DNA from: Streptomyces sp. Go-475 | Lineage (GTDB): Bacteria > Actinomycetota > Actinomycetes > Streptomycetales > Streptomycetaceae | DNA: 64,000 nt | NCBI RefSeq assembly: GCF_003330845.1 | Contig: NZ_CP026121.1 | Span: 744,001-808,000 of the forward strand | Reading direction: 5' to 3' | Shown: in pieces, positions 1-64,000 of the stretch | Layout of the letters: each line of letters starts with the position of its first letter | Position numbering within the stretch: the stretch's first letter is position 1 | Position numbers and translations under genes: made by a program | Notes under the pieces: model-generated | The model's input: only the letters and a program-made list of their open reading frames with translations | What the model was told of the DNA's origin: nothing | Database searches by the model: none

Positions 1-282
1 GAGCTGCCGGGGCGGGATGTTGATCTCCAGGTTGAAGCGGCCGAGCTCGCTCGACCAGGCGGGGTCGGCGATCGCCCGGAGCACGTCGGTGTTCCGCATC
101 GCGGGGAGTCCGTCGTCGTCCACCAGGTTGAGCTCGATCTCCAGCCCGACCTGCGGGCGCTCGCTCTCGAAGCCCGACTCGCGCAGCATCCGCGCGAGCA
201 CCTCGAGGTCGGTGTGCATCTTCTCCCGGTACCGACGACGGTCCTCCCGTGTGAACACCAGGGCCGGCACGTCCCGTCCCAT
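1..282 (-). CDS. Glutamate-cysteine ligase family protein, N-terminal part
   Basis: The gene starts with ATG at 282 and runs off the left edge of the window, so only the first 94 residues are seen. They begin MGRDVPALVFTRED and include the acidic substrate/metal-binding strand GLEIELNLVD at residues 46-55, followed by RFNLEINIPP. This pattern is that of the GCS2/YbdK-type carboxylate-amine ligases annotated as glutamate-cysteine ligases in Streptomyces. Because these organisms use mycothiol rather than glutathione, the real substrate is uncertain. The family call comes from recognising the N-terminal motif; the reaction is inferred from the family. Confidence 0.75.
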   Translation of the reverse strand, partial: MGRDVPALVFTREDRRRYREKMHTDLEVLARMLRESGFESERPQVGLEIELNLVDDDGLPAMRNTDVLRAIADPAWSSELGRFNLEINIPPRQL

Positions 283-367
283 GCGCCCTCCCGCGTTCCG
301 TCGGCGGATTGCTCTCGTCCCAGCGTCGCACCTTGTCCTCACCCCCGCACCCACCTAGCCTGAGTTT

Positions 368-1640
368 GTGCCGCGAATAAACAAAACCCGAACGCACAGT
401 GCCGTGCCGGGCAACGGCAACCCCCTCACCCGACTCCGTGTCGCGCTCACCGTCTTCTTCGCCCTCGACGGTTTCGTCTTCGCCGGCTGGGTCGTCCGGA
501 TCCCGGCCATCAAGGAGCGGACGAACGCCTCGGCCAGCGCCCTCGGCCTCGCCCTGCTGGGCGTCTCCGCAGGAGCCGTCATCACCATGACCCTCACGGG
601 ACGCCTGTGCCGCCGCTACGGCAACCACCGGGTCACCGTCGTCTGCGCCGTCCTGCTCTCCCTCAGCGTCGCCCTGCCGCCGCTCACCCGTTCGGCCCTG
701 TCGCTCGGCCTGGTGCTGCTGCTCTTCGGCGCCGCGTACGGCGGGATCAACGTCGCCTTCAACAGCGCGGCGGTCGAACTGGTGGCCGCGCTGCGGCGGC
801 CGGTCATGCCGAGCTTCCACGCCGCGTTCAGCCTGGGCGGCATGATCGGCGCGGGGCTGGGCGGGCTGGTCGCGGGGTCCCTCTCGCCCACCCGGCACCT
901 GCTGCTGCTGACCGTCGTCGGCCTGCTGGTGACGGCCGCGGCGGGACCCACGCTGCTGCGGCACGAGCCCCCGGCTCCGCCCGAGCGGGAGCGGACCGAG
1001 CAGGGCGGCGCCCCTCGCCGGCTCGACGGCCGGACCCGGTGGCTGGTGATCGTGTTCGGCGTGATCGCCGGGTGCACCGCGTACGGGGAGGGGGCGCTGG
1101 CCGACTGGGGCGCCCTGCACCTGGAACAGGACCTGGACGCCTCGCCGGGTGCCGCGGCCGCCGGCTACTCCTGCTTCGCGCTCGCGATGACGGTGGGGCG
1201 GCTGACCGGCACGACGCTCCTGGAGCGCCTCGGGCGGACCCGGACCGTCGTCGCCGGCGGCGCCACGGCGGCGGCCGGGATGCTGCTCGGCTCGCTCGCC
1301 CCCTCGCTGTGGGCGGCCCTGCTCGGGTACGCGGTCACGGGCCTGGGCCTCGCCAACCTCTTCCCCTGTCGCCGTGGAACGCGCGGGCGCGCTCGCCGGC
1401 CCCGGGGGCGTCGCCACCGCCTCCACGCTGGGCTACGGGGGCATGCTCCTCGGGCCGCCCGCGATCGGTTTCATGGCGGACTGGTTCACCCTGCCGGCCG
1501 CGCTGACCAGCGTGGCGGTCCTCGCGGCGGTGGCGGCGGCCGTTGGAGCGCTCGTCGGGGCGACGGCGGGGCGGGCGGCCGCGGACCGTCAGCCGCGGCC
1601 CCAGGGGTCCGCGGCGGACACACCGGCCTCCCCCGGCTGA
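368..1640 (+). pseudogene. MFS transporter, single-base frameshift
   Basis: This encodes a 12-helix major facilitator similar to YbjJ/fucose-permease-like transporters, about 423 residues if repaired. Frame 1 starts with GTG at 368 and reads through eleven or so membrane segments to GLGLANLFP. There the reading frame must change near 1363-1367 to continue with VAVERAGALAGPGGV, the last two helices and a stop at 1640. Removing one C from the CCCC run restores TTC-CCT-GTC-GCC and a single open frame. It could be a recent pseudogene or a sequence error. No strong ribosome site precedes the GTG, so the start is uncertain. It is divergent from the ligase gene at the window edge. Confidence 0.75.
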
Positions 1641-1710
1641 CGGCCCGATCCCGGGCACCCACCGGCCTCCCCTCGGCCGGCAGCCCGATCCCCGGGCACA
1701 CACCGGCCTC
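1621..1710. repeat. Imperfect tandem repeat of about 40 bp
   Basis: The segment CACCGGCCTC followed by a C-rich stretch and CCCGATCCCGGGCAC begins at 1621, 1660 and 1701, giving two units of 39 and 41 bp and a third partial one. It overlaps the last codons of the MFS gene and runs into the spacer before the SDR gene. No function is evident; it may be a slipped duplication. Confidence 0.6.
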
Positions 1711-1860
1711 GGCGAGACCTCGGCTCCCGGCTGAGGGGCCCGGTCGCCGCGGCCGGACGATCCGTCGTGGCCGGCCGGTCGGCACTGCCGTGTTCCTGGG
1801 TACCCGGGGCCACGCCCGTGGTGATCACCGGGCCGTAGCCATGCACAAGGAGGCAGACCC

Positions 1861-2739
1861 GTGACCGAACAGCAGCACCCCGGCGAGCAGCACCCGACAC
1901 CGGAGTTTCCCTCCCAGGACCAGCCGCACCCGGGCTGGACGGGCCCCATGGACCCGCCCCCGGACCACGGTGAGGAGTCCTACCGGGGCAGTGGCCGGCT
2001 GGCCGGCCGCAAGGCCGTGATCACCGGCGGGGACTCCGGGATCGGCCGTGCGGTGGCCCTGGCGTTCGCCCGCGAGGGAGCCGACGTGCTCTTCACCCAT
2101 CTGGACGACGAGAAGGACGACGCCGCCGAGACCGCCCGGCTGGTCGAGGAGGCCGGCCGCCGTGCCGTGCCCGTCTCCTGCGACGTACGGGAGGAGGAGA
2201 ACTGCCGGGCGCTGATCGGCCGTGCCGTGGACGAGTTCGGCCGGATCGACGTCCTGGTGAACAACGCGGCGTACCAGATGTCGCAGCCCGACGGCATCGA
2301 GTCGATCTCCACCGAGCAGTTCGACCGGGTGATGCGCACCAACCTGTACGGCATGTTCTGGCTGTGCAAGTTCGCCCTGCCGCACATCCCGGAGGGCGGC
2401 AGCATCATCAACTCCACGTCGGTGCAGGCGTACAAGCCCAGTCCGCATCTGCTGGACTACGCGACGACGAAGGGCGCGATCGTCACCTTCACCCAGGGGC
2501 TGGCGCAGATGGTGATCGACCGGGGCGTCCGCGTCAACGCGGTGGCGCCCGGCCCGGTGTGGACGCCGCTGATCCCGGCGACCATGCCGGACACGCAGAA
2601 GTTCGGCAAGCAGGCGCCGATCGGACGGCCCGCGCAGCCGGCCGAGATGGCACCGGCGTACGTCTTCCTGGCCTCGCAGGAGGCGTCGTACATCACCGCC
2701 GAGATCGTCAACGCGACGGGCGGGACGCCGCTGCCGTAG
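1861..2739 (+). CDS. SDR family oxidoreductase (YghA-like)
   Basis: A 292-residue short-chain dehydrogenase. A hydrophilic Pro/Gln/His-rich N-terminal extension of about 45 residues precedes the Rossmann fold, whose cofactor motif TGGDSGIG lies at residues 55-62. NNAAY follows, then the catalytic Ser (INSTSVQ) and the YATTK Tyr/Lys pair, and the C terminus ends in a conserved glycine-rich loop (NATGG). The long N-terminal arm is typical of the YghA/glucose-ribitol dehydrogenase-like subgroup, often linked to general stress in actinobacteria. The GTG start is set by AAGGAGG about 8 bases upstream. The substrate is unknown and the reaction is presumed NAD(P)-dependent alcohol/carbonyl interconversion. 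Confidence 0.9.
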   Translation: MTEQQHPGEQHPTPEFPSQDQPHPGWTGPMDPPPDHGEESYRGSGRLAGRKAVITGGDSGIGRAVALAFAREGADVLFTHLDDEKDDAAETARLVEEAGRRAVPVSCDVREEENCRALIGRAVDEFGRIDVLVNNAAYQMSQPDGIESISTEQFDRVMRTNLYGMFWLCKFALPHIPEGGSIINSTSVQAYKPSPHLLDYATTKGAIVTFTQGLAQMVIDRGVRVNAVAPGPVWTPLIPATMPDTQKFGKQAPIGRPAQPAEMAPAYVFLASQEASYITAEIVNATGGTPLP

Positions 2740-2793
2740 CGTGCCCGCGAAATTCCGGCGCTCGGAGTGCGCTCCGTACGTCAGACTCGCGCC

Positions 2794-3522
2794 ATGGAGA
2801 CCTCCGAGTTCCTTGACACGCTGGAGACAGAGGGCCGGTTGCTGGCCGAGGCCGCCGAGGAGGCCGGGACCGACGCGAAGGTGCCGACGTGCCCGGGGTG
2901 GCAGGTGCGCGATCTGCTGCGGCACACCGGCGCCGTGCACCGCTGGGCCGCGTCGTACGTCACCGAGCGGTACACCGAGCGTCGTCCGCTGGACGACGCC
3001 CCGGACCTCGAGGGCGCGGAGCTCGTGGCCTGGTACCGCGACAGCCACCGCCGCCTCGTCGGCACCCTGGCCGCCGCCGCGCCCGACGTGGAGTGCTGGT
3101 TCTTCCTGCCCGCGCCGTCCCCGCTGGCCTTCTGGACCCGGCGGCAGGCCCACGAGACGGCGGTGCACCGGGTCGACGCGGAGTCCGCACGCGGAGCCGG
3201 CATCACCGCGCTCTCCCCGGACTTCGCGACCGACGGCATCGACGAACTGCTGCGCGGCTTCCACGCCCGCGACAGGAGCCGGGTCCGCACCCCCGAGCCG
3301 CGCGTCCTGCGCGTGCGCACCGACGACACCGGTGCGGCGTGGACCGTACGGCTGTCGTCCGAGCCGCCGGTGACCACGCCGGGCGCGGCCGGGGACGCCG
3401 AGTGCGAACTGTCCGGCCCGGCCGAGCAGTTGTACCTGGCGCTGTGGAACCGGGCTCCCCTGCCGTCGGTCACGGGCGACCGGGCGCTCGCCGAGCTGTG
3501 GCGGGAGACCTCAGGGATCTGA
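2794..3522 (+). CDS. Maleylpyruvate isomerase family, mycothiol-dependent protein
   Basis: A 242-residue protein of the DinB-like MDMPI family. The N-terminal domain has the helix motif CPGWQVRDLLRHTGAVHRW and the metal-binding HETAVHRVDAE segment near residue 120. The C-terminal half resembles the sterol-carrier-like MDMPI_C domain. Family members either isomerise substrates using mycothiol and a divalent metal or are uncharacterised thiol transferases; the substrate here cannot be read from sequence. I chose ATG at 2794; a GTG at 2767 in the same frame is possible. It ends seven bases before the stop of the convergent MarR gene. Confidence 0.85.
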   Translation: METSEFLDTLETEGRLLAEAAEEAGTDAKVPTCPGWQVRDLLRHTGAVHRWAASYVTERYTERRPLDDAPDLEGAELVAWYRDSHRRLVGTLAAAAPDVECWFFLPAPSPLAFWTRRQAHETAVHRVDAESARGAGITALSPDFATDGIDELLRGFHARDRSRVRTPEPRVLRVRTDDTGAAWTVRLSSEPPVTTPGAAGDAECELSGPAEQLYLALWNRAPLPSVTGDRALAELWRETSGI

Positions 3523-3528
3523 CCGGGC

Positions 3529-3924
3529 TCAGTCGTCCGCCAGCATCCGCGCCAGCACCGCGCGCTGCACGGGCAGTACCTCGCCGTGCAGCGCGCGCCC
3601 CTTCGCCGTGAGGGAGACCCGCACGCCCCGCCGGTCCTCGGGGCACATGCAGCGCTCGACGAGGCCGTCCTTCTCCAGCCGGGCGATCAGCCGCGACAGC
3701 GCGCTCTGGCTCAGATGGACCCGCTCGGAGATCTCCTGCACGCGGTAGGAGGGGGTGCCCTTCGCCGCCGGGCATCCGGCGAGGACGTCGAGCACCTCGA
3801 AGTCGCTGGCGCACAGGCCGTGTTCGTGCAGAACCCGGTCGAGTTCGCACTGTGTTCGCGCGTGCAGCGCAAGGATGTCGCGCCACTGTTCCACGAGCGC
3901 CTGCTCGGCCTGCTTCGCCGCCAT
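3529..3924 (-). CDS. MarR family transcriptional regulator
   Basis: A 131-residue winged-helix regulator. The helix-turn-helix (VQEISERVHLSQSALSRLIARLE) is at about residues 63-85 and the wing (CMCPEDRRGVRVSLT) follows. It is divergent from the MFS exporter at 4012 with an 87-base spacer, the usual arrangement for a MarR repressor that controls both itself and a drug pump and is released by the pump's substrate. A near-palindrome in the spacer is a plausible operator. Two cysteines (wing and residue ~74) might respond to thiol stress, but that is speculation. Confidence 0.9.
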   Translation of the reverse strand: MAAKQAEQALVEQWRDILALHARTQCELDRVLHEHGLCASDFEVLDVLAGCPAAKGTPSYRVQEISERVHLSQSALSRLIARLEKDGLVERCMCPEDRRGVRVSLTAKGRALHGEVLPVQRAVLARMLADD

Positions 3925-3977
3925 GGGGACGCACCGTAACAGAGAACCGGGATTGTTGCATCCGAATTAAATGCGCT

Positions 3978-4000
3978 TACATCTCATGCATGTGCATGTA
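3978..4000. promoter_or_regulatory. Candidate MarR operator
   Basis: TACAT at 3978-3982 and ATGTA at 3996-4000 form inverted arms around the central palindrome ATGCAT at 3986-3991. The site is A/T-rich against a GC-rich background and ends 11 bases before the MFS start, in the divergent MarR/MFS spacer. MarR proteins normally bind such 15-25 bp imperfect palindromes. Confidence 0.45.
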
Positions 4001-4011
4001 CTCTCTCGGGC

Positions 4012-5496
4012 ATGACCTCTCCGCTCACCACCCCGACGTCCGAAGGGCGTTGGACTCCCCGCCTCTGGGGCACCCTCCTGGTGCTCTGCGCCGCGATGTT
4101 CCTGGACGCCCTGGACGTCTCCATGGTCGGCGTCGCACTGCCGTCCATCGGCGCCGACCTCGGCCTGTCGACCTCCGCGCTGCAGTGGATCGTCAGCGGC
4201 TACATCCTGGGCTACGGCGGCCTGCTGCTCCTCGGCGGACGCACCGCCGACCTGCTGGGCCGGCGCCAGGTCTTCCTGGTGGCCCTGGGCGTCTTCGCGC
4301 TGGCCTCGCTGCTCGGCGGCCTCGTCGACTCGGGGCCGCTGCTCATCGCCAGCCGCTTCGTCAAGGGCCTGAGCGCGGCCTTCACCGCCCCCGCCGGCCT
4401 GTCGATCATCACCACGACGTTCCCCGAGGGCCCGCTGCGCAACCGCGCCCTCGCCATCTACACCACCTGCGGCGCCACCGGCTACTCGATGGGCCTGGTC
4501 TTCTCCGGCCTGCTGACGGAGGCCAGCTGGCGGCTCACCATGCTGCTGCCCGCCCCGATCGCCCTGATCGCCCTGATCGCGGGCCTGAAGCTGCTGCCGC
4601 GCAGCGAGCGCGAGCGCGCCGAGGGCGGTTACGACATCCCCGGCGCCGTGCTCGGCACCGCCTCGATGCTGCTGCTCGTCTTCACCGTCGTCGAAGCGCC
4701 CGAGGTGGGCTGGGGCTCGGCCCGGACGATCCTGTCCTTCGCGGCCGCGGCCGTCCTGCTGGCGGCCTTCGTGGCGGTGGAGCGGCGCAGCCCGAGCCCG
4801 CTGATCCGGCTCGGGGTGCTGCGTTCGGGGCCGCAGGTGCGGGCCCAACTGGGCGCGTTGACGTTCGTCGGCAGTTACATCGGCTTCCAGTTCCTGGTCA
4901 CGCTCTACATGCAGCAGCTGCTCGGCTGGTCGGCGCTGCACACGGCCCTGGCCTTCCTGCCGGCGGGCGCGCTGGTGGCGCTGTCCGCGACGAAGGTGGG
5001 CGCCGTCATCGACCGGTTCGGCACGGCCCGGCTGATCGTGCTGGGCTTCGCGCTGATGGTGGCCGGCTACGCGCTGTTCCTGCGCGTCGATCTCGACCCG
5101 GTCTACGCGGCGGTGATCCTGCCGACGATGCTGCTGGTCGGCTCGGGCTTCGCGCTGACCTTCCCGTCCCTCAACGTGCAGGCCACCAACGGTGTCGACG
5201 AGCACGAGCAGGGCATGGTCTCGGGGCTGCTCAACACCTCGGTCCAGGTGGGCGGCGCGATCTTCCTCGCGGTGGTGACGGCGGTCGTGACCGCGAACTC
5301 CCCCGAGGGCGGCAGCCCCTCCCCGCAGGCCGTGCTCGACAGCTACCGGCCCGGACTGGTCGTCGTGACGCTCGTCGCCCTCGCCGGCCTGCTCATCACC
5401 CTCACCGGCCTGCGGACCCGGCGGGAGCGGCCGTCCGTCGTGGTCGCGAAGTCCACCCCGCGGGAGACGGAGCGCGTCCCCGTACGCGACCAGTGA
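4012..5496 (+). CDS. MFS drug exporter, DHA2 (14-helix) family
   Basis: A 494-residue proton-driven multidrug exporter of the EmrB/QacA type. The first helix has the family pattern FLDALDVSMVGVALPSIG, motif A is present as GGRTADLLGRRQVF, and about 14 hydrophobic segments are seen. The C-terminal tail is charged and cytoplasmic. It is divergent from the MarR gene and probably repressed by it. The export substrate is not predictable. The ATG at 4012 is preferred because the operator lies directly upstream. Confidence 0.9.
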   Translation: MTSPLTTPTSEGRWTPRLWGTLLVLCAAMFLDALDVSMVGVALPSIGADLGLSTSALQWIVSGYILGYGGLLLLGGRTADLLGRRQVFLVALGVFALASLLGGLVDSGPLLIASRFVKGLSAAFTAPAGLSIITTTFPEGPLRNRALAIYTTCGATGYSMGLVFSGLLTEASWRLTMLLPAPIALIALIAGLKLLPRSERERAEGGYDIPGAVLGTASMLLLVFTVVEAPEVGWGSARTILSFAAAAVLLAAFVAVERRSPSPLIRLGVLRSGPQVRAQLGALTFVGSYIGFQFLVTLYMQQLLGWSALHTALAFLPAGALVALSATKVGAVIDRFGTARLIVLGFALMVAGYALFLRVDLDPVYAAVILPTMLLVGSGFALTFPSLNVQATNGVDEHEQGMVSGLLNTSVQVGGAIFLAVVTAVVTANSPEGGSPSPQAVLDSYRPGLVVVTLVALAGLLITLTGLRTRRERPSVVVAKSTPRETERVPVRDQ

Positions 5497-5523
5497 GACG
5501 AGGCGGGCAGCACAATCGATCGA

Positions 5524-5546
5524 AAAAGTGTACGTTTCATACTTTT
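5524..5546. promoter_or_regulatory. Inverted repeat upstream of the binding-protein gene
   Basis: AAAAGT at 5524-5529 and ACTTTT at 5541-5546 flank an 11-base spacer in an unusually AT-rich patch about 95 bases before the ATG at 5639. This is the only obvious control element in the 142-base spacer and could be an operator or part of a promoter. Confidence 0.3.
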
Positions 5547-5638
5547 CCGGTCTCAGTATGAGTTCTACGCTCGTGTACAGGTGGCGGGCGGAGGGCCGGC
5601 CAGCCGACCTCCGCCGCCTGTGACGAGCGGAGGCGGAG

Positions 5639-6886
5639 ATGAAAGCGCCGACACGGCGTGCCGCGGTCTTCGCGAGCGCGGCCGCTCTTGTGATCGCAGT
5701 CTGCGGTACGACGGGGACGGCCCAGGCCGAGCCGGGCGATGGTGAGCTCCAGTTCGGCTACGTCCTGCCGGAGACGGGACAGCTGGCCTACCTGGGCCCG
5801 CCCCAGATCGAGTCGTTGAAGTTCGCGATCCAGAAGATCAATGACGCCGGTGGTGTCCTGGGCAAGCCCGTGCCGGCCGTGGTCTCCAGTGACGAGGCGG
5901 GCCAGGAGGCCGTCGCCGCGCAGTCTGCGGACCGGGTCCTCGCGGCAGGCGTGGACGCGATCGTCGGCGCCGCGGCGTCCGGCATGTCGCTGGCGTTCAT
6001 CGACCGGGTGACCGGAGCGGGCGTCGTGCAGTGCTCGGGGTCGAACACCGCTCCCACGTTCACCGACTACGAGGACGACGGCTTCTACTTCCGTACCGTC
6101 CCGAGCGACGCGCTGCAGGGGCCCATCCTCGCGGATGTCGTCCGCGACGACGGCCACGACCGCGTGGCCCTGGTCGCACGGGCGGACGACTACGGGCGCG
6201 GCCTGATGGAGGCCACCCGCAAGACGCTGGAGGACCGCGGTGCGACGGTGACGCTCGCGGAGACCTACGACCCGGAGGCGACCAACTTCGACCAGGTCGT
6301 CCAGCAGATCGAGAACTCCCGGCCGGACGCCGCCGTGGTGATCGCCTTCGAGGAGGGCACCCAGATCCTCCAGGGCATGATCGAGTCCGGACTCGGGCCC
6401 GACCGGATCGGTGTCTACGGCGCCGACGGACTGCGCAGCGAGGAACTGCCCTCGCTGGTGGCGCCGGGCCGGCCGGAGCGGCTCTCCGGGATGAAGGGGA
6501 CCGCGCCGGCCTCGGCGTCGAACGAGCAGTACGTGAAGGACCTCAAGGAGTTCGCGCCGGATCTCAAGGAGCTGCAGTTCGCACCGCAGGTGTTCGACTG
6601 CGTGACGACGATCGCGCTCGCCGCCGAGAAGGCGGAGTCCGACGACCCGGGCGCGTACGTGAAGGAGATGAACGGGATCACCCGGGACGGCGAGAAGTGC
6701 AACTCGTTCGCCGCCTGCAAGAGGCTGCTCGCCGACGGCAGGGACATCGACTACGAGGGTGTGAGCGGGCCCCTCGACTTCACCGACCAGGGCGAGCCCG
6801 GCCAGGCGTCGATCGAGGTGTACGGCTACAACGACGAAGGACGGCTGGAGACCCTGCGGACCGAGACCAGCAGGGCCGCGGAGTGA
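5639..6886 (+). CDS. livK: ABC transporter substrate-binding protein, branched-chain amino-acid type
   Basis: A 415-residue periplasmic-binding-fold protein of the LivK/leucine-binding family. An N-terminal export signal ends near GTAQA, followed by the typical opening FGYVLPETGQLAYLGPPQ and the lobe motif AINKINDAGG-like IQKINDAGGV. It should capture a branched-chain amino acid, amide or related solute for the LivHMGF complex encoded on the opposite strand just downstream. The start is supported by GGAGG six bases before the ATG. A cysteine in the signal (AVCG) is a poor lipobox, so signal peptidase I cleavage looks more likely. Its convergent position means it is transcribed separately from the rest of the transporter. 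Confidence 0.9.
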   Translation: MKAPTRRAAVFASAAALVIAVCGTTGTAQAEPGDGELQFGYVLPETGQLAYLGPPQIESLKFAIQKINDAGGVLGKPVPAVVSSDEAGQEAVAAQSADRVLAAGVDAIVGAAASGMSLAFIDRVTGAGVVQCSGSNTAPTFTDYEDDGFYFRTVPSDALQGPILADVVRDDGHDRVALVARADDYGRGLMEATRKTLEDRGATVTLAETYDPEATNFDQVVQQIENSRPDAAVVIAFEEGTQILQGMIESGLGPDRIGVYGADGLRSEELPSLVAPGRPERLSGMKGTAPASASNEQYVKDLKEFAPDLKELQFAPQVFDCVTTIALAAEKAESDDPGAYVKEMNGITRDGEKCNSFAACKRLLADGRDIDYEGVSGPLDFTDQGEPGQASIEVYGYNDEGRLETLRTETSRAAE

Positions 6887-6946
6887 CCGGGAGAACCGAA
6901 GGGCGGGACCGGGGAGAACCAACAGGCAGGACCAGGAAGGCGGGAG

Positions 6947-7687
<741 letters not shown>

Positions 7688-7689
7688 CG

Positions 7690-8568
7690 CTACTCCTCCT
7701 TCCCCTCCCCCTTCTCCTCGGCCGCCCCCGGCTCGTCGTGCCGCCTGCCCAGGTAGGCGTCCACGACGGCGGCGTTCCGGCCGATGGTGTGCGGTGGGCC
7801 CTCGGCCACCAGCTGTCCGTCGGCCATGACGGCCACCCAGTCGCTGATGCCCATGACGACGTCCATGTCGTGCTCGACGAAGCAGACCGTCAGCCCCTCG
7901 TCGCGCAGTCGCGTGATGTGTCCGAGCAGCGACTGGGTCAGCGCGGGGTTCACCCCGGCCATCGGCTCGTCGAGCAGGAGCATGACCGGCCGGGTCATCA
8001 ACGCACGGGCCAGTTCCAGCAGTTTGCGCTGGCCCCCGGAGAGCGTGCCGGCGTGGTCGTCGCGCAGGGGCCCGAGCCGGAACCGGTCCAGCAGTTCGTC
8101 GGCCCGCCGCTCCGTCTCCCGCTCCTGTCCGCGCCACAGCGGTCGCAGCAGCGCGGGCAGCATCCGCTCGCCGCGTTGCCCGGGCGCGGCGAGCAGCAGG
8201 TTCTCCAGCACTGTGAGCCGGGCGAGCGCCCTGGAGAGCTGGAACGTACGGACCAGTCCCCGCCGCGCCACCCGGTGCGCCGGGGAACCGTTGAGCGGTT
8301 GTCCGTCGAACGACCACCGCCCGCCGTCGGCCCGGTCGAACCCGCTCACCACGTTGAACAGCGTGGTCTTTCCGGCGCCGTTGGGCCCGATGAGTGCCGT
8401 GATGGCCCCGCGCTGCACCTCCAGGTGCTCGACCCGCACGGCGGTCAGGCCGCCGAAGGCGCGGGTCACCTGGTCCAGCACCAGCAGGGGATCGGGCTTG
8501 CGCACCCCCGGCTCGGGCCGGATCGCGGAGAGCCGGCCCGGTGCCGGCGCGAGCGGTTCAGCGGCCAC
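7690..8568 (-). CDS. livG: Branched-chain amino-acid ABC transporter ATP-binding protein LivG
   Basis: A 292-residue ABC ATPase with Walker A GPNGAGKT at 61-68, signature LSGGQ at 176-180 and Walker B MLLLDEP. The long insertion after the Q-loop (about residues 120-165) and the C-terminal DAYLGRRH motif mark LivG rather than LivF. The first 25 residues are a Pro/Arg-rich extension and the last 15 are acidic (EEKGEGKEE). Its start overlaps the end of livM by 11 bases, indicating translational coupling within livHMGF. Confidence 0.93.
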   Translation of the reverse strand: MAAEPLAPAPGRLSAIRPEPGVRKPDPLLVLDQVTRAFGGLTAVRVEHLEVQRGAITALIGPNGAGKTTLFNVVSGFDRADGGRWSFDGQPLNGSPAHRVARRGLVRTFQLSRALARLTVLENLLLAAPGQRGERMLPALLRPLWRGQERETERRADELLDRFRLGPLRDDHAGTLSGGQRKLLELARALMTRPVMLLLDEPMAGVNPALTQSLLGHITRLRDEGLTVCFVEHDMDVVMGISDWVAVMADGQLVAEGPPHTIGRNAAVVDAYLGRRHDEPGAAEEKGEGKEE

Positions 8569-9550
8569 TGAGCAGCATCTCCTTCCGGCTGCCGAGGATG
8601 CCCTGCGGCCGGAACGCGACCAGCAGCATCAGGGCGACCCCGACCAGGGCGAAGCGCACCGCGCCGACCTCCGAGGTGCTGATGAGGTCCGGCGAGATGT
8701 ACTCGGCGTCGATGGCCTGGCGGAGCGCGCTGTCGAGGAAGCTGAGGACGAACCAGAACAGGACCGCGCCCACGACCGGCCCGAGGATCCGCCCGGCGCC
8801 GCCGAGGACGAGCAGCGTGTACAGGAAGAACGTGACGCCCGGGTCGTAGTTGTCCGGGTTCACGGACTGCACCTGGATCGCCTGCGTCATGCCCGCGACC
8901 GCGCCGATGACGCCGCCGAGCACGAGGCTCTGCATCTTGTACGCGTAGACGTTCTTGCCGAGGCTGCGGGCGGCGACCTCGTCCTCACGGATCGACCGGA
9001 CGACACGGCCCCAGGGACTGTGGATCAGCAGGGCGAGCAGTCCTCCGACCACGATCACCAGCGCCCATCCGACGATCATCACCCACAGGTCGCGGGAGCC
9101 GAACCGCACGAGCCACACGCCGTAGGTGCCGGGCTCGATGGGGTTGAGCGCGTAGAAGTCGTTCGCGAACCGCTGCAGCCCGAACACCCCGCCGGTGACC
9201 GGCTCGGCCCAACTGGAGCGGTAGAACAGCCGGAGCGTCTCCCCCGCCGCGATGGTGGTGATCGCGAGGTAGTCGGCGCGCAGCCGCAGGGTGGGCAGGC
9301 CGAGGAGCAGGGCCAGCACGATCGCGCAGGCGATCCCGCCCAGGACGCCGAGCCACATCGGACCGTCGTACGTCGACACCGTGATGGCGAGCCCGTAGCC
9401 GCCGACCAGCATGAACCCGACCTGGCCGAAGTTCAGCAGGCCCGTGTAGCCGAAGTGCAGGTTGAGCCCCATCGCGGCGAGCGCGTAGACGGCGGCGATG
9501 GGGCCGATCCCCGAGCGCAGGGCGTCGGCGACGATGGCGGAGAAGTCCAT
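8558..9550 (-). CDS. livM: Branched-chain amino-acid ABC transporter permease LivM
   Basis: A 330-residue membrane protein with about nine to ten hydrophobic helices. The LivM family pattern ALAAMGLNLHFGYTGLLNFGQ appears near residues 24-45, and the cytoplasmic coupling loop EDEVAARSLGKNV near residue 190 contacts the ATPases. It forms the translocation pore with LivH. The ten-base gap to livH and overlap with livG show a single operon. The substrate class is inferred from the family; urea or amide transporters share the same architecture. Confidence 0.92.
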   Translation of the reverse strand: MDFSAIVADALRSGIGPIAAVYALAAMGLNLHFGYTGLLNFGQVGFMLVGGYGLAITVSTYDGPMWLGVLGGIACAIVLALLLGLPTLRLRADYLAITTIAAGETLRLFYRSSWAEPVTGGVFGLQRFANDFYALNPIEPGTYGVWLVRFGSRDLWVMIVGWALVIVVGGLLALLIHSPWGRVVRSIREDEVAARSLGKNVYAYKMQSLVLGGVIGAVAGMTQAIQVQSVNPDNYDPGVTFFLYTLLVLGGAGRILGPVVGAVLFWFVLSFLDSALRQAIDAEYISPDLISTSEVGAVRFALVGVALMLLVAFRPQGILGSRKEMLLSGR

Positions 9551-9559
9551 GGCGCCCCC

Positions 9560-10555
9560 TCACCCGACGCGTTCGGCCCGGCCGAGGATCCCCTGCGGCC
9601 GGACGAGGAGGACGAGGATGAGGACCAGCAGCGCCCAGGCGTACTGCAGGTCGACCGGGAACCACAGGGTCGACATCTGGGCGACGATCCCGATGACGAG
9701 GCTGCCGGCCATCGCGCCGTAGGCGGAGCCGAGGCCGCCCAGGATGATCCCGGCGAACATGAGCAGCAGGAGCTTGAAGCCCATGTCCCAGGTGACGATC
9801 TCCACCAGGCCGAAGAAGACACCGCCGAGCGCGGCCAGAGCGCCGGCGAGCATCCACACGAACAGCACCACCCGCTGCACGTCGATGCCCGACGCCTCCG
9901 CGAGGTCACGGTTGGCGGCGACGGCCCGCACGGCCGTGCCGATGCGCGTCTTCTGCAGGAGTACGGCGATGCCGAGCAGCACCAGCACGGAGAGCAGGGT
10001 GACGGTGAGGTCCCGCGGAGTGATGCCGGCCGGGCCGAGGCCGATCGTGCTCTGGATGTCGTACTGGGCGTAGGAGGCGGGCCGGGTGCCGTAGAGCACG
10101 AGGACGACGTGGCGCAGCAGCAGCGAGAGCCCGATGGTGACGATGAACATGTTGATCAGCCCGGTGCCCCGGGCCCGCAGCGGGCGCCAGATGCCGCGCT
10201 CGACCGCGCCGCCCAGCAGGGCGCCGAAGGCCACCGCGGCGAGGGCGGCGGGAATGAGGTGCCAGCCCGGACCGGCCGCGGAGACGTTGAGGAAGAACGC
10301 GAAGGTGGCGCCGATCGTCACGAACTCACCGTGCGCGAAGTTGATGAGGTGGATGGTGCCGAAGATCAGCGAGAGCCCGACCGAGGTGATCGCGATGATC
10401 ACCCCGAACTGGACACCGTCGATCAGCGCCTGCAGAGCGCGCGCGGCGAACGTGGGGCCGCGCGGCACTTCCTCGCCCCGGGCCCGCGAGGAGAGCGCGG
10501 GCAGCGTCACGAGGACCAGGGCGAGGGCCGGCACGAGCATCCGCTGATAGCGCAC
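9560..10555 (-). CDS. livH: Branched-chain amino-acid ABC transporter permease LivH
   Basis: A 331-residue permease with a signal-anchor-like first helix (residues 5-25), then the LivH hallmark SVGLSLIFGTIHLINFAHGEF at about 58-78 and the EAA-like coupling loop AVAANRDLAEASGI. It is the first gene of livHMGF and starts with GTG at 10555. The spacer to the divergent methyltransferase is about 110 bases and must hold the operon promoter, but no consensus box is convincing there. Confidence 0.92.
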   Translation of the reverse strand: MRYQRMLVPALALVLVTLPALSSRARGEEVPRGPTFAARALQALIDGVQFGVIIAITSVGLSLIFGTIHLINFAHGEFVTIGATFAFFLNVSAAGPGWHLIPAALAAVAFGALLGGAVERGIWRPLRARGTGLINMFIVTIGLSLLLRHVVLVLYGTRPASYAQYDIQSTIGLGPAGITPRDLTVTLLSVLVLLGIAVLLQKTRIGTAVRAVAANRDLAEASGIDVQRVVLFVWMLAGALAALGGVFFGLVEIVTWDMGFKLLLLMFAGIILGGLGSAYGAMAGSLVIGIVAQMSTLWFPVDLQYAWALLVLILVLLVRPQGILGRAERVG

Positions 10556-10667
10556 GATGGTTCCGGTACGTCACGAACGTCCCTTATGGGGTCAGTGTAG
10601 GCGCAGGTCCGGGCGGTGAGAGGGGTAGGGGTAGCGGTGGGGGTGCATGGGGAACGGAGGCTGCGGG

Positions 10668-11579
10668 ATGGGTGACGGCCGGGACCTCGCGAGCGCGTAC
10701 AACGACGACAGCGTGCTCTTCCGGGTGCTGCGGCACCTCGGCTGGGACAGCCTGGCCGACATCGGCTACTTCACGCTGCCCACGCTGCCGTTCGTGGTGC
10801 TGACCGGGCCGGTGCCCTTCCAGCGCAGCCTGGCCCGCCGGTCGCTGGCGTTGCTGGACGCCCGGCCCGGACAGCTCGTCCTGGACGCGGGATGCGGTCG
10901 CGGCGCCACGACGGCGCGGTTGGGTGCCGCGGGATGCCGGGCGCTGGGGGTGGACGTACAGCCCGCGCAGATCGACCAGGCGCGTCGCCGCTTCGGTGGC
11001 GTTCCCGGGGTGCGTTTCGCCGTCGCCGACGCCACGGCCCTGCCGCCGCGGGCGGCGGAGCTCCCGCTGACGGATGGCTCCTTCGACCGCGTGCACTGCC
11101 TGGAGGCCGCCTTCCACTTCGGCCATGAGGGCCGCAGGTCGTTCCTGAACGAAAGCTTCCGGCTGCTCCGCCCCGGAGGCCGGCTCGTCCTGGTGGATGT
11201 CACGTCCCGTACGGATCAGCCGATCGGGACCCTCGACCCGACGGGCCTCGTCCGCGCGACGTGGCGCTTCGGCGACCTCGAACCGAGCGAGCGGTACCCG
11301 CGGATGGCGTCCGCCGCCGGCTTCACCACGCGCCGGATCCTCGACTGGACCACCCCCGTGCTCCACCGGGCGGCCGGACTCTGCGCCCTGTTCGTCGGCG
11401 CCGCGTCCACCCGGACCGGCCGGCGGGCCCTGTGCGTGCGGTGGCCCGGCCTGAGGGCACTCACCGCGCGGGACTGGGACGAGGCCATCGCCGTCGTCCG
11501 GGCCCACCGGGCCATCGGGCACGCCACCCGCTACACGGCGTACGTCCTGGACAAGCCCTCAACCGGCGGCGCCCCCTAG
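10668..11579 (+). CDS. Class I SAM-dependent methyltransferase
   Basis: A 303-residue methyltransferase. SAM-binding motif I is VLDAGCGRG near residue 68, the acidic motif II is GVDVQPAQ and motif post-I/III is LLRPGGRLVLVDV near residue 170. It resembles the small-molecule C- or O-methyltransferases related to tocopherol/sterol methylases; the acceptor is unknown. The start at 10668 is favoured over ATG 10647 because GGAGG lies seven bases upstream. Its TAG stop coincides with the CTAG sequence at which the adjoining IS5 element begins, so the original C terminus may have been altered by the insertion. Confidence 0.85.
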   Translation: MGDGRDLASAYNDDSVLFRVLRHLGWDSLADIGYFTLPTLPFVVLTGPVPFQRSLARRSLALLDARPGQLVLDAGCGRGATTARLGAAGCRALGVDVQPAQIDQARRRFGGVPGVRFAVADATALPPRAAELPLTDGSFDRVHCLEAAFHFGHEGRRSFLNESFRLLRPGGRLVLVDVTSRTDQPIGTLDPTGLVRATWRFGDLEPSERYPRMASAAGFTTRRILDWTTPVLHRAAGLCALFVGAASTRTGRRALCVRWPGLRALTARDWDEAIAVVRAHRAIGHATRYTAYVLDKPSTGGAP

Positions 11580-12492
11580 CGCGTGTTTCTTTGACGGGTT
11601 GGTCAGTTGATCGGATGTGTCCGTCCGGTTAGTGATCACCGATGCGATGTGGGGCCGGATCGAGCCGCTGATGCCGGCGGATCCGGTCCGCGGGCGGCGA
11701 TGGGCCGACCACCGCCGCACCCTCGAGGCCATCGCGTGGAAGTACCGCACCAACTCGCCCTGGCGGGCCCTGCCCGACGAGCTCGGCTCCTTCCAGACCG
11801 CTCACAAGCGGCTGATCAGATGGGCCGTCGACGGAACCTGGCAGAGGATCCTCGCCGCCGTCCTGGCGGCGGCGGACGCCGACGACGACATCGACTGGAC
11901 CGTGTCAGTGGACTCCACGGTCGTCCGGGCCCACCAGCACGCCGCCGGAGCGCTCAAAAAGGGGCGGCCCGCACCGGCGAGCCCGCCGATCACGGGCTCG
12001 GCCGCTCCCGCGGAGGGCTGAGCACCAAGGTCCACCTGGCCGCAGACGGCCGCGCACGGCCCCTCGCCTTCACCATCACCGCGGGCCAGGCAGGTGACGC
12101 ACCCGCCTTCGAGACGGTGATGTCCCGCATCCGCGTGCCCCCGCACCGGCCCAGACAGGCCCCGCAATCGGCCCCTGGCCGTTCTGGCCGACCGCGCGTA
12201 CTCCTCACGCGCCATCCGCAGCCACCTGCGGCGCCGGGGCATCCGCGCGGTCATCCCGCAGCCGTCCGACCAAGTCGGCCACCGCCTGCGGCGAGGCCGG
12301 CTCGGTGGCCGTCCGCCCGGCTTCGACAGCGAGGTCGACAAGCAGCGGAACAGCGTCGAGCGGTGCATCAACCGCCTCAAGCAGTGGCGCGGCCTGGCCA
12401 CACGAACCGACAAGCTCGCGATCGCCCACCAGGCCGCACTCCACCTCGCGGGCATCCTCATCTGGACCCGACCCTGACCGAAGAGACAGAAC
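11580..12492 (+). mobile_element. IS5-family insertion sequence (copy 1)
   Basis: An element of about 913 bp runs from just after CTAG at 11576-11579 to AGACAGAAC at about 12492, followed by CTTG, a likely altered copy of the CTAG target. The terminal sequences are only weakly inverted: both contain TTGGTCAG or TCGGTCAG a short distance in. The right end GAGACAGAACC is repeated exactly at 15290-15301, which confirms it as an element terminus. IS5-family members of the IS427 type duplicate 2-4 bp targets of the CTAG kind. Confidence 0.7.
11617..12477 (+). pseudogene. IS5-family transposase, two frame changes
   Basis: The DDE transposase begins MSVRLVITDAMWGRIEPLM (GTG at 11617). The first catalytic Asp is in VSVDSTVVRAHQH. 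At CTCAAAAAGGGG (about 11955) the frame must slip back one base to continue GAARTGEPADHGLGRSRGGL, as in two-frame IS427-type elements that use programmed -1 frameshifting. A second change, one extra C in the run 12138-12142, is not programmed and separates the part with the second Asp (VLADRAYSS) and the Glu (SVERCINRLKQWRG). It is therefore probably inactive unless the C is a sequence error. Confidence 0.75.
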
Positions 12493-12518
12493 CTTGTCAG
12501 GCAGTCCCCCCGCCCTGC

Positions 12519-12533
12519 GCCTTCGCCGAAGGC
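12519..12533. terminator. Short hairpin after the ATPase gene
   Basis: GCCTTCGCCGAAGGC is self-complementary (six to seven pairs, three-base loop) and lies 15 bases beyond the stop of the minus-strand ATPase gene, between it and the IS5 right end. It lacks a U-tract, like many Streptomyces terminators. Confidence 0.35.
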
Positions 12534-12547
12534 TGCTCAGACCCCGG

Positions 12548-14098
12548 TCAGGCCTCGGATACAGCTTGCTTGACGATGGCAGCGAGCCTGGGACTGTGCC
12601 CATGCAGGGAGTCCAGCCAAGCGTCTGTCACGAAATCAGGCCTGGTCGATACGAGTTCTCTGGCAGCCGAGGCTACGAGGAACCCGACCTTGGTGGAGAC
12701 ATCGTCCTGGATGTGCTTGCGGTCCACGGACAACGCCGGCGCGGATGGACCTGACAGGTTGATCACCGCCCCGTGCAAACCGTTCGGGCCGTGGGAGTCT
12801 GCCAATAGCCCGTGGCGGACAGACGGCTGGACGAGCAGGCCATCGACCAACAGCGCTCCTCCTGATTCGCACCAGACCACTTGTCCCTTCAGCGTGCGCA
12901 TCAGCCTTCCACGCACGTTGAGGGCGTGCGCGTGATGGGGTGCCATCTGCCTGGTCCACTCGTGTGGTTCCCAAACTGCCGATCGAGTGCCGTGACGCGC
13001 CGTGGTTGTGTAGTCGGCGATACAGAGGAGCCGCTCCAACACGTCGACACAGGAGGGAGTGTTCTGTTCGTCCCTGATGAACAGTCGGACACGCGTACCA
13101 GGGGCACGGCCCTGGGCTTGCACCCGGCTGATTCGCGCAGTCTGCCCAGAACCGAGAACCGTCAGCTTCATCACCGGACCGGCGGCACCTCGCTGGTCCA
13201 TGCGGCACGTGGTTACCTCTATCTCATCGGCCAGCATGAAATAGCTCAGCACCCCAATGCCGAACCGACTGGTGGGATGCATGCGGACAGGCGGATTACA
13301 CCGCTCCCATTCAGAGGTCTCCCGCACGAACTCAGGCTGGCTGGCGAAGCGCACCCCGACGCGGGAGAAGCACGTTCTGAGCTCCTCTTCCCCCATGCCG
13401 ATACCGTTGTCGACACAGTCCAAGAAAGCGCGTCCGCGGTCGTCAACGCCCTGAACGAACTCGATACCGCCCTGCCAACGCACACTTGATCCTGTGCGTC
13501 GGCGCAGGTACTCGTACCGGGCCGTGCGATATCTGAGCGCATCCAAGGCGTTCTGGTACAGCTCGCGGATGGCTACTCCGCGGTCCTGGTAGAGGTGCGT
13601 GCCCATCAGTAGCTCGCGGACGCTCTCATCATTCAGCCTGTAGCGCTCCCGGGGTTCTTGCTCCTCACCCCTTGCTGGCGCATGGGCAGGGGCGATGGGA
13701 GCCCCCGTTTTCTCCGGGCCGGACTCCACCACACGCAACCGGATGCCGGTCGACCGGCGCAGGTCAGCGTCATCCGTCCTGGTGCCTGAGGGCGAGGCCG
13801 CAGGTGTGTCGATGAACGGGACGCCATACAGGTCTCCCTCCTCGGCCGCGATGCTGACCGACGGATTCCTCCAGGTGACCATGGTCTGAAGTGCGGTGTA
13901 GGTGTCGGTGCCTGTGCGTGCCACGGCCGTGTGGAAGGCGGAGGACGTGCCGGAGGCGGAACTGGCGCGCTTGACTGCGCGGAGCATTTCCTCGGTTTCC
14001 TCTGCACTGATCAGGGAGGATGCGAGGTCATCTCCCACGCGGTTCAGCCACGAGTTGAAAGCAGCGGAACTAGCCAGTTCGTTGTCGGACTCATCCAT
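12548..14098 (-). CDS. Hsp90-like GHKL ATPase (HATPase domain protein)
   Basis: A 516-residue protein. Residues 1-150 are low-complexity and lack a recognisable domain. From about 155 comes a GHKL ATPase: N-box E179, N183, D186 (RELYQNALDALRY), G1 box DNGIGM starting at D230, and G2 box RFGIGVLSYF near 278-287. The arrangement matches Streptomyces Hsp90-like proteins usually annotated as HD-domain proteins, but the N-terminal HD phosphohydrolase expected there is absent and the C terminus stops about 55 bases from an IS5 end, so truncation is possible. Its start overlaps the sigma-factor gene by eight bases. The role is unknown; related Hsp90-like ATPases occur in actinobacterial conflict systems. 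Confidence 0.8.
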   Translation of the reverse strand: MDESDNELASSAAFNSWLNRVGDDLASSLISAEETEEMLRAVKRASSASGTSSAFHTAVARTGTDTYTALQTMVTWRNPSVSIAAEEGDLYGVPFIDTPAASPSGTRTDDADLRRSTGIRLRVVESGPEKTGAPIAPAHAPARGEEQEPRERYRLNDESVRELLMGTHLYQDRGVAIRELYQNALDALRYRTARYEYLRRRTGSSVRWQGGIEFVQGVDDRGRAFLDCVDNGIGMGEEELRTCFSRVGVRFASQPEFVRETSEWERCNPPVRMHPTSRFGIGVLSYFMLADEIEVTTCRMDQRGAAGPVMKLTVLGSGQTARISRVQAQGRAPGTRVRLFIRDEQNTPSCVDVLERLLCIADYTTTARHGTRSAVWEPHEWTRQMAPHHAHALNVRGRLMRTLKGQVVWCESGGALLVDGLLVQPSVRHGLLADSHGPNGLHGAVINLSGPSAPALSVDRKHIQDDVSTKVGFLVASAARELVSTRPDFVTDAWLDSLHGHSPRLAAIVKQAVSEA

Positions 14099-14612
14099 CG
14101 TCGGACTCCTCCTCCCGGGACTCGGCCCACAGCTGTTTCAAACGATTCCGTGCGTGTCTCAGATTGGAACGCACCGTGTCAGCCGGTATTCCAAGGCGCA
14201 GTGCGATCTCTGCCGGTTTGGCTCCGTCCCACGTCCACGCCATGATCTGCTGTTGCACTCGCGGCAGCGCGCCCAGCAAGCCGAGCACCTCCTGCCGCTC
14301 CTGCTTTCGTGTGACTTCTTCCTCCGGGGTTCGCAAGTCGATGGCAGGGCAGGGAACCGCGGCCATCACGTTGACGACGTCGTGCCGGACCTCTTGTTCC
14401 CTCCCACGTAACGCCCTTCGGCGGGCGGCGATGCGGACCCACGCGGCCGGGTTCCTGACATTCGACCACTGCTCGTGGAGCTCGATCATGGCCTCCTGTG
14501 CTGCGTCCTTGGCGGCCTGACGTCCGAAACCTTGCACCACCAGGTGGCGGACCAGCAGGCTGATTTCCTGTCGGAAGAACGCATCGAACTCGTCCTCATG
14601 GGCGCTGGGCAA
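14091..14612 (-). CDS. ECF-type RNA polymerase sigma factor
   Basis: A protein of about 173 residues with sigma region 2 (FDAFFRQEISLLVRHLV ... AAWVRIAARRRA) and region 4 (LLGALPRVQQQIMAW ... IPADTVRSNLRHARNRLKQL). No region 3 is present, as in extracytoplasmic-function sigma factors. The TTG at 14612 is preceded by GGAGGAAGG at good spacing and is preferred; another TTG at 14646 in frame lacks this. The stop overlaps the ATPase start, so the two proteins are made together and the ATPase may act as its partner or regulator. No anti-sigma factor of the usual zinc type is seen. Confidence 0.85.
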   Translation of the reverse strand: MPSAHEDEFDAFFRQEISLLVRHLVVQGFGRQAAKDAAQEAMIELHEQWSNVRNPAAWVRIAARRRALRGREQEVRHDVVNVMAAVPCPAIDLRTPEEEVTRKQERQEVLGLLGALPRVQQQIMAWTWDGAKPAEIALRLGIPADTVRSNLRHARNRLKQLWAESREEESDDG

Positions 14613-14671
14613 GACGCGGTGCCTTCCTCCGGGGACTCGGCTGAGCAATGCATCCGATCACGCATGCTCTC

Positions 14672-14881
14672 CTATCCCCGGTTCCGGTCGAGCATCCACG
14701 CCAGCCCCACCGCGACCACGGCGGTCAGGACCGTGACGGCGAGGGAGTCTGTCGTCGTGTACACCGTGGCGAGAGCGGCAGCGGACCCGTGCAGGATCGC
14801 GATCTGGACTGCCAACCGCGAGTTACGGCTCGCGGGCCCCTCTCCCGCTCGGTCTGCTGCAGGCACGTTCGTGTCGTCCAT
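14672..14881 (-). CDS. Small membrane protein upstream of the sigma factor
   Basis: About 69 residues, starting at ATG 14881 or GTG 14887. A polar N-terminal third is followed by two hydrophobic stretches (VQIAILHGSAAALATVY and LAVTVLTAVVAVGLAWML) and a charged end (DRNRG), so it is probably a two-helix membrane protein with a short charged tail. It is on the same strand and about 60 bases upstream of the sigma gene, fitting the first gene of the operon. No homologue is recognised. There is no clear ribosome site, but a promoter-like pair directly upstream would give a leaderless message. Confidence 0.55.
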   Translation of the reverse strand: MDDTNVPAADRAGEGPASRNSRLAVQIAILHGSAAALATVYTTTDSLAVTVLTAVVAVGLAWMLDRNRG

Positions 14882-14886
14882 GCCCA

Positions 14887-14916
14887 CTAGTAACTAGTGA
14901 TCTTGAAAGTGTGCAA
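14887..14916 (-). promoter_or_regulatory. Candidate promoter and palindrome of the sigma-ATPase operon
   Basis: On the minus strand TTGCAC (14911-14916) and TACTAG (14887-14892) are 18 bases apart and the -10-like hexamer ends five bases before ATG 14881. The -10 region lies inside ACTAGTAACTAGT (14886-14898), two ACTAG T palindromes around one A, which could be bound by a regulator. Expected transcription would begin at or near the start codon. Confidence 0.4.
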
Positions 14917-15056
14917 TGACAGACGGCAACCTCTTCGCACTCGAAGTGGACGGCGAAGGTCACGTGTCGAAAAGGTCGCCTCACCGACGGGCAGGACCGG
15001 TGAACAGGACCACGTCGTCCGCGTGGGGGAGCGCCGTGATGAGGACTGACCCGACG
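14899..15056. other. Spacer without a supported gene
   Basis: Between the operon promoter and the IS5 remnant no reading frame has convincing codon use or a ribosome site. An open frame starting MTDGNLFALEVDGEGHV at 14916 runs into the remnant and might be the beginning of a destroyed gene. Confidence 0.4.
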
Positions 15057-15300
15057 GGCGCCTCCGCCGTCATCGGACCACATCGGCCGACGTCTGCGGC
15101 GAGGCCGCCAAGGCGGGCGCCTTCCAAGCTTCGATGCGGATGCCCATAAGCAGCGCACCACCGTCGAGTGGTGCATCAACCGCCGCAAGCAGTGGCGCGG
15201 CCTGGCCACACGAACCGATCAACTCGACATCACCCCCACGCCGCACTCCACCTCGCCGCCCATCCTCATCCGGGCACCACACTGACCAAAGAGACAGAAC
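15057..15300 (+). mobile_element. Decayed 3' end of a second IS5-family copy
   Basis: The segment aligns with the last 245 bases of copy 1. It retains CGTCGAGTGGTGCATCAACC, the CAGTGGCGCGGCCTGGCCAC block and the right terminus AAAGAGACAGAACC, but the frame is broken many times. Orientation is the same as copy 1. It ends directly against CTAG at 15301-15304. It therefore looks like the other arm of a composite structure around the sigma-ATPase operon. Confidence 0.8.
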
Positions 15301-15301
15301 C

Positions 15302-16360
15302 TAGGTGTATTGATCACGAGCGTTGTTAACGCCGACCGGGCTTGATCATGGTGAAGACCTCCGGTGTGGTGGAGCTGTCTAGGACTGCACCGCACGGAGG
15401 TCTTCGTGTCCCACCGTAATGCCCGGCTGACCGTTCACGGCAGGCGGCTGCTCGTCGAACGGGTCCGCGCCGGCCGCCCGGTCGCCCATGTCGCTGCGGA
15501 AATGGGCATTTCGCGCGTCACGGCCCACAAATGGATCCGCCGCTGGCGGGCGGAAGGCGAACCGGGGCTGCACGACCGCCCCAGCCGTCCGAAGACCACA
15601 CCCCACCGCACGGCGCCAGCGGTGGAGGCCCGGGTCTGCCGCCTGCGCCAGGACCGCAAACTCGGCCCCGCCCGCCTCGGCCCGATCCTCGGCCTGCCCG
15701 CCTCGACTGTGCACCGCGTCCTGGCTCGGCACGGCCTGAACGGCTGGCGCTCATGGACCGCCCCACCGGAAGGGACAACGGACGCTACGAACGCGCCACC
15801 CCCGGCGAGCTGGTCCACAGGGACGTCAAGAAACTCGGCCGGATCCCGGACGGCGGCGGCCACAGGATGCTCGGCCGCCAGGCCGGCCGGGCCACCCGCG
15901 GAGGCATGGGATTCGACTACATCCACTCCGCCGTCGACGACCACACCCGCCTCGCCTACAGCGAGATCCACCACGACGAGAAGGTCGCCACCTGCGCAGG
16001 CTTCCTCATCCGCGCGGCCGCGTTCTTCCACGCGCACGGCATCACCCGCATCGAGCGCGTGCTCACCGACAACGCCTGGGCCTACCGCAAAGGCCTGGCC
16101 TGGAAACAAGCCCTCGCCGAGATCGGCGCCACCGGCAAACTCACCCGCATCTACCGGCCCCAGACCAACGGCAAGGTCGAACGCTTCAACCGCACCCTGC
16201 TCGACGAATGGGCCTACCTGCGGCCCTACACCAGCAACACCGAACGCACCGCCGCCCTGACAGACTTCCTGCACACCTACAACCACCACCGCTGCCACAC
16301 CGCACTCGGCGGCCAGCCACCGATCACCCGCGTCAACAACCCTGCGGGTCAATACACCTA
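15302..16360 (+). mobile_element. IS481-type insertion sequence
   Basis: Perfect 12-bp inverted ends TAGGTGTATTGA (15302-15313) and TCAATACACCTA (16349-16360) bound a 1,059-bp element carrying one transposase gene. The transposase stop codon TAG uses the last two bases of the right end plus the next base. The left end abuts the IS5 remnant and the right end abuts the next element, so this copy probably inserted into or beside older insertion sequences. No clear target duplication other than the shared CTAG is seen. Confidence 0.9.
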
Positions 16361-16361
16361 G
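15406..16361 (+). pseudogene. IS481-family transposase, frameshifted
   Basis: About 318 residues if repaired. The N-terminal helix-turn-helix region (GRRLLVERVRAGRPVAHVA, then ISRVTAHKWIRRW) is in frame one. The integrase core follows after a one-base loss near 15741: HVDVKKLG-type VHRDVKKLGRIPDGG, the DDHTRLAYSEI strand (first Asp region), VLTDNAWAY (second Asp) and the Glu in NGKVERFNRTLL. Inserting one C after AAC in CTGAACGGCTGG rejoins the frames. The GTG at 15406 follows GGAGG five bases upstream. As read, the enzyme is inactive. Confidence 0.82.
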
Positions 16362-16436
16362 GGCGTGTCCTGTCGATCTGGCTGGGTGAGTAAAACCAGG
16401 TGCGGCCGGTCGCCGCGGTGGTGTGAGATGCGGGAC

Positions 16437-17293
16437 ATGACGATCGTTCTGAACGAGCCCGGCGTCGATGGGCTGCCCGGGGTCGTGGATGCCCTCCGCG
16501 TATGGCAGGACGACCGCACGCCGCTGCAACTCCATCCGGGAGACCTCGGCTGGGCCTGGGCGCTGGGCGCGGAGAGGCTGGCCGTACTTGGAGCGTGGAC
16601 GGACGGATCATTGCCGTCGGATACCTGGACGACCCTGATGTGCTGCGCCTGACGACCGCGCCGGATCTGCGACAGGACGGTGATCTGGCGCGCCAGCTGC
16701 TGGCGGACCTCGATGATCCGGAGCGCGGGGTCCTGCCGCCGGGGAAGGTCGGCCTCGAAATCCCCAACGGCGCCCTGCTCCGCGAGGTCCTCTTGGAGGC
16801 GGGCTGGATTCTGGACGAGCCGTGGACGCCGCTGCGCCACGACCTCGCCGAGCCGGTGAAGGACTCCGGCCTGCGGATCGAGGTAGCGGGTCCGGAGACG
16901 GCGGGGGTGCGGACCGCAGTGCATCGCTCGGCGTTCGGCAGCCCGGCGTTCACCGAGGAGACTTGGCACGTCCTCGCGGCCGGGCCCGTCTATGCCGACG
17001 CCCGCTGCCTGATCGGCTATGACGACCAGGACAACGCGGTGGCCGCGGCGACGGTCTGGTCGGCCGGGCCCGGCAAGCCCGGTCTGCTGGAGCCGGTGGG
17101 CGTGCACGCCGACCATCGCGGTCGCGGCTACGGGACGGCAATCAGCGTCGCCGCTGCGGCGGCGCTGCGTGAACTGGGTGCATCAAGCGCACTCGTCAGC
17201 ACCCCGACCTCGAACGCTGCCGCCGTCGCCGCCTACAGGGCAGCTGGATACGAGCGGTTGTCCGAACGGCTGGACGTCAGCCGAGCCGCCTGA
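16437..17293 (+). pseudogene. GNAT family N-acetyltransferase, frameshifted passenger gene
   Basis: About 285 residues if repaired. The N-terminal half starts MTIVLNEPGVDGLPGVVDAL at 16437; after GAERLA the frame changes near 16582 and continues RTWSVDGRIIAVGYLDDP through the acetyl-CoA motif VGVHADHRGRGYGTAISVAAAAAL and a terminal AAYRAAGYERL. One extra C in GGCCGT would restore the frame. It belongs to a family of two-lobed GNAT proteins common in Streptomyces; the acceptor is unknown. It sits within the inverted repeats of the IS5-type element. Confidence 0.75.
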
Positions 17294-17395
17294 AAATGAT
17301 CAGGCGGCGGTATCGGACAGGCCGCGTCGCTGGCCCTGGCTGGGCCCGAACGCCCTTTGAGGACATAGGGTAGGTCGGGGTTCGATGATGGTCGG

Positions 17396-18244
17396 ATGAT
17401 TCGTCGTGGTGAATTGACCGATGCGGCCTGGGCGCGGATCATGCCGCTGTTGCCGCGCTCCAACGGGCGTCGTGGCCGGTGGCGGGATCATCGCCAGGTC
17501 ATCGACGGGCTCTTGTGGAAGGTACGCACGGGTGCGCCGTGGCGGGATCTGCCGGAGCGGTATGGGCCGTGGAAGACCTGCCATGAGCGGCTGCGCCGGT
17601 GGACGGCGGATGGGACCTGGGCTCGGATCCTCACGCAGGTCCAGGCGCACGATGACGCGGTCGGGACGATCGAGTGGGCGGTGTCGGTCGACTCCACCAT
17701 CGCCCGGGCCCATCAGCATGCGGCAGGGGCCCGGAAAAAAAGGGGCTGCGGCACGTGGCCGGTTGCGCCGGTCGGCGGCGAGGCACTGGGACGATCCCGC
17801 GGCGGGTTGAGCACCAAAGTGCACCTGGCTGTGGGCGGGCGCGGCCGTCCACTGTCGATCCTGCTGACGCCCGGACAGGCCGGTGACAACCCGCAGTTGG
17901 TGCCGCTGCTGGAGGCGATCCGGGTGCCCCGGCTGGGGCCGGGGCGTCCCCGGTCGCGGCCGGATCGGGTCAGCGCTGACAAGGCATACTCGCATCCGTC
18001 TACCCGCGCCGAGCTACGCCGGCGCCGGATCGCCAACACCATCCCCGAGCGTGCTGATCAGAAATCCCGGCGCCGCGGCCGACCACCTTGCTTCGACCGC
18101 GACCTCTACCACGACCGGAACGTAGTCGAGCGCTGCTCCAACCGGCTCAAGCAATGGCGCGGCCTGGCCACCCGATACGCCAAGCGCGCCGCGATCCACC
18201 GAGCCGAAGTCGTCATCGCCGCCATCATGATCTGGCTCCGCTGA
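17396..18244 (+). CDS. IS5-family transposase (intact)
   Basis: A 282-residue DDE transposase. The DUF4096-type N terminus (LTDAAWARIMPLLP) leads to the catalytic Asp in VSVDSTIARAHQHA, a second Asp in SADKAYSHPS and the Glu in [20 protein letters not shown]. Unlike copy 1 it is a single frame: the homopolymer region reads GGAAAAAAAGGGG (A7), so no frameshift is needed. All catalytic residues are present, so this copy may still be active. It lies just inside the right inverted repeat of its element. Confidence 0.93.
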   Translation: MIRRGELTDAAWARIMPLLPRSNGRRGRWRDHRQVIDGLLWKVRTGAPWRDLPERYGPWKTCHERLRRWTADGTWARILTQVQAHDDAVGTIEWAVSVDSTIARAHQHAAGARKKRGCGTWPVAPVGGEALGRSRGGLSTKVHLAVGGRGRPLSILLTPGQAGDNPQLVPLLEAIRVPRLGPGRPRSRPDRVSADKAYSHPSTRAELRRRRIANTIPERADQKSRRRGRPPCFDRDLYHDRNVVERCSNRLKQWRGLATRYAKRAAIHRAEVVIAAIMIWLR

Positions 18245-18302
18245 TCGACAGGACACGCCCTAGTCGCTTGCCCGCCGGTCGCCGTCCTGTTTGACTCGCC
18301 GT

Positions 18303-18587
18303 ATGACTCATCACGGGGGACGGCGCACGCAGGCCGAACGGGACGCGATCACCGTCGAGATCGGCTACGCGCTGTGCAGTGCGGCCTTCGCCGCTGCGGT
18401 CGTCTTCGGGGCCGTGGCCGGCCCCGCGCTCCTCTTCGACCTGCCGGACACGCCGGAGAGCCTGCTGCTGCGGGCCGGGATGGTGCTCGCGCCCGTCCTC
18501 TTCGCCGTCCGGGTGGTCAGTGTGCTGGTCCGGTTCCGGTCGGCGGCTCAGCCCAGCCAGCCCGGCCGTACCAGCCCCGACTCGTAG
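18303..18587 (+). CDS. DUF6332 family membrane protein
   Basis: A 94-residue protein starting MTHHGGRRTQAERDAITVEIGY, the conserved opening of the DUF6332 family found in Streptomyces. Two hydrophobic helices follow (ALCSAAFAAAVVFGAVAGPA and a second near residues 60-80). Function is unknown. The ATG at 18303 is chosen over an upstream TTG at 18291. Its last 40 bases overlap the 3' end of the convergent response-regulator gene, which is ordinary for compact streptomycete DNA but means that any transcript of one is antisense to the other's end. Confidence 0.78.
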   Translation: MTHHGGRRTQAERDAITVEIGYALCSAAFAAAVVFGAVAGPALLFDLPDTPESLLLRAGMVLAPVLFAVRVVSVLVRFRSAAQPSQPGRTSPDS

Positions 18588-19213
18588 GCGAGGACGACCA
18601 GTTGGGCCCGGTCGCGGGCGCCGAGCTTCACCATCGTGCGGCTGACGTGGGTCTTGGCGGTGAGCGGGCTGACGACCAGCCGGCGGGCGATCTCCTCGTT
18701 GGACAGGCCGATGCCGACCAGGGCCATCACCTCCCGCTCCCGCTCGGTGAGCCGGGCCAGCGCGTCGGCCGCCGCCGGTTCCTTGGAGCGGGCCGCGAAC
18801 TCGGCGATCAGCCGGCGCGTCACCCCGGGCGAGAGCAGCGCGTCCCCCGCCACCACCGCCCGTACCGCGCGCAGGAGTTCGTCCGGCTCGGTGTCCTTGA
18901 CCAGGAAGCCGGAGGCGCCCGAGCGGATCGCCTCGAAGACGTACTCGTCGAGCTCGAAGGTGGTGAGCATGACCACCTTGACGTCCTTCAGGGCCGGGTC
19001 CTCGGTGATCCGCCGGGTCGCGGCCAGGCCGTCGAGCGCGGGCATGCGGATGTCCATCAGGACGACGTCCGGCCGCAGTTCGCGGACCCGGCGCACGGCC
19101 TCCTCCCCGTCGGCGGCCTCGGCGGCCACCTCGATGTCCGGCTGCGCGTCGAGCAGCGCCCGGAACCCCGCCCGGACCAGTGACTGGTCGTCGGCGAGCA
19201 GTACACGGATCAC
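18548..19213 (-). CDS. NarL/LuxR-family response regulator
   Basis: A 221-residue two-component regulator. The receiver domain (1-120) has the acidic pair DD at 8-9, the phosphoacceptor in VVLMDIRMPALDG (about D54) and the conserved Lys in LVKDTEPDELL. A LuxR helix-turn-helix (LTEREREVMALVGIGLSNEEIARRL) occupies the C terminus. It is 31 bases downstream of the histidine-kinase gene and is its cognate partner. A palindrome before the kinase gene could be its own target. Confidence 0.93.
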   Translation of the reverse strand: MIRVLLADDQSLVRAGFRALLDAQPDIEVAAEAADGEEAVRRVRELRPDVVLMDIRMPALDGLAATRRITEDPALKDVKVVMLTTFELDEYVFEAIRSGASGFLVKDTEPDELLRAVRAVVAGDALLSPGVTRRLIAEFAARSKEPAAADALARLTEREREVMALVGIGLSNEEIARRLVVSPLTAKTHVSRTMVKLGARDRAQLVVLAYESGLVRPGWLG

Positions 19214-19244
19214 CGGTTCTCCTCCAGCGGTCGTCTGGTTCGGC

Positions 19245-20468
19245 TCACGTGTCGGCCGAAGGCGTCAGCGGCAGTACGGCGAGCACCCGGAAGCCGCCGT
19301 CCGGGCGGGGCCCGGCCTCGATCGTGCCACCCAGCGCGGCGGCCCGCTCCCGCATCCCGGCCAGCCCGTTGCCGCTGCCGCCCGCGTCCGTGCCGGTCGC
19401 GGGCCCGTCGTCGTCGACGCGCAGCCGCAGCGCGCCCGCTTCGTGGGCGAGGTGCACGCGCGCGTGCCGCGACCCGGAGTGCCGTACGACGTTGGTCAGG
19501 GCCTCCTGGACGATCCGGAAGGCGGCGAGGTCCGTGCCGGGCGCGAGCCGGGGCGGTTCCCCCTCGACCTCCACCGTGAGGCCGGCGCTCGCCGCCTGCT
19601 CCACCAGCTCGGGCAGCCGGTCGAGCCCGGGCGCGGGGGCCCGGGGGGCGGCACCGGGGGCGCGCAGCGTGTCGAGCACCTGGCGGACCTCGCCGAGCGC
19701 CTCCTTGCTCTTGTCCTTGATGGTGGTGAGCGCCGTACGGGCCTGCTCGGGGTCGCTGTCCAGGAGCGCCAGGCCGACACCCGCCTGCACGTTGATCACG
19801 GAGATGCTGTGCGCGAGGACGTCGTGCAGCTCCCGCGCGATCCGCAGCCGCTCCTCGTCGGCCCGCCGCCGCGCCGCCTCGGCCCGCTCGGCCCGCTCAC
19901 GGGCCCACTGCTCGCGCCGGACCCGGAACAGCTCCGACACCGCCGCGACCGCCACCACCCAGGTCGCGACGACGAGCTGCTCGCCCCAGGGGGCGGCGGA
20001 GTCCCCCGAGGGCGGCAGCCACGCGTACAACCAGTGCCCCATCAGCACGTGCCCGGCCCACAGCGCCGCCATCGCGCCCCACGCCGCCCACCGGTGCCCG
20101 GCGACGATCGCGCTGAAGCACGCCAGCGCGACGGTGAACAGCACCGGCCCGTACGGATACCCGGCCCCGAGGTAGACCAGGACGGCACCCGCGGTACCGA
20201 ACACCACGGCCACCGGGTACCGCTTCCGCCACAGCAGCAGCACGCCGGCCAGGAGCAGGAGCACGCGCGCGAAGGGGTCCAGGTCCGCCCGCTCGCCCTG
20301 CTGGCCGTGCGCGGCGAAGGTGGAGCCGGCCAGGACGAACACCGTGACGACGACGGTGGACCGCCAGGGCCACCGGGGCGCACGCTCCCCCTCCCCCCGC
20401 CGGTCCCCCCACGGCGGCCCGTGCCGCCACCCCTGCGGCGACCCGCCCCGCACCCACTGCTCGTCCAT
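19245..20468 (-). CDS. Two-component sensor histidine kinase
   Basis: A 407-residue kinase of the HisKA_3/DesK type. After a Trp/Gly/Arg-rich N terminus come about five membrane helices (residues 35-165), a charged coiled segment rich in Arg/Ala/Glu, the phosphoacceptor motif RIARELHDVLAHSISVI and an HATPase domain with EALTNVVRHSG (N-box) and DDDGP ... GNGLAGMRERA (G boxes). It lacks a large extracytoplasmic sensor and so probably senses membrane state or a small lipophilic signal. ATG 20468 is chosen; a GTG at 20525 is less likely as it runs through the palindrome upstream. Confidence 0.92.
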   Translation of the reverse strand: MDEQWVRGGSPQGWRHGPPWGDRRGEGERAPRWPWRSTVVVTVFVLAGSTFAAHGQQGERADLDPFARVLLLLAGVLLLWRKRYPVAVVFGTAGAVLVYLGAGYPYGPVLFTVALACFSAIVAGHRWAAWGAMAALWAGHVLMGHWLYAWLPPSGDSAAPWGEQLVVATWVVAVAAVSELFRVRREQWARERAERAEAARRRADEERLRIARELHDVLAHSISVINVQAGVGLALLDSDPEQARTALTTIKDKSKEALGEVRQVLDTLRAPGAAPRAPAPGLDRLPELVEQAASAGLTVEVEGEPPRLAPGTDLAAFRIVQEALTNVVRHSGSRHARVHLAHEAGALRLRVDDDGPATGTDAGGSGNGLAGMRERAAALGGTIEAGPRPDGGFRVLAVLPLTPSADT

Positions 20469-20526
20469 ACCGGCCACGCTAGACGCCCCGCGGCGACGAG
20501 GGCGTCCCTCGAGCGTGGTGATCACG

Positions 20527-20546
20527 CGTACTCCACGGGGAGTACG
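20527..20546. promoter_or_regulatory. Perfect palindrome upstream of the histidine kinase
   Basis: CGTACTCC (20527-20534) and GGAGTACG (20539-20546) are perfect inverted arms with a four-base spacer, about 60 bases before the kinase ATG and 20 bases past the TetR stop. Two-component operons of this class are often autoregulated through such sites. Confidence 0.5.
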
Positions 20547-20567
20547 GCAGCCGGCGACACGTCGGCG

Positions 20568-21278
20568 CTAGGCGGCCGGCCCCCGCTGCGGATACACCAG
20601 CCCCACCCCCTGCGCGAGTTGCCCCGCCGCGTGTCGGAAGAACGTCTCGCGGTCCTCCACCACCCGGTTGAACTGTCCGAACAGTTCGAAGCCGACCAGT
20701 CCGTACAGCTGGGCCCAGGCCGCGACGAGGGCCGTCACCGTTTCGGGCGGGAGGTCCGGCGCGAGGTCGGCGGCCATCCGCTCGGCCTCGGGACGCAGTT
20801 CGGCGGGCAGGGAGGGCCGGGCCAGACCGAGGCCGCGGTAGGCGTCGCGCAGGATGCCGATGAGGAGGTTGCCGACCCGGGCGGCGGCCGGGACGGTGGT
20901 CTCGGGCGCGGTGTAGCCGGGGACGGGCGAGCCGTAGATGAGGGCGTACTCGTGCGGACGGGCGAGCGCCCAGGCGCGCACGGCCTCGCAGACGGTGATC
21001 CAGCGCTGCCGGGGGCCGGATTCGGCTGCCGCGCGGTGGGCCGCCTCGGCGCTCTCGCCGAGGGAGTCGTAGGCGTCGATGATGAGCGCGGTCAGCAGGT
21101 CGTCCCGGCTGGGGAAGTAGCGGTACAGCGCGGAGGAGACCATGCCCAACTCGCGGGCCACGGCGCGCAGGGAGAGCTTGGCGGCGCCCTCGGCGGCGAG
21201 CTGTCTGCGGGCCTCGTCCTTGATGGCCGCGGTGACTTCGATCCTGGCCCGGGCACGGGCGCCGTATGCGGTGCTCAT
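20568..21278 (-). CDS. TetR/AcrR family transcriptional regulator
   Basis: A 236-residue regulator. The N-terminal helix-turn-helix (LSLRAVARELGMVSSALYRYFPSRDDLL) lies at about residues 34-62 and is followed by a TetR_C-type ligand domain ending near LAQGVGLVYPQ. The ATG at 21278 gives MSTAYGARARARIEV, the usual start for this subgroup. It is divergent from the F420-type reductase at 21469; the 190-base spacer is filled with a 19-bp repeat array containing palindromes, very probably its operator. The inducer is unknown. Confidence 0.92.
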   Translation of the reverse strand: MSTAYGARARARIEVTAAIKDEARRQLAAEGAAKLSLRAVARELGMVSSALYRYFPSRDDLLTALIIDAYDSLGESAEAAHRAAAESGPRQRWITVCEAVRAWALARPHEYALIYGSPVPGYTAPETTVPAAARVGNLLIGILRDAYRGLGLARPSLPAELRPEAERMAADLAPDLPPETVTALVAAWAQLYGLVGFELFGQFNRVVEDRETFFRHAAGQLAQGVGLVYPQRGPAA

Positions 21279-21294
21279 GCGGGGCAGTGTGTCA

Positions 21295-21446
21295 TGAATG
21301 CAGAGCGGTGCACACAAACGAGAGCGCCAGACACAAGTGAGAGCAGGGGACAAAAGCGAGAGCAGTGCTCTTGCTTTGGAGCGGCAGTCTCGGGCACACT
21401 GACATCAGCCGATCGAGAGCAGTGCTCACAAAAGAGAGCACCGCTC
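21295..21446. repeat. Array of eight degenerate 19-bp units (operator array)
   Basis: Eight consecutive 19-bp units fill the TetR/reductase spacer. Hexamer GAGAGC sits at the same place in units starting at 21314, 21333, 21352, 21409 and 21428 (hexamers at 21320, 21339, 21358, 21415, 21434), and weaker copies lie at 21295 and 21371. Two units carry the palindrome GAGAGCAGTGCTC, one extending to the perfect AGAGCAGTGCTCT at 21359-21371. The constant period suggests cooperative binding of several TetR dimers along one stretch of DNA. Confidence 0.75.
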
Positions 21447-21468
21447 CATCCACTCTCAGGGGGACCCC

Positions 21469-21918
21469 ATGTCCACACACGTCCAGAAGCCCGGCTGGCT
21501 CACGGTCCACGTCTTCAACCGGTTCGTGGCCTGGCTGACCCGCCGCGGCGTCAGCGTCTGGGGCTCCCGCGTCCTTGCCGTCCGCGGCCGCAAGAGCGGC
21601 CAGTGGCGCACCACTCCGGTCAACCTGCTCACCCTCGACGGCCGGCAGTACCTGGTCGCACCCCGCGGCCACGTCCAGTGGACGCACAACATGCGCGCCG
21701 CGGGCGGCGGCGAACTGCACCTCGGCAAGCGCGTGGACCCGTTCACCGCGACGGAGGTGGCCGACGACGACAAGGCCCCGATCCTGCGCGCCTACCTCAA
21801 GCGCTGGAAGGCGGAGGTCGGGGTCTTCTTCAACGGCGTCGGCCCCGACTCCCCGGACGCCGAGCTGCGCCGCGTCGCCCCCGACCACCCGGTCTTCGAG
21901 ATCACTCCGACGGGCTGA
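21469..21918 (+). CDS. Deazaflavin (F420)-dependent nitroreductase family protein
   Basis: A 149-residue split-barrel protein of the DDN family. The pattern VLAVRGRKSGQWRTTPVNLL at about residues 35-55 and YLVAPRGHVQWTHNMRAAG are typical of F420H2-binding nitroreductase-family members; the substrate of this subgroup is not known. GGGGGACC-type spacing before the ATG is acceptable. It is divergent from the TetR gene and presumably repressed by it, so it is likely to be induced by a xenobiotic or quinone-like compound. Its last 17 bases overlap the convergent flavoprotein gene. Confidence 0.88.
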   Translation: MSTHVQKPGWLTVHVFNRFVAWLTRRGVSVWGSRVLAVRGRKSGQWRTTPVNLLTLDGRQYLVAPRGHVQWTHNMRAAGGGELHLGKRVDPFTATEVADDDKAPILRAYLKRWKAEVGVFFNGVGPDSPDAELRRVAPDHPVFEITPTG

Positions 21919-23143
21919 CCTCGTCCACGGTCACCGGACGGCGGTCCAGGGCCGTCAGGGCCTTCTGAGCCATCGGATGCGTGCGGACGATCTCGCCCAG
22001 CGACGTCGAGCCCTGGGTGATCTCCTTGAACGCCTTCCAGGCCGGCCGGAAGCCCGTCAGCGCCGCGTGGAACAGGCCGGGGCGGCGCTCGAACACGGTC
22101 AGCAGCCGCTTGCCGACGCTCATCTCCACGCCCAGCCCGGCCTTGACCGCGAACGCGTAGTTGAGGGCCTGCCGGCGCGTGTCCACGGCGTCGTGCGCCT
22201 CGGCGATGCGCACCGCCCACTCCCCCGCGAGCCGCCCCGAGCGCAGCGCGAAGGAGATGCCCTCGCGGGTCCACGGCTCCAGCACTCCCGCCGCGTCACC
22301 GCACACCAGCACCCGCCCGCGCGACAGCGGCGAGTCGTCGGCCCGGCAGCGGGTCAGGTGCCCGGAGGAGATGCTCGGTTCGAAGCCCGCCAGGCCCAGC
22401 CGCCCGATGAACTCCTCCAAGTACCGCTTCGTCGCGGCGCCTTCACCGCGCGCCGAGATCACCCCGACCGTCAGGGTGTCGCCCTTGGGGAAGACCCAGC
22501 CGTAACTGCCGGGCATCGGGCCCCAGTCGATGAGCACCCGCCCCTTCCAGTCCTCGGCGACCGTGTCCGGCACCGGGATCTCCGCCTCCAGGCCGAGATC
22601 CACCTGCTCGACCTTGACCCCGACATGGGCACCTATGCGGCTGGCGCTGCCGTCCGCCCCGACCACGGCCCGCGCCAGCACGACCTCGCCGCCCTGGAGG
22701 ACCACCGCCACCGTGCGCCGGTCCGGCACCGCCGAGCCGTGCTGCTCGACCCGCTGGACCGTGACCCCCGTGCGCAGCTCGGCGCCCGCCTTCTGCGCGT
22801 GCTCGACGAGCTGCTGGTCGAACTCGGGCCGGTTGATCAGCCCGAACAGCATCTGCCGGGACCGGCGCGTGCGCGTGAAGCGGCCGTTGTTGGAGAACGT
22901 CACCGCGTGCACCCGGTCCCTGAGGGGCAGCTCGAAGCCGGGCGGCAGCGAGTCGCGGGAGGGGCCGATGATGCCGCCGCCGCACGTCTTGTACCGCGGC
23001 AGCTCCGCCTTCTCCAGCAACAGCACGCGTCTCCCGGCGACCGCCGCCGCGTACGCGGCCGAAGCGCCCGCCGGTCCCGCGCCCACCACGACGACGTCCC
23101 ACACCTGCCGCACGTCGTCCGCCGAAGAGTTCTCGCTGCTCAC
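21902..23143 (-). CDS. Geranylgeranyl reductase family FAD-dependent oxidoreductase
   Basis: A 413-residue flavoprotein. The dinucleotide motif VVVVGAGPAGASAAYAAA is at about residues 17-34, CGGGIIGPS follows near 54, and the second FAD motif GRVLVCGDAAGVLEPWTREGI is near 285. This is the layout of geranylgeranyl reductases that saturate isoprenoid chains, for example of menaquinone or lipids; many actinobacterial members are uncharacterised. The gene stands alone, convergent with the F420-type reductase and divergent from the dipeptidase, so context does not name the substrate. Confidence 0.88.
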   Translation of the reverse strand: MSSENSSADDVRQVWDVVVVGAGPAGASAAYAAAVAGRRVLLLEKAELPRYKTCGGGIIGPSRDSLPPGFELPLRDRVHAVTFSNNGRFTRTRRSRQMLFGLINRPEFDQQLVEHAQKAGAELRTGVTVQRVEQHGSAVPDRRTVAVVLQGGEVVLARAVVGADGSASRIGAHVGVKVEQVDLGLEAEIPVPDTVAEDWKGRVLIDWGPMPGSYGWVFPKGDTLTVGVISARGEGAATKRYLEEFIGRLGLAGFEPSISSGHLTRCRADDSPLSRGRVLVCGDAAGVLEPWTREGISFALRSGRLAGEWAVRIAEAHDAVDTRRQALNYAFAVKAGLGVEMSVGKRLLTVFERRPGLFHAALTGFRPAWKAFKEITQGSTSLGEIVRTHPMAQKALTALDRRPVTVDEVSPSE

Positions 23144-23276
23144 GATGGTCTACTGCTCCGATCAAGCCGCCTGCCGCTGCTACCTCCCGCATCCTACGGC
23201 CGACCCGGTCACCGGCCGCTGTGGGAGGATCTACGGCACTCACCGCTACAACGTCGCACCCACAAGGAGCGTGCCC

Positions 23277-24632
23277 ATGTCGCCCAATCCGGTCGCCGAG
23301 ACCGTCGCCTCGCTGATGCCCAGGGCGAAGCAGGAGCTCACCGAACTGGTGGCCTTCCGGTCGGTGGCCGACTTCGAGCAGTTCCCGAGGAGCGAGAGTG
23401 AGGGCGCCGCCCGCTGGGTCGCGGACGCGCTGACCGCCGAGGGCTTCCAGGACGTGGCGCTGCTCGACACTCCCGACGGCACGCAGTCGGTCTACGGCTA
23501 CCTGCCCGGCCCCGCGGGCGCGAAGACCGTCCTGCTCTACGCCCACTACGACGTGCAGCCGCCGCTGGACGAGGCCGGCTGGACGACCCCGCCGTTCGAG
23601 CTGACCGAGCGGGACGGGCGCTGGTACGGGCGCGGGACCGCCGACTGCAAGGGCGGTCTGATCATGCACCTGCTGGCGCTGCGCGCGCTGAAGGCGAACG
23701 GCGGCGTGCCGGTCCACGTGAAGGTGATCGCCGAGGGCTCGGAGGAGATGGGCACGGGCGGCCTGGAGCGGTACGCCGAGGAGCACCCGCGCCTGCTGGA
23801 GGCCGACACGATCGTCATCGGCGACGCGGGGAACTTCCGGGTCGGTCTGCCGACGGTCACCTCGACCCTGCGGGGCATGACGATGCTGCGGGTGAGCGTC
23901 GACACGCTCGCGGGCAATCTGCACTCGGGCCAGTTCGGTGGTGCCGCGCCGGACGCCCTGGCCGCCCTGATCCGCGTCCTGGACTCGCTGCGCGCCGAGG
24001 ACGGTTCGACGACCGTCGACGGGCTCACCTCCGACGCGGCCTGGGAGGGGCTGCAGTACGACGAGGAGCAGTTCCGGCGGGACGCCAAGGTGCTGGACGG
24101 CGTCGAGCTGATCGGGTCGGGGACGGTCGCCGACCGCATCTGGGCGCGCCCGGCCGTGACCGTGCTCGGCATCGACTGCCCGCCCGTCGTCGGCGCCACC
24201 CCGTCGGTGCAGGCGAGCGCCCGTGCGCTGGTCAGCCTGCGGGTGCCGCCGGGTGTGGACGCCGCCGAGGCGACCAAGTTGCTCCAGGCCCACCTGGAGG
24301 CGCACACGCCGTGGGGCGCGCGGGTCAGCATCGAGCACATGGGCCAGGGCCAGGCCTTCCGCGCCGACACCACCAGCCCGGCCTACCAGGCCATGGCGGA
24401 CGCGATGGCGGTGGCGTACCCGGGGCAGGAGATGCAGTACGCCGGGCAGGGCGGCTCCATCCCGCTGTGCAACACCCTCGCCGCCCTGTACCCGCGGGCG
24501 GAGATCCTGCTCATCGGGCTGAGCGAGCCGGAGGCACAGATCCACGCGGTGAACGAGAGCGTGTCGCCCGAGGAGCTGGAGCGGCTGTCGGTGGCGGAGG
24601 CGCTGTTCCTGCGGAACTACGCGGCGGGCTGA
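23277..24632 (+). CDS. M20 family dipeptidase
   Basis: A 451-residue cytosolic metallopeptidase of the CNDP/PepV-like M20 group. Visible metal and catalytic motifs are LLYAHYDVQPP (first His and Asp), GRGTADCKGG (bridging Asp), the base/ligand pair EGSEEMG and, near the end, QIHAVNESV (terminal His). A dimerisation lid domain lies between about residues 190 and 330. It should hydrolyse dipeptides or related amides with two zinc or manganese ions. The start is fixed by AAGGAG seven bases upstream. A strong hairpin follows 17 bases after the stop. Confidence 0.93.
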   Translation: MSPNPVAETVASLMPRAKQELTELVAFRSVADFEQFPRSESEGAARWVADALTAEGFQDVALLDTPDGTQSVYGYLPGPAGAKTVLLYAHYDVQPPLDEAGWTTPPFELTERDGRWYGRGTADCKGGLIMHLLALRALKANGGVPVHVKVIAEGSEEMGTGGLERYAEEHPRLLEADTIVIGDAGNFRVGLPTVTSTLRGMTMLRVSVDTLAGNLHSGQFGGAAPDALAALIRVLDSLRAEDGSTTVDGLTSDAAWEGLQYDEEQFRRDAKVLDGVELIGSGTVADRIWARPAVTVLGIDCPPVVGATPSVQASARALVSLRVPPGVDAAEATKLLQAHLEAHTPWGARVSIEHMGQGQAFRADTTSPAYQAMADAMAVAYPGQEMQYAGQGGSIPLCNTLAALYPRAEILLIGLSEPEAQIHAVNESVSPEELERLSVAEALFLRNYAAG

Positions 24633-24648
24633 CCGCTCTGCTCTCGGC

Positions 24649-24680
24649 AGAAGGCCCTCGTCCTCGGACGGGGGCCTTCT
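24649..24680 (+). terminator. Rho-independent-type hairpin after the dipeptidase
   Basis: AGAAGGCCCTCGT (24649-24661) pairs with ACGGGGGCCTTCT (24668-24680) with one mismatch around a six-base loop CCTCGG. It lies between the dipeptidase stop and the next gene on the same strand. Confidence 0.8.
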
Positions 24681-24693
24681 CTACGGTCGTCCC

Positions 24694-25454
24694 ATGGACG
24701 TCGTCGCACTCCTCCCCCGCCTCCATCTCCTGCGCTTTCCGGTCGGCCAGGCCTACCTCTGGCGCGACGGCGACGCGTGGACGCTGATCGACGCCGGCCC
24801 CGCGGGCTCCGGGGCGGCGATCGCCGAGGCGGTGACCGCGCTGGGTTCGGATCCCTGGGCCGTGCGGCGGATCGTGCTCACGCACTTCCACGAGGACGTG
24901 GGCGGGGCGGGCGAGTTCGCCGCGCTCAGCGGGGCCGAGGTGCTGGCGCACCGGCTGGACGCGCCGGCCGTACGCGGCGAGGTCCCGGGCCCTGCCCGGA
25001 GTTCGAGGAGTGGGAGCGGCCGCTGCACGAGCAGGCGGTCACGCTCCTGCCCGAGGGGGACTTCGCCCGGCCGACCGGGGTCACGGAGTTGTCCGGCGGT
25101 GAGGTGCTGGACGTGGGCGGCGGGGCGCACGTCGTTCATGTGCCCGGGCACACGCACGGCAGTATCGCGCTCCATCTCCCCGAACACGGTGTGCTGTTCA
25201 CGGGTGACACGGTCGCGGCCTCACCCGTGGACGGCACGGTGATCCCCGGCGTGTTCAACCTCGATCGCGACCAGGTCCTCGCGGCCTGCGCGCGCCTGGC
25301 GAACCTCGACGCGGACGTGGCCTGCTTCGGCCACGGCGACCCGGTGACGGCGCGGGCGTCGCGCGCACTGCGGAACGCGGCGCACGTGCGTGCGGCCCAG
25401 ACCCTGTCGTCACATTCGCCGCGGGGCAGGCGGGAATGTGACGACACCCCCTAG
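24694..25454 (+). pseudogene. Metallo-beta-lactamase fold hydrolase, frameshifted
   Basis: About 253 residues if repaired. The first frame carries LTHFHEDVGGAGEF, the zinc-binding HxHxDH-like motif (here HFHEDV, with Asp/His order altered), up to VRGEVPGPA. After a one-base loss in the C run at 24995-24997 the second frame continues PEFEEWERPLHEQ, HVPGHTHGSIAL, LFTGDTVA and CFGHGDPV, supplying the remaining metal ligands. Adding one C gives a continuous protein. It resembles glyoxalase II/quorum-lactonase-like hydrolases; the substrate is unknown. Confidence 0.78.
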
Positions 25455-26677
25455 GGTGTGGCCGTACGTGTGCGTTCCACCAGGCGGTCGGCGAGGTAGC
25501 GCTGGAACTGCCACAGGGGACGCTCCAGGTGCGAGAAGCGTCCGCCCGACGGCCCCGGATCGGTGGCCAGTCCCCGCTGCACTCCTCGGATGGCCACCAG
25601 ATCCTCGCTCTGGATGGTCTCCAGCTGCTGACGCGCGGCGGCCACGTAGGCGTCGAATCCCGGCTTGTCCCGGACCTCGGCCGGCACGAGCACCGTGAAG
25701 TGGGCGTCGTGGGTGCCCGGGCCCGTGGGGATCTGCCGCAGGAAGGTCACGCTGTCCGGCAGGAGGGCCATCGCCAGGTGGGGGAAGACACCCGCGATCG
25801 TCATCCCTGACAGTTCGCGCTCTCCGAGCCCGGGGATCAGGGTGCCCACCGCCCCCGGCGCGCCGTCCCCGGCCGCTTCCGCCGTCGTCGCCGCCTCCGC
25901 CAGGGCGTCCGCGGCGAAGGGCGTGTACATGGTGAACCAGCGTCCGTCGCACTCGTCGACGACGGTGTCCCTGCCCGGCAGCAACGGCTCCAGGGTGGCC
26001 GCGTGGCTCCCCATGTGGTGGTAGTTCTCCGAGCCGTTCTCCAGTCCCACCTTCCAGTTCGCGGGGATGTCCTCCCAGCCGGCCGTGTAGGCCACGACCA
26101 GATCCGCCAGCCGGTAGGGGGCCACCTTGGCCGTCAGCCCGTCGAGCTGCGGGGCCAGCGCCGGCGCCTCGGGATCGGCGCAGATCATGATCAGGCCGTT
26201 CCACACTTCCAGGCGGTACCTGGGGAGCCGGCACGCCGCACGGTCGAAGTCCACCTTGCCCATCAAGGGCGCGCCGGCCAGCTGTCCGGCGTACTCGCCG
26301 TTCAGCCGGTACGTCCACGTGTGGTACGGGCACGTCAGCCGCTTCAGGGACCCTTGCTCGGGCGTGGTCTCCGGAGGGAGCACGTCCATGAAGCGGTGGC
26401 GGCACACCCGGGACAGCGCGTGCAGCTCGCCGTCCTCGTCACGTGTGATGACCAGTGGTTCGCCCAGTACGTCGGTGCGCAGGTAGTCGCCGGGCCGGGC
26501 GACCTGGTCCACGTGGCCGGCGCACAGCCAGTCGGCGCGGAAAACGTGCTCCCGCTCCAGGCGGTAGAAGTCCTCGCTGGTGTAGGCCCGGGCCGGGAGC
26601 GTTTCGCCGCGCTCCAGCGGAAGCGCCGCGATGCGTGTCAGCTCGTCGAGGAGGGAGTCGAGTTCTCGGTGCGGCAT
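25451..26677 (-). CDS. Rieske non-heme iron oxygenase, alpha subunit
   Basis: A 408-residue ring-hydroxylating or N-demethylating type oxygenase. The Rieske [2Fe-2S] ligands are C92-x-H94 (VCRHRFMDV) and C116-x2-H119 (TCPYHTWTY). The mononuclear iron site shows H220 and H225 in NGSENYHHMGSH, with an Asp expected later. Resemblance to GbcA/stachydrine-type and aryl dioxygenases is general, so the substrate is not assigned. No ferredoxin or reductase gene is nearby, so electrons must come from elsewhere. Two identical-format palindromes lie 95-155 bases upstream and probably control it. The convergent MBL gene overlaps its end by four bases. Confidence 0.9.
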   Translation of the reverse strand: MPHRELDSLLDELTRIAALPLERGETLPARAYTSEDFYRLEREHVFRADWLCAGHVDQVARPGDYLRTDVLGEPLVITRDEDGELHALSRVCRHRFMDVLPPETTPEQGSLKRLTCPYHTWTYRLNGEYAGQLAGAPLMGKVDFDRAACRLPRYRLEVWNGLIMICADPEAPALAPQLDGLTAKVAPYRLADLVVAYTAGWEDIPANWKVGLENGSENYHHMGSHAATLEPLLPGRDTVVDECDGRWFTMYTPFAADALAEAATTAEAAGDGAPGAVGTLIPGLGERELSGMTIAGVFPHLAMALLPDSVTFLRQIPTGPGTHDAHFTVLVPAEVRDKPGFDAYVAAARQQLETIQSEDLVAIRGVQRGLATDPGPSGGRFSHLERPLWQFQRYLADRLVERTRTATP

Positions 26678-26772
26678 GGTGCCACCACCTTTCTGCAGGC
26701 TCCCTTCATGGTTCGCCCCGAGCCCTCGACAGCGGATCGCCGCGACGGTTGATATCCGAGTAGTCCTTTCGT

Positions 26773-26792
26773 ATGAGACACCGACGTCTCAT
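26773..26792. promoter_or_regulatory. Palindromic operator 1 of the Rieske gene
   Basis: ATGAGAC (26773-26779) and GTCTCAT (26786-26792) are perfect seven-base inverted arms with a six-base spacer. A second site of identical arms and spacing is centred 40 bases away. Confidence 0.75.
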
Positions 26793-26812
26793 GATTCATA
26801 AGATCCGTTCAG

Positions 26813-26832
26813 ATGAGACGTTCATGTCTCAT
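26813..26832. promoter_or_regulatory. Palindromic operator 2 of the Rieske gene
   Basis: ATGAGAC (26813-26819) and GTCTCAT (26826-26832) repeat the arms and six-base spacing of operator 1. The 40-bp centre-to-centre distance is close to four helical turns, so two dimers would lie on one face of the DNA. The regulator is not encoded next to it. Confidence 0.75.
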
Positions 26833-26843
26833 TCAGCCAGGCC

Positions 26844-27929
<1,086 letters not shown>

Positions 27930-27955
27930 GGCATGCTCCCTTTCGTCCGCCGCCG

Positions 27956-29056
27956 TCACTGCGCGGCCCGGTCGGTTCCGGCGCGGCGCTCGTCCGGGCC
28001 CGTTCCGCCGCGGATCTCCTGCTTGGCCTCGTCGGCGAGGTGGCAGGCGGCGAGGTGCCGTTCGCTGCCGGAGACGAGGCGCAGCTCGGGCCGTTCCGCC
28101 GTGCACCGCCCTTCCGGGACCCAGCCCTTGTAGGCGCAGCGCGGGTGGAAGGCGCAGCCCTCGGGCAGGTTGATCAGGCTGGGCGGCGTGCCCGGGATCG
28201 GGTTGAGCCGCTCCCCGACGTCGCCGGTGAGGTGCGGCATGGACTGCAACAGGCCCCAGGTGTAGGGGTGCTGGGGGTCCTTGAGGACGTCCCGGGTGGT
28301 GCCGTACTCGATGCGGCGGCCGCCGTACATCACCAGGATGTCGTCGGCGACGTCGGCCACCACGCCGAGGTCGTGGGTGATGATGACGACGGCGGAGCCG
28401 AACTCCTCCTGGAGATCGCCGATGAGGTCGAGGATCTGCGCCTGGACGGTGACGTCCAGGGCGGTGGTGGGCTCGTCGGCGATGAGCAGGGCGGGGTCGC
28501 ACACCAGGGACATGGCGATCATGGCGCGCTGGCGCATGCCGCCGGAGAACTGGTGCGGGTAGTCCCGGACGCGGCGTTCGGGCTGCGGGATGCCGACCCG
28601 CTTGAGCATCTCCACCGCGCGGTCCTTGGCCTCCTTCTTGGAAACCTGGTGGTGCACGCGGTAGGCCTCGGCGATCTGGGAGCCGACGGTGAAGAAGGGG
28701 TGCAGCGCGGAGAGCGGGTCCTGGAAGATCATGGAGACCGTGCGGCCGCGCAGCTCGCGCATCTCGGCCTCGGGCAGGGCGACGAGTTCCCTGCCCTCCA
28801 GCCAGATCTCGCCGCCGACCTGGGCGCGGGTGCCCTTGTGCAGTCCGAGCAGGGCCAGTGAGGTCACCGACTTGCCGGAGCCGGACTCGCCGACGATGCC
28901 GAGGGTACGGCCCTTCTCCAGGGTGAAGGAGACGCCGTCGACGGACTTGACGAGGCCGTCCTCGGTGGGGAAGTGCACCCTGAGGTCGCGTACGTCGAGG
29001 AAGGGGGCGGGCGCGGGCGCGAGGTCCGCGGGCTGCGGTGAGGTCTGAACGGACAC
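27956..29056 (-). CDS. dppD: Oligopeptide/dipeptide ABC transporter ATP-binding protein (DppD/OppD type)
   Basis: A 366-residue ABC ATPase with Walker [10 protein letters not shown]-loop [13 protein letters not shown], signature [13 protein letters not shown] and Walker [14 protein letters not shown]. The oligo_HPY tail contains [10 protein letters not shown], a cysteine pattern that can hold an iron-sulfur cluster in some DppD proteins. The last 25 residues are charged ([10 protein letters not shown]). Gaps of 27 bases to both neighbours show cotranscription with the permease and dppF genes. Confidence 0.93.
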
Positions 29057-29083
29057 GGGTGTTCCTAAGGACGAAAGAAGGGC

Positions 29084-30076
29084 TCAGGCGAGGCGCACGC
29101 GCGGGTCGACGAGGCCGTACACCAGGTCGACGACGACGTTGGCGATGACGACGAACGTCGCGGCGAAGAGCGTGGTGCCGAGGATGACCGGCAGGTCGGA
29201 GTTCTGGACGGAGTCGACGGCGAGCTTGCCGATGCCGTTGATGCCGAACACCGACTCGGTGATGACCGCGGAGCCGCCGATCAGGGAGCCGACGTCCATG
29301 CCGAAGATGGTGATGATCGGGGTGATGGCGGCCCGCAGCCCGTGCTTGAGGACGACCTTGGAGGCGGACAGGCCCTTGGCGCGGGCGGTGCGCATGTAGT
29401 CCTCGGCGAAGACCTCCAGCATGGAGGAGCGGGTGAGCCGGGTGTACATCGCGAGGTAGACGATGACGAGGGTGGTCCACGGCAGGATCAGCCCCTGGAA
29501 CCAGCCGACCGGGTCCTCGGTGATCGAGGTGTAGCCGGAGGTCGGCAGGATCTGGAGCTTGTCCACGAACACGTACAGCAGGAGCAGACCGATGAAGTAG
29601 ATCTGCACCGACACGCCGAACAGGGCGAGTCCGACCGCCGCCTTGTCGGCGGCCCTGCCCCTGCGCACCGCCGCCACGGTGCCGAGGCCGACACCCAGGA
29701 TCAGGAAGGCCACGGCGGCGCCGAGCCCGAGGGAGAGGTCCGCCGGGAAGTCCTGGAGCAGGGTGGTCAGCACGGGGGTGTCGGTCTGGAAGGAGACGCC
29801 GAGGCAGGGCGCCCCGCAGTGGATGCGCACGCTCTGGTCGCCGAAGTCACGGCCGACGAAGAGCCCCTTGAAGAACTCCCAGTACTGCGTCAGGTAGCTC
29901 TGGTCCAGGCCCAGGGAGTGCTTGATCTCCGCGAGGCGGGAGGGCGAGCAGGTCTTGCCGCAGGCCAGGAGCGCGGGGTCGGACGGCAGGGCGAAGAAGA
30001 TGAAGAAGGTGATCGTGGTGATCACCAGCATGATCAGGGCCGCCGCCAGAAGGCGTCTGATGAGGTAACGAAACAT
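29084..30076 (-). CDS. dppB: Oligopeptide/dipeptide ABC transporter permease (DppB type)
   Basis: A 330-residue inner-membrane permease with six helices. The N terminus [19 protein letters not shown] is the standard DppB opening, and the EAA coupling loop appears as [23 protein letters not shown] large external loop after helix 1 (residues about 30-100) contains four cysteines, more than usual, which may form disulfides outside the cell. It would pair with the DppC protein encoded at the start of the operon. Confidence 0.92.
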
Positions 30077-30106
30077 GGGGTGCCGGGACCTGACGTGAGT
30101 GGGGTG

Positions 30107-30134
30107 CCCGCCGGCGGCCGGGGCCGCCGGCGGG
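30107..30134 (-). terminator. GC stem-loop between binding-protein and permease genes
   Basis: CCCGCCGGCGGC (30107-30118) and GCCGCCGGCGGG (30123-30134) form a perfect 12-bp stem with loop CGGG, just after the binding-protein stop. Such a hairpin can stabilise the upstream message or partly terminate transcription so that more binding protein than permease is made. Confidence 0.6.
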
Positions 30135-30155
30135 GGTGGAGAGGCGACGCGTCCG

Positions 30156-31832
30156 TCAGTGCTTGATGTAGACGTGAACGAGGCTCGGCTCGGCCACGAT
30201 CGAGTCGGGGATGACCCCGCCGACCTTGGAGCCGGACATCTCGGTGAAGTTCATGTACATCAGCGGGACCACGGCGGCGTCCTTCAGGACCTGCCGGTCG
30301 ATCTGTCCGTAGGTGGCGTTGCGCTGCTGGACGTCCGAGAGCTTGGCGGCCTTGTCGATCAGCGCGTTGACCTTCGGGTCGTTCAGGTACGACAGGTCCT
30401 GGTTGGCCTGCGGGTTCTTCTTGATCAGCCGGCCGTCGAAGAGGGTGGGCAGCACCGTGGAGGCGTTCGGCCAGTCGGCGATCCAGTCGCCCCAGGTCAG
30501 GTCGTACTGGTTCTTCGTGTTGTTGACGGTGCTGAAGTAGTTCGACGCGTCGATCGGGGAGATGTTGACGTGGATGCCGATGCGCTCCAGCGCGGTCTTC
30601 ACCGCGTCGGCGAAGTGCTCATGGGTGGGAGTGTTCTCCACCGCGATCGACATCGTCAGCTTCGGATTACCCGCCTGTTTCATCAGGGCCTTGGCCTGGG
30701 CGAGGTTGCCGGCCGGGTTGGCGCTGTACAGGTTGAACTTCTGGTATCCGCCGATGCCGGGGCTCAGCATGGTGGTGGCGTAGTCGCCGTACGCCGAGCC
30801 GCCGAAGGCGCCGCGGACCGTGGTCTTGTCGATGGCGTACTCGATCGCCTGGCGCACCCGGAGGTCCTTGACGCGGGTGGTGTTGATCGCCAGGTAGTTG
30901 ATGCCGGGTGCGGGAATCTTGTAGTAACGGCCCTTGAGAGAGGGGTCGTTGGCCATCTGGGCCAGGTCGGATCCGGCGATCGGCCACTGCTGGATCGAGG
31001 TCTGGGCGGTGCCGGCGTCGGCCTTGAGCTGCTGGTCGATGGCCGACTCGTCCTGGCCGAACTTGACGTCCATCCCGTCGACGTTCTGCTGCCGGATCGG
31101 GTCGGTCGACTGCGACCAGTGCGGGTTCCGGGTGAGGACGAGTTCCTTGTTCTTCGTGTACGACTTGATCATGTACGGGCCGTCCGACCAGACCTTGGTG
31201 TCATAGGTCGAGCCGGTGTCATGGGCCTTGGGCACGGCGGACCAGCCGGGCATCGCGGTGGTCTCGTTGAAGTCGGCCACCGGCTGGTTCAGGTGGAAGA
31301 CGATGGTGTACTTGTCCGGCGTCTGGATGGAGCCGAGTTCCTTGCCCTGGTAGGGGCCCTTGTAGTCGGAGCCGCCGACGAGCCACTGCGCCGCGTAGGG
31401 CGGGCCGCCGTTGATGTCGGAGGAGAAGCCTCGCTCCACGCCGTACTTGACGTCCTGTGCGGTGACCTCGGTGCCGTCCTGGTACTTGACGCCGTGCCGC
31501 AGGTGGAAGGTCCACACCGTGGCATCCTTGCTCGGCGTGCCGGTGTCGGTGGCCAGATCGCCGACCAGCTTCGGCTTCGGGCCGGTCTCCTCCCAGCCCG
31601 TGAGGGTCCGGATGATCTCCTGGTCCATGCTCTGGCCCTCGGTCGTGTAGACGCGCTGGGGGTCCAGGTGGTCGAAGTCGGCCTTGTCCAGGATGGTCAG
31701 GGTGCCGCCCTTGCCGGGGGCGCCGCTGCCGCTGCTGCCGGAGGACCCTCCGCATGCGGTGGCCCCCAGGGCGATCATCACGGCGGAGGCCGTGAGAGCG
31801 ACCGTGCGCGATCTGCGCGTGTTGCGCGTCAT
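30156..31832 (-). CDS. dppA: Peptide ABC transporter substrate-binding lipoprotein
   Basis: A 558-residue SBP_bac_5 protein. The signal peptide MTRNTRRSRTVALTASAVM ends in the lipobox ALGATAC, giving a lipid-modified Cys at about residue 27 followed by a Gly/Ser linker. Mature regions include FHLRHGVKYQDGTEVTAQDVKYGVER, a family signature. It should deliver oligopeptides or similar solutes to the membrane complex. Stem-loops lie on both sides of the gene within the operon, which may set its level apart from the permeases. Confidence 0.93.
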   Translation of the reverse strand: MTRNTRRSRTVALTASAVMIALGATACGGSSGSSGSGAPGKGGTLTILDKADFDHLDPQRVYTTEGQSMDQEIIRTLTGWEETGPKPKLVGDLATDTGTPSKDATVWTFHLRHGVKYQDGTEVTAQDVKYGVERGFSSDINGGPPYAAQWLVGGSDYKGPYQGKELGSIQTPDKYTIVFHLNQPVADFNETTAMPGWSAVPKAHDTGSTYDTKVWSDGPYMIKSYTKNKELVLTRNPHWSQSTDPIRQQNVDGMDVKFGQDESAIDQQLKADAGTAQTSIQQWPIAGSDLAQMANDPSLKGRYYKIPAPGINYLAINTTRVKDLRVRQAIEYAIDKTTVRGAFGGSAYGDYATTMLSPGIGGYQKFNLYSANPAGNLAQAKALMKQAGNPKLTMSIAVENTPTHEHFADAVKTALERIGIHVNISPIDASNYFSTVNNTKNQYDLTWGDWIADWPNASTVLPTLFDGRLIKKNPQANQDLSYLNDPKVNALIDKAAKLSDVQQRNATYGQIDRQVLKDAAVVPLMYMNFTEMSGSKVGGVIPDSIVAEPSLVHVYIKH

Positions 31833-31860
31833 TGAGGAAACTCCGTTCTGGCTACGGGCT

Positions 31861-31884
31861 CGGCGGCCGTTCGTGGGGCCGCCG
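31861..31884 (-). terminator. Stem-loop between permease C and binding-protein genes
   Basis: CGGCGGCC (31861-31868) and GGCCGCCG (31877-31884) are perfect arms with an eight-base loop, in the 78-base spacer before the binding-protein gene. It may protect the downstream transcript or attenuate read-through. Confidence 0.45.
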
Positions 31885-31910
31885 GGTCGATACTCGGGGG
31901 GGGTGGCTTG

Positions 31911-32942
31911 TCAGCCGCGCCGGGCGCGGGGGTCCAGGGCGTCCCGGACGCCGTCCCCGAGGAGGTTGAGCGCCAGGACCAGGACGAGGAGCAGGACGCC
32001 CGGCACGAAGAGGTACGTCGGGTCCTGGAGGAAGAACTGGGAGGCGTCCGACAGCAGCGCTCCCCAGTCGGGGTTGGGCGGGATCACGCCGACACCCAGG
32101 TACGACAGGGCCGCCTCGGTGGTGATGTTCTGCGGGACGGCGAGCGCGAAGGAGATCAGGATCGGCGCCCAGAGGTTGGGCAGCAGCTGCCGGAAGAGGA
32201 TGTGCCGCCGGCCGGCGCTCATCAGCCGCGCGGCGTCGACGAACTCCCGCTCGCGCAGCGACAGGACCTGTCCGCGCACCAGCCGGGCGGTGTACGCCCA
32301 GGCGAAGACGGCGATGTTGAGGACGAGGACGAGCAGCCGGAGGTTCTCGTCGGTGCCGCCGTGGCTGTTGGTCTGCAGCGCGTTCTGGATCACGGGGGTC
32401 AGCGCGATGATGAACAGCAGCTGCGGGAACGCCAGCATCACGTCCATGATCCGGGACAGCAGGGAGTCGACCCAACCGCCGAAGTACCCGGCCGCGAGGC
32501 CCGCCACGACTCCGACGGCGGTGGACAGCACGGCCGAGGCGAATCCCACGTAGAGGGAGGTGCGCAGGCCGTAGACGATCCGGGCGAACAGGTCGTAGCC
32601 CGTGCCCGGTTCGACGCCGAGCAGGTGCTGGGCGCTGATGCCGCCCAGCGATCCGTAGGGGAAGTTGCCCGTGTCCGGGTTGATCGCCTTGTTGTCGGGG
32701 GTGATCGGTCCCCAGCCGGTCACCGCGGTGAGGACCGGCGCGAGCAGGGCGACGGCGATGAACAGGAGGGTGACCACCAGAGCGGTCATGGTGACCTTGT
32801 CCCGCCTGATCCGCCGCCAGGCCATCCGGGCCGGCGAGCGGCCGGCGACGACCGTGCCGCCGGGTCTGGGGTCCTGCGTCGACGGCTCGGTCAGCAGCGC
32901 GGTGCCGCCGCCGGTGTCGACCGGCTGGTGTTGCGTGGTCAT
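31911..32942 (-). CDS. dppC: Oligopeptide/dipeptide ABC transporter permease (DppC type)
   Basis: A 343-residue permease. A polar N-terminal stretch of about 45 residues ends in SPARMAWRRIRRDKVTM, the usual DppC positively charged lead into helix 1. Six helices follow and the EAA loop is REFVDAARLMSAGRRHILFRQLLP. It is first in the operon, ahead of the binding protein, an order (C-A-B-D-F) unlike the common A-B-C-D-F. ATG 32942 is used; an upstream frame of 36 more residues begins at 33050 but lacks membrane or family features. Confidence 0.9.
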   Translation of the reverse strand: MTTQHQPVDTGGGTALLTEPSTQDPRPGGTVVAGRSPARMAWRRIRRDKVTMTALVVTLLFIAVALLAPVLTAVTGWGPITPDNKAINPDTGNFPYGSLGGISAQHLLGVEPGTGYDLFARIVYGLRTSLYVGFASAVLSTAVGVVAGLAAGYFGGWVDSLLSRIMDVMLAFPQLLFIIALTPVIQNALQTNSHGGTDENLRLLVLVLNIAVFAWAYTARLVRGQVLSLREREFVDAARLMSAGRRHILFRQLLPNLWAPILISFALAVPQNITTEAALSYLGVGVIPPNPDWGALLSDASQFFLQDPTYLFVPGVLLLVLVLALNLLGDGVRDALDPRARRG

Positions 32943-33249
32943 CGTACGGACATCCCGGATCTGCCCCTGGGGCAAGGAAAATTGGGTGGCGGTCGTAACT
33001 TCCGCCGTGAGACTCTGCGGACTTTCGCAACGCCGTGCGAGTCCGGTCAAGCCGAGCAGGGGCCAGAAAAGGGACTGTTTGCGGTCATGGAACAGTGTTG
33101 ACGCAAGCGGGGAAGGTGATTACCCGCCGCATGGCGGAATGCGGGAGATTCCTTGGGAATCGATTGGCCCTGGGTCCGGCGGCATTTCCTTTTGCTTTTC
33201 CCTCGGAATCCCCCGGGCCGGGTAAAGGGCGCGGGCCGGCAGCTCGCCG
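32943..33249. other. 307-base spacer upstream of the peptide transporter operon
   Basis: No gene is supported here. It must carry the operon promoter; on the minus strand a TTGACC element lies near 33040-33050 without a clear -10 partner. Two inverted repeats are visible: CCGCC-GCAT-GGCGG (33124-33137) and GATTCC-TTG-GGAATC (33147-33161). The second is AT-richer and is a possible operator; the first may be a terminator. Confidence 0.45.
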
Positions 33250-34293
33250 TCAGCCGAGCGGAACCCCGGCTTCCAGGTAGAACGCGGCTCCGCGTTCCCG
33301 AGCCCGCAGCGCCCAGCGCAGGCGCTCGTAGCGCACGGGCGGCAGCAGTTCGGCGGCCTCCTGCTCGGTGACGAACCGCCAGTCGCGCAGTTCGGGGCCG
33401 GGCAGCAGCAGCCGTTCGGCCTCCGCGGCGGCGAGGAGACCGCCGTCGAAGAGGAGCCGCAGCCCGCCGAACCCGGGGGGCGCGGGCCGCTCCCAGTCGA
33501 CGACGAGCAGGCTGGGCACTTCCTCGAGGTGAATGCCGGTCTCCTCGGCCACCTCCCGCATCCCGGCCCGCGCGGGCGCCTCTCCGGGCTCGACGACCCC
33601 GCCGGGGAACTCCCAGCCGGGCTTGTAGGTGGGGTCGACCAGGAGCACCCGGTCCCGTTCGTCGAAGAGGAGCACCCCGGCCGCGAGCGTCTCGGCGGTG
33701 GGCTCGGGCGTCTGCACGATGTCGCAGACGGGCACGGCACCGCTGTTGACGGCCTCGGCGATGCGGGCGGCGGTCTGGTACGGCGTGAGGTCGCTGGTGT
33801 CCACGGGGTGGGCGTCGGCGGTGAGCCAGGAGGCGAGGGCGGCCCGGTACGGCTCGATGTGGTCGAAGGACCACTGGCGTATTCGCATCTCACCGTCGGG
33901 GAGGTCGGGTGGCACCTCGCGGCCGGCTATGCGCTCCCGCAGTATCGTTTCGGCCGGAGCGAGCAGGATGTGGCTGACCGGAATCCTGCGCGCGGCCAGT
34001 CCGCCGAAGATCTCGTCGCGGTACTCCTGGCGCAGCAGGGTCATGGGGACCACCAGGGTCCCGCCGAGCTCGGCGAGCATCGCCGCCGCCGTGTCGATCA
34101 CGAGGCGTCGCCAGATCGGCAGGTCCTGGAAGTCGCCGACCTCGGCGAGGTGTTTGGGCGGCAGCAGGTGGGCTAGCGCGCCGCCGATGACCTCCGGGTC
34201 GAAGAGCGTGCTGTTCGGGATCAGCTCGATCAGCTCCCGTGCGGTGGTGGTCTTCCCCGCACCGAACGCGCCGTTGATCCAGACGACGGTCAC
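33250..34293 (-). CDS. Fusion of P-loop kinase-like domain and NUDIX hydrolase
   Basis: A 347-residue two-domain protein. Residues 1-180 form a P-loop NTPase with Walker A GAFGAGKT at 8-15 and resemble small kinases such as those of the AAA_33/tunicamycin-resistance group. Residues about 205-330 form a NUDIX domain with the box GGVVEPGEAPARAGMREVAEETG. The combination suggests that one molecule phosphorylates and another step removes a nucleoside-diphosphate, for detoxification or nucleotide clearance, but no substrate is known. The gene is monocistronic. Streptomycete homologues with the same fusion are expected, so it is not likely to be an annotation artefact. Confidence 0.85.
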   Translation of the reverse strand: MTVVWINGAFGAGKTTTARELIELIPNSTLFDPEVIGGALAHLLPPKHLAEVGDFQDLPIWRRLVIDTAAAMLAELGGTLVVPMTLLRQEYRDEIFGGLAARRIPVSHILLAPAETILRERIAGREVPPDLPDGEMRIRQWSFDHIEPYRAALASWLTADAHPVDTSDLTPYQTAARIAEAVNSGAVPVCDIVQTPEPTAETLAAGVLLFDERDRVLLVDPTYKPGWEFPGGVVEPGEAPARAGMREVAEETGIHLEEVPSLLVVDWERPAPPGFGGLRLLFDGGLLAAAEAERLLLPGPELRDWRFVTEQEAAELLPPVRYERLRWALRARERGAAFYLEAGVPLG

Positions 34294-34376
34294 AGGTCCC
34301 CCTCTTCTGTTGGCCCCCTGAGGCTTGCCCGCTTCACCCTGCCACGAAAACCAGCCGCAGTTGAGGGCGCATGACG

Positions 34377-34417
34377 ACGGCGCCGGCGCCCCCTCACGCG
34401 GGGAGCGCCGGCGCCGT
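34377..34417 (-). terminator. Strong GC hairpin
   Basis: ACGGCGCCGGCGC (34377-34389) pairs perfectly with GCGCCGGCGCCGT (34405-34417), extended by CCCC/GGGG closing a six-base loop. It follows the stop of the small secreted protein gene at 34439. Confidence 0.7.
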
Positions 34418-34438
34418 GGGCCGGGGCCGGGCGGCTCG

Positions 34439-34639
34439 TCAGCCCTTCTCCTTCTTCTGGCTGCCGTCCTCCCGGTCCAGGGACAGGCTGTCCTTGGCGA
34501 CCGTCTCGTCGAGCGTCTTGAGGGTGTCGTCCACGCTGAGGGTGCCGAGGCTCTCTCCGAGGGCGTGGGACGGGGTGACCGCCGCGACGACGAAGCCGGT
34601 GGCGAGGGAGGCGATGGCGAGCATGCTGCGCTTCTTCAT
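34439..34639 (-). CDS. Small secreted protein
   Basis: A 66-residue protein with a classical signal peptide (MKKRSMLAIASL, hydrophobic core, cleavage after PSHA at about residue 26). The mature 40 residues are hydrophilic and charged, ending DGSQKKEKG, and lack cysteines. No family is recognised; similar short exported proteins are common in Streptomyces. ATG 34639 is used although GTG 34648 is three codons upstream. It is followed by a strong terminator, so it is probably a single-gene unit. Confidence 0.7.
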   Translation of the reverse strand: MKKRSMLAIASLATGFVVAAVTPSHALGESLGTLSVDDTLKTLDETVAKDSLSLDREDGSQKKEKG

Positions 34640-34705
34640 GCCCGGCACAACGGCCCGAGGCGCTGTGGGGTCACGCAGCGGCGTACGACCGGGCGAGGGA
34701 ATACC

Positions 34706-34942
34706 TCAGGCCGGGTCGCCGTCCGGTTCGGTGCCCCAGGTGCCGGGGCCGCCGCCCCGCCACTCGATCAGCCCGGACGCCGCCACGTACGCCTCGTCCG
34801 CGTCCTCGATCCCCGCCCGCCGCAGGAATTCGGCGACGTCCAGCAGCCCGTAGGCGATGCCGAGGAACTGGTCGTCCACACGGACCCGCCTGCCGCCGTC
34901 CGCGGCAGGCGGGTAGACCACGACGGGTTTCACGGACGCCAT
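34706..34942 (-). CDS. Conserved hypothetical protein
   Basis: A 78-residue cytosolic protein starting MASVKPVVVYPPAADGGRRV. It has a compact beta-like N-terminal half (VRVDDQFLGIAYGLLDVAEFL), then RRAGIEDADEAYV and an acidic Gly/Pro-rich tail. Related proteins recur in Streptomyces genomes but I know of no function. No signal peptide or membrane helix is present. It lies 51 bases downstream of the next gene on the same strand and may be cotranscribed with it. Confidence 0.65.
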   Translation of the reverse strand: MASVKPVVVYPPAADGGRRVRVDDQFLGIAYGLLDVAEFLRRAGIEDADEAYVAASGLIEWRGGGPGTWGTEPDGDPA

Positions 34943-34992
34943 GCCATCAGGGTCCGCGAAGACGGCGCCGGGCGCTCGTCGGGGTGGGCCGT

Positions 34993-35268
34993 TCAGCCGG
35001 CTTTTCTGGTCTGCCGGAATTCGTGGACGTCGGCCGTGAGGGTGCCGTCGTGCTGTTCGTAGTGGGACAGCGCGAGGCCGAGGCCGAAGAAGGTGGGTGC
35101 CCATTCGCCGACGAAGATGCCCCAGCGGTCGGCACGGGCGAGTCCGGTGCCGGGTTCCATCTTCAGGGAGCCCATCCAGGCGACGACGCTGAAGCCGACG
35201 GACGCCATGGCGGCCATGTAGGCGTGCTCGCTGCGGACGCCCATTTCGTGCATCTTCTTGATGATCAT
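34993..35268 (-). CDS. Hypothetical protein with amphipathic/hydrophobic helices
   Basis: A 91-residue protein starting MIIKKMHEMGVRSEHAYMAAM. It shows one hydrophobic stretch (ASVGFSVVAWMGSL) and a second (WAPTFFGLGLALSHY), separated by LARADRWGIFVGE. The conserved streptomycete family has no known function; membrane association is likely. The ATG at 35268 is used. The preceding 110 bases contain no clear promoter. Confidence 0.7.
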   Translation of the reverse strand: MIIKKMHEMGVRSEHAYMAAMASVGFSVVAWMGSLKMEPGTGLARADRWGIFVGEWAPTFFGLGLALSHYEQHDGTLTADVHEFRQTRKAG

Positions 35269-35378
35269 CAGCGGCTCCGTTCCGAGGGGGGTGGTTCACG
35301 GACGGAGTGCCCTCGGAACGTGTCGCTATTCACACTTTTTGCCCGTAATGTCCGACCCGGTGCGCGGACACCGCCACC

Positions 35379-37775
<2,397 letters not shown>

Positions 37776-37824
37776 GGTGTCTCCATCTCTCGGGCGGGGC
37801 TGCCGCGCTCGGACGATCTCGTTG

Positions 37825-37857
37825 CCCCGCGCCGGACCTCCCTGGTGCGGCGCGGGG
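37825..37857 (-). terminator. Hairpin between the VOC and UvrA-like genes
   Basis: CCCCGCGCCG (37825-37834) and CGGCGCGGGG (37848-37857) are perfect ten-base arms around a 13-base loop. The site follows the AraC-VOC operon on the minus strand and precedes the UvrA-like gene. Confidence 0.6.
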
Positions 37858-37875
37858 TGGGTACTGCGCGGGCCG

Positions 37876-38292
37876 CTACTGGCCCTTGAGCTGCTGGATG
37901 CGGACCATGTTGCCCGCGGGGTCGCGGAAGGCGCAGTCGCGGACGCCGTAGGGCTGGTCCACCGGTTCCTGCACCACCTCGGCGTCGCTCGCCTGCAGCC
38001 GCTCGAAGGTGCCGTCGACATCGGGGGTGGCGAGGACGATGCTGGCGTAGGTGCCCTTGGCCATCATCTCGGCGATGGTGCGGCGCTCGTCCTCGGTGAT
38101 GCCGGGGTCGGCGGCCGGCGGGTGCAGGACGATGTTCGTCCCGGGCTGGCCGGCGGGGCCGACCGTGATCCAGCGCATGCCCTCGTAGCCGACGTCGTTG
38201 CGGACCTCGAAGCCGAGGGTGTCGCGGTAGAACGCCAGGGCGGCGTCCGGGTCGTCGTGCGGCAGGAAACTCGCGTGAATGGTGATGTCCAT
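37876..38292 (-). CDS. VOC family protein (glyoxalase/bleomycin-resistance fold)
   Basis: A 138-residue single-domain VOC protein. It opens MDITIHASFLPHDDPDAALAF with the usual FYRDTLGFEVRND strand-helix unit and closes GVRDCAFRDPAGNMVRI, where the final metal-ligand region lies. Proteins of this fold act as isomerases, dioxygenases or drug-binding resistance proteins; the substrate is unknown. It follows the AraC-type gene by ten bases and is very probably its regulated partner. Confidence 0.85.
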   Translation of the reverse strand: MDITIHASFLPHDDPDAALAFYRDTLGFEVRNDVGYEGMRWITVGPAGQPGTNIVLHPPAADPGITEDERRTIAEMMAKGTYASIVLATPDVDGTFERLQASDAEVVQEPVDQPYGVRDCAFRDPAGNMVRIQQLKGQ

Positions 38293-38302
38293 GGCCCCCA
38301 CG

Positions 38303-38776
<474 letters not shown>

Positions 38777-38824
38777 GCGGTCGGTCTCCGTGACGGAGCC
38801 CGGCAGAGGGGGGTGCGGTCTCCG

Positions 38825-39292
38825 TCAGGTGTAGTAGGTGTCGAACGTGCCGATCCACCAGGCAGCGGGCGGCAGCACGCACAGCTGCACGCCGGCGGTG
38901 GTCCAGCAGCGGGCGAGGAGCGCGGTCCCCGCGGTCCACCACGCGGTCGTGCGCAGCAGGCTCTCCGCGCCGGCCTGGTACCCCCGCCCGGTGGGGTCGA
39001 CCATGCCCGGGTAGCCCATCCACTCCTCGGTGAAGACGCCGTCGGCGCCGAAGACGATGACCGCCGACACGAGCCAGAGGTCGGCCAGGAGGGCCGCCGC
39101 GGCGAGCCTCCTGTCGAAGCGCCGGTACGCGGGGGCCGGGACCAGCAGCCGGATCGCCGGGTGACCGGGGCGTCGCGGGCGGCCCCACGGCCGGGCGCGC
39201 ACCAGCGTGACGACGGCGTACGCCAGCGCCGCCAGGGCAGCCGCCCACCCACCCATGAAGCCCAGCCCGAAGAACACCATCACGACGCTCAC
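38825..39292 (-). CDS. Hypothetical membrane protein
   Basis: A 155-residue protein with about four hydrophobic helices: residues 1-28 (VVMVFFGLGFMGGWAAALA), 62-82 (AAAALLADLWLVSAVIVFG), 112-130 and 135-150 (LCVLPPAAWWIGTF). A basic, proline-rich loop (RARPWGRPRRPGHP) follows the first. No family is recognised. Neighbouring genes give no clue: AraC-VOC downstream and a ROK kinase upstream. Confidence 0.6.
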   Translation of the reverse strand: MSVVMVFFGLGFMGGWAAALAALAYAVVTLVRARPWGRPRRPGHPAIRLLVPAPAYRRFDRRLAAAALLADLWLVSAVIVFGADGVFTEEWMGYPGMVDPTGRGYQAGAESLLRTTAWWTAGTALLARCWTTAGVQLCVLPPAAWWIGTFDTYYT

Positions 39293-39396
39293 GCCGGGCC
39301 AGATGCCGCCCCGCTCGGAGCGGTTCCCCCCGGATCAGCCGCGGGCGCGACCAGGGAGACGCCCGGCCCTCACCGCCTGAACGTTCCTGCCCGGTC

Positions 39397-40350
39397 TCAC
39401 ACCCCTGCCGCGGCGGCGTCCGCACGCTTCGCCAGCGCTGCCGCAGCCGCGCCCACCAGGCCCGCGTCGGTGCCCATCTGGGCCGGTGCCACGGTCAGGT
39501 GCTGGACGAAGGACAGGGTCGCGTAGCCGCGCAGGGCCTTGCGCAGCGGGGCGAAGAGCAGGTCGCCCGCCTTGCCCACTCCCCCGCCGATCACGACGAT
39601 GTCGATCTCCACCAGGGTCGCGGTGGCGGCGATCCCCGCGGCCAGGGCCTGGGCGGCCCGGTCGAAGGAGGCGACGGCGACCGGGTCGCCGGACCGGGCG
39701 GCGGCGGCCACCGCCGCGGCGGACGTGTCGCCGTCGGGGCCGGGCCGCCAGCCGTTCTCCAGGGCCCGGCGGGCGATGTTGGGGCCACTCGCGATGCGCT
39801 CCACGCAGCCGCGCGAGCCGCACGGGCAGAGATCGCCGTCGAGGTCCACGCTGATGTGGCCGATGTGGCCGGCGTTGCCCGTGGGCCCGGGGTGCAGCCG
39901 CCCGCCGAGCACCAGGCCGCCGCCGACGCCCGTGGAGACGACCATGCAGAGCGCGTTGTCGTGGCCGCGCGCGGCGCCCTGCCAGTGCTCGGCCGCCGTG
40001 ATCGCCACACCGTCGCCGATCAGCTCCACGGGCAGGTTCCCGGCCGCGGCCCGGACCCGGGCGACGAGCGGGTAGTCCCGCCAGCCGGGCACGTTCACCG
40101 GGCTCACCGTGCCCGCTGAGGCGTCCACGGGTCCGGCGCTGCCGATCCCGACGGCCGAGGCGCGCTCCCACAGCGGAGAGACGGCGAGCTCGCCGAGCAC
40201 CTCCTCCACGGCCCGCATCACGGTGTCGCCGTCCTCCCGGGCGGGCGTCGGCCGCTGGGCGCGGACCAGGATCCGGCCGTGGCCGTCCACCAGGGCGCCG
40301 GCGATCTTGGTGCCGCCGATGTCGAGCGCGGCCACGAGGTCGGTGTGCAT
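39397..40350 (-). CDS. ROK family sugar kinase
   Basis: A 317-residue ATP-dependent sugar kinase or glucokinase-like protein. The phosphate-1 motif ALDIGGTKIAGAL is at residues 9-21. VGIGSAGPVD and VVSTGVGGGLVLGG follow, and the ROK zinc motif GHISVDLDG ... CPCGSRGCVE lies near 165-185. There is no helix-turn-helix, so it is an enzyme rather than a ROK repressor. The gene is divergent from a LacI-type regulator with a palindrome between them, suggesting sugar-dependent control. Which hexose or amino sugar is phosphorylated is not evident. Confidence 0.9.
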   Translation of the reverse strand: MHTDLVAALDIGGTKIAGALVDGHGRILVRAQRPTPAREDGDTVMRAVEEVLGELAVSPLWERASAVGIGSAGPVDASAGTVSPVNVPGWRDYPLVARVRAAAGNLPVELIGDGVAITAAEHWQGAARGHDNALCMVVSTGVGGGLVLGGRLHPGPTGNAGHIGHISVDLDGDLCPCGSRGCVERIASGPNIARRALENGWRPGPDGDTSAAAVAAAARSGDPVAVASFDRAAQALAAGIAATATLVEIDIVVIGGGVGKAGDLLFAPLRKALRGYATLSFVQHLTVAPAQMGTDAGLVGAAAAALAKRADAAAAGV

Positions 40351-40478
40351 CAGTGTCGGATCTCCCCGTCAACCATGAGAAAAACGCCGAGAAAAGCCAT
40401 CGGGCAGGACAAGCCGCGGCCCCGGCCCCGCGGCGATGCCCGGGCCGGAGGGTGCGGTGGACAGTCTCCCCCGAGCCT

Positions 40479-40490
40479 GACAACGTTGTC
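40479..40490. promoter_or_regulatory. LacI-type operator
   Basis: GACAACGTTGTC is a perfect 12-bp palindrome with the central CG typical of LacI-family operators; flanks CCT and CAGG extend it imperfectly. It lies between the divergent ROK and LacI genes, about 130 and 80 bases from the two starts. Confidence 0.7.
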
Positions 40491-40572
40491 CAGGCTCTAT
40501 GCTCGACGCCACATCCTCATACAAGCCCAGGACCGACGCACCCACGTGGACGACAGGACAGGACACCGCACC

Positions 40573-41610
40573 GTGCCCCAGACCCATCTCCGCTCCGCAA
40601 CGCGCTACGGCAACCGTCCGACCATGAAGGACGTGGCCGCCCGTGCCGGGGTGGGCCTCAAGACGGTGTCGCGGGTCGTGAACGGAGAGCCCGGGGTCAC
40701 CCCGGAGACGGAGCGCCGGGTCCAGGAGGCGATCGACGCGCTCGGCTTCCGCCGCAACGACAGCGCCCGGGTGCTGCGCAAGGGCCGCACGGCGAGCATC
40801 GGACTGGTCCTGGAGGATCTCGCGGACCCGTTCTACGGGCCGCTGAGCCGGTCGGTGGAGGAGGTGGCCCGCGCGCACGGCGCCCTGCTGATCAACGGCT
40901 CCAGCGCGGAGGACCCCGAGCGCGAGCAGGAGCTGGTGCTGGCCCTGTGCGCGCGGCGGGTGGACGGTCTCGTGGTGATCCCGGCCGGGGACGACCACCG
41001 GTATCTGGAGCCGGAGCTCAAGGCGGGGGTCGCCACGGTGTTCGTGGACCGGCCGGCCGGGCACATCGACGCCGACGTGGTGCTGTCGGACAACTTCGGC
41101 GGCGCCCGCGACGGCGTCGCCCACCTCATCGCGCACGGGCACCGCCGCATCGGCTTCATCGGCGACATGCCCCGCATCCACACCGCCGCCGAGCGGCTGC
41201 GCGGCTACCGGGCCGCGATGGAGGACGCGGGCATACCGGTGGCGGACTCCTGGATGTCCCTCGGCGTCACCGACCCCGAGCGGGTGCGCCGGGCCGCCGA
41301 GGCGATGCTGTCCGGCCCGGACCCGGTCACGGCGGTCTTCGCGGGCAACAACCGCGTGACGGTCACGGTGATCCGGGTGCTCGCCGAGCAGTCCCGCCGC
41401 GTCGCCCTGGTCGGCTTCGACGACATCGAGCTCGCCGACCTGCTCCAGCCGGGCGTCACGGTCGTCGCCCAGGACGCGGCGGAGATCGGCCGCACCGCCG
41501 CGGAGCGTCTCTTCCGGCAGCTCGACGGCCGCCTGGTCACCCCCGAACGCATCGAGCTGCCGACCCGGCTGATCACCCGCGGCTCGGGCGAGATCCCCCC
41601 GGCGGACTGA
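40573..41610 (+). CDS. LacI family transcriptional regulator
   Basis: A repressor of about 345 residues. The helix-turn-helix PTMKDVAARAGVGLKTVSRV is at about residues 18-37, with the hinge helix RNDSARVLRKGRT near 60, then a periplasmic-binding-like sugar domain (IGLVLEDLADPFYGPL to ELPTRLITRGSG). The GTG at 40573 is chosen; GTG 40546 would add nine residues and neither has a strong ribosome site. It is divergent from the ROK kinase and probably binds the palindrome between them, repressing both until a sugar is present. Confidence 0.9.
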   Translation: MPQTHLRSATRYGNRPTMKDVAARAGVGLKTVSRVVNGEPGVTPETERRVQEAIDALGFRRNDSARVLRKGRTASIGLVLEDLADPFYGPLSRSVEEVARAHGALLINGSSAEDPEREQELVLALCARRVDGLVVIPAGDDHRYLEPELKAGVATVFVDRPAGHIDADVVLSDNFGGARDGVAHLIAHGHRRIGFIGDMPRIHTAAERLRGYRAAMEDAGIPVADSWMSLGVTDPERVRRAAEAMLSGPDPVTAVFAGNNRVTVTVIRVLAEQSRRVALVGFDDIELADLLQPGVTVVAQDAAEIGRTAAERLFRQLDGRLVTPERIELPTRLITRGSGEIPPAD

Positions 41611-41617
41611 GCGGCCC

Positions 41618-42442
41618 ATGGACCCCAGCGAGCACCTCACCGATCGCACGCTGCGGGCACTCGGCCTCGCCGAGGCGCCGCGCGAGCATCCCCTGCTGTA
41701 TCCGGGGGCGTGGCCGGCGGATTCCGGGCTCCTTGACGGGGACCGCTTCCTGCCGCTGGAACGGCTGGTGTACGAGGACCGCACGCCGGTCCTGGCCATC
41801 GGGTCCAACGCCTGCCCGGGGCAGCTGCGGCACAAGATGCGGGAGTTCGGGATCATGTCGCCGCTCCCGATGGTGAAGGCCCGGGTGACGGGTGTCGAAG
41901 CCGGTGTCTCGGCGCACGTGAGCCGCATGGGGTACGTGTCGGCCTCGCCGGTCAGCGCCCCGGACACCGTGCGGGAGCTGTTCGTCCTCTGGCTCGACGC
42001 CGAGCAGCTCGCGGTGATCGACGCGAGCGAGGGCGTGCCGGTGCCGGGCGGCAACTTCGACCGGGCCTGGCTGCCCGCGCCGGACGTGCGGATCGACCTG
42101 GCGGACGGCACCCGGCTGCCCGGCGCGTACGCCTACGTCAACCGGCACGGCATCCTGCACGACGGCACGGGCGCGCCGCGCGCCCACCCGGGCCAGCGGG
42201 AGCTGCTCACCGAGCTGCTGGTGGGTCTGCCGCGCTTCAGGGAGCTGTTCGGCGTCGTGCCCGAGGAGTTCTGCGCGCGGGCTCGGGCCGACCGGCGGCT
42301 GTGCGAGCGGGGCACCCGGCTGTTCGTCGAGGAGAAGCTGGTGACGGCCTCCGGGCTGGAGCGGTACGCGGCGGTCTCGGCGCGGTTTCAGCAGACCGGG
42401 AGCCCGGGGACCGGCGCGTCGTTGTCGCCGCCCTTGATGTAG
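41618..42442 (+). CDS. Hypothetical protein, possibly gamma-glutamylcyclotransferase-like
   Basis: A 274-residue protein. The segment VLAIGSNACPGQLRHKM near residues 58-74 resembles the YGSNLN-type loop of the gamma-glutamylcyclotransferase fold, and a later acidic segment (DASEGVPVPGG) could carry the catalytic acid. The fold assignment is tentative. It starts seven bases after the LacI stop and may be cotranscribed. Its last 55 bases overlap the end of the convergent kinase gene. No signal peptide is present. Confidence 0.6.
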   Translation: MDPSEHLTDRTLRALGLAEAPREHPLLYPGAWPADSGLLDGDRFLPLERLVYEDRTPVLAIGSNACPGQLRHKMREFGIMSPLPMVKARVTGVEAGVSAHVSRMGYVSASPVSAPDTVRELFVLWLDAEQLAVIDASEGVPVPGGNFDRAWLPAPDVRIDLADGTRLPGAYAYVNRHGILHDGTGAPRAHPGQRELLTELLVGLPRFRELFGVVPEEFCARARADRRLCERGTRLFVEEKLVTASGLERYAAVSARFQQTGSPGTGASLSPPLM

Positions 42443-44169
42443 ACGTCGCTGACCCAGACGTCCGCGTTGCCGCTGTCGTCGTCGGTCTTCGCCCACCAGA
42501 CGTTGGTCCACTCCCCGGACGTCTCGCGGCGGCCCAGGTTCTGCTGGCAGTAGAAGTAGTTGGTGCCCGCCTTGAGGATGCCCACCTTGGTGCCGGAGGC
42601 GGTGTAGGAGTCGGCGGTCTTCCAGACCGTGCAGTTGTACTTGCCGCCGCCGATGGCGTGGCAGGCCGGGTCGGGGGCCGGGGTGGTCGGGGCGCCGCCT
42701 GTCGCGCCACCGTCGCCCGTGCCGCCGCCGGAGGTGCCGCCGGCCGATGTGCCGCCGCCGGTCGTGTCGCCGGTGGTGCCGCCGGAGGACTTCGCCGGAG
42801 CCGAGGTGGAGGGCCGGCCGGTCGGCTCGGACTCCTTGTCGTCGTCGGGCTTCTCGGAGGGGGCCTTGCCCTTCTCGTCGCCTTGCTCGGTGGCCCGCGG
42901 GGCGTTGGAGCCGTCGTCGGTGCGGCCGGGTTCGGAGGAGGCCGCGGCGCCGACGGCATCGGTGCGGCCGCCCGAGTCCGTGCTGCCCGAGTCCCTGAGC
43001 AGGGCGACCGTGGTGCCGGCGACGGCGAGAACGACGGCGACGGCCACGGCGGCGAGCAGGGCCCGGGTCTTCTTGCGACCAGCGGCGGGCTGGGGGTCCA
43101 TCGGGCCGGTGGGGGTGGTGCCGGCCGGCTGCGCCTGCTGCGGTGGGCCGAAGCCCGGCGTGCCCTGGCTCTCGTGCGATCCGCTCGCGCCCGGCCGCGC
43201 CTGCTGCGGTGGGCCGAAGCCGGGCGGTACCGACGGCATGCTGCGCTCCGTCTCCGGGCGCGGGGGTGAGGCCGCGGGTCCCCGCAGCGATGACGTCGGT
43301 GTGTCCGCGCTGCCCGAGTCCGCCACCGACTGGAGCAGCCGGCGGGCCTGGTCGGCCTCGGGGCGGGACTCGGGGCGCTTCTCCATCAGTTGCCGCAGGA
43401 CGGGACCGAGCGGGCCGGCGTTGCGGGGCTCCGGGAGCGGCTCGGTGACGATGGCGGTGAGCGTGGAGAACGTGGACGTCCGGCGGAAGGGCGAGGTGCC
43501 CTCGACGGCCGCGTACAGCGTGGCGCCCAGGGCCCAGATGTCGGAGGCGGGGCCCGGGTCGGCGCCCTGGGCGCGCTCGGGGGCCAGGTAGTCGAGGGAG
43601 CCGACGAGTTCGCCGCTGCGGGTGAGGTGGGTGGCCGAGCCGTCGCCCGGGTCGTCCATGGTGGCGATGCCGAAGTCGGTGAGGACGACCCGGCCCGAGC
43701 GGTCGAGCAGGATGTTGCCGGGCTTCACGTCGCGGTGCAGGACGCCCACGCGGTGCGCGGCGGCCAGCGCGTCCATGACCTTCGCGCCGATCCCGGCGGC
43801 CTCGCGCGGGTCCAGCGTGCCGCGGTCGCGCAGGACGTCGTCCAGGGACGGCCCGTCGACCAGTTCCATGACGATGAGCGGGCGGCCGTCGACCTCGGCG
43901 ATGTCGTGCACGGCGATGACGCCGGTGTGGCGCACCCGGGCCGCCGCCCGCGCCTCGCGCTGCATCCGCAGGTGCAGCCCGGCCAGTTCGGGACCGGCCG
44001 CGTCGGTGTAGGTGCGCAGTTCCTTGAGGGCGACCTCGCGGCCGAGGACCTCGTCGACGGCCTTCCAGACGACGCCCATGCCGCCGCGCCCCAGCTGGGC
44101 CGTGACGCGGTAACGGCCCGCCAGCAGCCGACCGGCCCCGTCCGTCTGCCCGTACTCCCCCGTTGACAC
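42388..44169 (-). CDS. Membrane-anchored serine/threonine protein kinase
   Basis: A 593-residue Hanks-type kinase. The Gly-loop LGRGGMGVVWKA, ATP Lys K49 (VALKEL), catalytic HRDVKPGN (D147) and DFG (165-167) are all intact. A Pro/Gly/Gln-rich linker contains PGFGPPQQA twice, then one transmembrane helix (about 370-391), a long Ser/Thr/Gly/Glu-rich external stalk with TGGGTSAGGTSGGG-type repeats, and a C-terminal cysteine-bearing domain of about 80 residues (KYNCTVWKTAD ... GLPVC) that looks SH3-like. The external domain may sense cell-wall fragments or another extracellular cue. No phosphatase gene is adjacent. Confidence 0.92.
   Translation of the reverse strand: MSTGEYGQTDGAGRLLAGRYRVTAQLGRGGMGVVWKAVDEVLGREVALKELRTYTDAAGPELAGLHLRMQREARAAARVRHTGVIAVHDIAEVDGRPLIVMELVDGPSLDDVLRDRGTLDPREAAGIGAKVMDALAAAHRVGVLHRDVKPGNILLDRSGRVVLTDFGIATMDDPGDGSATHLTRSGELVGSLDYLAPERAQGADPGPASDIWALGATLYAAVEGTSPFRRTSTFSTLTAIVTEPLPEPRNAGPLGPVLRQLMEKRPESRPEADQARRLLQSVADSGSADTPTSSLRGPAASPPRPETERSMPSVPPGFGPPQQARPGASGSHESQGTPGFGPPQQAQPAGTTPTGPMDPQPAAGRKKTRALLAAVAVAVVLAVAGTTVALLRDSGSTDSGGRTDAVGAAASSEPGRTDDGSNAPRATEQGDEKGKAPSEKPDDDKESEPTGRPSTSAPAKSSGGTTGDTTGGGTSAGGTSGGGTGDGGATGGAPTTPAPDPACHAIGGGKYNCTVWKTADSYTASGTKVGILKAGTNYFYCQQNLGRRETSGEWTNVWWAKTDDDSGNADVWVSDVYIKGGDNDAPVPGLPVC
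43131..43221. repeat. 25-bp direct repeat in the kinase linker
   Basis: An identical 25-base block starting GCGCCTGCTGCGG occurs at 43131-43155 and 43197-43221, 66 bases apart, encoding the duplicated PGFGPPQQA segment of the kinase linker. Recombination between the copies would delete 22 codons in frame. Confidence 0.7.
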
Positions 44170-44304
44170 CGCTGCCCCGTTCCTGTGACCCCATCGGGCG
44201 CCCCGACACGCCCGTACGTGGCGTACAGACTACGGGGCGGCGGTGACGGCGGCAGCCGTGGTCGACGGCTGTGACCATGCCGGTACGCGCGCGCCCGGGA
44301 GCCC

Positions 44305-45606
44305 TCAGGCGGACGCCGTCAGGTTCCCCCGCCGGGGCGTCGCGAAGCTCTCCAGATCGGCCCGGGTCAGGCCGGTCAGGCGGGCGACTTCCCCGATGTC
44401 GAGGGCGCCGCAGTCCAGGCCGCGCAGCAGGTAGCCGCTGAGGGCCTTGGCGGTGGCGGGCTCGTCCATGACGTCGCCGCCGGCGTGGTTGGCGTACCGG
44501 GCGAGGCGGGCTGCGGCCTGCTCGAAGCCCTCGCGGTAGAAGGCGAAGACGGCCGCGTAGCGGGTGGGGATGTGGCCGGGGTGCATGTCCCAGCCCTGGT
44601 AGTAGGCGCGGGCGAGGGCGCGGCGGGTGAGGCCGTAGTGCAGGCGCCAGGCGGCGTGGACCTTCTCGGTGGGGCCGACCGGAAGGACGTTCGTCGAGCC
44701 GTCCGAGACGCGGACGCCCGTACCGGCCGCGGCGACCTGCATGACGGCCTTGGCGTGGTCGGCGGCGGGGTGGTCGCTGGCCTGGTGGGCGGCGGAGACG
44801 CCGAGGCAGGCGCTGTAGTCGAAGGTGCCGTAGTGGAGTCCGGTGGCGCGGCCCTCGGCGGCCTGGATCATACGGGCGACGGTGGCGGTGCCGTCGGCGG
44901 CGAGGATGGACTGGCTGGTCTCGATCTGGATCTCGAAGCCGATCCGGCCGGGTTCCAGGCCGTGGGTCTTCTCGAAGGCGTCCAGCAGCCGGGCCATGGC
45001 GGTGACCTGCTCGGCGTAGGTCACCTTGGGCAGGGTGAGGACCAGTCCGGAGGGCAGGCCGCCGGCCTCCATCAGGCCGGTGAGGAAGATGTCGAGGGTG
45101 CGGATGCCCCGGGCGCGCACGGGCGCTTCCATGCACTTCATGCGGATGCCCATGTAGGGGGCCGCGGTGCCGTCCTCGTACGCCTCGGCGATGATCCGGG
45201 CGGCGCGGGCGGCGGCCTCGTCCTCCTCGGCGTCGGGGCGGTTGCCGTAGCCGTCCTCGAAGTCGACGCGGAGGTCCTCGATGGGCTCGCGCTCCAGCTT
45301 GGCGCGCACGCGCGCGTGGACGGGTTCGGCCAGGTCGTCGGCCAGGCCGAGGACGGCGGCGAAGGAGGCGGCGTCGGGGGCGTGCTCGTCGAGGGCGGCG
45401 AGGGCGCGGTCGCCCCAGGAGCGGACGGTTTTGGCGGTGAAGGCGTCGCCGGGCACGTAGACGGTGTGGACGGGCTGGCGGGTGCCGGGGTCGCCGGGAT
45501 AGCGGCGCTCCAGTTCGGCGTCGACCGGGGCGAGGGAGGCGCTGATCTCCTCGCTGACGGCGCCCGCGAGGCTCGTCGCCACCTTCTCCTGCTGGCCCTG
45601 ACCCAT
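44305..45606 (-). CDS. DUF6986 aldolase-like protein
   Basis: A 433-residue protein of the phosphoenolpyruvate/HpcH-HpaI aldolase-like superfamily. The barrel strands include LRVDFEDGYGNRP (acidic metal-site strand), YMGIRMKCMEAPVRARGIRTL, LTLPKVTYAEQV and GRIGFEIQIETSQSI. Actinobacterial members are annotated as aldolases and often occur near purine/allantoin breakdown genes, but no such neighbours are present here. The ATG at 45606 follows GGAGG. An inverted repeat TTCCG-N5-CGGAA lies 18 bases upstream and is a plausible operator. Confidence 0.82.
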   Translation of the reverse strand: MGQGQQEKVATSLAGAVSEEISASLAPVDAELERRYPGDPGTRQPVHTVYVPGDAFTAKTVRSWGDRALAALDEHAPDAASFAAVLGLADDLAEPVHARVRAKLEREPIEDLRVDFEDGYGNRPDAEEDEAAARAARIIAEAYEDGTAAPYMGIRMKCMEAPVRARGIRTLDIFLTGLMEAGGLPSGLVLTLPKVTYAEQVTAMARLLDAFEKTHGLEPGRIGFEIQIETSQSILAADGTATVARMIQAAEGRATGLHYGTFDYSACLGVSAAHQASDHPAADHAKAVMQVAAAGTGVRVSDGSTNVLPVGPTEKVHAAWRLHYGLTRRALARAYYQGWDMHPGHIPTRYAAVFAFYREGFEQAAARLARYANHAGGDVMDEPATAKALSGYLLRGLDCGALDIGEVARLTGLTRADLESFATPRRGNLTASA

Positions 45607-45623
45607 TCCCAGACCCTCCTGTT

Positions 45624-45638
45624 TTCCGCTGTACGGAA
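45624..45638. promoter_or_regulatory. Inverted repeat upstream of the DUF6986 gene
   Basis: TTCCG (45624-45628) and CGGAA (45634-45638) with five bases between, 18 bases before the ATG at 45606. The format suits an IclR-type regulator such as the streptomycete allantoin repressor AllR, but the match to its site has not been checked. Confidence 0.4.
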
Positions 45639-45800
45639 TCAACAATCCGTAGAGCGAAGCTATCGGCCGACCTTCGCCCTGGTCAACACCGTCTTGAAGT
45701 GGGCTTCCCCGTCCTTCACCCTTGGTCACTGCCGACCCGCCCTCATCTTCCGTATTCAGCAGGCAAGCTTCATCCTGACGTGCAAGGGGAGGGAGACCAC

Positions 45801-46706
45801 GTGCCGAACGAGGCCGGAGTGACGCGCCGCCACGGGCTCAAGGCAGCTGCGGCCGCCGCCATCTCAGGACCGCTGCTCACCACCGCGGGCCCGACACAGC
45901 CCGCTTCCGCCGGCGAGCACCCGGGCGCCCTGAACGTCATGACGTTCAACGTGCGCTTCGCGACCGTCGTCGACACGACACCGCGCTGGGACGCGCGCCG
46001 ACCGGTGATGCGGGAACTGCTGCGCCGCGAGCTGCCGCACCTCATCGGCACGCAGGAAGGGCTCTACCGGCAGGTGCGGGCGATCGAGAAGGATCTCGGC
46101 GGGCACCACGACTGGATCGGCATCGGACGCGGGGGCGGCAGCAAGGACGAGTTCATGGCGGTCTTCTACGACACCCGCAGACTCAGCCCCATCGAGTTCG
46201 ATCACTTCTGGCTGTCCGACACCCCGTACGCGATCGCCTCGAACACCTGGGGCGCGGACTGGCTGCGCATGGTCACCTGGGTCCGTTTCGCCGATCTCAC
46301 CGACGGGGGACGGGAGTTCTACGTCCTCAACACCCACCTGGACAGCGTCAGCCAGTACGCCCGGGAGCGCTCCGCGGAGCTCATCGGCGAGACGATCGCC
46401 GGGTGGGACCGGTCCTTACCGGTCATCGTCACCGGCGACTTCAACGCGGCCGCCCACGACAACCGGGTGTACGACCTCATGCTGGACATCGGGCTGGTGG
46501 ACACCTGGGAGACGGCGGCCTCGCGGGGCCCGGCGTACGGGACGCACCACGGCTACCGCAGGCTCAGACCCGGCGGTCGGCGCATCGACTGGATCCTCAC
46601 CACGCCCGGCGTGACCACGCACTGGGCCGGTATGAACACCTTCAGCGTGGACGGGACGTATCCGAGCGACCATCTGCCGGTGCAGGCCTCGATGACCCTG
46701 GGATGA
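45801..46706 (+). CDS. Secreted endonuclease/exonuclease/phosphatase family protein
   Basis: A 301-residue exported enzyme. The N terminus TRRHGLKAAAAAAISG with an Ala-rich core and cleavage near QPASA is a twin-arginine signal. The mature domain is an EEP/DNase I-like fold: VMTFNVRFAT, LIGTQEGLY (metal Glu), FYVLNTHLDS, VIVTGDFNAAAHD and YPSDHLPVQA (catalytic His). Such proteins are phosphodiesterases or phosphatases acting on nucleic acids, lipids or sugars; the substrate is unknown. GTG 45801 follows GGGAGGGAG. A bidirectional terminator separates it from etfA. Confidence 0.9.
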   Translation: MPNEAGVTRRHGLKAAAAAAISGPLLTTAGPTQPASAGEHPGALNVMTFNVRFATVVDTTPRWDARRPVMRELLRRELPHLIGTQEGLYRQVRAIEKDLGGHHDWIGIGRGGGSKDEFMAVFYDTRRLSPIEFDHFWLSDTPYAIASNTWGADWLRMVTWVRFADLTDGGREFYVLNTHLDSVSQYARERSAELIGETIAGWDRSLPVIVTGDFNAAAHDNRVYDLMLDIGLVDTWETAASRGPAYGTHHGYRRLRPGGRRIDWILTTPGVTTHWAGMNTFSVDGTYPSDHLPVQASMTLG

Positions 46707-46710
46707 GAAG

Positions 46711-46747
46711 AGGCCCCCGCGACCGATCGCGCGGTCACGGGGGCCTT
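46711..46747. terminator. Bidirectional terminator between convergent genes
   Basis: AGGCCCCCGCGACC (46711-46724) pairs with GGTCACGGGGGCCTT (46733-46747) apart from one unpaired/mismatched base. It lies between the convergent exported phosphodiesterase and etfA genes, four and 16 bases from their stops. Confidence 0.8.
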
Positions 46748-46763
46748 CCACAGGCGGGGCCGA

Positions 46764-47726
46764 TCAGCCCTTGCGGGCCTTGATCTCCTCGGTCAGGGCC
46801 GGGACGACGTCGAAGAGGTCGCCGACGACGCCGTAGTCGACGAGGTCGAAGATCGGGGCCTCGGCGTCCTTGTTGATCGCCACGATCGTCTTCGAGGTCT
46901 GCATACCGGCGCGGTGCTGGATCGCGCCGGAGATGCCGGAGGCGATGTACAGCTGCGGCGAGACCGACTTGCCGGTCTGGCCGACCTGGTTGGTGTGCGG
47001 GTACCAGCCCGCGTCCACCGCGGCACGCGAGGCACCGACGGCCGCGCCGAGGGAGTCGGCGAGGGCCTCGATGATCGCGAAGTTCTCCGCGCCGTTGACG
47101 CCACGGCCGCCGGAGACCACGATCGCGGCCTCGGTCAGCTCCGGACGGCCCGTCGACTCACGCGGCGTACGGCCGGTGACCTTGGTGCCGGTGGCCTGCG
47201 CGGAGAAGGTCACCGACAGGGCCTCGACCGCGCCGGCGGCCGGGGCGGCCTCGACGGCGGCGCTGTTGGGCTTGACCGTGATGACCGGGGTGCCCTTGGA
47301 GACACGGGACTTGGTGGTGAAGGACGCGGCGAACACCGACTGCGTGGCCACCGGGCCCTCGTCGCCGGCCTCCAGGTCGACGGCGTCGGTGATGATGCCG
47401 GAGCCGATGCGCAGCGCCAGGCGGGCGGCGATCTCCTTGCCCTCGGCGGAGGACGGCACCAGCACGGCGGCCGGGGAGACGGCCTCGTGCGCGGCCTGGA
47501 GGGCGTCGACCTTCGGTACGACCAGGTAGTCGGCGTACTCGGCGGCCTCGTGCGTGAGCACCTTGACCGCGCCGTGCTCGGCGAGCGTGGCGGCGGTGTC
47601 GGCGGCGCCGTTGCCCAGCGCGACGGCGACGGGCTCGCCGATGCGGCGGGCCAGGGTCAGCAGCTCCAGGGTGGGCTTGCGGACGGCACCGTCCACGTGG
47701 TCGACGTAGACGAGAACTTCAGCCAT
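46764..47726 (-). CDS. etfA: Electron transfer flavoprotein alpha subunit
   Basis: A 320-residue ETF alpha subunit. The N-terminal AANH-like domain opens MAEVLVYVDHVDGAVRKPTL, and the C-terminal FAD-binding region contains VVSGGRGVNGAENFA, VGQTGKSVSPQLYIASGISG and QHRAGMQTSKTIVAINKD. With EtfB it accepts electrons from acyl-CoA and related dehydrogenases and passes them to the respiratory chain. It is 54 bases downstream of etfB on the same strand. Confidence 0.97.
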   Translation of the reverse strand: MAEVLVYVDHVDGAVRKPTLELLTLARRIGEPVAVALGNGAADTAATLAEHGAVKVLTHEAAEYADYLVVPKVDALQAAHEAVSPAAVLVPSSAEGKEIAARLALRIGSGIITDAVDLEAGDEGPVATQSVFAASFTTKSRVSKGTPVITVKPNSAAVEAAPAAGAVEALSVTFSAQATGTKVTGRTPRESTGRPELTEAAIVVSGGRGVNGAENFAIIEALADSLGAAVGASRAAVDAGWYPHTNQVGQTGKSVSPQLYIASGISGAIQHRAGMQTSKTIVAINKDAEAPIFDLVDYGVVGDLFDVVPALTEEIKARKG

Positions 47727-47780
47727 GGGACTTCTTCTCTCCTGCTTGCGAAAGATGAGGGGCGGTCAGCGAATCCGGGC

Positions 47781-48569
47781 TCAGATGAACTTCTGGCCCG
47801 CGAGGAACTCAGCGAGCTGCTTGCCGCCCTCGCCCTCGTCCTTGACGATCGTGCCCGCGGTACGCGCCGGGCGCTCGGCCGCGCCGTCGACGACCGTGTA
47901 GGCGCCCTCCAGGCCGACCTCCTCGGCCTCGATGTCGAGGTCGGACAGGTCCCAGGACTCCACCGGCTTCTTCTTGGCCGCCATGATGCCCTTGAAGGAC
48001 GGGTAGCGCGCCTCGCCCGACTGGTCGGTCACCGAGACGACGGCCGGCAGGGACGCCTCCAGGTTCTCCGAGGCGGCGTCGCCGTCGCGGCGGCCCTTGA
48101 CCGTGCCGTCCTCGACGGAGACCTCGGAGAGCAGGGTGACCTGCGGGACGCCCAGGCGCTCGGCGAGCAGCGCGGGCACGACGCCCATGGTGCCGTCGGT
48201 GGAGGCCATGCCGGAGATGACCAGGTCGTAGCCGGCCTTCTCGATCGCCTTGGCCAGGACCAGGGAGGTGCCGATGGCGTCGGTGCCGTGGATGTCGTCG
48301 TCCTCGACGTGGATCGCCTTGTCGGCGCCCATGGACAGCGCCTTGCGCAGGGCGTCCTTGGCGTCCTCGGGGCCCACCGTCAGGACGGTGATCTCCACGT
48401 CGTCGTCGGAGTTCTCGGAGATCTGCAGCGCCTGCTCGACCGCGTACTCGTCGAGCTCGGAGAGCAGACCGTCCACGTCGTCCCGGTCGACGGTCAGGTC
48501 ATCGGCGAAGTGCCGGTCGCCAGTGGCGTCGGGCACGTACTTCACAGTGACAACGATCCTCAAGCTCAC
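47781..48569 (-). CDS. etfB: Electron transfer flavoprotein beta subunit
   Basis: A 262-residue ETF beta subunit. It opens MSLRIVVTVKYVPDATGDRHF and contains the AMP-binding strand motifs (ITVLTVGPEDAKDALRKALSMGADKAIHV) and LVISGMASTDGTMGVVPALLAERLGVPQVT. It forms the FAD/AMP heterodimer with EtfA. Start ATG 48569 is as usual for the family. The 218-base region upstream carries no gene; its promoter is not recognised. Confidence 0.97.
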   Translation of the reverse strand: MSLRIVVTVKYVPDATGDRHFADDLTVDRDDVDGLLSELDEYAVEQALQISENSDDDVEITVLTVGPEDAKDALRKALSMGADKAIHVEDDDIHGTDAIGTSLVLAKAIEKAGYDLVISGMASTDGTMGVVPALLAERLGVPQVTLLSEVSVEDGTVKGRRDGDAASENLEASLPAVVSVTDQSGEARYPSFKGIMAAKKKPVESWDLSDLDIEAEEVGLEGAYTVVDGAAERPARTAGTIVKDEGEGGKQLAEFLAGQKFI

Positions 48570-48787
48570 GCCGGCTCTCCTACTGCATCGTCATTTCTCG
48601 GCTGCCTCTTGCAGGCAGCATAGGCGCCTCAAGCGGCCGATCCCGGTCGGGGCGACCCACGCTCCGAGCGAAATATTACTCGTCAGTACATCCAGTTCGT
48701 TCCCGCTAAGCAAGCGCTTTGAACTGTGACCTTCGCAACGCAGCGTAACCGGAACTCGACGGTCACGCAGCCCCGGGGGACAGCCGG

Positions 48788-49279
48788 TCAGTCGCCCAGG
48801 CGCTGGAAGCGTCCCTGGTGGTAGAGGAGCGGGCGGCCGGTGCCCGTGGGGTCGCCGTGCACGACCTCGGCGATCACGATCCGGTGGTCCCCGGCGGGGA
48901 CGCGTGTGACGACCCGGCCCACCAGCCAGGCGAGCACGCCGTCGAGCACGGGAACCCCCTCGGGTCCCTCGCGCCAGGCGGTGGGCGCCGCGAAGCGGTC
49001 GGCCCCGCTGCGGGCGAACGTGGCGGCGAGTTCCTGCTGGTGCTCGCCGAGGACGTGGACGCCGACGTGGCCGGTCGCCGCGATCGCGGGCCAGCTGGAG
49101 GCGCCGGTGCCGATGCCGAAGGACAACAGGGGCGGCTCGGCGGAGACGGAGGTGAGGGACGTCGCGGTGAAGCCCACCGGACCGGCGTCGCCACGAGCGG
49201 TGATGACGGCCACTCCCGCCGCGTGCCGCCGGAAGACCGAGCGCAGGAGGTCGGTCGTGGCGAGAAGGTCCGCAGGCAT
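48788..49279 (-). CDS. Flavin reductase family protein
   Basis: A 163-residue split-barrel flavin reductase (FlaRed/HpaC type). The motif AAGVAVITARGDAGPVGFTATSLTSVSAEPPLLSF-type region begins near residue 20, FARSGADRF is near 95 and HRIVIAEVVHG near 130. It would reduce FMN or FAD with NAD(P)H, often for a partner monooxygenase, but none is adjacent. ATG 49279 is selected; an upstream in-frame GTG or TTG would add MTVRTIYRQPD and is possible. Confidence 0.85.
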   Translation of the reverse strand: MPADLLATTDLLRSVFRRHAAGVAVITARGDAGPVGFTATSLTSVSAEPPLLSFGIGTGASSWPAIAATGHVGVHVLGEHQQELAATFARSGADRFAAPTAWREGPEGVPVLDGVLAWLVGRVVTRVPAGDHRIVIAEVVHGDPTGTGRPLLYHQGRFQRLGD

Positions 49280-49385
49280 GGGGTCAGGCTGACGATAAAT
49301 GGTACGCACAGTCAAGTTCGTTCCGTGATGTGGGAGATGGCTCACTGGCGGCTCCGCACTCTGGCACCGCCTCCCGCCGGACCCC

Positions 49386-49802
49386 TCACACCGCCTCCCC
49401 CAGAGCGGCGATCACATCGGCCTTGCGCGGCTGGCCGGTGGCCCGTCGCACCACCCGGCCGCCGGCGTCCAGGACCAGCACGGTCGGGGTCTTGAGGATG
49501 TCCAGCCGGCGCACGAGGTCCAGATGGGCCTCGGCGTCGATCTCGACGTGGGTCACGCCCGGGACCAGGCCGGCCACCTCGCCGAGGACCCGCCGGGTGG
49601 CCCGGCAGGGCGCGCAGAACGCGCTGGAGAACTGCACGAGCGTGGCCCGCTCGCCGAGTTCCGCGCCCAGCTCCGCCGCATCGAGCCGTTTGCCGTCGTC
49701 CCGCCCGCGCACCCGCACTCTCCCGCTCCGCCGCCGTCGCAGCACTCCGTAGGCGCTCGCCGCCGCGAGCACCAGCACGCACACCACCAGTCCGGTCATC
49801 AC
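49386..49802 (-). CDS. Membrane-anchored thioredoxin-like protein
   Basis: A 138-residue protein. One N-terminal helix (MMTGLVVCVLVLAAASAYGVL) is followed by a basic stretch (RRRRSGRVRVRGR) and a thioredoxin fold with active site FCAPC (in LVQFSSAFCAPCRATRRVL) and the cis-Pro segment ILKTPTVLVLD. The basic stretch directly after the helix suggests that the thioredoxin domain faces the cytoplasm. It is divergent from a DUF4395 membrane protein, a pairing seen widely in actinobacteria and suggestive of joint work in thiol or sulfur metabolism. Confidence 0.88.
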   Translation of the reverse strand: MMTGLVVCVLVLAAASAYGVLRRRRSGRVRVRGRDDGKRLDAAELGAELGERATLVQFSSAFCAPCRATRRVLGEVAGLVPGVTHVEIDAEAHLDLVRRLDILKTPTVLVLDAGGRVVRRATGQPRKADVIAALGEAV

Positions 49803-49877
49803 CCGCTACAAGCGTTCACGAGACCGCAAAGATTCCCGCCCTCCCCACGGGCCCGCCTTGCGGAATGCTTGGTTCCC

Positions 49878-50294
49878 ATGGACATCGACGCACGAGGGCC
49901 GCGCTTCGGCGCGGCCGTGACGACCGCCGTCCTGGCGGTCGTCCTGGTCACGGGGAACGCGTGGCTGCTGGCCTGGCAGACGCTGGCGTTCCTGCTGGGC
50001 GCGGCGGGCGGGGTGGGCCGCTCGCCGTACGGCCTGCTGTTCGCCAAGGCCGTACGGCCCCGGCTCGGGCCGCCGACCGAGTTCGAGGCGCCCGAACCGC
50101 CGCGCTTCGCCCAGGCGGTGGGGCTGCTCTTCGCCGGACTCGGGCTCGTCGGCTACACCCTGGGCCCTGACTGGCTGGGACTCGCGGCGACCGGTGCCGC
50201 TCTCGCCGCCGCCTTCCTGAACGCCGCTTTCGGGTACTGCCTGGGCTGCGAGTTGTACCTGCTCTTCCGCCGGGTGACGGTACGCGCGGAGTAA
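49878..50294 (+). CDS. DUF4395 family membrane protein
   Basis: A 138-residue membrane protein with about four helices. The DUF4395 features are the N-terminal DARGPRFGAAVTTAVLAVVL, the central region SPYGLLFAKAVRPRLGPP, and the C-terminal FNAAFGYCLGCELY-type motif (here LNAAFGYCLGCELYLLF) with a CxxC pair that could be redox active. It is divergent from the thioredoxin-like gene with a 75-base shared spacer, implying shared regulation. Function is unknown. Confidence 0.88.
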   Translation: MDIDARGPRFGAAVTTAVLAVVLVTGNAWLLAWQTLAFLLGAAGGVGRSPYGLLFAKAVRPRLGPPTEFEAPEPPRFAQAVGLLFAGLGLVGYTLGPDWLGLAATGAALAAAFLNAAFGYCLGCELYLLFRRVTVRAE

Positions 50295-50405
50295 TGCGCG
50301 CGTAAAAGCACGAGGTCGGATCCGGCGACGACGTGACGAGAATCTCCTCCCCCACGGGCACGAGGACTGGCTACCCGGCCGTTCTTCGGGCACGATCTGC
50401 GACAA

Positions 50406-50454
50406 GCCGTAAACCTACGGCTGCGTAACTTGTCCGCTGGGAATCCCTTCCCAG
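50406..50454. promoter_or_regulatory. Two inverted repeats in the acyltransferase leader
   Basis: GCCGTA-AACC-TACGGC (50406-50421) and CTGGGAA-TCCC-TTCCCAG (50437-50454) lie 61 and 28 bases before the ATG at 50482. Between them CTACGGCTGCGTAA is itself an imperfect palindrome. They may be operator sites or leader hairpins controlling the gene. Confidence 0.45.
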
Positions 50455-50481
50455 GCAGAGCAGGAAGGGTCCGAACCGCCC

Positions 50482-51210
50482 ATGGCAGAGCTCGTCTACC
50501 GTCCCGTCGTCGGTTTCGCCCGCACGCTGTTCAAGGTGTGGGACCTCAAGATCGACTGTCAGGGTTCGGAGAACATCCCGCGCTCGGGCGGCGCCGTGTT
50601 GGTGAGCAACCACATCAGCTACCTGGACTTCGTCTTCAACGGCCTGGCGGCGCTGCCGCAGAAACGTCTCGTGCGCTTCATGGCGAAGGAGTCCGTCTTC
50701 CGCCACCGCATCTCGGGGCCTCTGATGCGCGGCATGAAGCACATCCCGGTGGACCGCAAGCAGGGCGAGGCGGCGTACGCGCACGCCTTGGACTCGCTGC
50801 GGTCGGGCGAGATCGTCGGGGTCTTCCCCGAGGCGACGATCTCGCAGTCGTTCACGCTGAAGAGCTTCAAGTCGGGGGCCGCGCGCCTGGCCCAGGAGGC
50901 CGGTGTCCCGCTGGTCCCGATGGCCGTGTGGGGCACCCAGCGGCTGTGGACCAAGGGCCACCCGCGCAACTTCAAGCGCAGCCACATCCCCATCACGATC
51001 CGGGTCGGCGAGGCGATCGAGGCCTCCCGCGACAAGTACGCGGGTGCCATCACGCGCCAGGTGCGCGAGCGCGTCCAGGAGCTCCTGGAGGCCGCCCAGC
51101 GGGCCTACCCGGTGCGCCCGAAGGGCCCGGAGGACACCTGGTGGATGCCGGCCCACCTCGGCGGCACGGCGCCGACGCCGGAGCAGGTGCGGGAGGCCGA
51201 GGCGCGCTGA
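50482..51210 (+). CDS. plsC: 1-acyl-sn-glycerol-3-phosphate acyltransferase family protein
   Basis: A 242-residue lysophospholipid acyltransferase. Block I is SNHISYLDF (catalytic His and Asp), block II contains MRGMKHIPVDRKQGEAAY, and block III FPEATIS replaces the common FPEGTRS. Block IV is VPLVPMAVWGT. It transfers acyl chains to lysophosphatidate or another lipid acceptor at the membrane inner face. The gene is monocistronic with a GGTCC-rich leader and two hairpins upstream. Confidence 0.9.
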   Translation: MAELVYRPVVGFARTLFKVWDLKIDCQGSENIPRSGGAVLVSNHISYLDFVFNGLAALPQKRLVRFMAKESVFRHRISGPLMRGMKHIPVDRKQGEAAYAHALDSLRSGEIVGVFPEATISQSFTLKSFKSGAARLAQEAGVPLVPMAVWGTQRLWTKGHPRNFKRSHIPITIRVGEAIEASRDKYAGAITRQVRERVQELLEAAQRAYPVRPKGPEDTWWMPAHLGGTAPTPEQVREAEAR

Positions 51211-51274
51211 CGCGCCCGGTCCGCGCGACGCGGTCGGCGCCCTCGCCCCCGGCGGGGAGCGGGCGGGCGGGGCC

Positions 51275-51847
51275 TCAGAGCGCGGTGGGGAGCGTCCGCC
51301 ACAGGTGCGGCCGGTCGCGAGCCGCTTTCAGGGTGTCGAGTACGACCGGGTGCGGCGCCGCGTACAGAACCGGGTAGTCCCGTTCACCGGATGCCGGGTC
51401 GGGTGTGAAGGCGAGCCGCTCGCCGTCGAGGGAGAACCGCGCGTCCACGCCCGGCTTGTTGCCCCGGGGGTCCTGCCGGTGCCAGGCGCCGTGGAAGCGG
51501 ACGGCGACCAGCCCGTGCACCTCGTCGAACTTCTGGTAGCAGAGCGCGGTCGGGATGTCCTCGGCCCGCAGCAGCGCGGCCAGCGCGTGGGCCTTGGCGT
51601 AGCAGATGCCGGTGCGCTGTTCCAGGACATCGGAGGCGCGCCAGGTGACGCGGAGGTCGCCGGAGTCCTGCGAGTGGGGAATGGTGTCGCGCACGAACTG
51701 GAACGCGGCCCGCGCATACTCATACGAGTCCGCCACGCCCTGAGCGAGCTTCGCGGCCGTCTCGCGCACGCGTGGATGATCGTGGTCGATTGCCTCATCA
51801 GCGGCCAAGTACGCGGACAGGTCAGGGGTTTCCTGGATCAGCTGCAT
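51275..51847 (-). CDS. Transglutaminase-like cysteine protein
   Basis: A 190-residue cytosolic protein with a transglutaminase-like core: catalytic Cys in RTGICYAKAHALAALL, His in EVHGLVAVRF and Asp in HRQDPRGNKP. It starts MQLIQETPDLSAYLAADEAI, characteristic of a bacterial subgroup sometimes annotated as transglutaminase family proteins. It probably acts as a cysteine protease or amidase; the substrate is unknown. It stands alone between the acyltransferase and the secreted protein. Confidence 0.87.
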   Translation of the reverse strand: MQLIQETPDLSAYLAADEAIDHDHPRVRETAAKLAQGVADSYEYARAAFQFVRDTIPHSQDSGDLRVTWRASDVLEQRTGICYAKAHALAALLRAEDIPTALCYQKFDEVHGLVAVRFHGAWHRQDPRGNKPGVDARFSLDGERLAFTPDPASGERDYPVLYAAPHPVVLDTLKAARDRPHLWRTLPTAL

Positions 51848-52019
51848 GCGGCCTGAGCATAGGGAGAGATCCGCTCCCCGGTCAATGAAATTTCCATCAA
51901 GCGTATATGTATGCAGCGCTCGGGAGAACGGCTGAACACCGCCGCAACCCTTCGCCTCGGCACAACCCTTCCCGTCCCCCGCCGGTCTCGGCTCCGCGGA
52001 TCAGCGACAAGGAGACGGC

Positions 52020-53393
52020 ATGAAGCACCTACAGCGCCTGCTGGGCGTGGCGCTCGGCGGCTGCGCCCTCGTGGCGGCCGGGACGGCGGCCGGGCCCGCG
52101 TACGCCCTGGACAACGAGTTGTGGATCAGCGCACCGTACGAGACGGTGCTGCCCGGCGCGGACGCGGACGGCAACGCGCGGGAGCGCACCCTGGACGTGC
52201 GGGTGAGCCGGGATGTCGCCGACGGCAGGGTGCCGGCGGGGCGGCTGACGGTCGACGTGAGCGAGGTCGCCGCCTTCGCTCGGGCGGCGTGGCCCGCGAA
52301 CTGCGTGCCCGAGACGGAGCACAGGGCGGTCTGCGCGTTCCCGGCGATGCCCGACGGGACGGAGAGCGTGCCGGCCGCCACGTTCCGGCTGAGCGCGCTG
52401 CCGGGGGCGGACACCGGTGCCTCGGGATACGTGCGCTACTCGGCCGCCGCCGGTGACCTGACGTCCCACGCCGGTGAGACCCGGGTCGGCGTGGGCAACG
52501 GGCCGGACCTCGGGCTCGGCCCGGTCGACGACCAGCGGGGCCTGCGGCCGGGCACCGAGACGAGCGTGCGGGCGACGCTGTCCAACAGCGGCAACCGCAC
52601 CGCCGAGCGCACACTGCTGTGGCTCGACGCCTCGTACGGCCTGCGCTTCAAGGAGCGGCACGCGAACTGCGAGTACCGGCAGGACGACAGGGGCACCTCC
52701 GCCCTGTGCGTGCTGGACGAGTCGGTGGCCCCGGGGCAGCGGTACGCGCTGAGCACGCGCCTCGGCGTCGGGCGGAACGCGCTGTACGAGCGGTTCGACC
52801 ACTCCGTCCAGCCCTACTCGGACGAGGCGTACCAGGAGGCCCGCGGCGAGTGGACGTGGACCAGGGGGACGGGTTCGGAACTGAACCTGCGTCCCCTGGC
52901 CGCCCGGTCCGCGGCCTCGGAGCCCGACATCGACCCGCAGGACAACTACGGGAGCGTCATCCTCGAGGCCCGGAACACCGCCGACCTGAAGCTCACCGGC
53001 AGCAAGGTGCGCGGGGCGGCGGGCGAGACCGTGACGGCCCAGGTCACCGTCCTCAACCGCGGCCCGGCGTGGGTGGCGTCGCTGGGCGCGGGAGCGGCCG
53101 TGGCGACGGTGCGGTTCCAGGCGCCGGAGGGCACCACGGTCGTGATCCCGCCGGAGGAGGAGAACTGCTGGCCCTCGGGCGACGGCGCGTCCTCCGCGAC
53201 CTACTACTGCAAGACGCCGATCTACCTGCACGACAAGGCGTCGTACACCTTCGACATCCCCCTGCGGATCGACCGTGTGGTGCGCGGGGCGCAGGCCACC
53301 GTGGCGACCGTCAACGACGATCCCGAGCTGAGCATCCGGGAGTTCGACCCGAACCTGCGCAACAACAGCGCGCGGATCGTCGTCAACGGCTGA
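52020..53393 (+). CDS. Large secreted protein of unknown function
   Basis: A 457-residue exported protein. The signal peptide MKHLQRLLGVALGGCALV is cleaved near PAYA (about residue 29). The mature part appears to be beta-rich repeats: RVGVGNGPDLGLGPVDDQRGLRPGTETSV-type and, later, VTVLNRGPAWV are patterns of conserved-repeat (CARDB/DUF11-like) beta-sandwiches, and six or more cysteines are spaced to form disulfides. No catalytic motif is seen; an adhesive or surface role is plausible. A GACAAGGAG site precedes the ATG. Confidence 0.75.
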   Translation: MKHLQRLLGVALGGCALVAAGTAAGPAYALDNELWISAPYETVLPGADADGNARERTLDVRVSRDVADGRVPAGRLTVDVSEVAAFARAAWPANCVPETEHRAVCAFPAMPDGTESVPAATFRLSALPGADTGASGYVRYSAAAGDLTSHAGETRVGVGNGPDLGLGPVDDQRGLRPGTETSVRATLSNSGNRTAERTLLWLDASYGLRFKERHANCEYRQDDRGTSALCVLDESVAPGQRYALSTRLGVGRNALYERFDHSVQPYSDEAYQEARGEWTWTRGTGSELNLRPLAARSAASEPDIDPQDNYGSVILEARNTADLKLTGSKVRGAAGETVTAQVTVLNRGPAWVASLGAGAAVATVRFQAPEGTTVVIPPEEENCWPSGDGASSATYYCKTPIYLHDKASYTFDIPLRIDRVVRGAQATVATVNDDPELSIREFDPNLRNNSARIVVNG

Positions 53394-53413
53394 ACCGGGG
53401 CGGGGAGGTGGCC

Positions 53414-54484
53414 CTAGCGGGCCATCTCCTCCTTCAGCGCCGCCACGAAGGCGTCCACGTCGTCCTCGGTCGTGTCGAAGGCGCACATCCAGCGGACGTC
53501 GCCCGCGGCCTCGTCCCAGAAGTAGAAGCGGAAGCGCTTCTGCAGGCGCTCGCTCACGTCGTGGGGCAGGCGGGCGAACACCGCGTTGGCCTGCACCGGG
53601 TAGAGGATCTCCACGCCGTGCACGGCCCGCACGCCCTCGGCGAGGCGCTGGGCCATCTCGTTGGCGTGGCGGGCGTTGCGCAGCCACAGGTCCCGGGCGA
53701 GCAGCGCCTCCAGTTGCACCGACACGAAGCGCATCTTGGAGGCGAGCTGCATGGACAGCTTGCGCAGGTGCTTCATGTGGCTGACGGCGTCCTGGTCGAT
53801 CACCACGACGGCCTCGCCGAAGAGGGCGCCGTTCTTCGTGCCGCCCAGGGAGAGGATGTCGACGCCGGCCGCGTTGGTGAGCGTCCGCATCGGGACGTTC
53901 AGGGTGGCGGCGGCGTTGGCCAGCCGGGAGCCGTCCAGGTGCACCTTCATGCCGTGCGCGTGGGCGTGGTCGCAGATCGCGCGTATCTCGTCGGGCGTGT
54001 AGACCGTGCCCAGTTCGGTGGCCTGGGCGATCGAGACGACCTGGGGCATCGCGCGGTGCTCGTCGTCCCAGCCGTACGCCTGCCGGTCGATCAGCTCGGG
54101 GGTGAGCTTGCCGTCCGGCGTCGGGACGGTGAGCAGCTTCAGGCCGCCGACCCGCTCGGGCGCCCCGCACTCGTCGACGTTGATGTGCGCGCTCTCGGCA
54201 CAGATCACCGCACCCCAGCGGTCGGTGACCGCCTGGAGGGCGACGACGTTCGCGCCGGTGCCGTTGAAGACCGGGAACGCCTCGGCCGTGGGCCCGAAGT
54301 GGCTGCGGACGACGCTCTGCAGGTTCTCGGTGTAGGCGTCCTCGCCGTAGGCGACCTGGTGCCCGCCGTTGGCCAGGGCCAGGGCGGCGAGCACCTCCGG
54401 GTGGGCGCCGGCGTAGTTGTCGCTGGCGAATCCGCGGACGTCGGGGTCGTGATGGCGGCGGGCGTCGGTCTTCGGCGGGTTCAC
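53414..54484 (-). CDS. Threonine aldolase/beta-eliminating lyase family PLP enzyme
   Basis: A 356-residue PLP-dependent enzyme of fold type I. FASDNYAGAHPEVLAAL begins the domain, HLDGSRLANAAATL gives the cofactor-ring Asp, and SLGGTKNGALFGEA holds the Schiff-base Lys. The family includes low-specificity L-threonine aldolases that cleave beta-hydroxy amino acids to glycine and an aldehyde. GTG 54484 overlaps the preceding SDR stop as GTGA, so the two are translationally coupled. It is the last gene of the DUF6421-SDR-aldolase operon. Confidence 0.9.
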   Translation of the reverse strand: MNPPKTDARRHHDPDVRGFASDNYAGAHPEVLAALALANGGHQVAYGEDAYTENLQSVVRSHFGPTAEAFPVFNGTGANVVALQAVTDRWGAVICAESAHINVDECGAPERVGGLKLLTVPTPDGKLTPELIDRQAYGWDDEHRAMPQVVSIAQATELGTVYTPDEIRAICDHAHAHGMKVHLDGSRLANAAATLNVPMRTLTNAAGVDILSLGGTKNGALFGEAVVVIDQDAVSHMKHLRKLSMQLASKMRFVSVQLEALLARDLWLRNARHANEMAQRLAEGVRAVHGVEILYPVQANAVFARLPHDVSERLQKRFRFYFWDEAAGDVRWMCAFDTTEDDVDAFVAALKEEMAR

Positions 54485-55230
54485 GGCTTCTCGGTGAGCC
54501 ACAGACGGTTTCCGTTCACTTCGGCGGCGGGCTTCTCCCAGACCCCGACGATGGCCTCGGCCAGGTCCTTGACGTCGGTGAAGCCCGCGAACTTCGCGTT
54601 GGGGCGCTCGGCGCGCATCGCGTCGTGCACCAGTGCCTTCACCACCAGGATCGCAGCCGCCGACGTCGGGCCGTCGGGGCCCCCGGCCTTGCGGAAGTAG
54701 TCGGCCATGGCCAGCGTCCACGCCTCGGCGGCCGCCTTGCCGGCGGCGTACGCGGCGTTGCCCGCGGTGGGCTTGCTGGCGCCGGCGGCGCTGATCAGCA
54801 CGTACCGGCCGCGGTCGCTGCGCTGGAGGGCCTCGTGGAAGGCGAGGGAGGTGTGCTGGACGGTGCGCACCAGCAGCATCTCCAGGAAGTCCCAGTCGTC
54901 CAGGCTGGTCCGGGTGAAGGTCTCGCTGCCGCGCCAGCCGCCGACGAGGTGGACCAGGCCGTCGACGCGGCCGAAGTCCTTCTCGATGCGGTTCGCCCAG
55001 TCGCGGGTGGCCTGCAGGTCGAGCAGGTCGACCGTGTCGCCGGTGACGGTGGCGCCGCCGGTCGCGTAGCTCGCCGCGTCCACCGCCTCCGCCAGCCGCT
55101 CCGGGTCGTTGTCCGAGCCGATGACGGTCGCTCCCGCCTCGGCCAGCCTGAGCAGCGCCGCCCGGCCCGCGGGCCCGCCCGCACCGGCCACCGCGATCAC
55201 CGCACCGCTGAGCGCCCCGTTCCCCGCCAT
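54481..55230 (-). CDS. SDR family oxidoreductase
   Basis: A 249-residue Rossmann protein. The cofactor loop VAGAGGPAGRAALL departs from the classical TGxxxGIG motif, but Asp/Asn (GSDNDPERL), the LVHLVGG segment and the catalytic Ser-Tyr-Lys (LISAAGASKPTAG, AAYAAGKAA) are present. ATG 55230 is chosen because AGGAGG lies seven bases upstream; a GTG at 55275 overlapping the DUF6421 stop is an alternative. It probably reduces a carbonyl formed or used by its partner enzymes. Its stop overlaps the aldolase start. Confidence 0.87.
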   Translation of the reverse strand: MAGNGALSGAVIAVAGAGGPAGRAALLRLAEAGATVIGSDNDPERLAEAVDAASYATGGATVTGDTVDLLDLQATRDWANRIEKDFGRVDGLVHLVGGWRGSETFTRTSLDDWDFLEMLLVRTVQHTSLAFHEALQRSDRGRYVLISAAGASKPTAGNAAYAAGKAAAEAWTLAMADYFRKAGGPDGPTSAAAILVVKALVHDAMRAERPNAKFAGFTDVKDLAEAIVGVWEKPAAEVNGNRLWLTEKP

Positions 55231-55271
55231 GATCTTCGCCTCCTGAGCAGTGTTCTCGGTACGCCGATCGC

Positions 55272-56669
55272 TCACGCGGCGATCCGCTCGGCGCCGTCCG
55301 CCGTGATGCCCTTGGTGGAGGCGATCACGTTCTTCAGCTTCTTGGACAGTGCCTCATAGAACATGCTCAGCGGAAACTCGTCCGGAAGCACGTCATCGAC
55401 GAGTTTCCGCGGCGGCTGCGTCAGGTCCAGGGCGTCGGGGCCCTTGGCCCACTTGGAGCCCGGGTGCGGGGAGAGGTAGGTGGCGACCAGCTCGTACCCG
55501 GCGAACCAGTGGACGAGCTTGGGGCGGTCGATGCCGTCGCGGTACAGCTGCTCGATCTCGGCGCACAGCTCGTTGGTGACCTGCGGGGCGCGCTCCCAGT
55601 CGATGGAGAGCTTGTTGTCGGTCCAGCGGACGACGTCGTGCTTGTGCAGGTACGCGAAGAGGAGCTGGCCGCCGAGGCCGTCGTAGTTGCGCACGCGCTC
55701 GCCGGTGACCGGGAAGCGGAACATGCGGTCGAAGAGGACCGCGACCTGGACGTCACGCGCCTGCGGGACGCCCTCGGCCGCCAGCTTCACGGCTTCCTTG
55801 AAGGCGGTGAGGTCGCAGCGCAGCTCCTCCAGGCCGTACATCCAGAACGGCTGGCGCTGCTTGATCATGAACGGGTCGAACGGCAGGTCGCCGTGGCTGT
55901 GGGTGCGGTCGTGGACCATGTCCCACAGCACGAACGCCTCCTCGCAGCGCTTCTGGTCGTGGACCATCGCGGCGACGTCCTCGGGCAGCTCCAGGCCGAG
56001 GATGTCGACGGCGGCGTCCGTGACGCGGCGGAAGCGGGCGGCCTCGCGGTCGCAGAAGATGCCGCCCCAGGTGAACCGCTCCGGCGCCTCGCGCACGGCG
56101 ATCGTCTCCGGGAACAGCACGGCCGAGTTGGTGTCGTAGCCGGACGTGAAGTCCTCGAACTTGATGCCGCAGAACAGCGGGTTGTCGTAGCGGGTGCGCT
56201 CCAGTTCGGCCAGCCAGTCCGGCCAGACCATGCGCAGCACGACCGCTTCGAGGTTGCGGTCGGGGTTGCCGTTCTGCGTGTACATCGGGAAGACGACCAG
56301 GTGCTGGAGGCCGTCCGCGCGGTTCGCGGCGGGCTGGAAGACCAGCAGCGAGTCGAGGAAGTCGGGCACGCGGAAGCCGCCGTCGGCCCACCGGCCGAGG
56401 TCCTTGACCAGGGCCTCGTGGTAGGCGCTGTCGTGCGGGAGCAGCGGGGAGAGCTCCAGCACCGCGTCGGCGACCCGGCGGACGGCGAGCTCGGCGTCGG
56501 CGGGGTCGGGCGCGCCCTCGGCGTCGAAGTCGATCGACCCGTCCTTGGACTGCCATGGCCGGATCCGCTCCACGGCATCCTTGAGCACGGGCCATGCCGG
56601 GTGCTCCACCACCCTGGCCACGGGAGGAACCCGCTCCTCCGAACCCACCGGCACAAGAATTTCCGTCAT
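55272..56669 (-). CDS. DUF6421 family protein
   Basis: A 465-residue cytosolic protein of an actinobacterial family with no assigned function. It begins MTEILVPVGSEERVPPVARV and is rich in aromatic and charged residues, with conserved-looking segments CGIKFEDFTSGYDTNSAV, FTWGGIFCDREA, LWDMVHDRTHSHGDLPFDP (a His/Asp cluster that might bind metal) and RPKLVHWFAGYELVATYL. No signal or membrane helix is seen. It heads an operon with an SDR and a threonine-aldolase-type enzyme, implying a shared pathway. GGAGG precedes ATG 56669. Confidence 0.82.
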   Translation of the reverse strand: MTEILVPVGSEERVPPVARVVEHPAWPVLKDAVERIRPWQSKDGSIDFDAEGAPDPADAELAVRRVADAVLELSPLLPHDSAYHEALVKDLGRWADGGFRVPDFLDSLLVFQPAANRADGLQHLVVFPMYTQNGNPDRNLEAVVLRMVWPDWLAELERTRYDNPLFCGIKFEDFTSGYDTNSAVLFPETIAVREAPERFTWGGIFCDREAARFRRVTDAAVDILGLELPEDVAAMVHDQKRCEEAFVLWDMVHDRTHSHGDLPFDPFMIKQRQPFWMYGLEELRCDLTAFKEAVKLAAEGVPQARDVQVAVLFDRMFRFPVTGERVRNYDGLGGQLLFAYLHKHDVVRWTDNKLSIDWERAPQVTNELCAEIEQLYRDGIDRPKLVHWFAGYELVATYLSPHPGSKWAKGPDALDLTQPPRKLVDDVLPDEFPLSMFYEALSKKLKNVIASTKGITADGAERIAA

Positions 56670-56918
56670 GTCCCATCCTCCACGGGAGAATCTCGCGTAC
56701 CCCGACCGTATACACACGAGGTTCCTCCCAGCAAGGGCCACCTCGGGAAATTATCCTGCCCGACCCCGGCCTTCACCGCACTTTTTCCTGCCGGTCATGC
56801 TTGTGCCCGTACGCGCGCCGACCATGCGCTCACTCTCTGCACGGGGTGGGTACAGGCGATACGGTCAGGTGGGCCGTCAGGCCCCCAGTGCCGCCTGTCG
56901 ACGGAAGAGAGTCGCGTC
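56670..56918. other. Divergent spacer between DUF6421 and GDPD genes
   Basis: The 249 bases must hold two promoters but no consensus box, strong palindrome or small gene is convincing. A slightly AT-rich segment lies at 56700-56765. Confidence 0.3.
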
Positions 56919-57602
56919 TTGAACTTCCTCACCATCGGTCACCGCGGAGTCATGGGTGTGGAACCCGAGAACACCCTCCGGTCCTTCGTCGCCGCCCAGG
57001 AGGCGGGCCTCGACGCCATCGAACTCGATCTGCACCTGAGCAAGGACGGCGCGCTCGTCGTCATGCACGACACGGATGTGGACCGCACGACCGACGGCAC
57101 CGGGCCGATCGCCGAGAAGACCCTCGCCGAGCTGCGGGCCCTGGACGCGGGGCGGGGCGAGCGGGTGCCGGTCTTCGAGGAGGTCCTGGAGGCCGTCCAG
57201 GCGCCCCTCCAGGCCGAGATCAAGGACACGCAGGCGGCGCGGGCCCTGGCGCGGGTGATGAACGAGCGGGGACTGGCCGGGCGGGTGGAGGTCTCCTCGT
57301 TCCACGACGAGGCGATCGCCGAGATCAAGCCACTGGTGCCGGGGGTGCGCACCGCGCTCATCGCCAGCCGCTACGGCACCGACATCGTGGATCGCGCCGT
57401 CGCGGCCGGTGCCGAGACCGTCTGCCTGAACATCCGCCGGCTCACCCTGGAGATCGTGGAGCGCGCCCGCGAGGCCGACCTGAGGATCATCGGCTGGGTG
57501 GTGAACACGCAGGACCATCTGCGCCTGGTCCGCGCCTTCGGCCTGGACGGCGCCACCACCGACCACCCGGACATCAAGCGCACGGGCCGCTTCACGGCCT
57601 GA
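56919..57602 (+). CDS. Glycerophosphodiester phosphodiesterase
   Basis: A 227-residue TIM-barrel phosphodiesterase. The GDPD motifs are GHRGVMGVEPENTLRSF (catalytic His and Glu-Asn), AIELDLHLSKDGALVVMHDTDVDRTTDG (metal Glu/Asp and second His), and terminal WVVNTQDHLR ... DGATTDHPD. No signal peptide is present, so it is cytosolic and hydrolyses deacylated phospholipids such as glycerophosphodiesters to glycerol-3-phosphate. The TTG at 56919 follows GGAAGAGAG and is the only good start. It is divergent from the DUF6421 operon across a 249-base spacer. Confidence 0.92.
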   Translation: MNFLTIGHRGVMGVEPENTLRSFVAAQEAGLDAIELDLHLSKDGALVVMHDTDVDRTTDGTGPIAEKTLAELRALDAGRGERVPVFEEVLEAVQAPLQAEIKDTQAARALARVMNERGLAGRVEVSSFHDEAIAEIKPLVPGVRTALIASRYGTDIVDRAVAAGAETVCLNIRRLTLEIVERAREADLRIIGWVVNTQDHLRLVRAFGLDGATTDHPDIKRTGRFTA

Positions 57603-57640
57603 CGGCCGGGAGCGGTCAGGGCGAGAGGGCCTGGCGCGTC

Positions 57641-57835
57641 CTAGTAATGGGACGCCACCACGGCGTACACGCAGGCGGAAACGGCGACGACGCCGACCAG
57701 GGCTGCGGCGAGCGCCGCGCAGCCGAGCGCTCCCGTGGCCCCGGCGATCGCCGCCCAGCCGGACCGTGACGCCCGTTCGGCCCGCCGGACGGCGTCCTGG
57801 TACTCGCTGTCGTCGTACCAGCCCCGATCACCCAT
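57641..57835 (-). CDS. Small single-helix membrane protein
   Basis: A 64-residue protein with an acidic/polar N terminus (MGDRGWYDDSEYQDAV) and one or two hydrophobic helices at residues 29-60 (AGATGALGCAALAAALVGVVAV ...). Its first eight bases overlap the end of the upstream acetyltransferase gene, so it is translated with it. No family is recognised, but small membrane proteins of this pattern recur in Streptomyces. Confidence 0.65.
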   Translation of the reverse strand: MGDRGWYDDSEYQDAVRRAERASRSGWAAIAGATGALGCAALAAALVGVVAVSACVYAVVASHY

Positions 57836-58421
57836 GACCGTCCCCCACCGAACCCTTGCGAAGTGATCGCCCGGACAGTTCCTGGCCGAACTCCTTGACG
57901 AGCAGCTCGAACTGCAGGTCGTCGCGCTGGGGGATGCCGAAGCGCTCGTCGCCGTACGGGAAGGGGGTCATCCGGCCCGTGCGGCGGTAGCCGCGGCGCT
58001 CGTACCAGGCGATGAGGTCGTCGCGGACGGAGATCACGGTCATGTGCATCTCCTTGACGCCCCAGCTCTCCCGGGCCTGCCGCTCCGCCTCGGCGATGAT
58101 CACCTTGCCGAGGCCGGCGCCCTGGAGCGCGGGGCTGACCGCGAACATGCCGAAGTAGGCGTGGTCACCGCGGTGCTCCAACTGGCAGCAGGCGACGATC
58201 CGGCCCTCCCGCTCCACGGTCACCAGCCGGCTGTCGGGCGACTTGATGACGGCCAGCACACCCTCGGGGTCCGTCCGCTGCCCTTCCAGGATGTCCGCCT
58301 CGGTGGTCCACCCGACGCGGCTGGAGTCGCCCCGGTACGCCGACTCGATCAGCGCGACCAGCTCGTCCACGTCGGCGTCGGTGGCGTCGCGGTAGGTCAG
58401 TGCGGTGGCGAGGGTGTCCAT
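57828..58421 (-). CDS. GNAT family N-acetyltransferase
   Basis: A 197-residue acetyltransferase. The acetyl-CoA-binding motif A is FAVSPALQGAGLGKVIIAEAE near residue 95, preceded by RIVACCQLEHRGDHAYFGMF and followed by TVISVRDDLIAWYERRGYRRTG. It resembles the PhnO/RimI-like amino-group acetyltransferases; the acceptor is unknown. ATG 58421 is used because the sequence upstream loses family similarity. It overlaps the small membrane protein gene. Confidence 0.88.
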   Translation of the reverse strand: MDTLATALTYRDATDADVDELVALIESAYRGDSSRVGWTTEADILEGQRTDPEGVLAVIKSPDSRLVTVEREGRIVACCQLEHRGDHAYFGMFAVSPALQGAGLGKVIIAEAERQARESWGVKEMHMTVISVRDDLIAWYERRGYRRTGRMTPFPYGDERFGIPQRDDLQFELLVKEFGQELSGRSLRKGSVGDGHG

Positions 58422-58493
58422 GGGCGTACGTCTCCGTGTCCTGGGCGCGGCTCGGGCGGGGATGAGCGTAACCCTGCCACTAGGCTCCCGTGC

Positions 58494-58886
58494 ATGGTGC
58501 ATGTACTCAGCAGCCGGATCCTGCTCCGTCCCGCCGACCCCGAGAAGTCCCGTGCCTTCTACGGCGAGCAGTTGGGGCTCGCCGTGTACCGGGAGTTCGG
58601 CACGGGGCCCGAGCGCGGCACGGTCTACTTCATGGGCGGCGGCTTCCTGGAGGTCTCGGGCCGGTCCGGGACTCCCCCGGAGCCCGCCGTCCGCCTGTGG
58701 CTCCAGGTCGACGACGTCGCGGCGGCACAGGACGAGCTGCGGGCGAAGGGCGTGGAGATCGTACGGCCGCCGGTGAAGGAGCCGTGGGGGCTGGTCGAGA
58801 TGTGGATCGCGGATCCGGACGGGACGCCGATCGTGCTGGTGGAGGTCCCCGCCGACCACCCGATGCGCTACCGGCCGGGCATCTGA
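58494..58886 (+). CDS. VOC family protein
   Basis: A 130-residue glyoxalase-fold protein. It opens MVHVLSSRILLRPADPEKSR with AFYGEQLGLAVYREFG and contains the paired strand YFMGGGFLEVSG and the C-terminal metal-ligand region GLVEMWIADPDGTPIVLVEVP. Role could be a lyase, dioxygenase or drug-binding resistance protein. The ATG at 58494 is divergent from the GNAT gene. The end overlaps the convergent two-lobed GNAT gene by 19 bases. Confidence 0.85.
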   Translation: MVHVLSSRILLRPADPEKSRAFYGEQLGLAVYREFGTGPERGTVYFMGGGFLEVSGRSGTPPEPAVRLWLQVDDVAAAQDELRAKGVEIVRPPVKEPWGLVEMWIADPDGTPIVLVEVPADHPMRYRPGI

Positions 58887-59803
58887 GGTCGCCCGGGGCG
58901 GTGCTCCCAGCCCCGGTCGGTCCGGGTCAGTTCACGGAAGCCCGCCCCGGTCAGGAGGTCGAGCATGCGGGTGTCGGCGGCCCCTTCGTAGGCGACGAGC
59001 CGGTCGATGCCGCACAGGCGGAGCCAGTCGGCGGCCTGGGCGAGGAGCCGGTGCTCCAGGCCGGTGCCGTGCTGCCCGGGGTCGATGTGCAGATTGCCGA
59101 TGTCGGCGAGGCCCGCCGTGCGGGCGTGGCGCTCCGGGCGGGCCAGGGCCGTGCCGACCTCGATGAAGCCGAGGGCGTGGCCGTCGGCGCGGGCCGTGAA
59201 GCGGGTGCCGCACTCCCCCAGCGTGCGCTCGACCGTGACGCCCGGCCGGGGTTCGTGGGCCGGCAGGTCGGCCACGCGGGCGATCAGGATGACCTCGGTG
59301 TCCCCGACGTGCCGGAACCCGGCGCGTTCGTAGACGGCCCGGACGTGCGGCCAGGGGCGGGGCACGCCGTAGACGAGGGGGGCGGGCAGGGCGCCGTCGG
59401 CGTACCGGACGCGGGCGTTCCAGCGGGCGAACTGCGCCAGGCAGGCCCGCATCAACCCGTCCGCGGCCCGGTCGGTGTCCGGCCAGAGGGCCGCCGGTGG
59501 GCGGTGGACGAACCAGTTGATCTCGGCGGCGTCCCGGTAGGCCGCGCCGACCCCGGCGTCGGCGCGGTAGCGCAGCAGGTGGGCCGCGGCGACGAGGTGC
59601 TCGCGCCGCTCGGCGACGAGCGTCGTCCGCTCGGCCACCCACGGGTCGGTGACGAACTCGCCGGGCTGCCGTTCCAGATCGCCGAGGACGGTGTTCACGG
59701 AGACGGAGACGCCGGGGGCGACCGCCGCCACGTGCAGGTTGACCAGGTCGGTGAGCTGGTCGCGGTCGGTTCGGCGGAAGGGGCGCACCTCGGGTGCGGG
59801 CAT
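58868..59803 (-). CDS. GNAT acetyltransferase with two GNAT-like lobes
   Basis: A 311-residue protein. The N-terminal lobe (MPAPEVRPFRRTDRDQLTDL to YERAGFRHVGDTEV) has a degenerate CoA-binding region, while the C-terminal lobe has NLHIDPGQHGTGLEHRLLAQA near residue 245 and ends LTGAGFRELTRTDRGWE. Tandem GNAT proteins usually have one active lobe, here probably the second. GGAGG seven bases before ATG 59803 sets the start. The substrate is unknown. Confidence 0.85.
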   Translation of the reverse strand: MPAPEVRPFRRTDRDQLTDLVNLHVAAVAPGVSVSVNTVLGDLERQPGEFVTDPWVAERTTLVAERREHLVAAAHLLRYRADAGVGAAYRDAAEINWFVHRPPAALWPDTDRAADGLMRACLAQFARWNARVRYADGALPAPLVYGVPRPWPHVRAVYERAGFRHVGDTEVILIARVADLPAHEPRPGVTVERTLGECGTRFTARADGHALGFIEVGTALARPERHARTAGLADIGNLHIDPGQHGTGLEHRLLAQAADWLRLCGIDRLVAYEGAADTRMLDLLTGAGFRELTRTDRGWEHRPGRPQMPGR

Positions 59804-59967
59804 GGCGTACCTCCGGGTGGGGTGAAGGAACTGGAGGCCGCCACGCGGTGCGGTACGGGGCGAGGGTACGCCGGGGCGGGCGCCGCACACCAGTGGGTTT
59901 CCCCGATGGCAGGCAGCCCCGGCGGCGGCTTAGCGTGCTGGAGGGGGTTCCCTGCGGAAGGAACGCC

Positions 59968-60729
59968 ATGAAGCTCGACGCACCGGTGACCGGCGGCCCC
60001 TGCTGGACCGAGTTGGGGACCAGCGACCTGGAGGCGGCCCAGCGGTTCTACACCCGGTTGTTCGGCTGGCGTCCCGCGAGGGACCCGCGGCAGGAGGCGG
60101 ACGGGTACACCGTCGCGCACCTCGGGGACGCGGCCGTCGCCGCGCTCGCCCCGCTCTACCAGCCGTCGCAGCCGGTCGCCTGGAACGTGTCGTTCGCGGT
60201 GGCCGACGCGGACGCCGCCGCCCGTGCGGTGACGGAGGCGGGCGGTGCGGTGCTGCTCGGCCCGATGGACGTGTTCGACGCGGGCCGTTTCACGGTGGCC
60301 GCCGACCCGGGCGGGGCCGTGTTCCAGTTGTGGCAGGCGGGGACCTTCCCGGGCGCCGGGTTGTTCAACGCGCCCGGCGCGCTGGGCTGGGTGGAGCTGT
60401 TCACGCGGGATCCGGAACAGGCCGTGGCCTTCTACACGCAGGTGTTCGACTGGAGCGTCGACGCCGGGGAGCGCTACACCCGGTGGGGTGTCAGCGGCGC
60501 CGGCTTCGGCGGCATGGTGACGATGGACGACAAGTTCCCGCCCGAGGTGCCGCCGCACTGGCTGCCGTACTTCGCGGTGGCGGACGTGGACGACACGACC
60601 GCCGTCGTCCAGCGGCACGGCACCGTCCTGATGGTGCCGACGTCCGTGCCCGACGGGCCGCGCATCGCGGTGCTGAGGGACCCGCAGGGGGCGATGTTCG
60701 GCGTGTACCGGGCCGGTGACGATTTCTGA
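59968..60729 (+). CDS. Two-domain VOC family protein
   Basis: A 253-residue protein with two glyoxalase-like halves. The first opens PCWTELGTSDLEAAQRFYTRLFGW and ends AAFQLWQ-type AVFQLWQAG; the second opens LGWVELFTRDPEQAVAFYTQVFDW and ends PQGAMFGVYR. Proteins of this CFP-30B-like layout are common in actinobacteria, with unclear enzymatic roles. The AAGGAACGCC leader gives a reasonable start at ATG 59968. It is convergent with the MarR gene. Confidence 0.87.
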   Translation: MKLDAPVTGGPCWTELGTSDLEAAQRFYTRLFGWRPARDPRQEADGYTVAHLGDAAVAALAPLYQPSQPVAWNVSFAVADADAAARAVTEAGGAVLLGPMDVFDAGRFTVAADPGGAVFQLWQAGTFPGAGLFNAPGALGWVELFTRDPEQAVAFYTQVFDWSVDAGERYTRWGVSGAGFGGMVTMDDKFPPEVPPHWLPYFAVADVDDTTAVVQRHGTVLMVPTSVPDGPRIAVLRDPQGAMFGVYRAGDDF

Positions 60730-60789
60730 GGCGACGGGGGTGACGGGGACGGTGCGCAGACGTCGCCCCGCCGTGCGGACGGTTCGGGC

Positions 60790-61527
60790 TCAGGCCCGCA
60801 GCGCGCCCAGGCGGCCCTCCAGCTGGCCCAGCAACTCGCCGAGCAACGCGGCGAGTTCACCCTGCTCGGGGCCGTCGAGGCCGGACAGGACGGCGGTCTC
60901 GTAGGCGAGCTGGGCGGGCAGGATGCCGTCGACGAGGTCGCGTCCGGTGTCGGTGAGGCGGAGGTGGACGACACGGCGGTCGCGGCTGTCGCCGCGGCGT
61001 TCGACCAGGCCGCGCTCGGTCAGCTGCTTCAGGCGCTTGGTGACGGCGGCGCCCGAGGAGAAGGTCTCCCGCGCCAGCTCCCCGGGGGTCAGCTCGTGCC
61101 CGGTGCGGCGCAGCGCGCCGAGCAGGTCGAACTCGGGGCGGCTCAGTCCCGCCCGGCGCAGCGGGGCGTCCTCGGCCTGCTGGAGGAGGGCGGCGCAGCG
61201 GTTGATGCGGCCGATGACCTCCATGGGCCCGGTGTCGAGACCGGGGTGCACGGCCCGCCACTGCCGGACGACGGCGGCGACGGTGTCCTCCCGCCGCCCA
61301 CCGCCCAGATCCTCTCCGGCCGTGGGCATCCCACCGTCCGGATCACCGCCGATCGCGAACACATCGGTGGTCGGGGCCTGCTCGGCCGGACGCCCGCCAG
61401 CGGTGGCGTCCGGCTCGCCCGCACGCCCACCAGCGGTCGGGGCTGGTTCGGGTTCCGCTCCGGTGCCCTGGTGCGGGCCGGGCTCCGGGCCGGTGCCCGT
61501 GGGCGAGGGTCCTTGCGTCGGCGTCAT
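60790..61527 (-). CDS. MarR family regulator with long acidic N-terminal tail
   Basis: A 245-residue MarR protein. Residues 1-80 are disordered and rich in Pro, Gly, Glu and Thr with PEPGPHQGTGAEPEPAPT-type repeats. The DNA-binding domain follows from about residue 100: LSRPEFDLLGALRRTG, ELTPGELARETFSSGAAVTKRLKQL (helix-turn-helix) and RRGDSRDRRVVHL (wing). Its start overlaps the FUSC gene stop as ATGA, so the repressor is made with the efflux protein. The operon is likely controlled at the perfect palindrome upstream of the FUSC gene. Confidence 0.9.
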   Translation of the reverse strand: MTPTQGPSPTGTGPEPGPHQGTGAEPEPAPTAGGRAGEPDATAGGRPAEQAPTTDVFAIGGDPDGGMPTAGEDLGGGRREDTVAAVVRQWRAVHPGLDTGPMEVIGRINRCAALLQQAEDAPLRRAGLSRPEFDLLGALRRTGHELTPGELARETFSSGAAVTKRLKQLTERGLVERRGDSRDRRVVHLRLTDTGRDLVDGILPAQLAYETAVLSGLDGPEQGELAALLGELLGQLEGRLGALRA

Positions 61528-63188
61528 GGCCGTGCGTCCTCCGTCTCTGTGGCGGTGTCCTGGTCCGGGAGCAGCCCCTGGCGTCGTGCCGTCGCGGCGA
61601 GCGTACGGTGTCCGGACTGCTCGGTGAGCACGACCCGCTCCTGGGGCAGGGCGCGCCGCCACCACTCGCCGGCCGCCGCGTCGGCGGCGGTCCGCAGATC
61701 GGCCAGGGCGGCGGCGAGGCCGCGGCGGGCCGATTCCAGTGCGGCGGGGTCGGGGTCCGGCTCGGCCAGGAGGCGGGCGGCGTGTCCGCGGGCGCGGCCG
61801 GCGGCCGTCAGCGCGTGTTCCACGCGGTCGCCCGCGCGCCGGTTGGTGATCGCCACGGCGGCGCCGAAGCCGACCAGGGCGCCCACGACGGTGTCCGCGA
61901 CCCGCTCGGTCATCAGCTCGCCGGTCGCGCGGTACCCGGCGAACTCGGTGATGAGCAGGGCCATGGGGGTCACGCAGACGCTGCCCAGCCAGTAGTTGCG
62001 GCTGATCAGCAGCTCGGCACCGAAGCTGAACGCGAGGCAGCACAGCACGAGCGCCGCCTGCCCCAGGTGGGCGAGCGGTGCGACGGCCGCGAAGACGAGC
62101 ACCCCGACGACGTTGCCGACGACGCGCTGCACGGCCCGGCTCCAGGTGAGGGTGATGTTGGCCTGGTAGAGCGAGGCGGCGGTGACCAGGGCCCAGTAGG
62201 GGCGTCCGATGCCGAGGGCGAGGGAGGCGTAGCCGGCGAGCGCGCAGCCGAGCGCGGTGCGCGCCGCGAGCGGGGTCAGCGGGCCCAGCCGCGCCCAGCG
62301 GGGCCGGGCCGTGTCCACTCCGAGCAGTTCGTCGGCCGCCGCCGGCGGGAGACAGGCCTGCGGTACGGGTCCGGTGCCGCGCAGCGCGCGTGCCCACCCG
62401 CGCAGCCGCCCGGCGTCCGCCTGCTCCGGTGCGGCGAGGGCGACCTCGGCCCGGACGACCAGCCGTTCGAGGGCGTGCCGGGTCCTGGAGGGGGCGCCGG
62501 TGGCCAGGAGCGACTGCCAGGCGGCGTGCACCGCGGCGTATCCGGTGGCGCGCGCCGGGGCGTGGCCCTCCCCCGTGCCGCCCGTGTCGGCGTACGCGGC
62601 GGCGGCCTTCAGGGCGGTGGCGGTGGCACGGCGTTCCGGGCCGTGCGGGCGGAGCAGTGCGGGCGCCATGCAGACCAGCCAGGCCCAGGCCCCGGTGGCG
62701 GCCGCCAGCGCCAGATGGCCGGGGACCTGGTCGAGGGTCTGCGGCGCGAACAGCGAGGCGGAGCTGACGAAGGTGAGGACGACGTTGCCCGGCGGGCCGG
62801 TGCGCGTGGCGTCGCACAGCGCCTTCTGGGCGGCGGCCAGCAGGGCACCGACCGTGACCAGCGCGACGGCGCTGCCGGTCAGGGAGGCCGTGACCAGGGC
62901 GACGGCGAGCCCGCCGAGCATGCCGAGCACCACCCACATCAGGGCCCCGGCCCGGGCGGCGTACGGGCGGTTGTGGGCGTACAGGGCGCACAGGGACCCG
63001 GCCATCGCGTACATCGCCAGGTCGAGCCGGCCGAGCGCCAGGAGCGTGAGGCTGGGCGGGGCCATGGCCGCGACGACGCTCAGCGCGGGCTTGAACCAGA
63101 TGTCCGAGGGGCGGCCGACGCGCAGCACGCCCGCCAGCGGGAGACGCGGGGCGGACGGGGCGGCGGGGGTGGGGTGCGCACTGCTCAT
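61524..63188 (-). CDS. FUSC family membrane protein (aromatic acid/phenolic exporter type)
   Basis: A 554-residue protein with two sets of about five membrane helices (residues 35-180 and 300-450) separated by a cytoplasmic alpha-helical region, the duplicated FUSC/YccS-AaeB arrangement. YWALVTAASLYQANITLTWSRAVQRVVGNVVGV near residue 350 is the FUSC core signature. Family members export aromatic carboxylates or other small acids. It is cotranscribed with and precedes its MarR regulator. ATG 63188 lies 19 bases from the palindromic operator. Confidence 0.9.
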   Translation of the reverse strand: MSSAHPTPAAPSAPRLPLAGVLRVGRPSDIWFKPALSVVAAMAPPSLTLLALGRLDLAMYAMAGSLCALYAHNRPYAARAGALMWVVLGMLGGLAVALVTASLTGSAVALVTVGALLAAAQKALCDATRTGPPGNVVLTFVSSASLFAPQTLDQVPGHLALAAATGAWAWLVCMAPALLRPHGPERRATATALKAAAAYADTGGTGEGHAPARATGYAAVHAAWQSLLATGAPSRTRHALERLVVRAEVALAAPEQADAGRLRGWARALRGTGPVPQACLPPAAADELLGVDTARPRWARLGPLTPLAARTALGCALAGYASLALGIGRPYWALVTAASLYQANITLTWSRAVQRVVGNVVGVLVFAAVAPLAHLGQAALVLCCLAFSFGAELLISRNYWLGSVCVTPMALLITEFAGYRATGELMTERVADTVVGALVGFGAAVAITNRRAGDRVEHALTAAGRARGHAARLLAEPDPDPAALESARRGLAAALADLRTAADAAAGEWWRRALPQERVVLTEQSGHRTLAATARRQGLLPDQDTATETEDARP

Positions 63189-63206
63189 TCCCACAACCTT
63201 AACATG

Positions 63207-63224
63207 TGTTTTACCTGTAAAACA
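63207..63224. promoter_or_regulatory. Perfect palindromic operator of the FUSC-MarR operon
   Basis: TGTTTTACCTGTAAAACA is a perfect 18-bp palindrome (TGTTTTAC-CT-GTAAAACA), AT-rich in a GC-rich region, 19 bases before the FUSC start. The length and position fit a MarR dimer site that blocks transcription. Confidence 0.8.
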
Positions 63225-63337
63225 TAACCTCTGAGCTGCCGTGCTCCGGCGAACGCTCCCCGTGTACCTCCGCGCGCTCGCGTGCGCGCCGCATGGCCTG
63301 GGCATCGAAAGACCGACTGTCGAGCGGGGAGGTGCGC

Positions 63338-63898
63338 GTGCACGGACCGGCTTCGTCCGGCTGGCTGCTGGTGGCGCTCTGCGCGATGACCGGCACCTAC
63401 TGCCTGATGCGGATGCGCGGCGGCGCCGCCGCGGAACAGCGGCGCGCCGCGGGCGGCGAGGCGCTGATGGGGTTCGGGATGGCCGCCATGGCGGTGCCGG
63501 CGGCGGTGTTCACTCCGCCGCCGTGGGCCTGGCCCGCCTACGCGGCCGTGTTCGCAGCGGCGGCGCTGCCGGCGCTGTGGGCGGCACGGACCGGTGCGCA
63601 CCACCTCCACCACCTGGTGGGGGCCGCCGCGATGGTCTACATGTCCGTCGTCATGGCCGGCTCCCCCGGGCACGCGCACGGCGGGGGCGGGTCGGGCATC
63701 CCGCTCCTGACCGGGGCGCTGCTGCTCTACTTCGCCGGGTACGTGCTGCTGGCCGGTGTCCGCCTGGTGCCCGTGGCAGCCGTGGCCGGGCAGAGCGCCG
63801 GCGGCGGATTCACCGGGTGGGGGGACCGGCCGGAGCTGACGCTGGCGTGCCGGCTCTCCATGGGGATCGCGATGGTGGCGATGCTGCTGACGTTGTGA
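63338..63898 (+). CDS. DUF5134 family membrane protein
   Basis: A 186-residue membrane protein with five to six helices. It begins MHGPASSGWLLVALCAMTGTY and contains the His-rich segments GAHHLHHLVGAAAMVYMSVVMAG and GHAHGGGG, typical of DUF5134 proteins, which may bind copper or another metal through their histidines. GTG 63338 follows GGGGAGG; GTG 63332 is an alternative. It is divergent from the FUSC operon. Function is unknown. Confidence 0.85.
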   Translation: MHGPASSGWLLVALCAMTGTYCLMRMRGGAAAEQRRAAGGEALMGFGMAAMAVPAAVFTPPPWAWPAYAAVFAAAALPALWAARTGAHHLHHLVGAAAMVYMSVVMAGSPGHAHGGGGSGIPLLTGALLLYFAGYVLLAGVRLVPVAAVAGQSAGGGFTGWGDRPELTLACRLSMGIAMVAMLLTL

Positions 63899-64000
63899 GC
63901 GGGAGCGGTTCACGGCGTACGGATCCGTTGCCTGCGTCACTTCGGCGGCACAAGTCGTACCCGTGAGCGGCCCCGCGCTCATAAGCTGCCCTGCATGATG
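63899..64000. other. Right-hand end of window
   Basis: No complete gene is seen. ATGATG at 63995-64000 may be the start of the next gene, but there is too little sequence to tell. Confidence 0.3.

Follow-up and report, generated by a model that had tools for sequence, protein, structure and literature searches.

An ECF sigma factor, an Hsp90-type ATPase and a two-helix membrane peptide in a mobile operon of Streptomyces sp. Go-475: a possible ATP-driven hold on a sigma factor

What does an Hsp90-type ATPase do in one operon with an ECF sigma factor and a very small membrane protein? These three genes and the element in front of them occupy positions 12548–14914 of a 64,000 nt stretch of Streptomyces sp. 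Go-475 (NZ_CP026121.1, 744,001–808,000), which we refer to as the window. A preliminary description had placed them on the minus strand in the order membrane peptide, sigma factor, ATPase with an eight-base overlap between the latter two. The ORF calls agree with this arrangement, and the overlap is indeed eight bases long, the sigma gene ending at 14091 and the ATPase gene starting at 14098. This tight overlap suggests that translation of sigma factor and ATPase is coupled. For the peptide the most likely start is the ATG at 14881, which gives 69 aa. Relatives of the sigma factor share the start MPSA.ED.F; judged by sequence, its most likely start is therefore the TTG at 14612 (173 aa) rather than 14648. 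All features are listed in Table 1.

Table 1. Features of the operon and its surroundings (positions in the window).
Feature	Position	Strand	Basis or remark
Gene 1, membrane hairpin peptide of 69 aa, 2-TM family with Y-x-T-T-x-S loop	14672..14881	-	stop at 14672
Gene 2, ECF sigma factor, 173 aa, TTG start	14091..14612	-	domain models and starts of relatives
Gene 3, 516 aa: helical N-terminal domain, linker and Hsp90-type ATPase	12548..14098	-	
Overlap of sigma and ATPase genes, 8 bases	14091..14098	-	also 8 bases in pSCO1, 4 in Kitasatospora
Helical N-terminal domain, ATPase residues 9-84, candidate sigma-holding part	13847..14074	-	predicted helices
Motif common to other gene-3 proteins, ATPase residues 14-46	13961..14059	-	shuffle test and HMM
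Hsp90 N domain and middle domain, ATPase residues 158-516, without C-terminal dimerisation domain	12551..13627	-	
Conserved promoter-like element directly 5' of the ATG	14882..14914	-	TTGCAC as approximate -35, TACTAG as approximate -10
IS5-family element directly behind the operon	11600..12494	+	90.2% identity to annotated copy
Remnant of an end from a related IS5-family element, beyond gene 1 and in equal orientation	15064..15302	.	direct repeats D1, D3

At 43.4 bits the sigma factor lies just above the cut-off of the ECF superfamily model (42.9). Region 4 is recognised above its cut-off (E 1.1e-8), region 2 below its own cut-off (E 8e-4) and region 3 only with E 0.036, leaving the combination of regions 2 and 4 without region 3 that characterizes ECF sigma factors. 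The C-terminal part also matches a CARF model of PADLOC 2.0 (E 3.9e-4).

In the ATPase, the residues E179, N183 and D186 and the motif DNGIGM beginning at D230 are located exactly where they had been described. In an alignment of 37 relatives M235 is invariant, and E179, N183, D186, D230, G232 and G234 each occur in at least 90% of the sequences, so the catalytic Glu, the N-box Asn and Asp and the DxGxG sequence of the Hsp90/HtpG type of GHKL N domain are present. The HSP90 family model matches with E 2.2e-17, yet at 62.7 bits against a cut-off of 455, and HATPase_c_3 (E 0.0039, below cut-off) is the sole hmmscan listing at E≤1; the kinase-type HATPase_c_2 domain of RsbW and SpoIIAB was not detected in this search. 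The predicted fold is clear: structure prediction and fold matching both give the Hsp90 N and middle domains. The model aligns to these two domains of Hsp90. D459-R460 is nearly invariant among the 37 relatives, and in our reading the Arg may be the equivalent of the catalytic Arg of Hsp90. The protein resembles Hsp90 and HtpG in that its GHKL N domain has the E/N/D motif, DNGIGM and lid-region glycines, and in that its middle domain contains an SVDRK motif whose Arg is conserved. It differs from them in its short middle domain, in a helical N-terminal domain and linker of its own, and in the absence of the C-terminal dimerisation domain from its 516 residues: the final helices align to the middle domain, and the alignments with the top Hsp90 fold matches stop near residue 400–510 of chains that continue further. 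Among large proteins, the ATPase domain is most closely related to HD-CE, iHD-CE and wHTH-Hsp90 proteins with roughly 35–60% identity over the aligned part, those carrying PF24391, PF24401 or PF24410 matching at E values down to 3e-104; caspase, HD-CE, iHD-CE and wHTH-Hsp90-associated domains are fused to relatives of this domain. One large relative is encoded in the same genome (G000:C1:3842156-3843232, frame of 1593 aa, 43% identity).

The membrane peptide belongs to a 2-TM family of its own, with 53 proteins at E≤0.01 in a profile search, mostly from Streptomyces where a source is named. T44 and S46 are invariant in an alignment of 28 rows, Y41 and T43 kept in at least 90%. The family is rare, being found in 4 of 392 genomes of the genus at E≤1e-5, and a search with the peptide family sequence P0138 returned no plasmid relatives. 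Membership in the SLATT family was rejected (15.3 bits at a cut-off of 26.3, E 0.022), as was a phage origin, for which the only matches were two short Listeria phage records with 27% identity over 43% of the query. At three further loci (L207, L267, L208) a peptide gene likewise precedes an ECF-like sigma gene and a gene-3 protein. Upstream of the 2-TM gene, a CTAG is found 6 bases from the ATG in L208 and L267 and 5 bases from it in the window, and is missing in L207; this suggests a common -10 element of leaderless genes in L208, L267 and the window.

The whole trio recurs on the S. collinus plasmid pSCO1 with protein identities of 90% (peptide), 94% (sigma factor) and 94% (ATPase). Comparing the two copies, dN/dS is 1.39 from 9 changes for the peptide, 0.75 from 17 changes for the sigma factor and 0.30 for the ATPase. 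A distant trio with overlapping genes was found by tblastn in Kitasatospora xanthocidica (approximately 39% identity over 38 residues for the peptide, 41% for the sigma factor, 41% for the ATPase), and when 70 Kitasatospora genomes were searched with the protein P0009, the front part was detected in this copy only. The operon had been called mobile, which is supported: an IS5-family copy lies on one side and a remnant on the other, and a plasmid copy exists. The 90.2% identity of the downstream element extends over 94% of the query, and the remnant contains direct repeats of this copy, D1 with 78% and D3 with 86% identity. A similar IS end is located behind the ATPase gene of pSCO1; on the same plasmid (5601-9081 of locus L115) an fxsT gene and a gene of the trypco2 family lie about 2 kb from the trio. 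Taken together, a conserved mobile unit is supported.

The promoter-like element that had been noticed upstream of the first gene is conserved above chance: in fixed register 24 of 33 bases match the distant Kitasatospora operon (binomial p 1.3e-8 at an expected rate of 0.25), compared with 21/60 in the first gene bases and 10/27 further up. From its sequence it would be a promoter with a -35/-10 pair and a leaderless start. Its core, GCACnCTTTCAnGATCAC, occurs once without mismatch in the genome of the strain and at two more places with two mismatches. For the 394 genomes of the family the listing at no more than one mismatch contains 56 places, distributed over 51 genomes, and a reversed control pattern matched much less often. 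Among the near-matches listed we recognised no other copy of the operon, and the one further exact match, in genome G610, is without such an operon on reading. Viral contigs gave 15 matches to the core, 7 of which are listed. At the 66 sigma loci described below (window, pSCO1 and Kitasatospora excluded) the best upstream matches reach 12–17 of 26 positions compared with about 13.5 in shuffles; three loci (L122, L242 and L214 with 16, 17 and 17 of 26) exceed all 60 shuffles, their matches being located at other distances. With these counts of the core in the strain and in the family, a regulon defined by the element is unsupported. A palindrome over the -10 box, CACTAGTTACTAGTG, is unique in the genome at no mismatch; since it is not kept in Kitasatospora, we dropped it as evidence for an operator.

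If the ATPase serves the sigma factor, the two genes would be expected side by side elsewhere, and here the picture is divided. Among 123 ATPase loci collected, duplicates included, we judged the 79 for which the sequence extends 400 bases or more beyond the start of the reading frame. An ECF-type sigma gene lies directly upstream on the same strand at only five of them, which represent three distinct records (L006/L086, L007 and L014/L248). These five are the loci that match the window protein from before residue 20. By comparison, an upstream sigma gene is absent from all 73 judged loci in which the match begins no earlier than residue 60, and also from L045, which matches from residue 50. 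Once the window and pSCO1 are counted, five distinct records include the N-terminal domain from the beginning, and all five are linked to a sigma gene. In L006 and L007 the ATPase is extended by an additional part at its front, and the neighbor is a different ECF sigma factor (read on L199, the contig of L006); the link was therefore kept while the sigma factor changed. The sigma gene of these loci is preceded by a possible small membrane ORF, recognised by eye. The proteins P0002 and P0004 come from contigs of the same lengths as those of the sigma factors P0110 and P0112, respectively, and may adjoin them. Adjacency is thus rare in the ATPase superfamily as a whole, and homologues of the sigma factor usually stand beside another protein, but it holds for the N-terminal domain. 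In the records examined, the constant link is one between a sigma factor and the helical N-terminal domain of the next gene, and the ATPase looks like one interchangeable sensor among several.

The sigma factor has matches at E≤1e-12 in 55 of the 394 genomes of the family and at E≤1e-5 in 25 plasmid records. From the family genomes, pSCO1 and 8 of 24 other plasmid records we assembled 66 distinct sigma loci (tblastn E≤1e-3). By a mechanical count in which a few ORFs resemble wrong frames, 61 of the 66 have an ORF of at least 60 aa starting between -60 and +10 of the sigma stop codon, and in 43 of the 66 the start is at -1, -4 or -8. An overlap directly after the sigma gene is the usual place of an anti-sigma gene. 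A small membrane ORF upstream of the sigma gene was found at 36 of 65 loci, compared with 3 of 65 on the antisense strand.

The proteins encoded by the third gene are diverse. Pfam searches of eight hand-picked ones detected STAS, a Bac_transf sugar transferase, NuoF-like plus ferredoxin, DUF742, VWA and DUF5667 once each, and no domain at all in two. A cold-shock domain was seen by eye in the protein of L138, and varied domains stand behind a short helical-looking start at L117/L197, L118/L198, L120, L126, L134, L208, L217 and other loci. For 17 of 21 sister loci on long contigs, the distance to the nearer end is at most 15% of the contig (binomial p 2e-6, with rounded values for part of the lengths). 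In the genomes G504, G634 and G091 (L263/L266 in the latter) sister sigma factors or 2-TM genes occur twice, near both contig ends, as expected for terminal inverted repeats. Go-475 itself has a second, distant sigma module (G000:C1:8140688-8141158) with a third protein of 331 aa, and on plasmid pSMg1-2 (L244, 4028-8474) a sister module adjoins annotated type I-E CRISPR genes.

Is the short start of these proteins related to that of the ATPase? Helices are predicted for residues 11-28, 32-47, 53-60 and 64-77 of the ATPase (pLDDT of the block about 60–75), and 5 columns are invariant across 12 aligned rows. Of the next-gene proteins, 32 fit a first motif, a figure from iterated training and hence not independent; others fit a second type and the remainder neither. 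We trained the first motif without the clade of the window and scored it against 2000 shuffles. For residues 14-46 of the window ATPase none of the 2000 shuffles reaches the score, and the same is true for L115 and P0002–P0004. The p-values are 0.008 for K. xanthocidica, 0.011 for P0005 and 0.014 for the STAS protein; scored singly, P0006, P0007, P0008, P0009 and P0011 are not significant. An HMM of the second type, type B, built from 9 stretches cut out by eye, has its best matches outside the training set in P0003, P0001 (the window protein), P0004 and L115 (E 2.4e-4 to 1.2e-3). P0002 follows with E 0.051, and Kitasatospora L170, P0005, P0008, P0009 and P0011 are unlisted. Comparison by hhalign gave P 8e-5 and a probability of 61%. 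With 12 stretches, again cut out by eye, the type-B signal became weaker: P0003 (14.3 bits) and P0004 (13.0 bits) still exceed all 4000 shuffles, while the window protein scores 9.2 bits, below the best shuffle (10.3). The two motif types barely match one another (hhalign probability 3%). Modelled alone, the N-terminal domain has a mean pLDDT of 59, and Foldseek listed no match for this model; since the model is weak, this blank excludes no known anti-sigma fold. From these sequence comparisons, an N-terminal sigma-holding element common to the gene-3 proteins is likely, if unproven.

The preliminary description had found no conventional anti-sigma factor in the operon. No curated model matches one, the Pfam search of the ATPase N-terminus included. 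Given the constant link between sigma factor and N-terminal domain, however, a candidate anti-sigma element may lie inside the ATPase. Three features speak for gene 3 as the regulator of the sigma factor: the gene order, the overlap and the way in which sensor domains are swapped after a related N-terminal start. We therefore favor, at slightly better than even odds (about 0.55), a mobile ECF sigma module whose third gene product holds and releases the sigma factor, with the Hsp90-type clamp as sensor. That the ATPase does so had already been proposed; it is still the best reading, although the ATPase is so rarely sigma-adjacent in its superfamily. Residues ~9-84 of the ATPase would bind and hold the sigma factor, and the clamp behind its flexible linker would be the sensor part. 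The clamp would be altered by binding or hydrolysis of ATP, or when it captures a signal molecule or a client, such that the sigma factor is freed or hidden; once free, the sigma factor would guide RNA polymerase to the target genes. The 2-TM peptide could tie the sigma/ATPase pair to the membrane or supply the signal, probably as a membrane input. Sigma binding, inhibition as the direction of the effect, the ATP switch, the role of the peptide and the targets are what we infer.

The same genes can be arranged differently. A defence unit had also been suggested, and in that case the ATPase could be a conflict sensor or effector that does not hold the sigma factor captive, the sigma factor serving instead as its output and activating response genes. 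The fusion of ATPase-domain relatives to caspase, HD-CE, iHD-CE and wHTH-Hsp90-associated domains fits such a read-out, and so do the fxsT and trypco2 genes close to the pSCO1 trio. ECF sigma genes beside EACC2/caspase systems, with a proposed transcriptional output, are also described in the part of Kaur et al. 2021 that we consulted (PMC8195603). All of this support is indirect. Domain-model searches of the three operon proteins found no HD-CE, iHD-CE, wHTH or caspase domain, PADLOC 2.0 fits no system model to the operon (the ATPase has only a weak restriction-enzyme match, E 0.07), and the sigma relatives are accompanied by domains that we do not know as defence domains. This is the main alternative to the favored reading, and we consider it rather unlikely.

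The predicted Hsp90 N and middle fold with its conserved catalytic residues would also suit an ATPase on which the sigma factor depends as its own chaperone or co-activator, so that loss of the ATPase would lower sigma activity; the tight overlap, suggestive of coupled translation, could be read in the same way. The gene-3 proteins that follow the sister sigma factors do not, however, look like chaperones, and we regard a folding helper as improbable. Still a little less probable is a selfish or plasmid-maintenance cassette carried on IS elements and plasmids without any specific signal. The IS5-family sequence on both sides, the plasmid copy and the crowding of sister modules near contig ends would be expected of it, but not the purifying selection on the ATPase or the conserved upstream element.

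The favored reading, a sigma factor held by gene 3, has partial parallels. Sigma factors of other classes have anti-sigma kinases of the GHKL type: RsbW and SpoIIAB are kinase-type GHKL proteins for SigB/SigF-type sigma factors and lack the Hsp90 middle domain. The operon shares with them the pairing of a GHKL ATPase with a sigma factor, and one sister module carries STAS. Proteins of the HD-CE, iHD-CE and wHTH-Hsp90 conflict type (PF24391, PF24401, PF24410) have a homologous Hsp90-like ATPase domain, but are large and multidomain, and their extra domains are missing from the operon. Soluble and membrane anti-sigma factors of ECF sigma factors are well known (PMC8999054, PMC8103513, both as far as consulted). 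Closest in layout are soluble pairs of the RpoE-ChrR type, which as presented in the part of PMC8999054 consulted have the sigma gene followed by its regulator, with an N-terminal holding part (here a candidate) and a C-terminal sensor; the operon differs in that no zinc or other curated anti-sigma domain was found in it, in an Hsp90-type ATPase as sensor and in an extra membrane peptide upstream. A term search of the accessible text of Kaur et al. 2020 and 2021 returned neither "Hsp90" nor "GHKL". Neither the pairing of an Hsp90-like ATPase with an ECF sigma factor nor an account of the exchangeable gene-3 family was found in the literature searched, the scope of which stopped short of the main ECF classification paper.

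More broadly, and at somewhat less than even odds, the operon may represent an undescribed class of mobile ECF modules in Streptomycetaceae, composed of a peptide, a sigma factor and a sigma-holding element with interchangeable sensors (Hsp90-type ATPase, STAS, VWA, DUF742, NuoF-like, sugar transferase, cold-shock), the version in the window being an ATP-driven anti-sigma clamp. If so, one short sigma-holding element would be joined to many unrelated sensors, and the family would therefore offer a naturally occurring collection of the inputs to which sigma factors have been coupled. The operon studied here would be the first case known to us of an Hsp90-type ATP clamp acting as an anti-sigma factor, and the large Hsp90-like conflict-type proteins of actinobacteria would gain a small relative with a clear partner.
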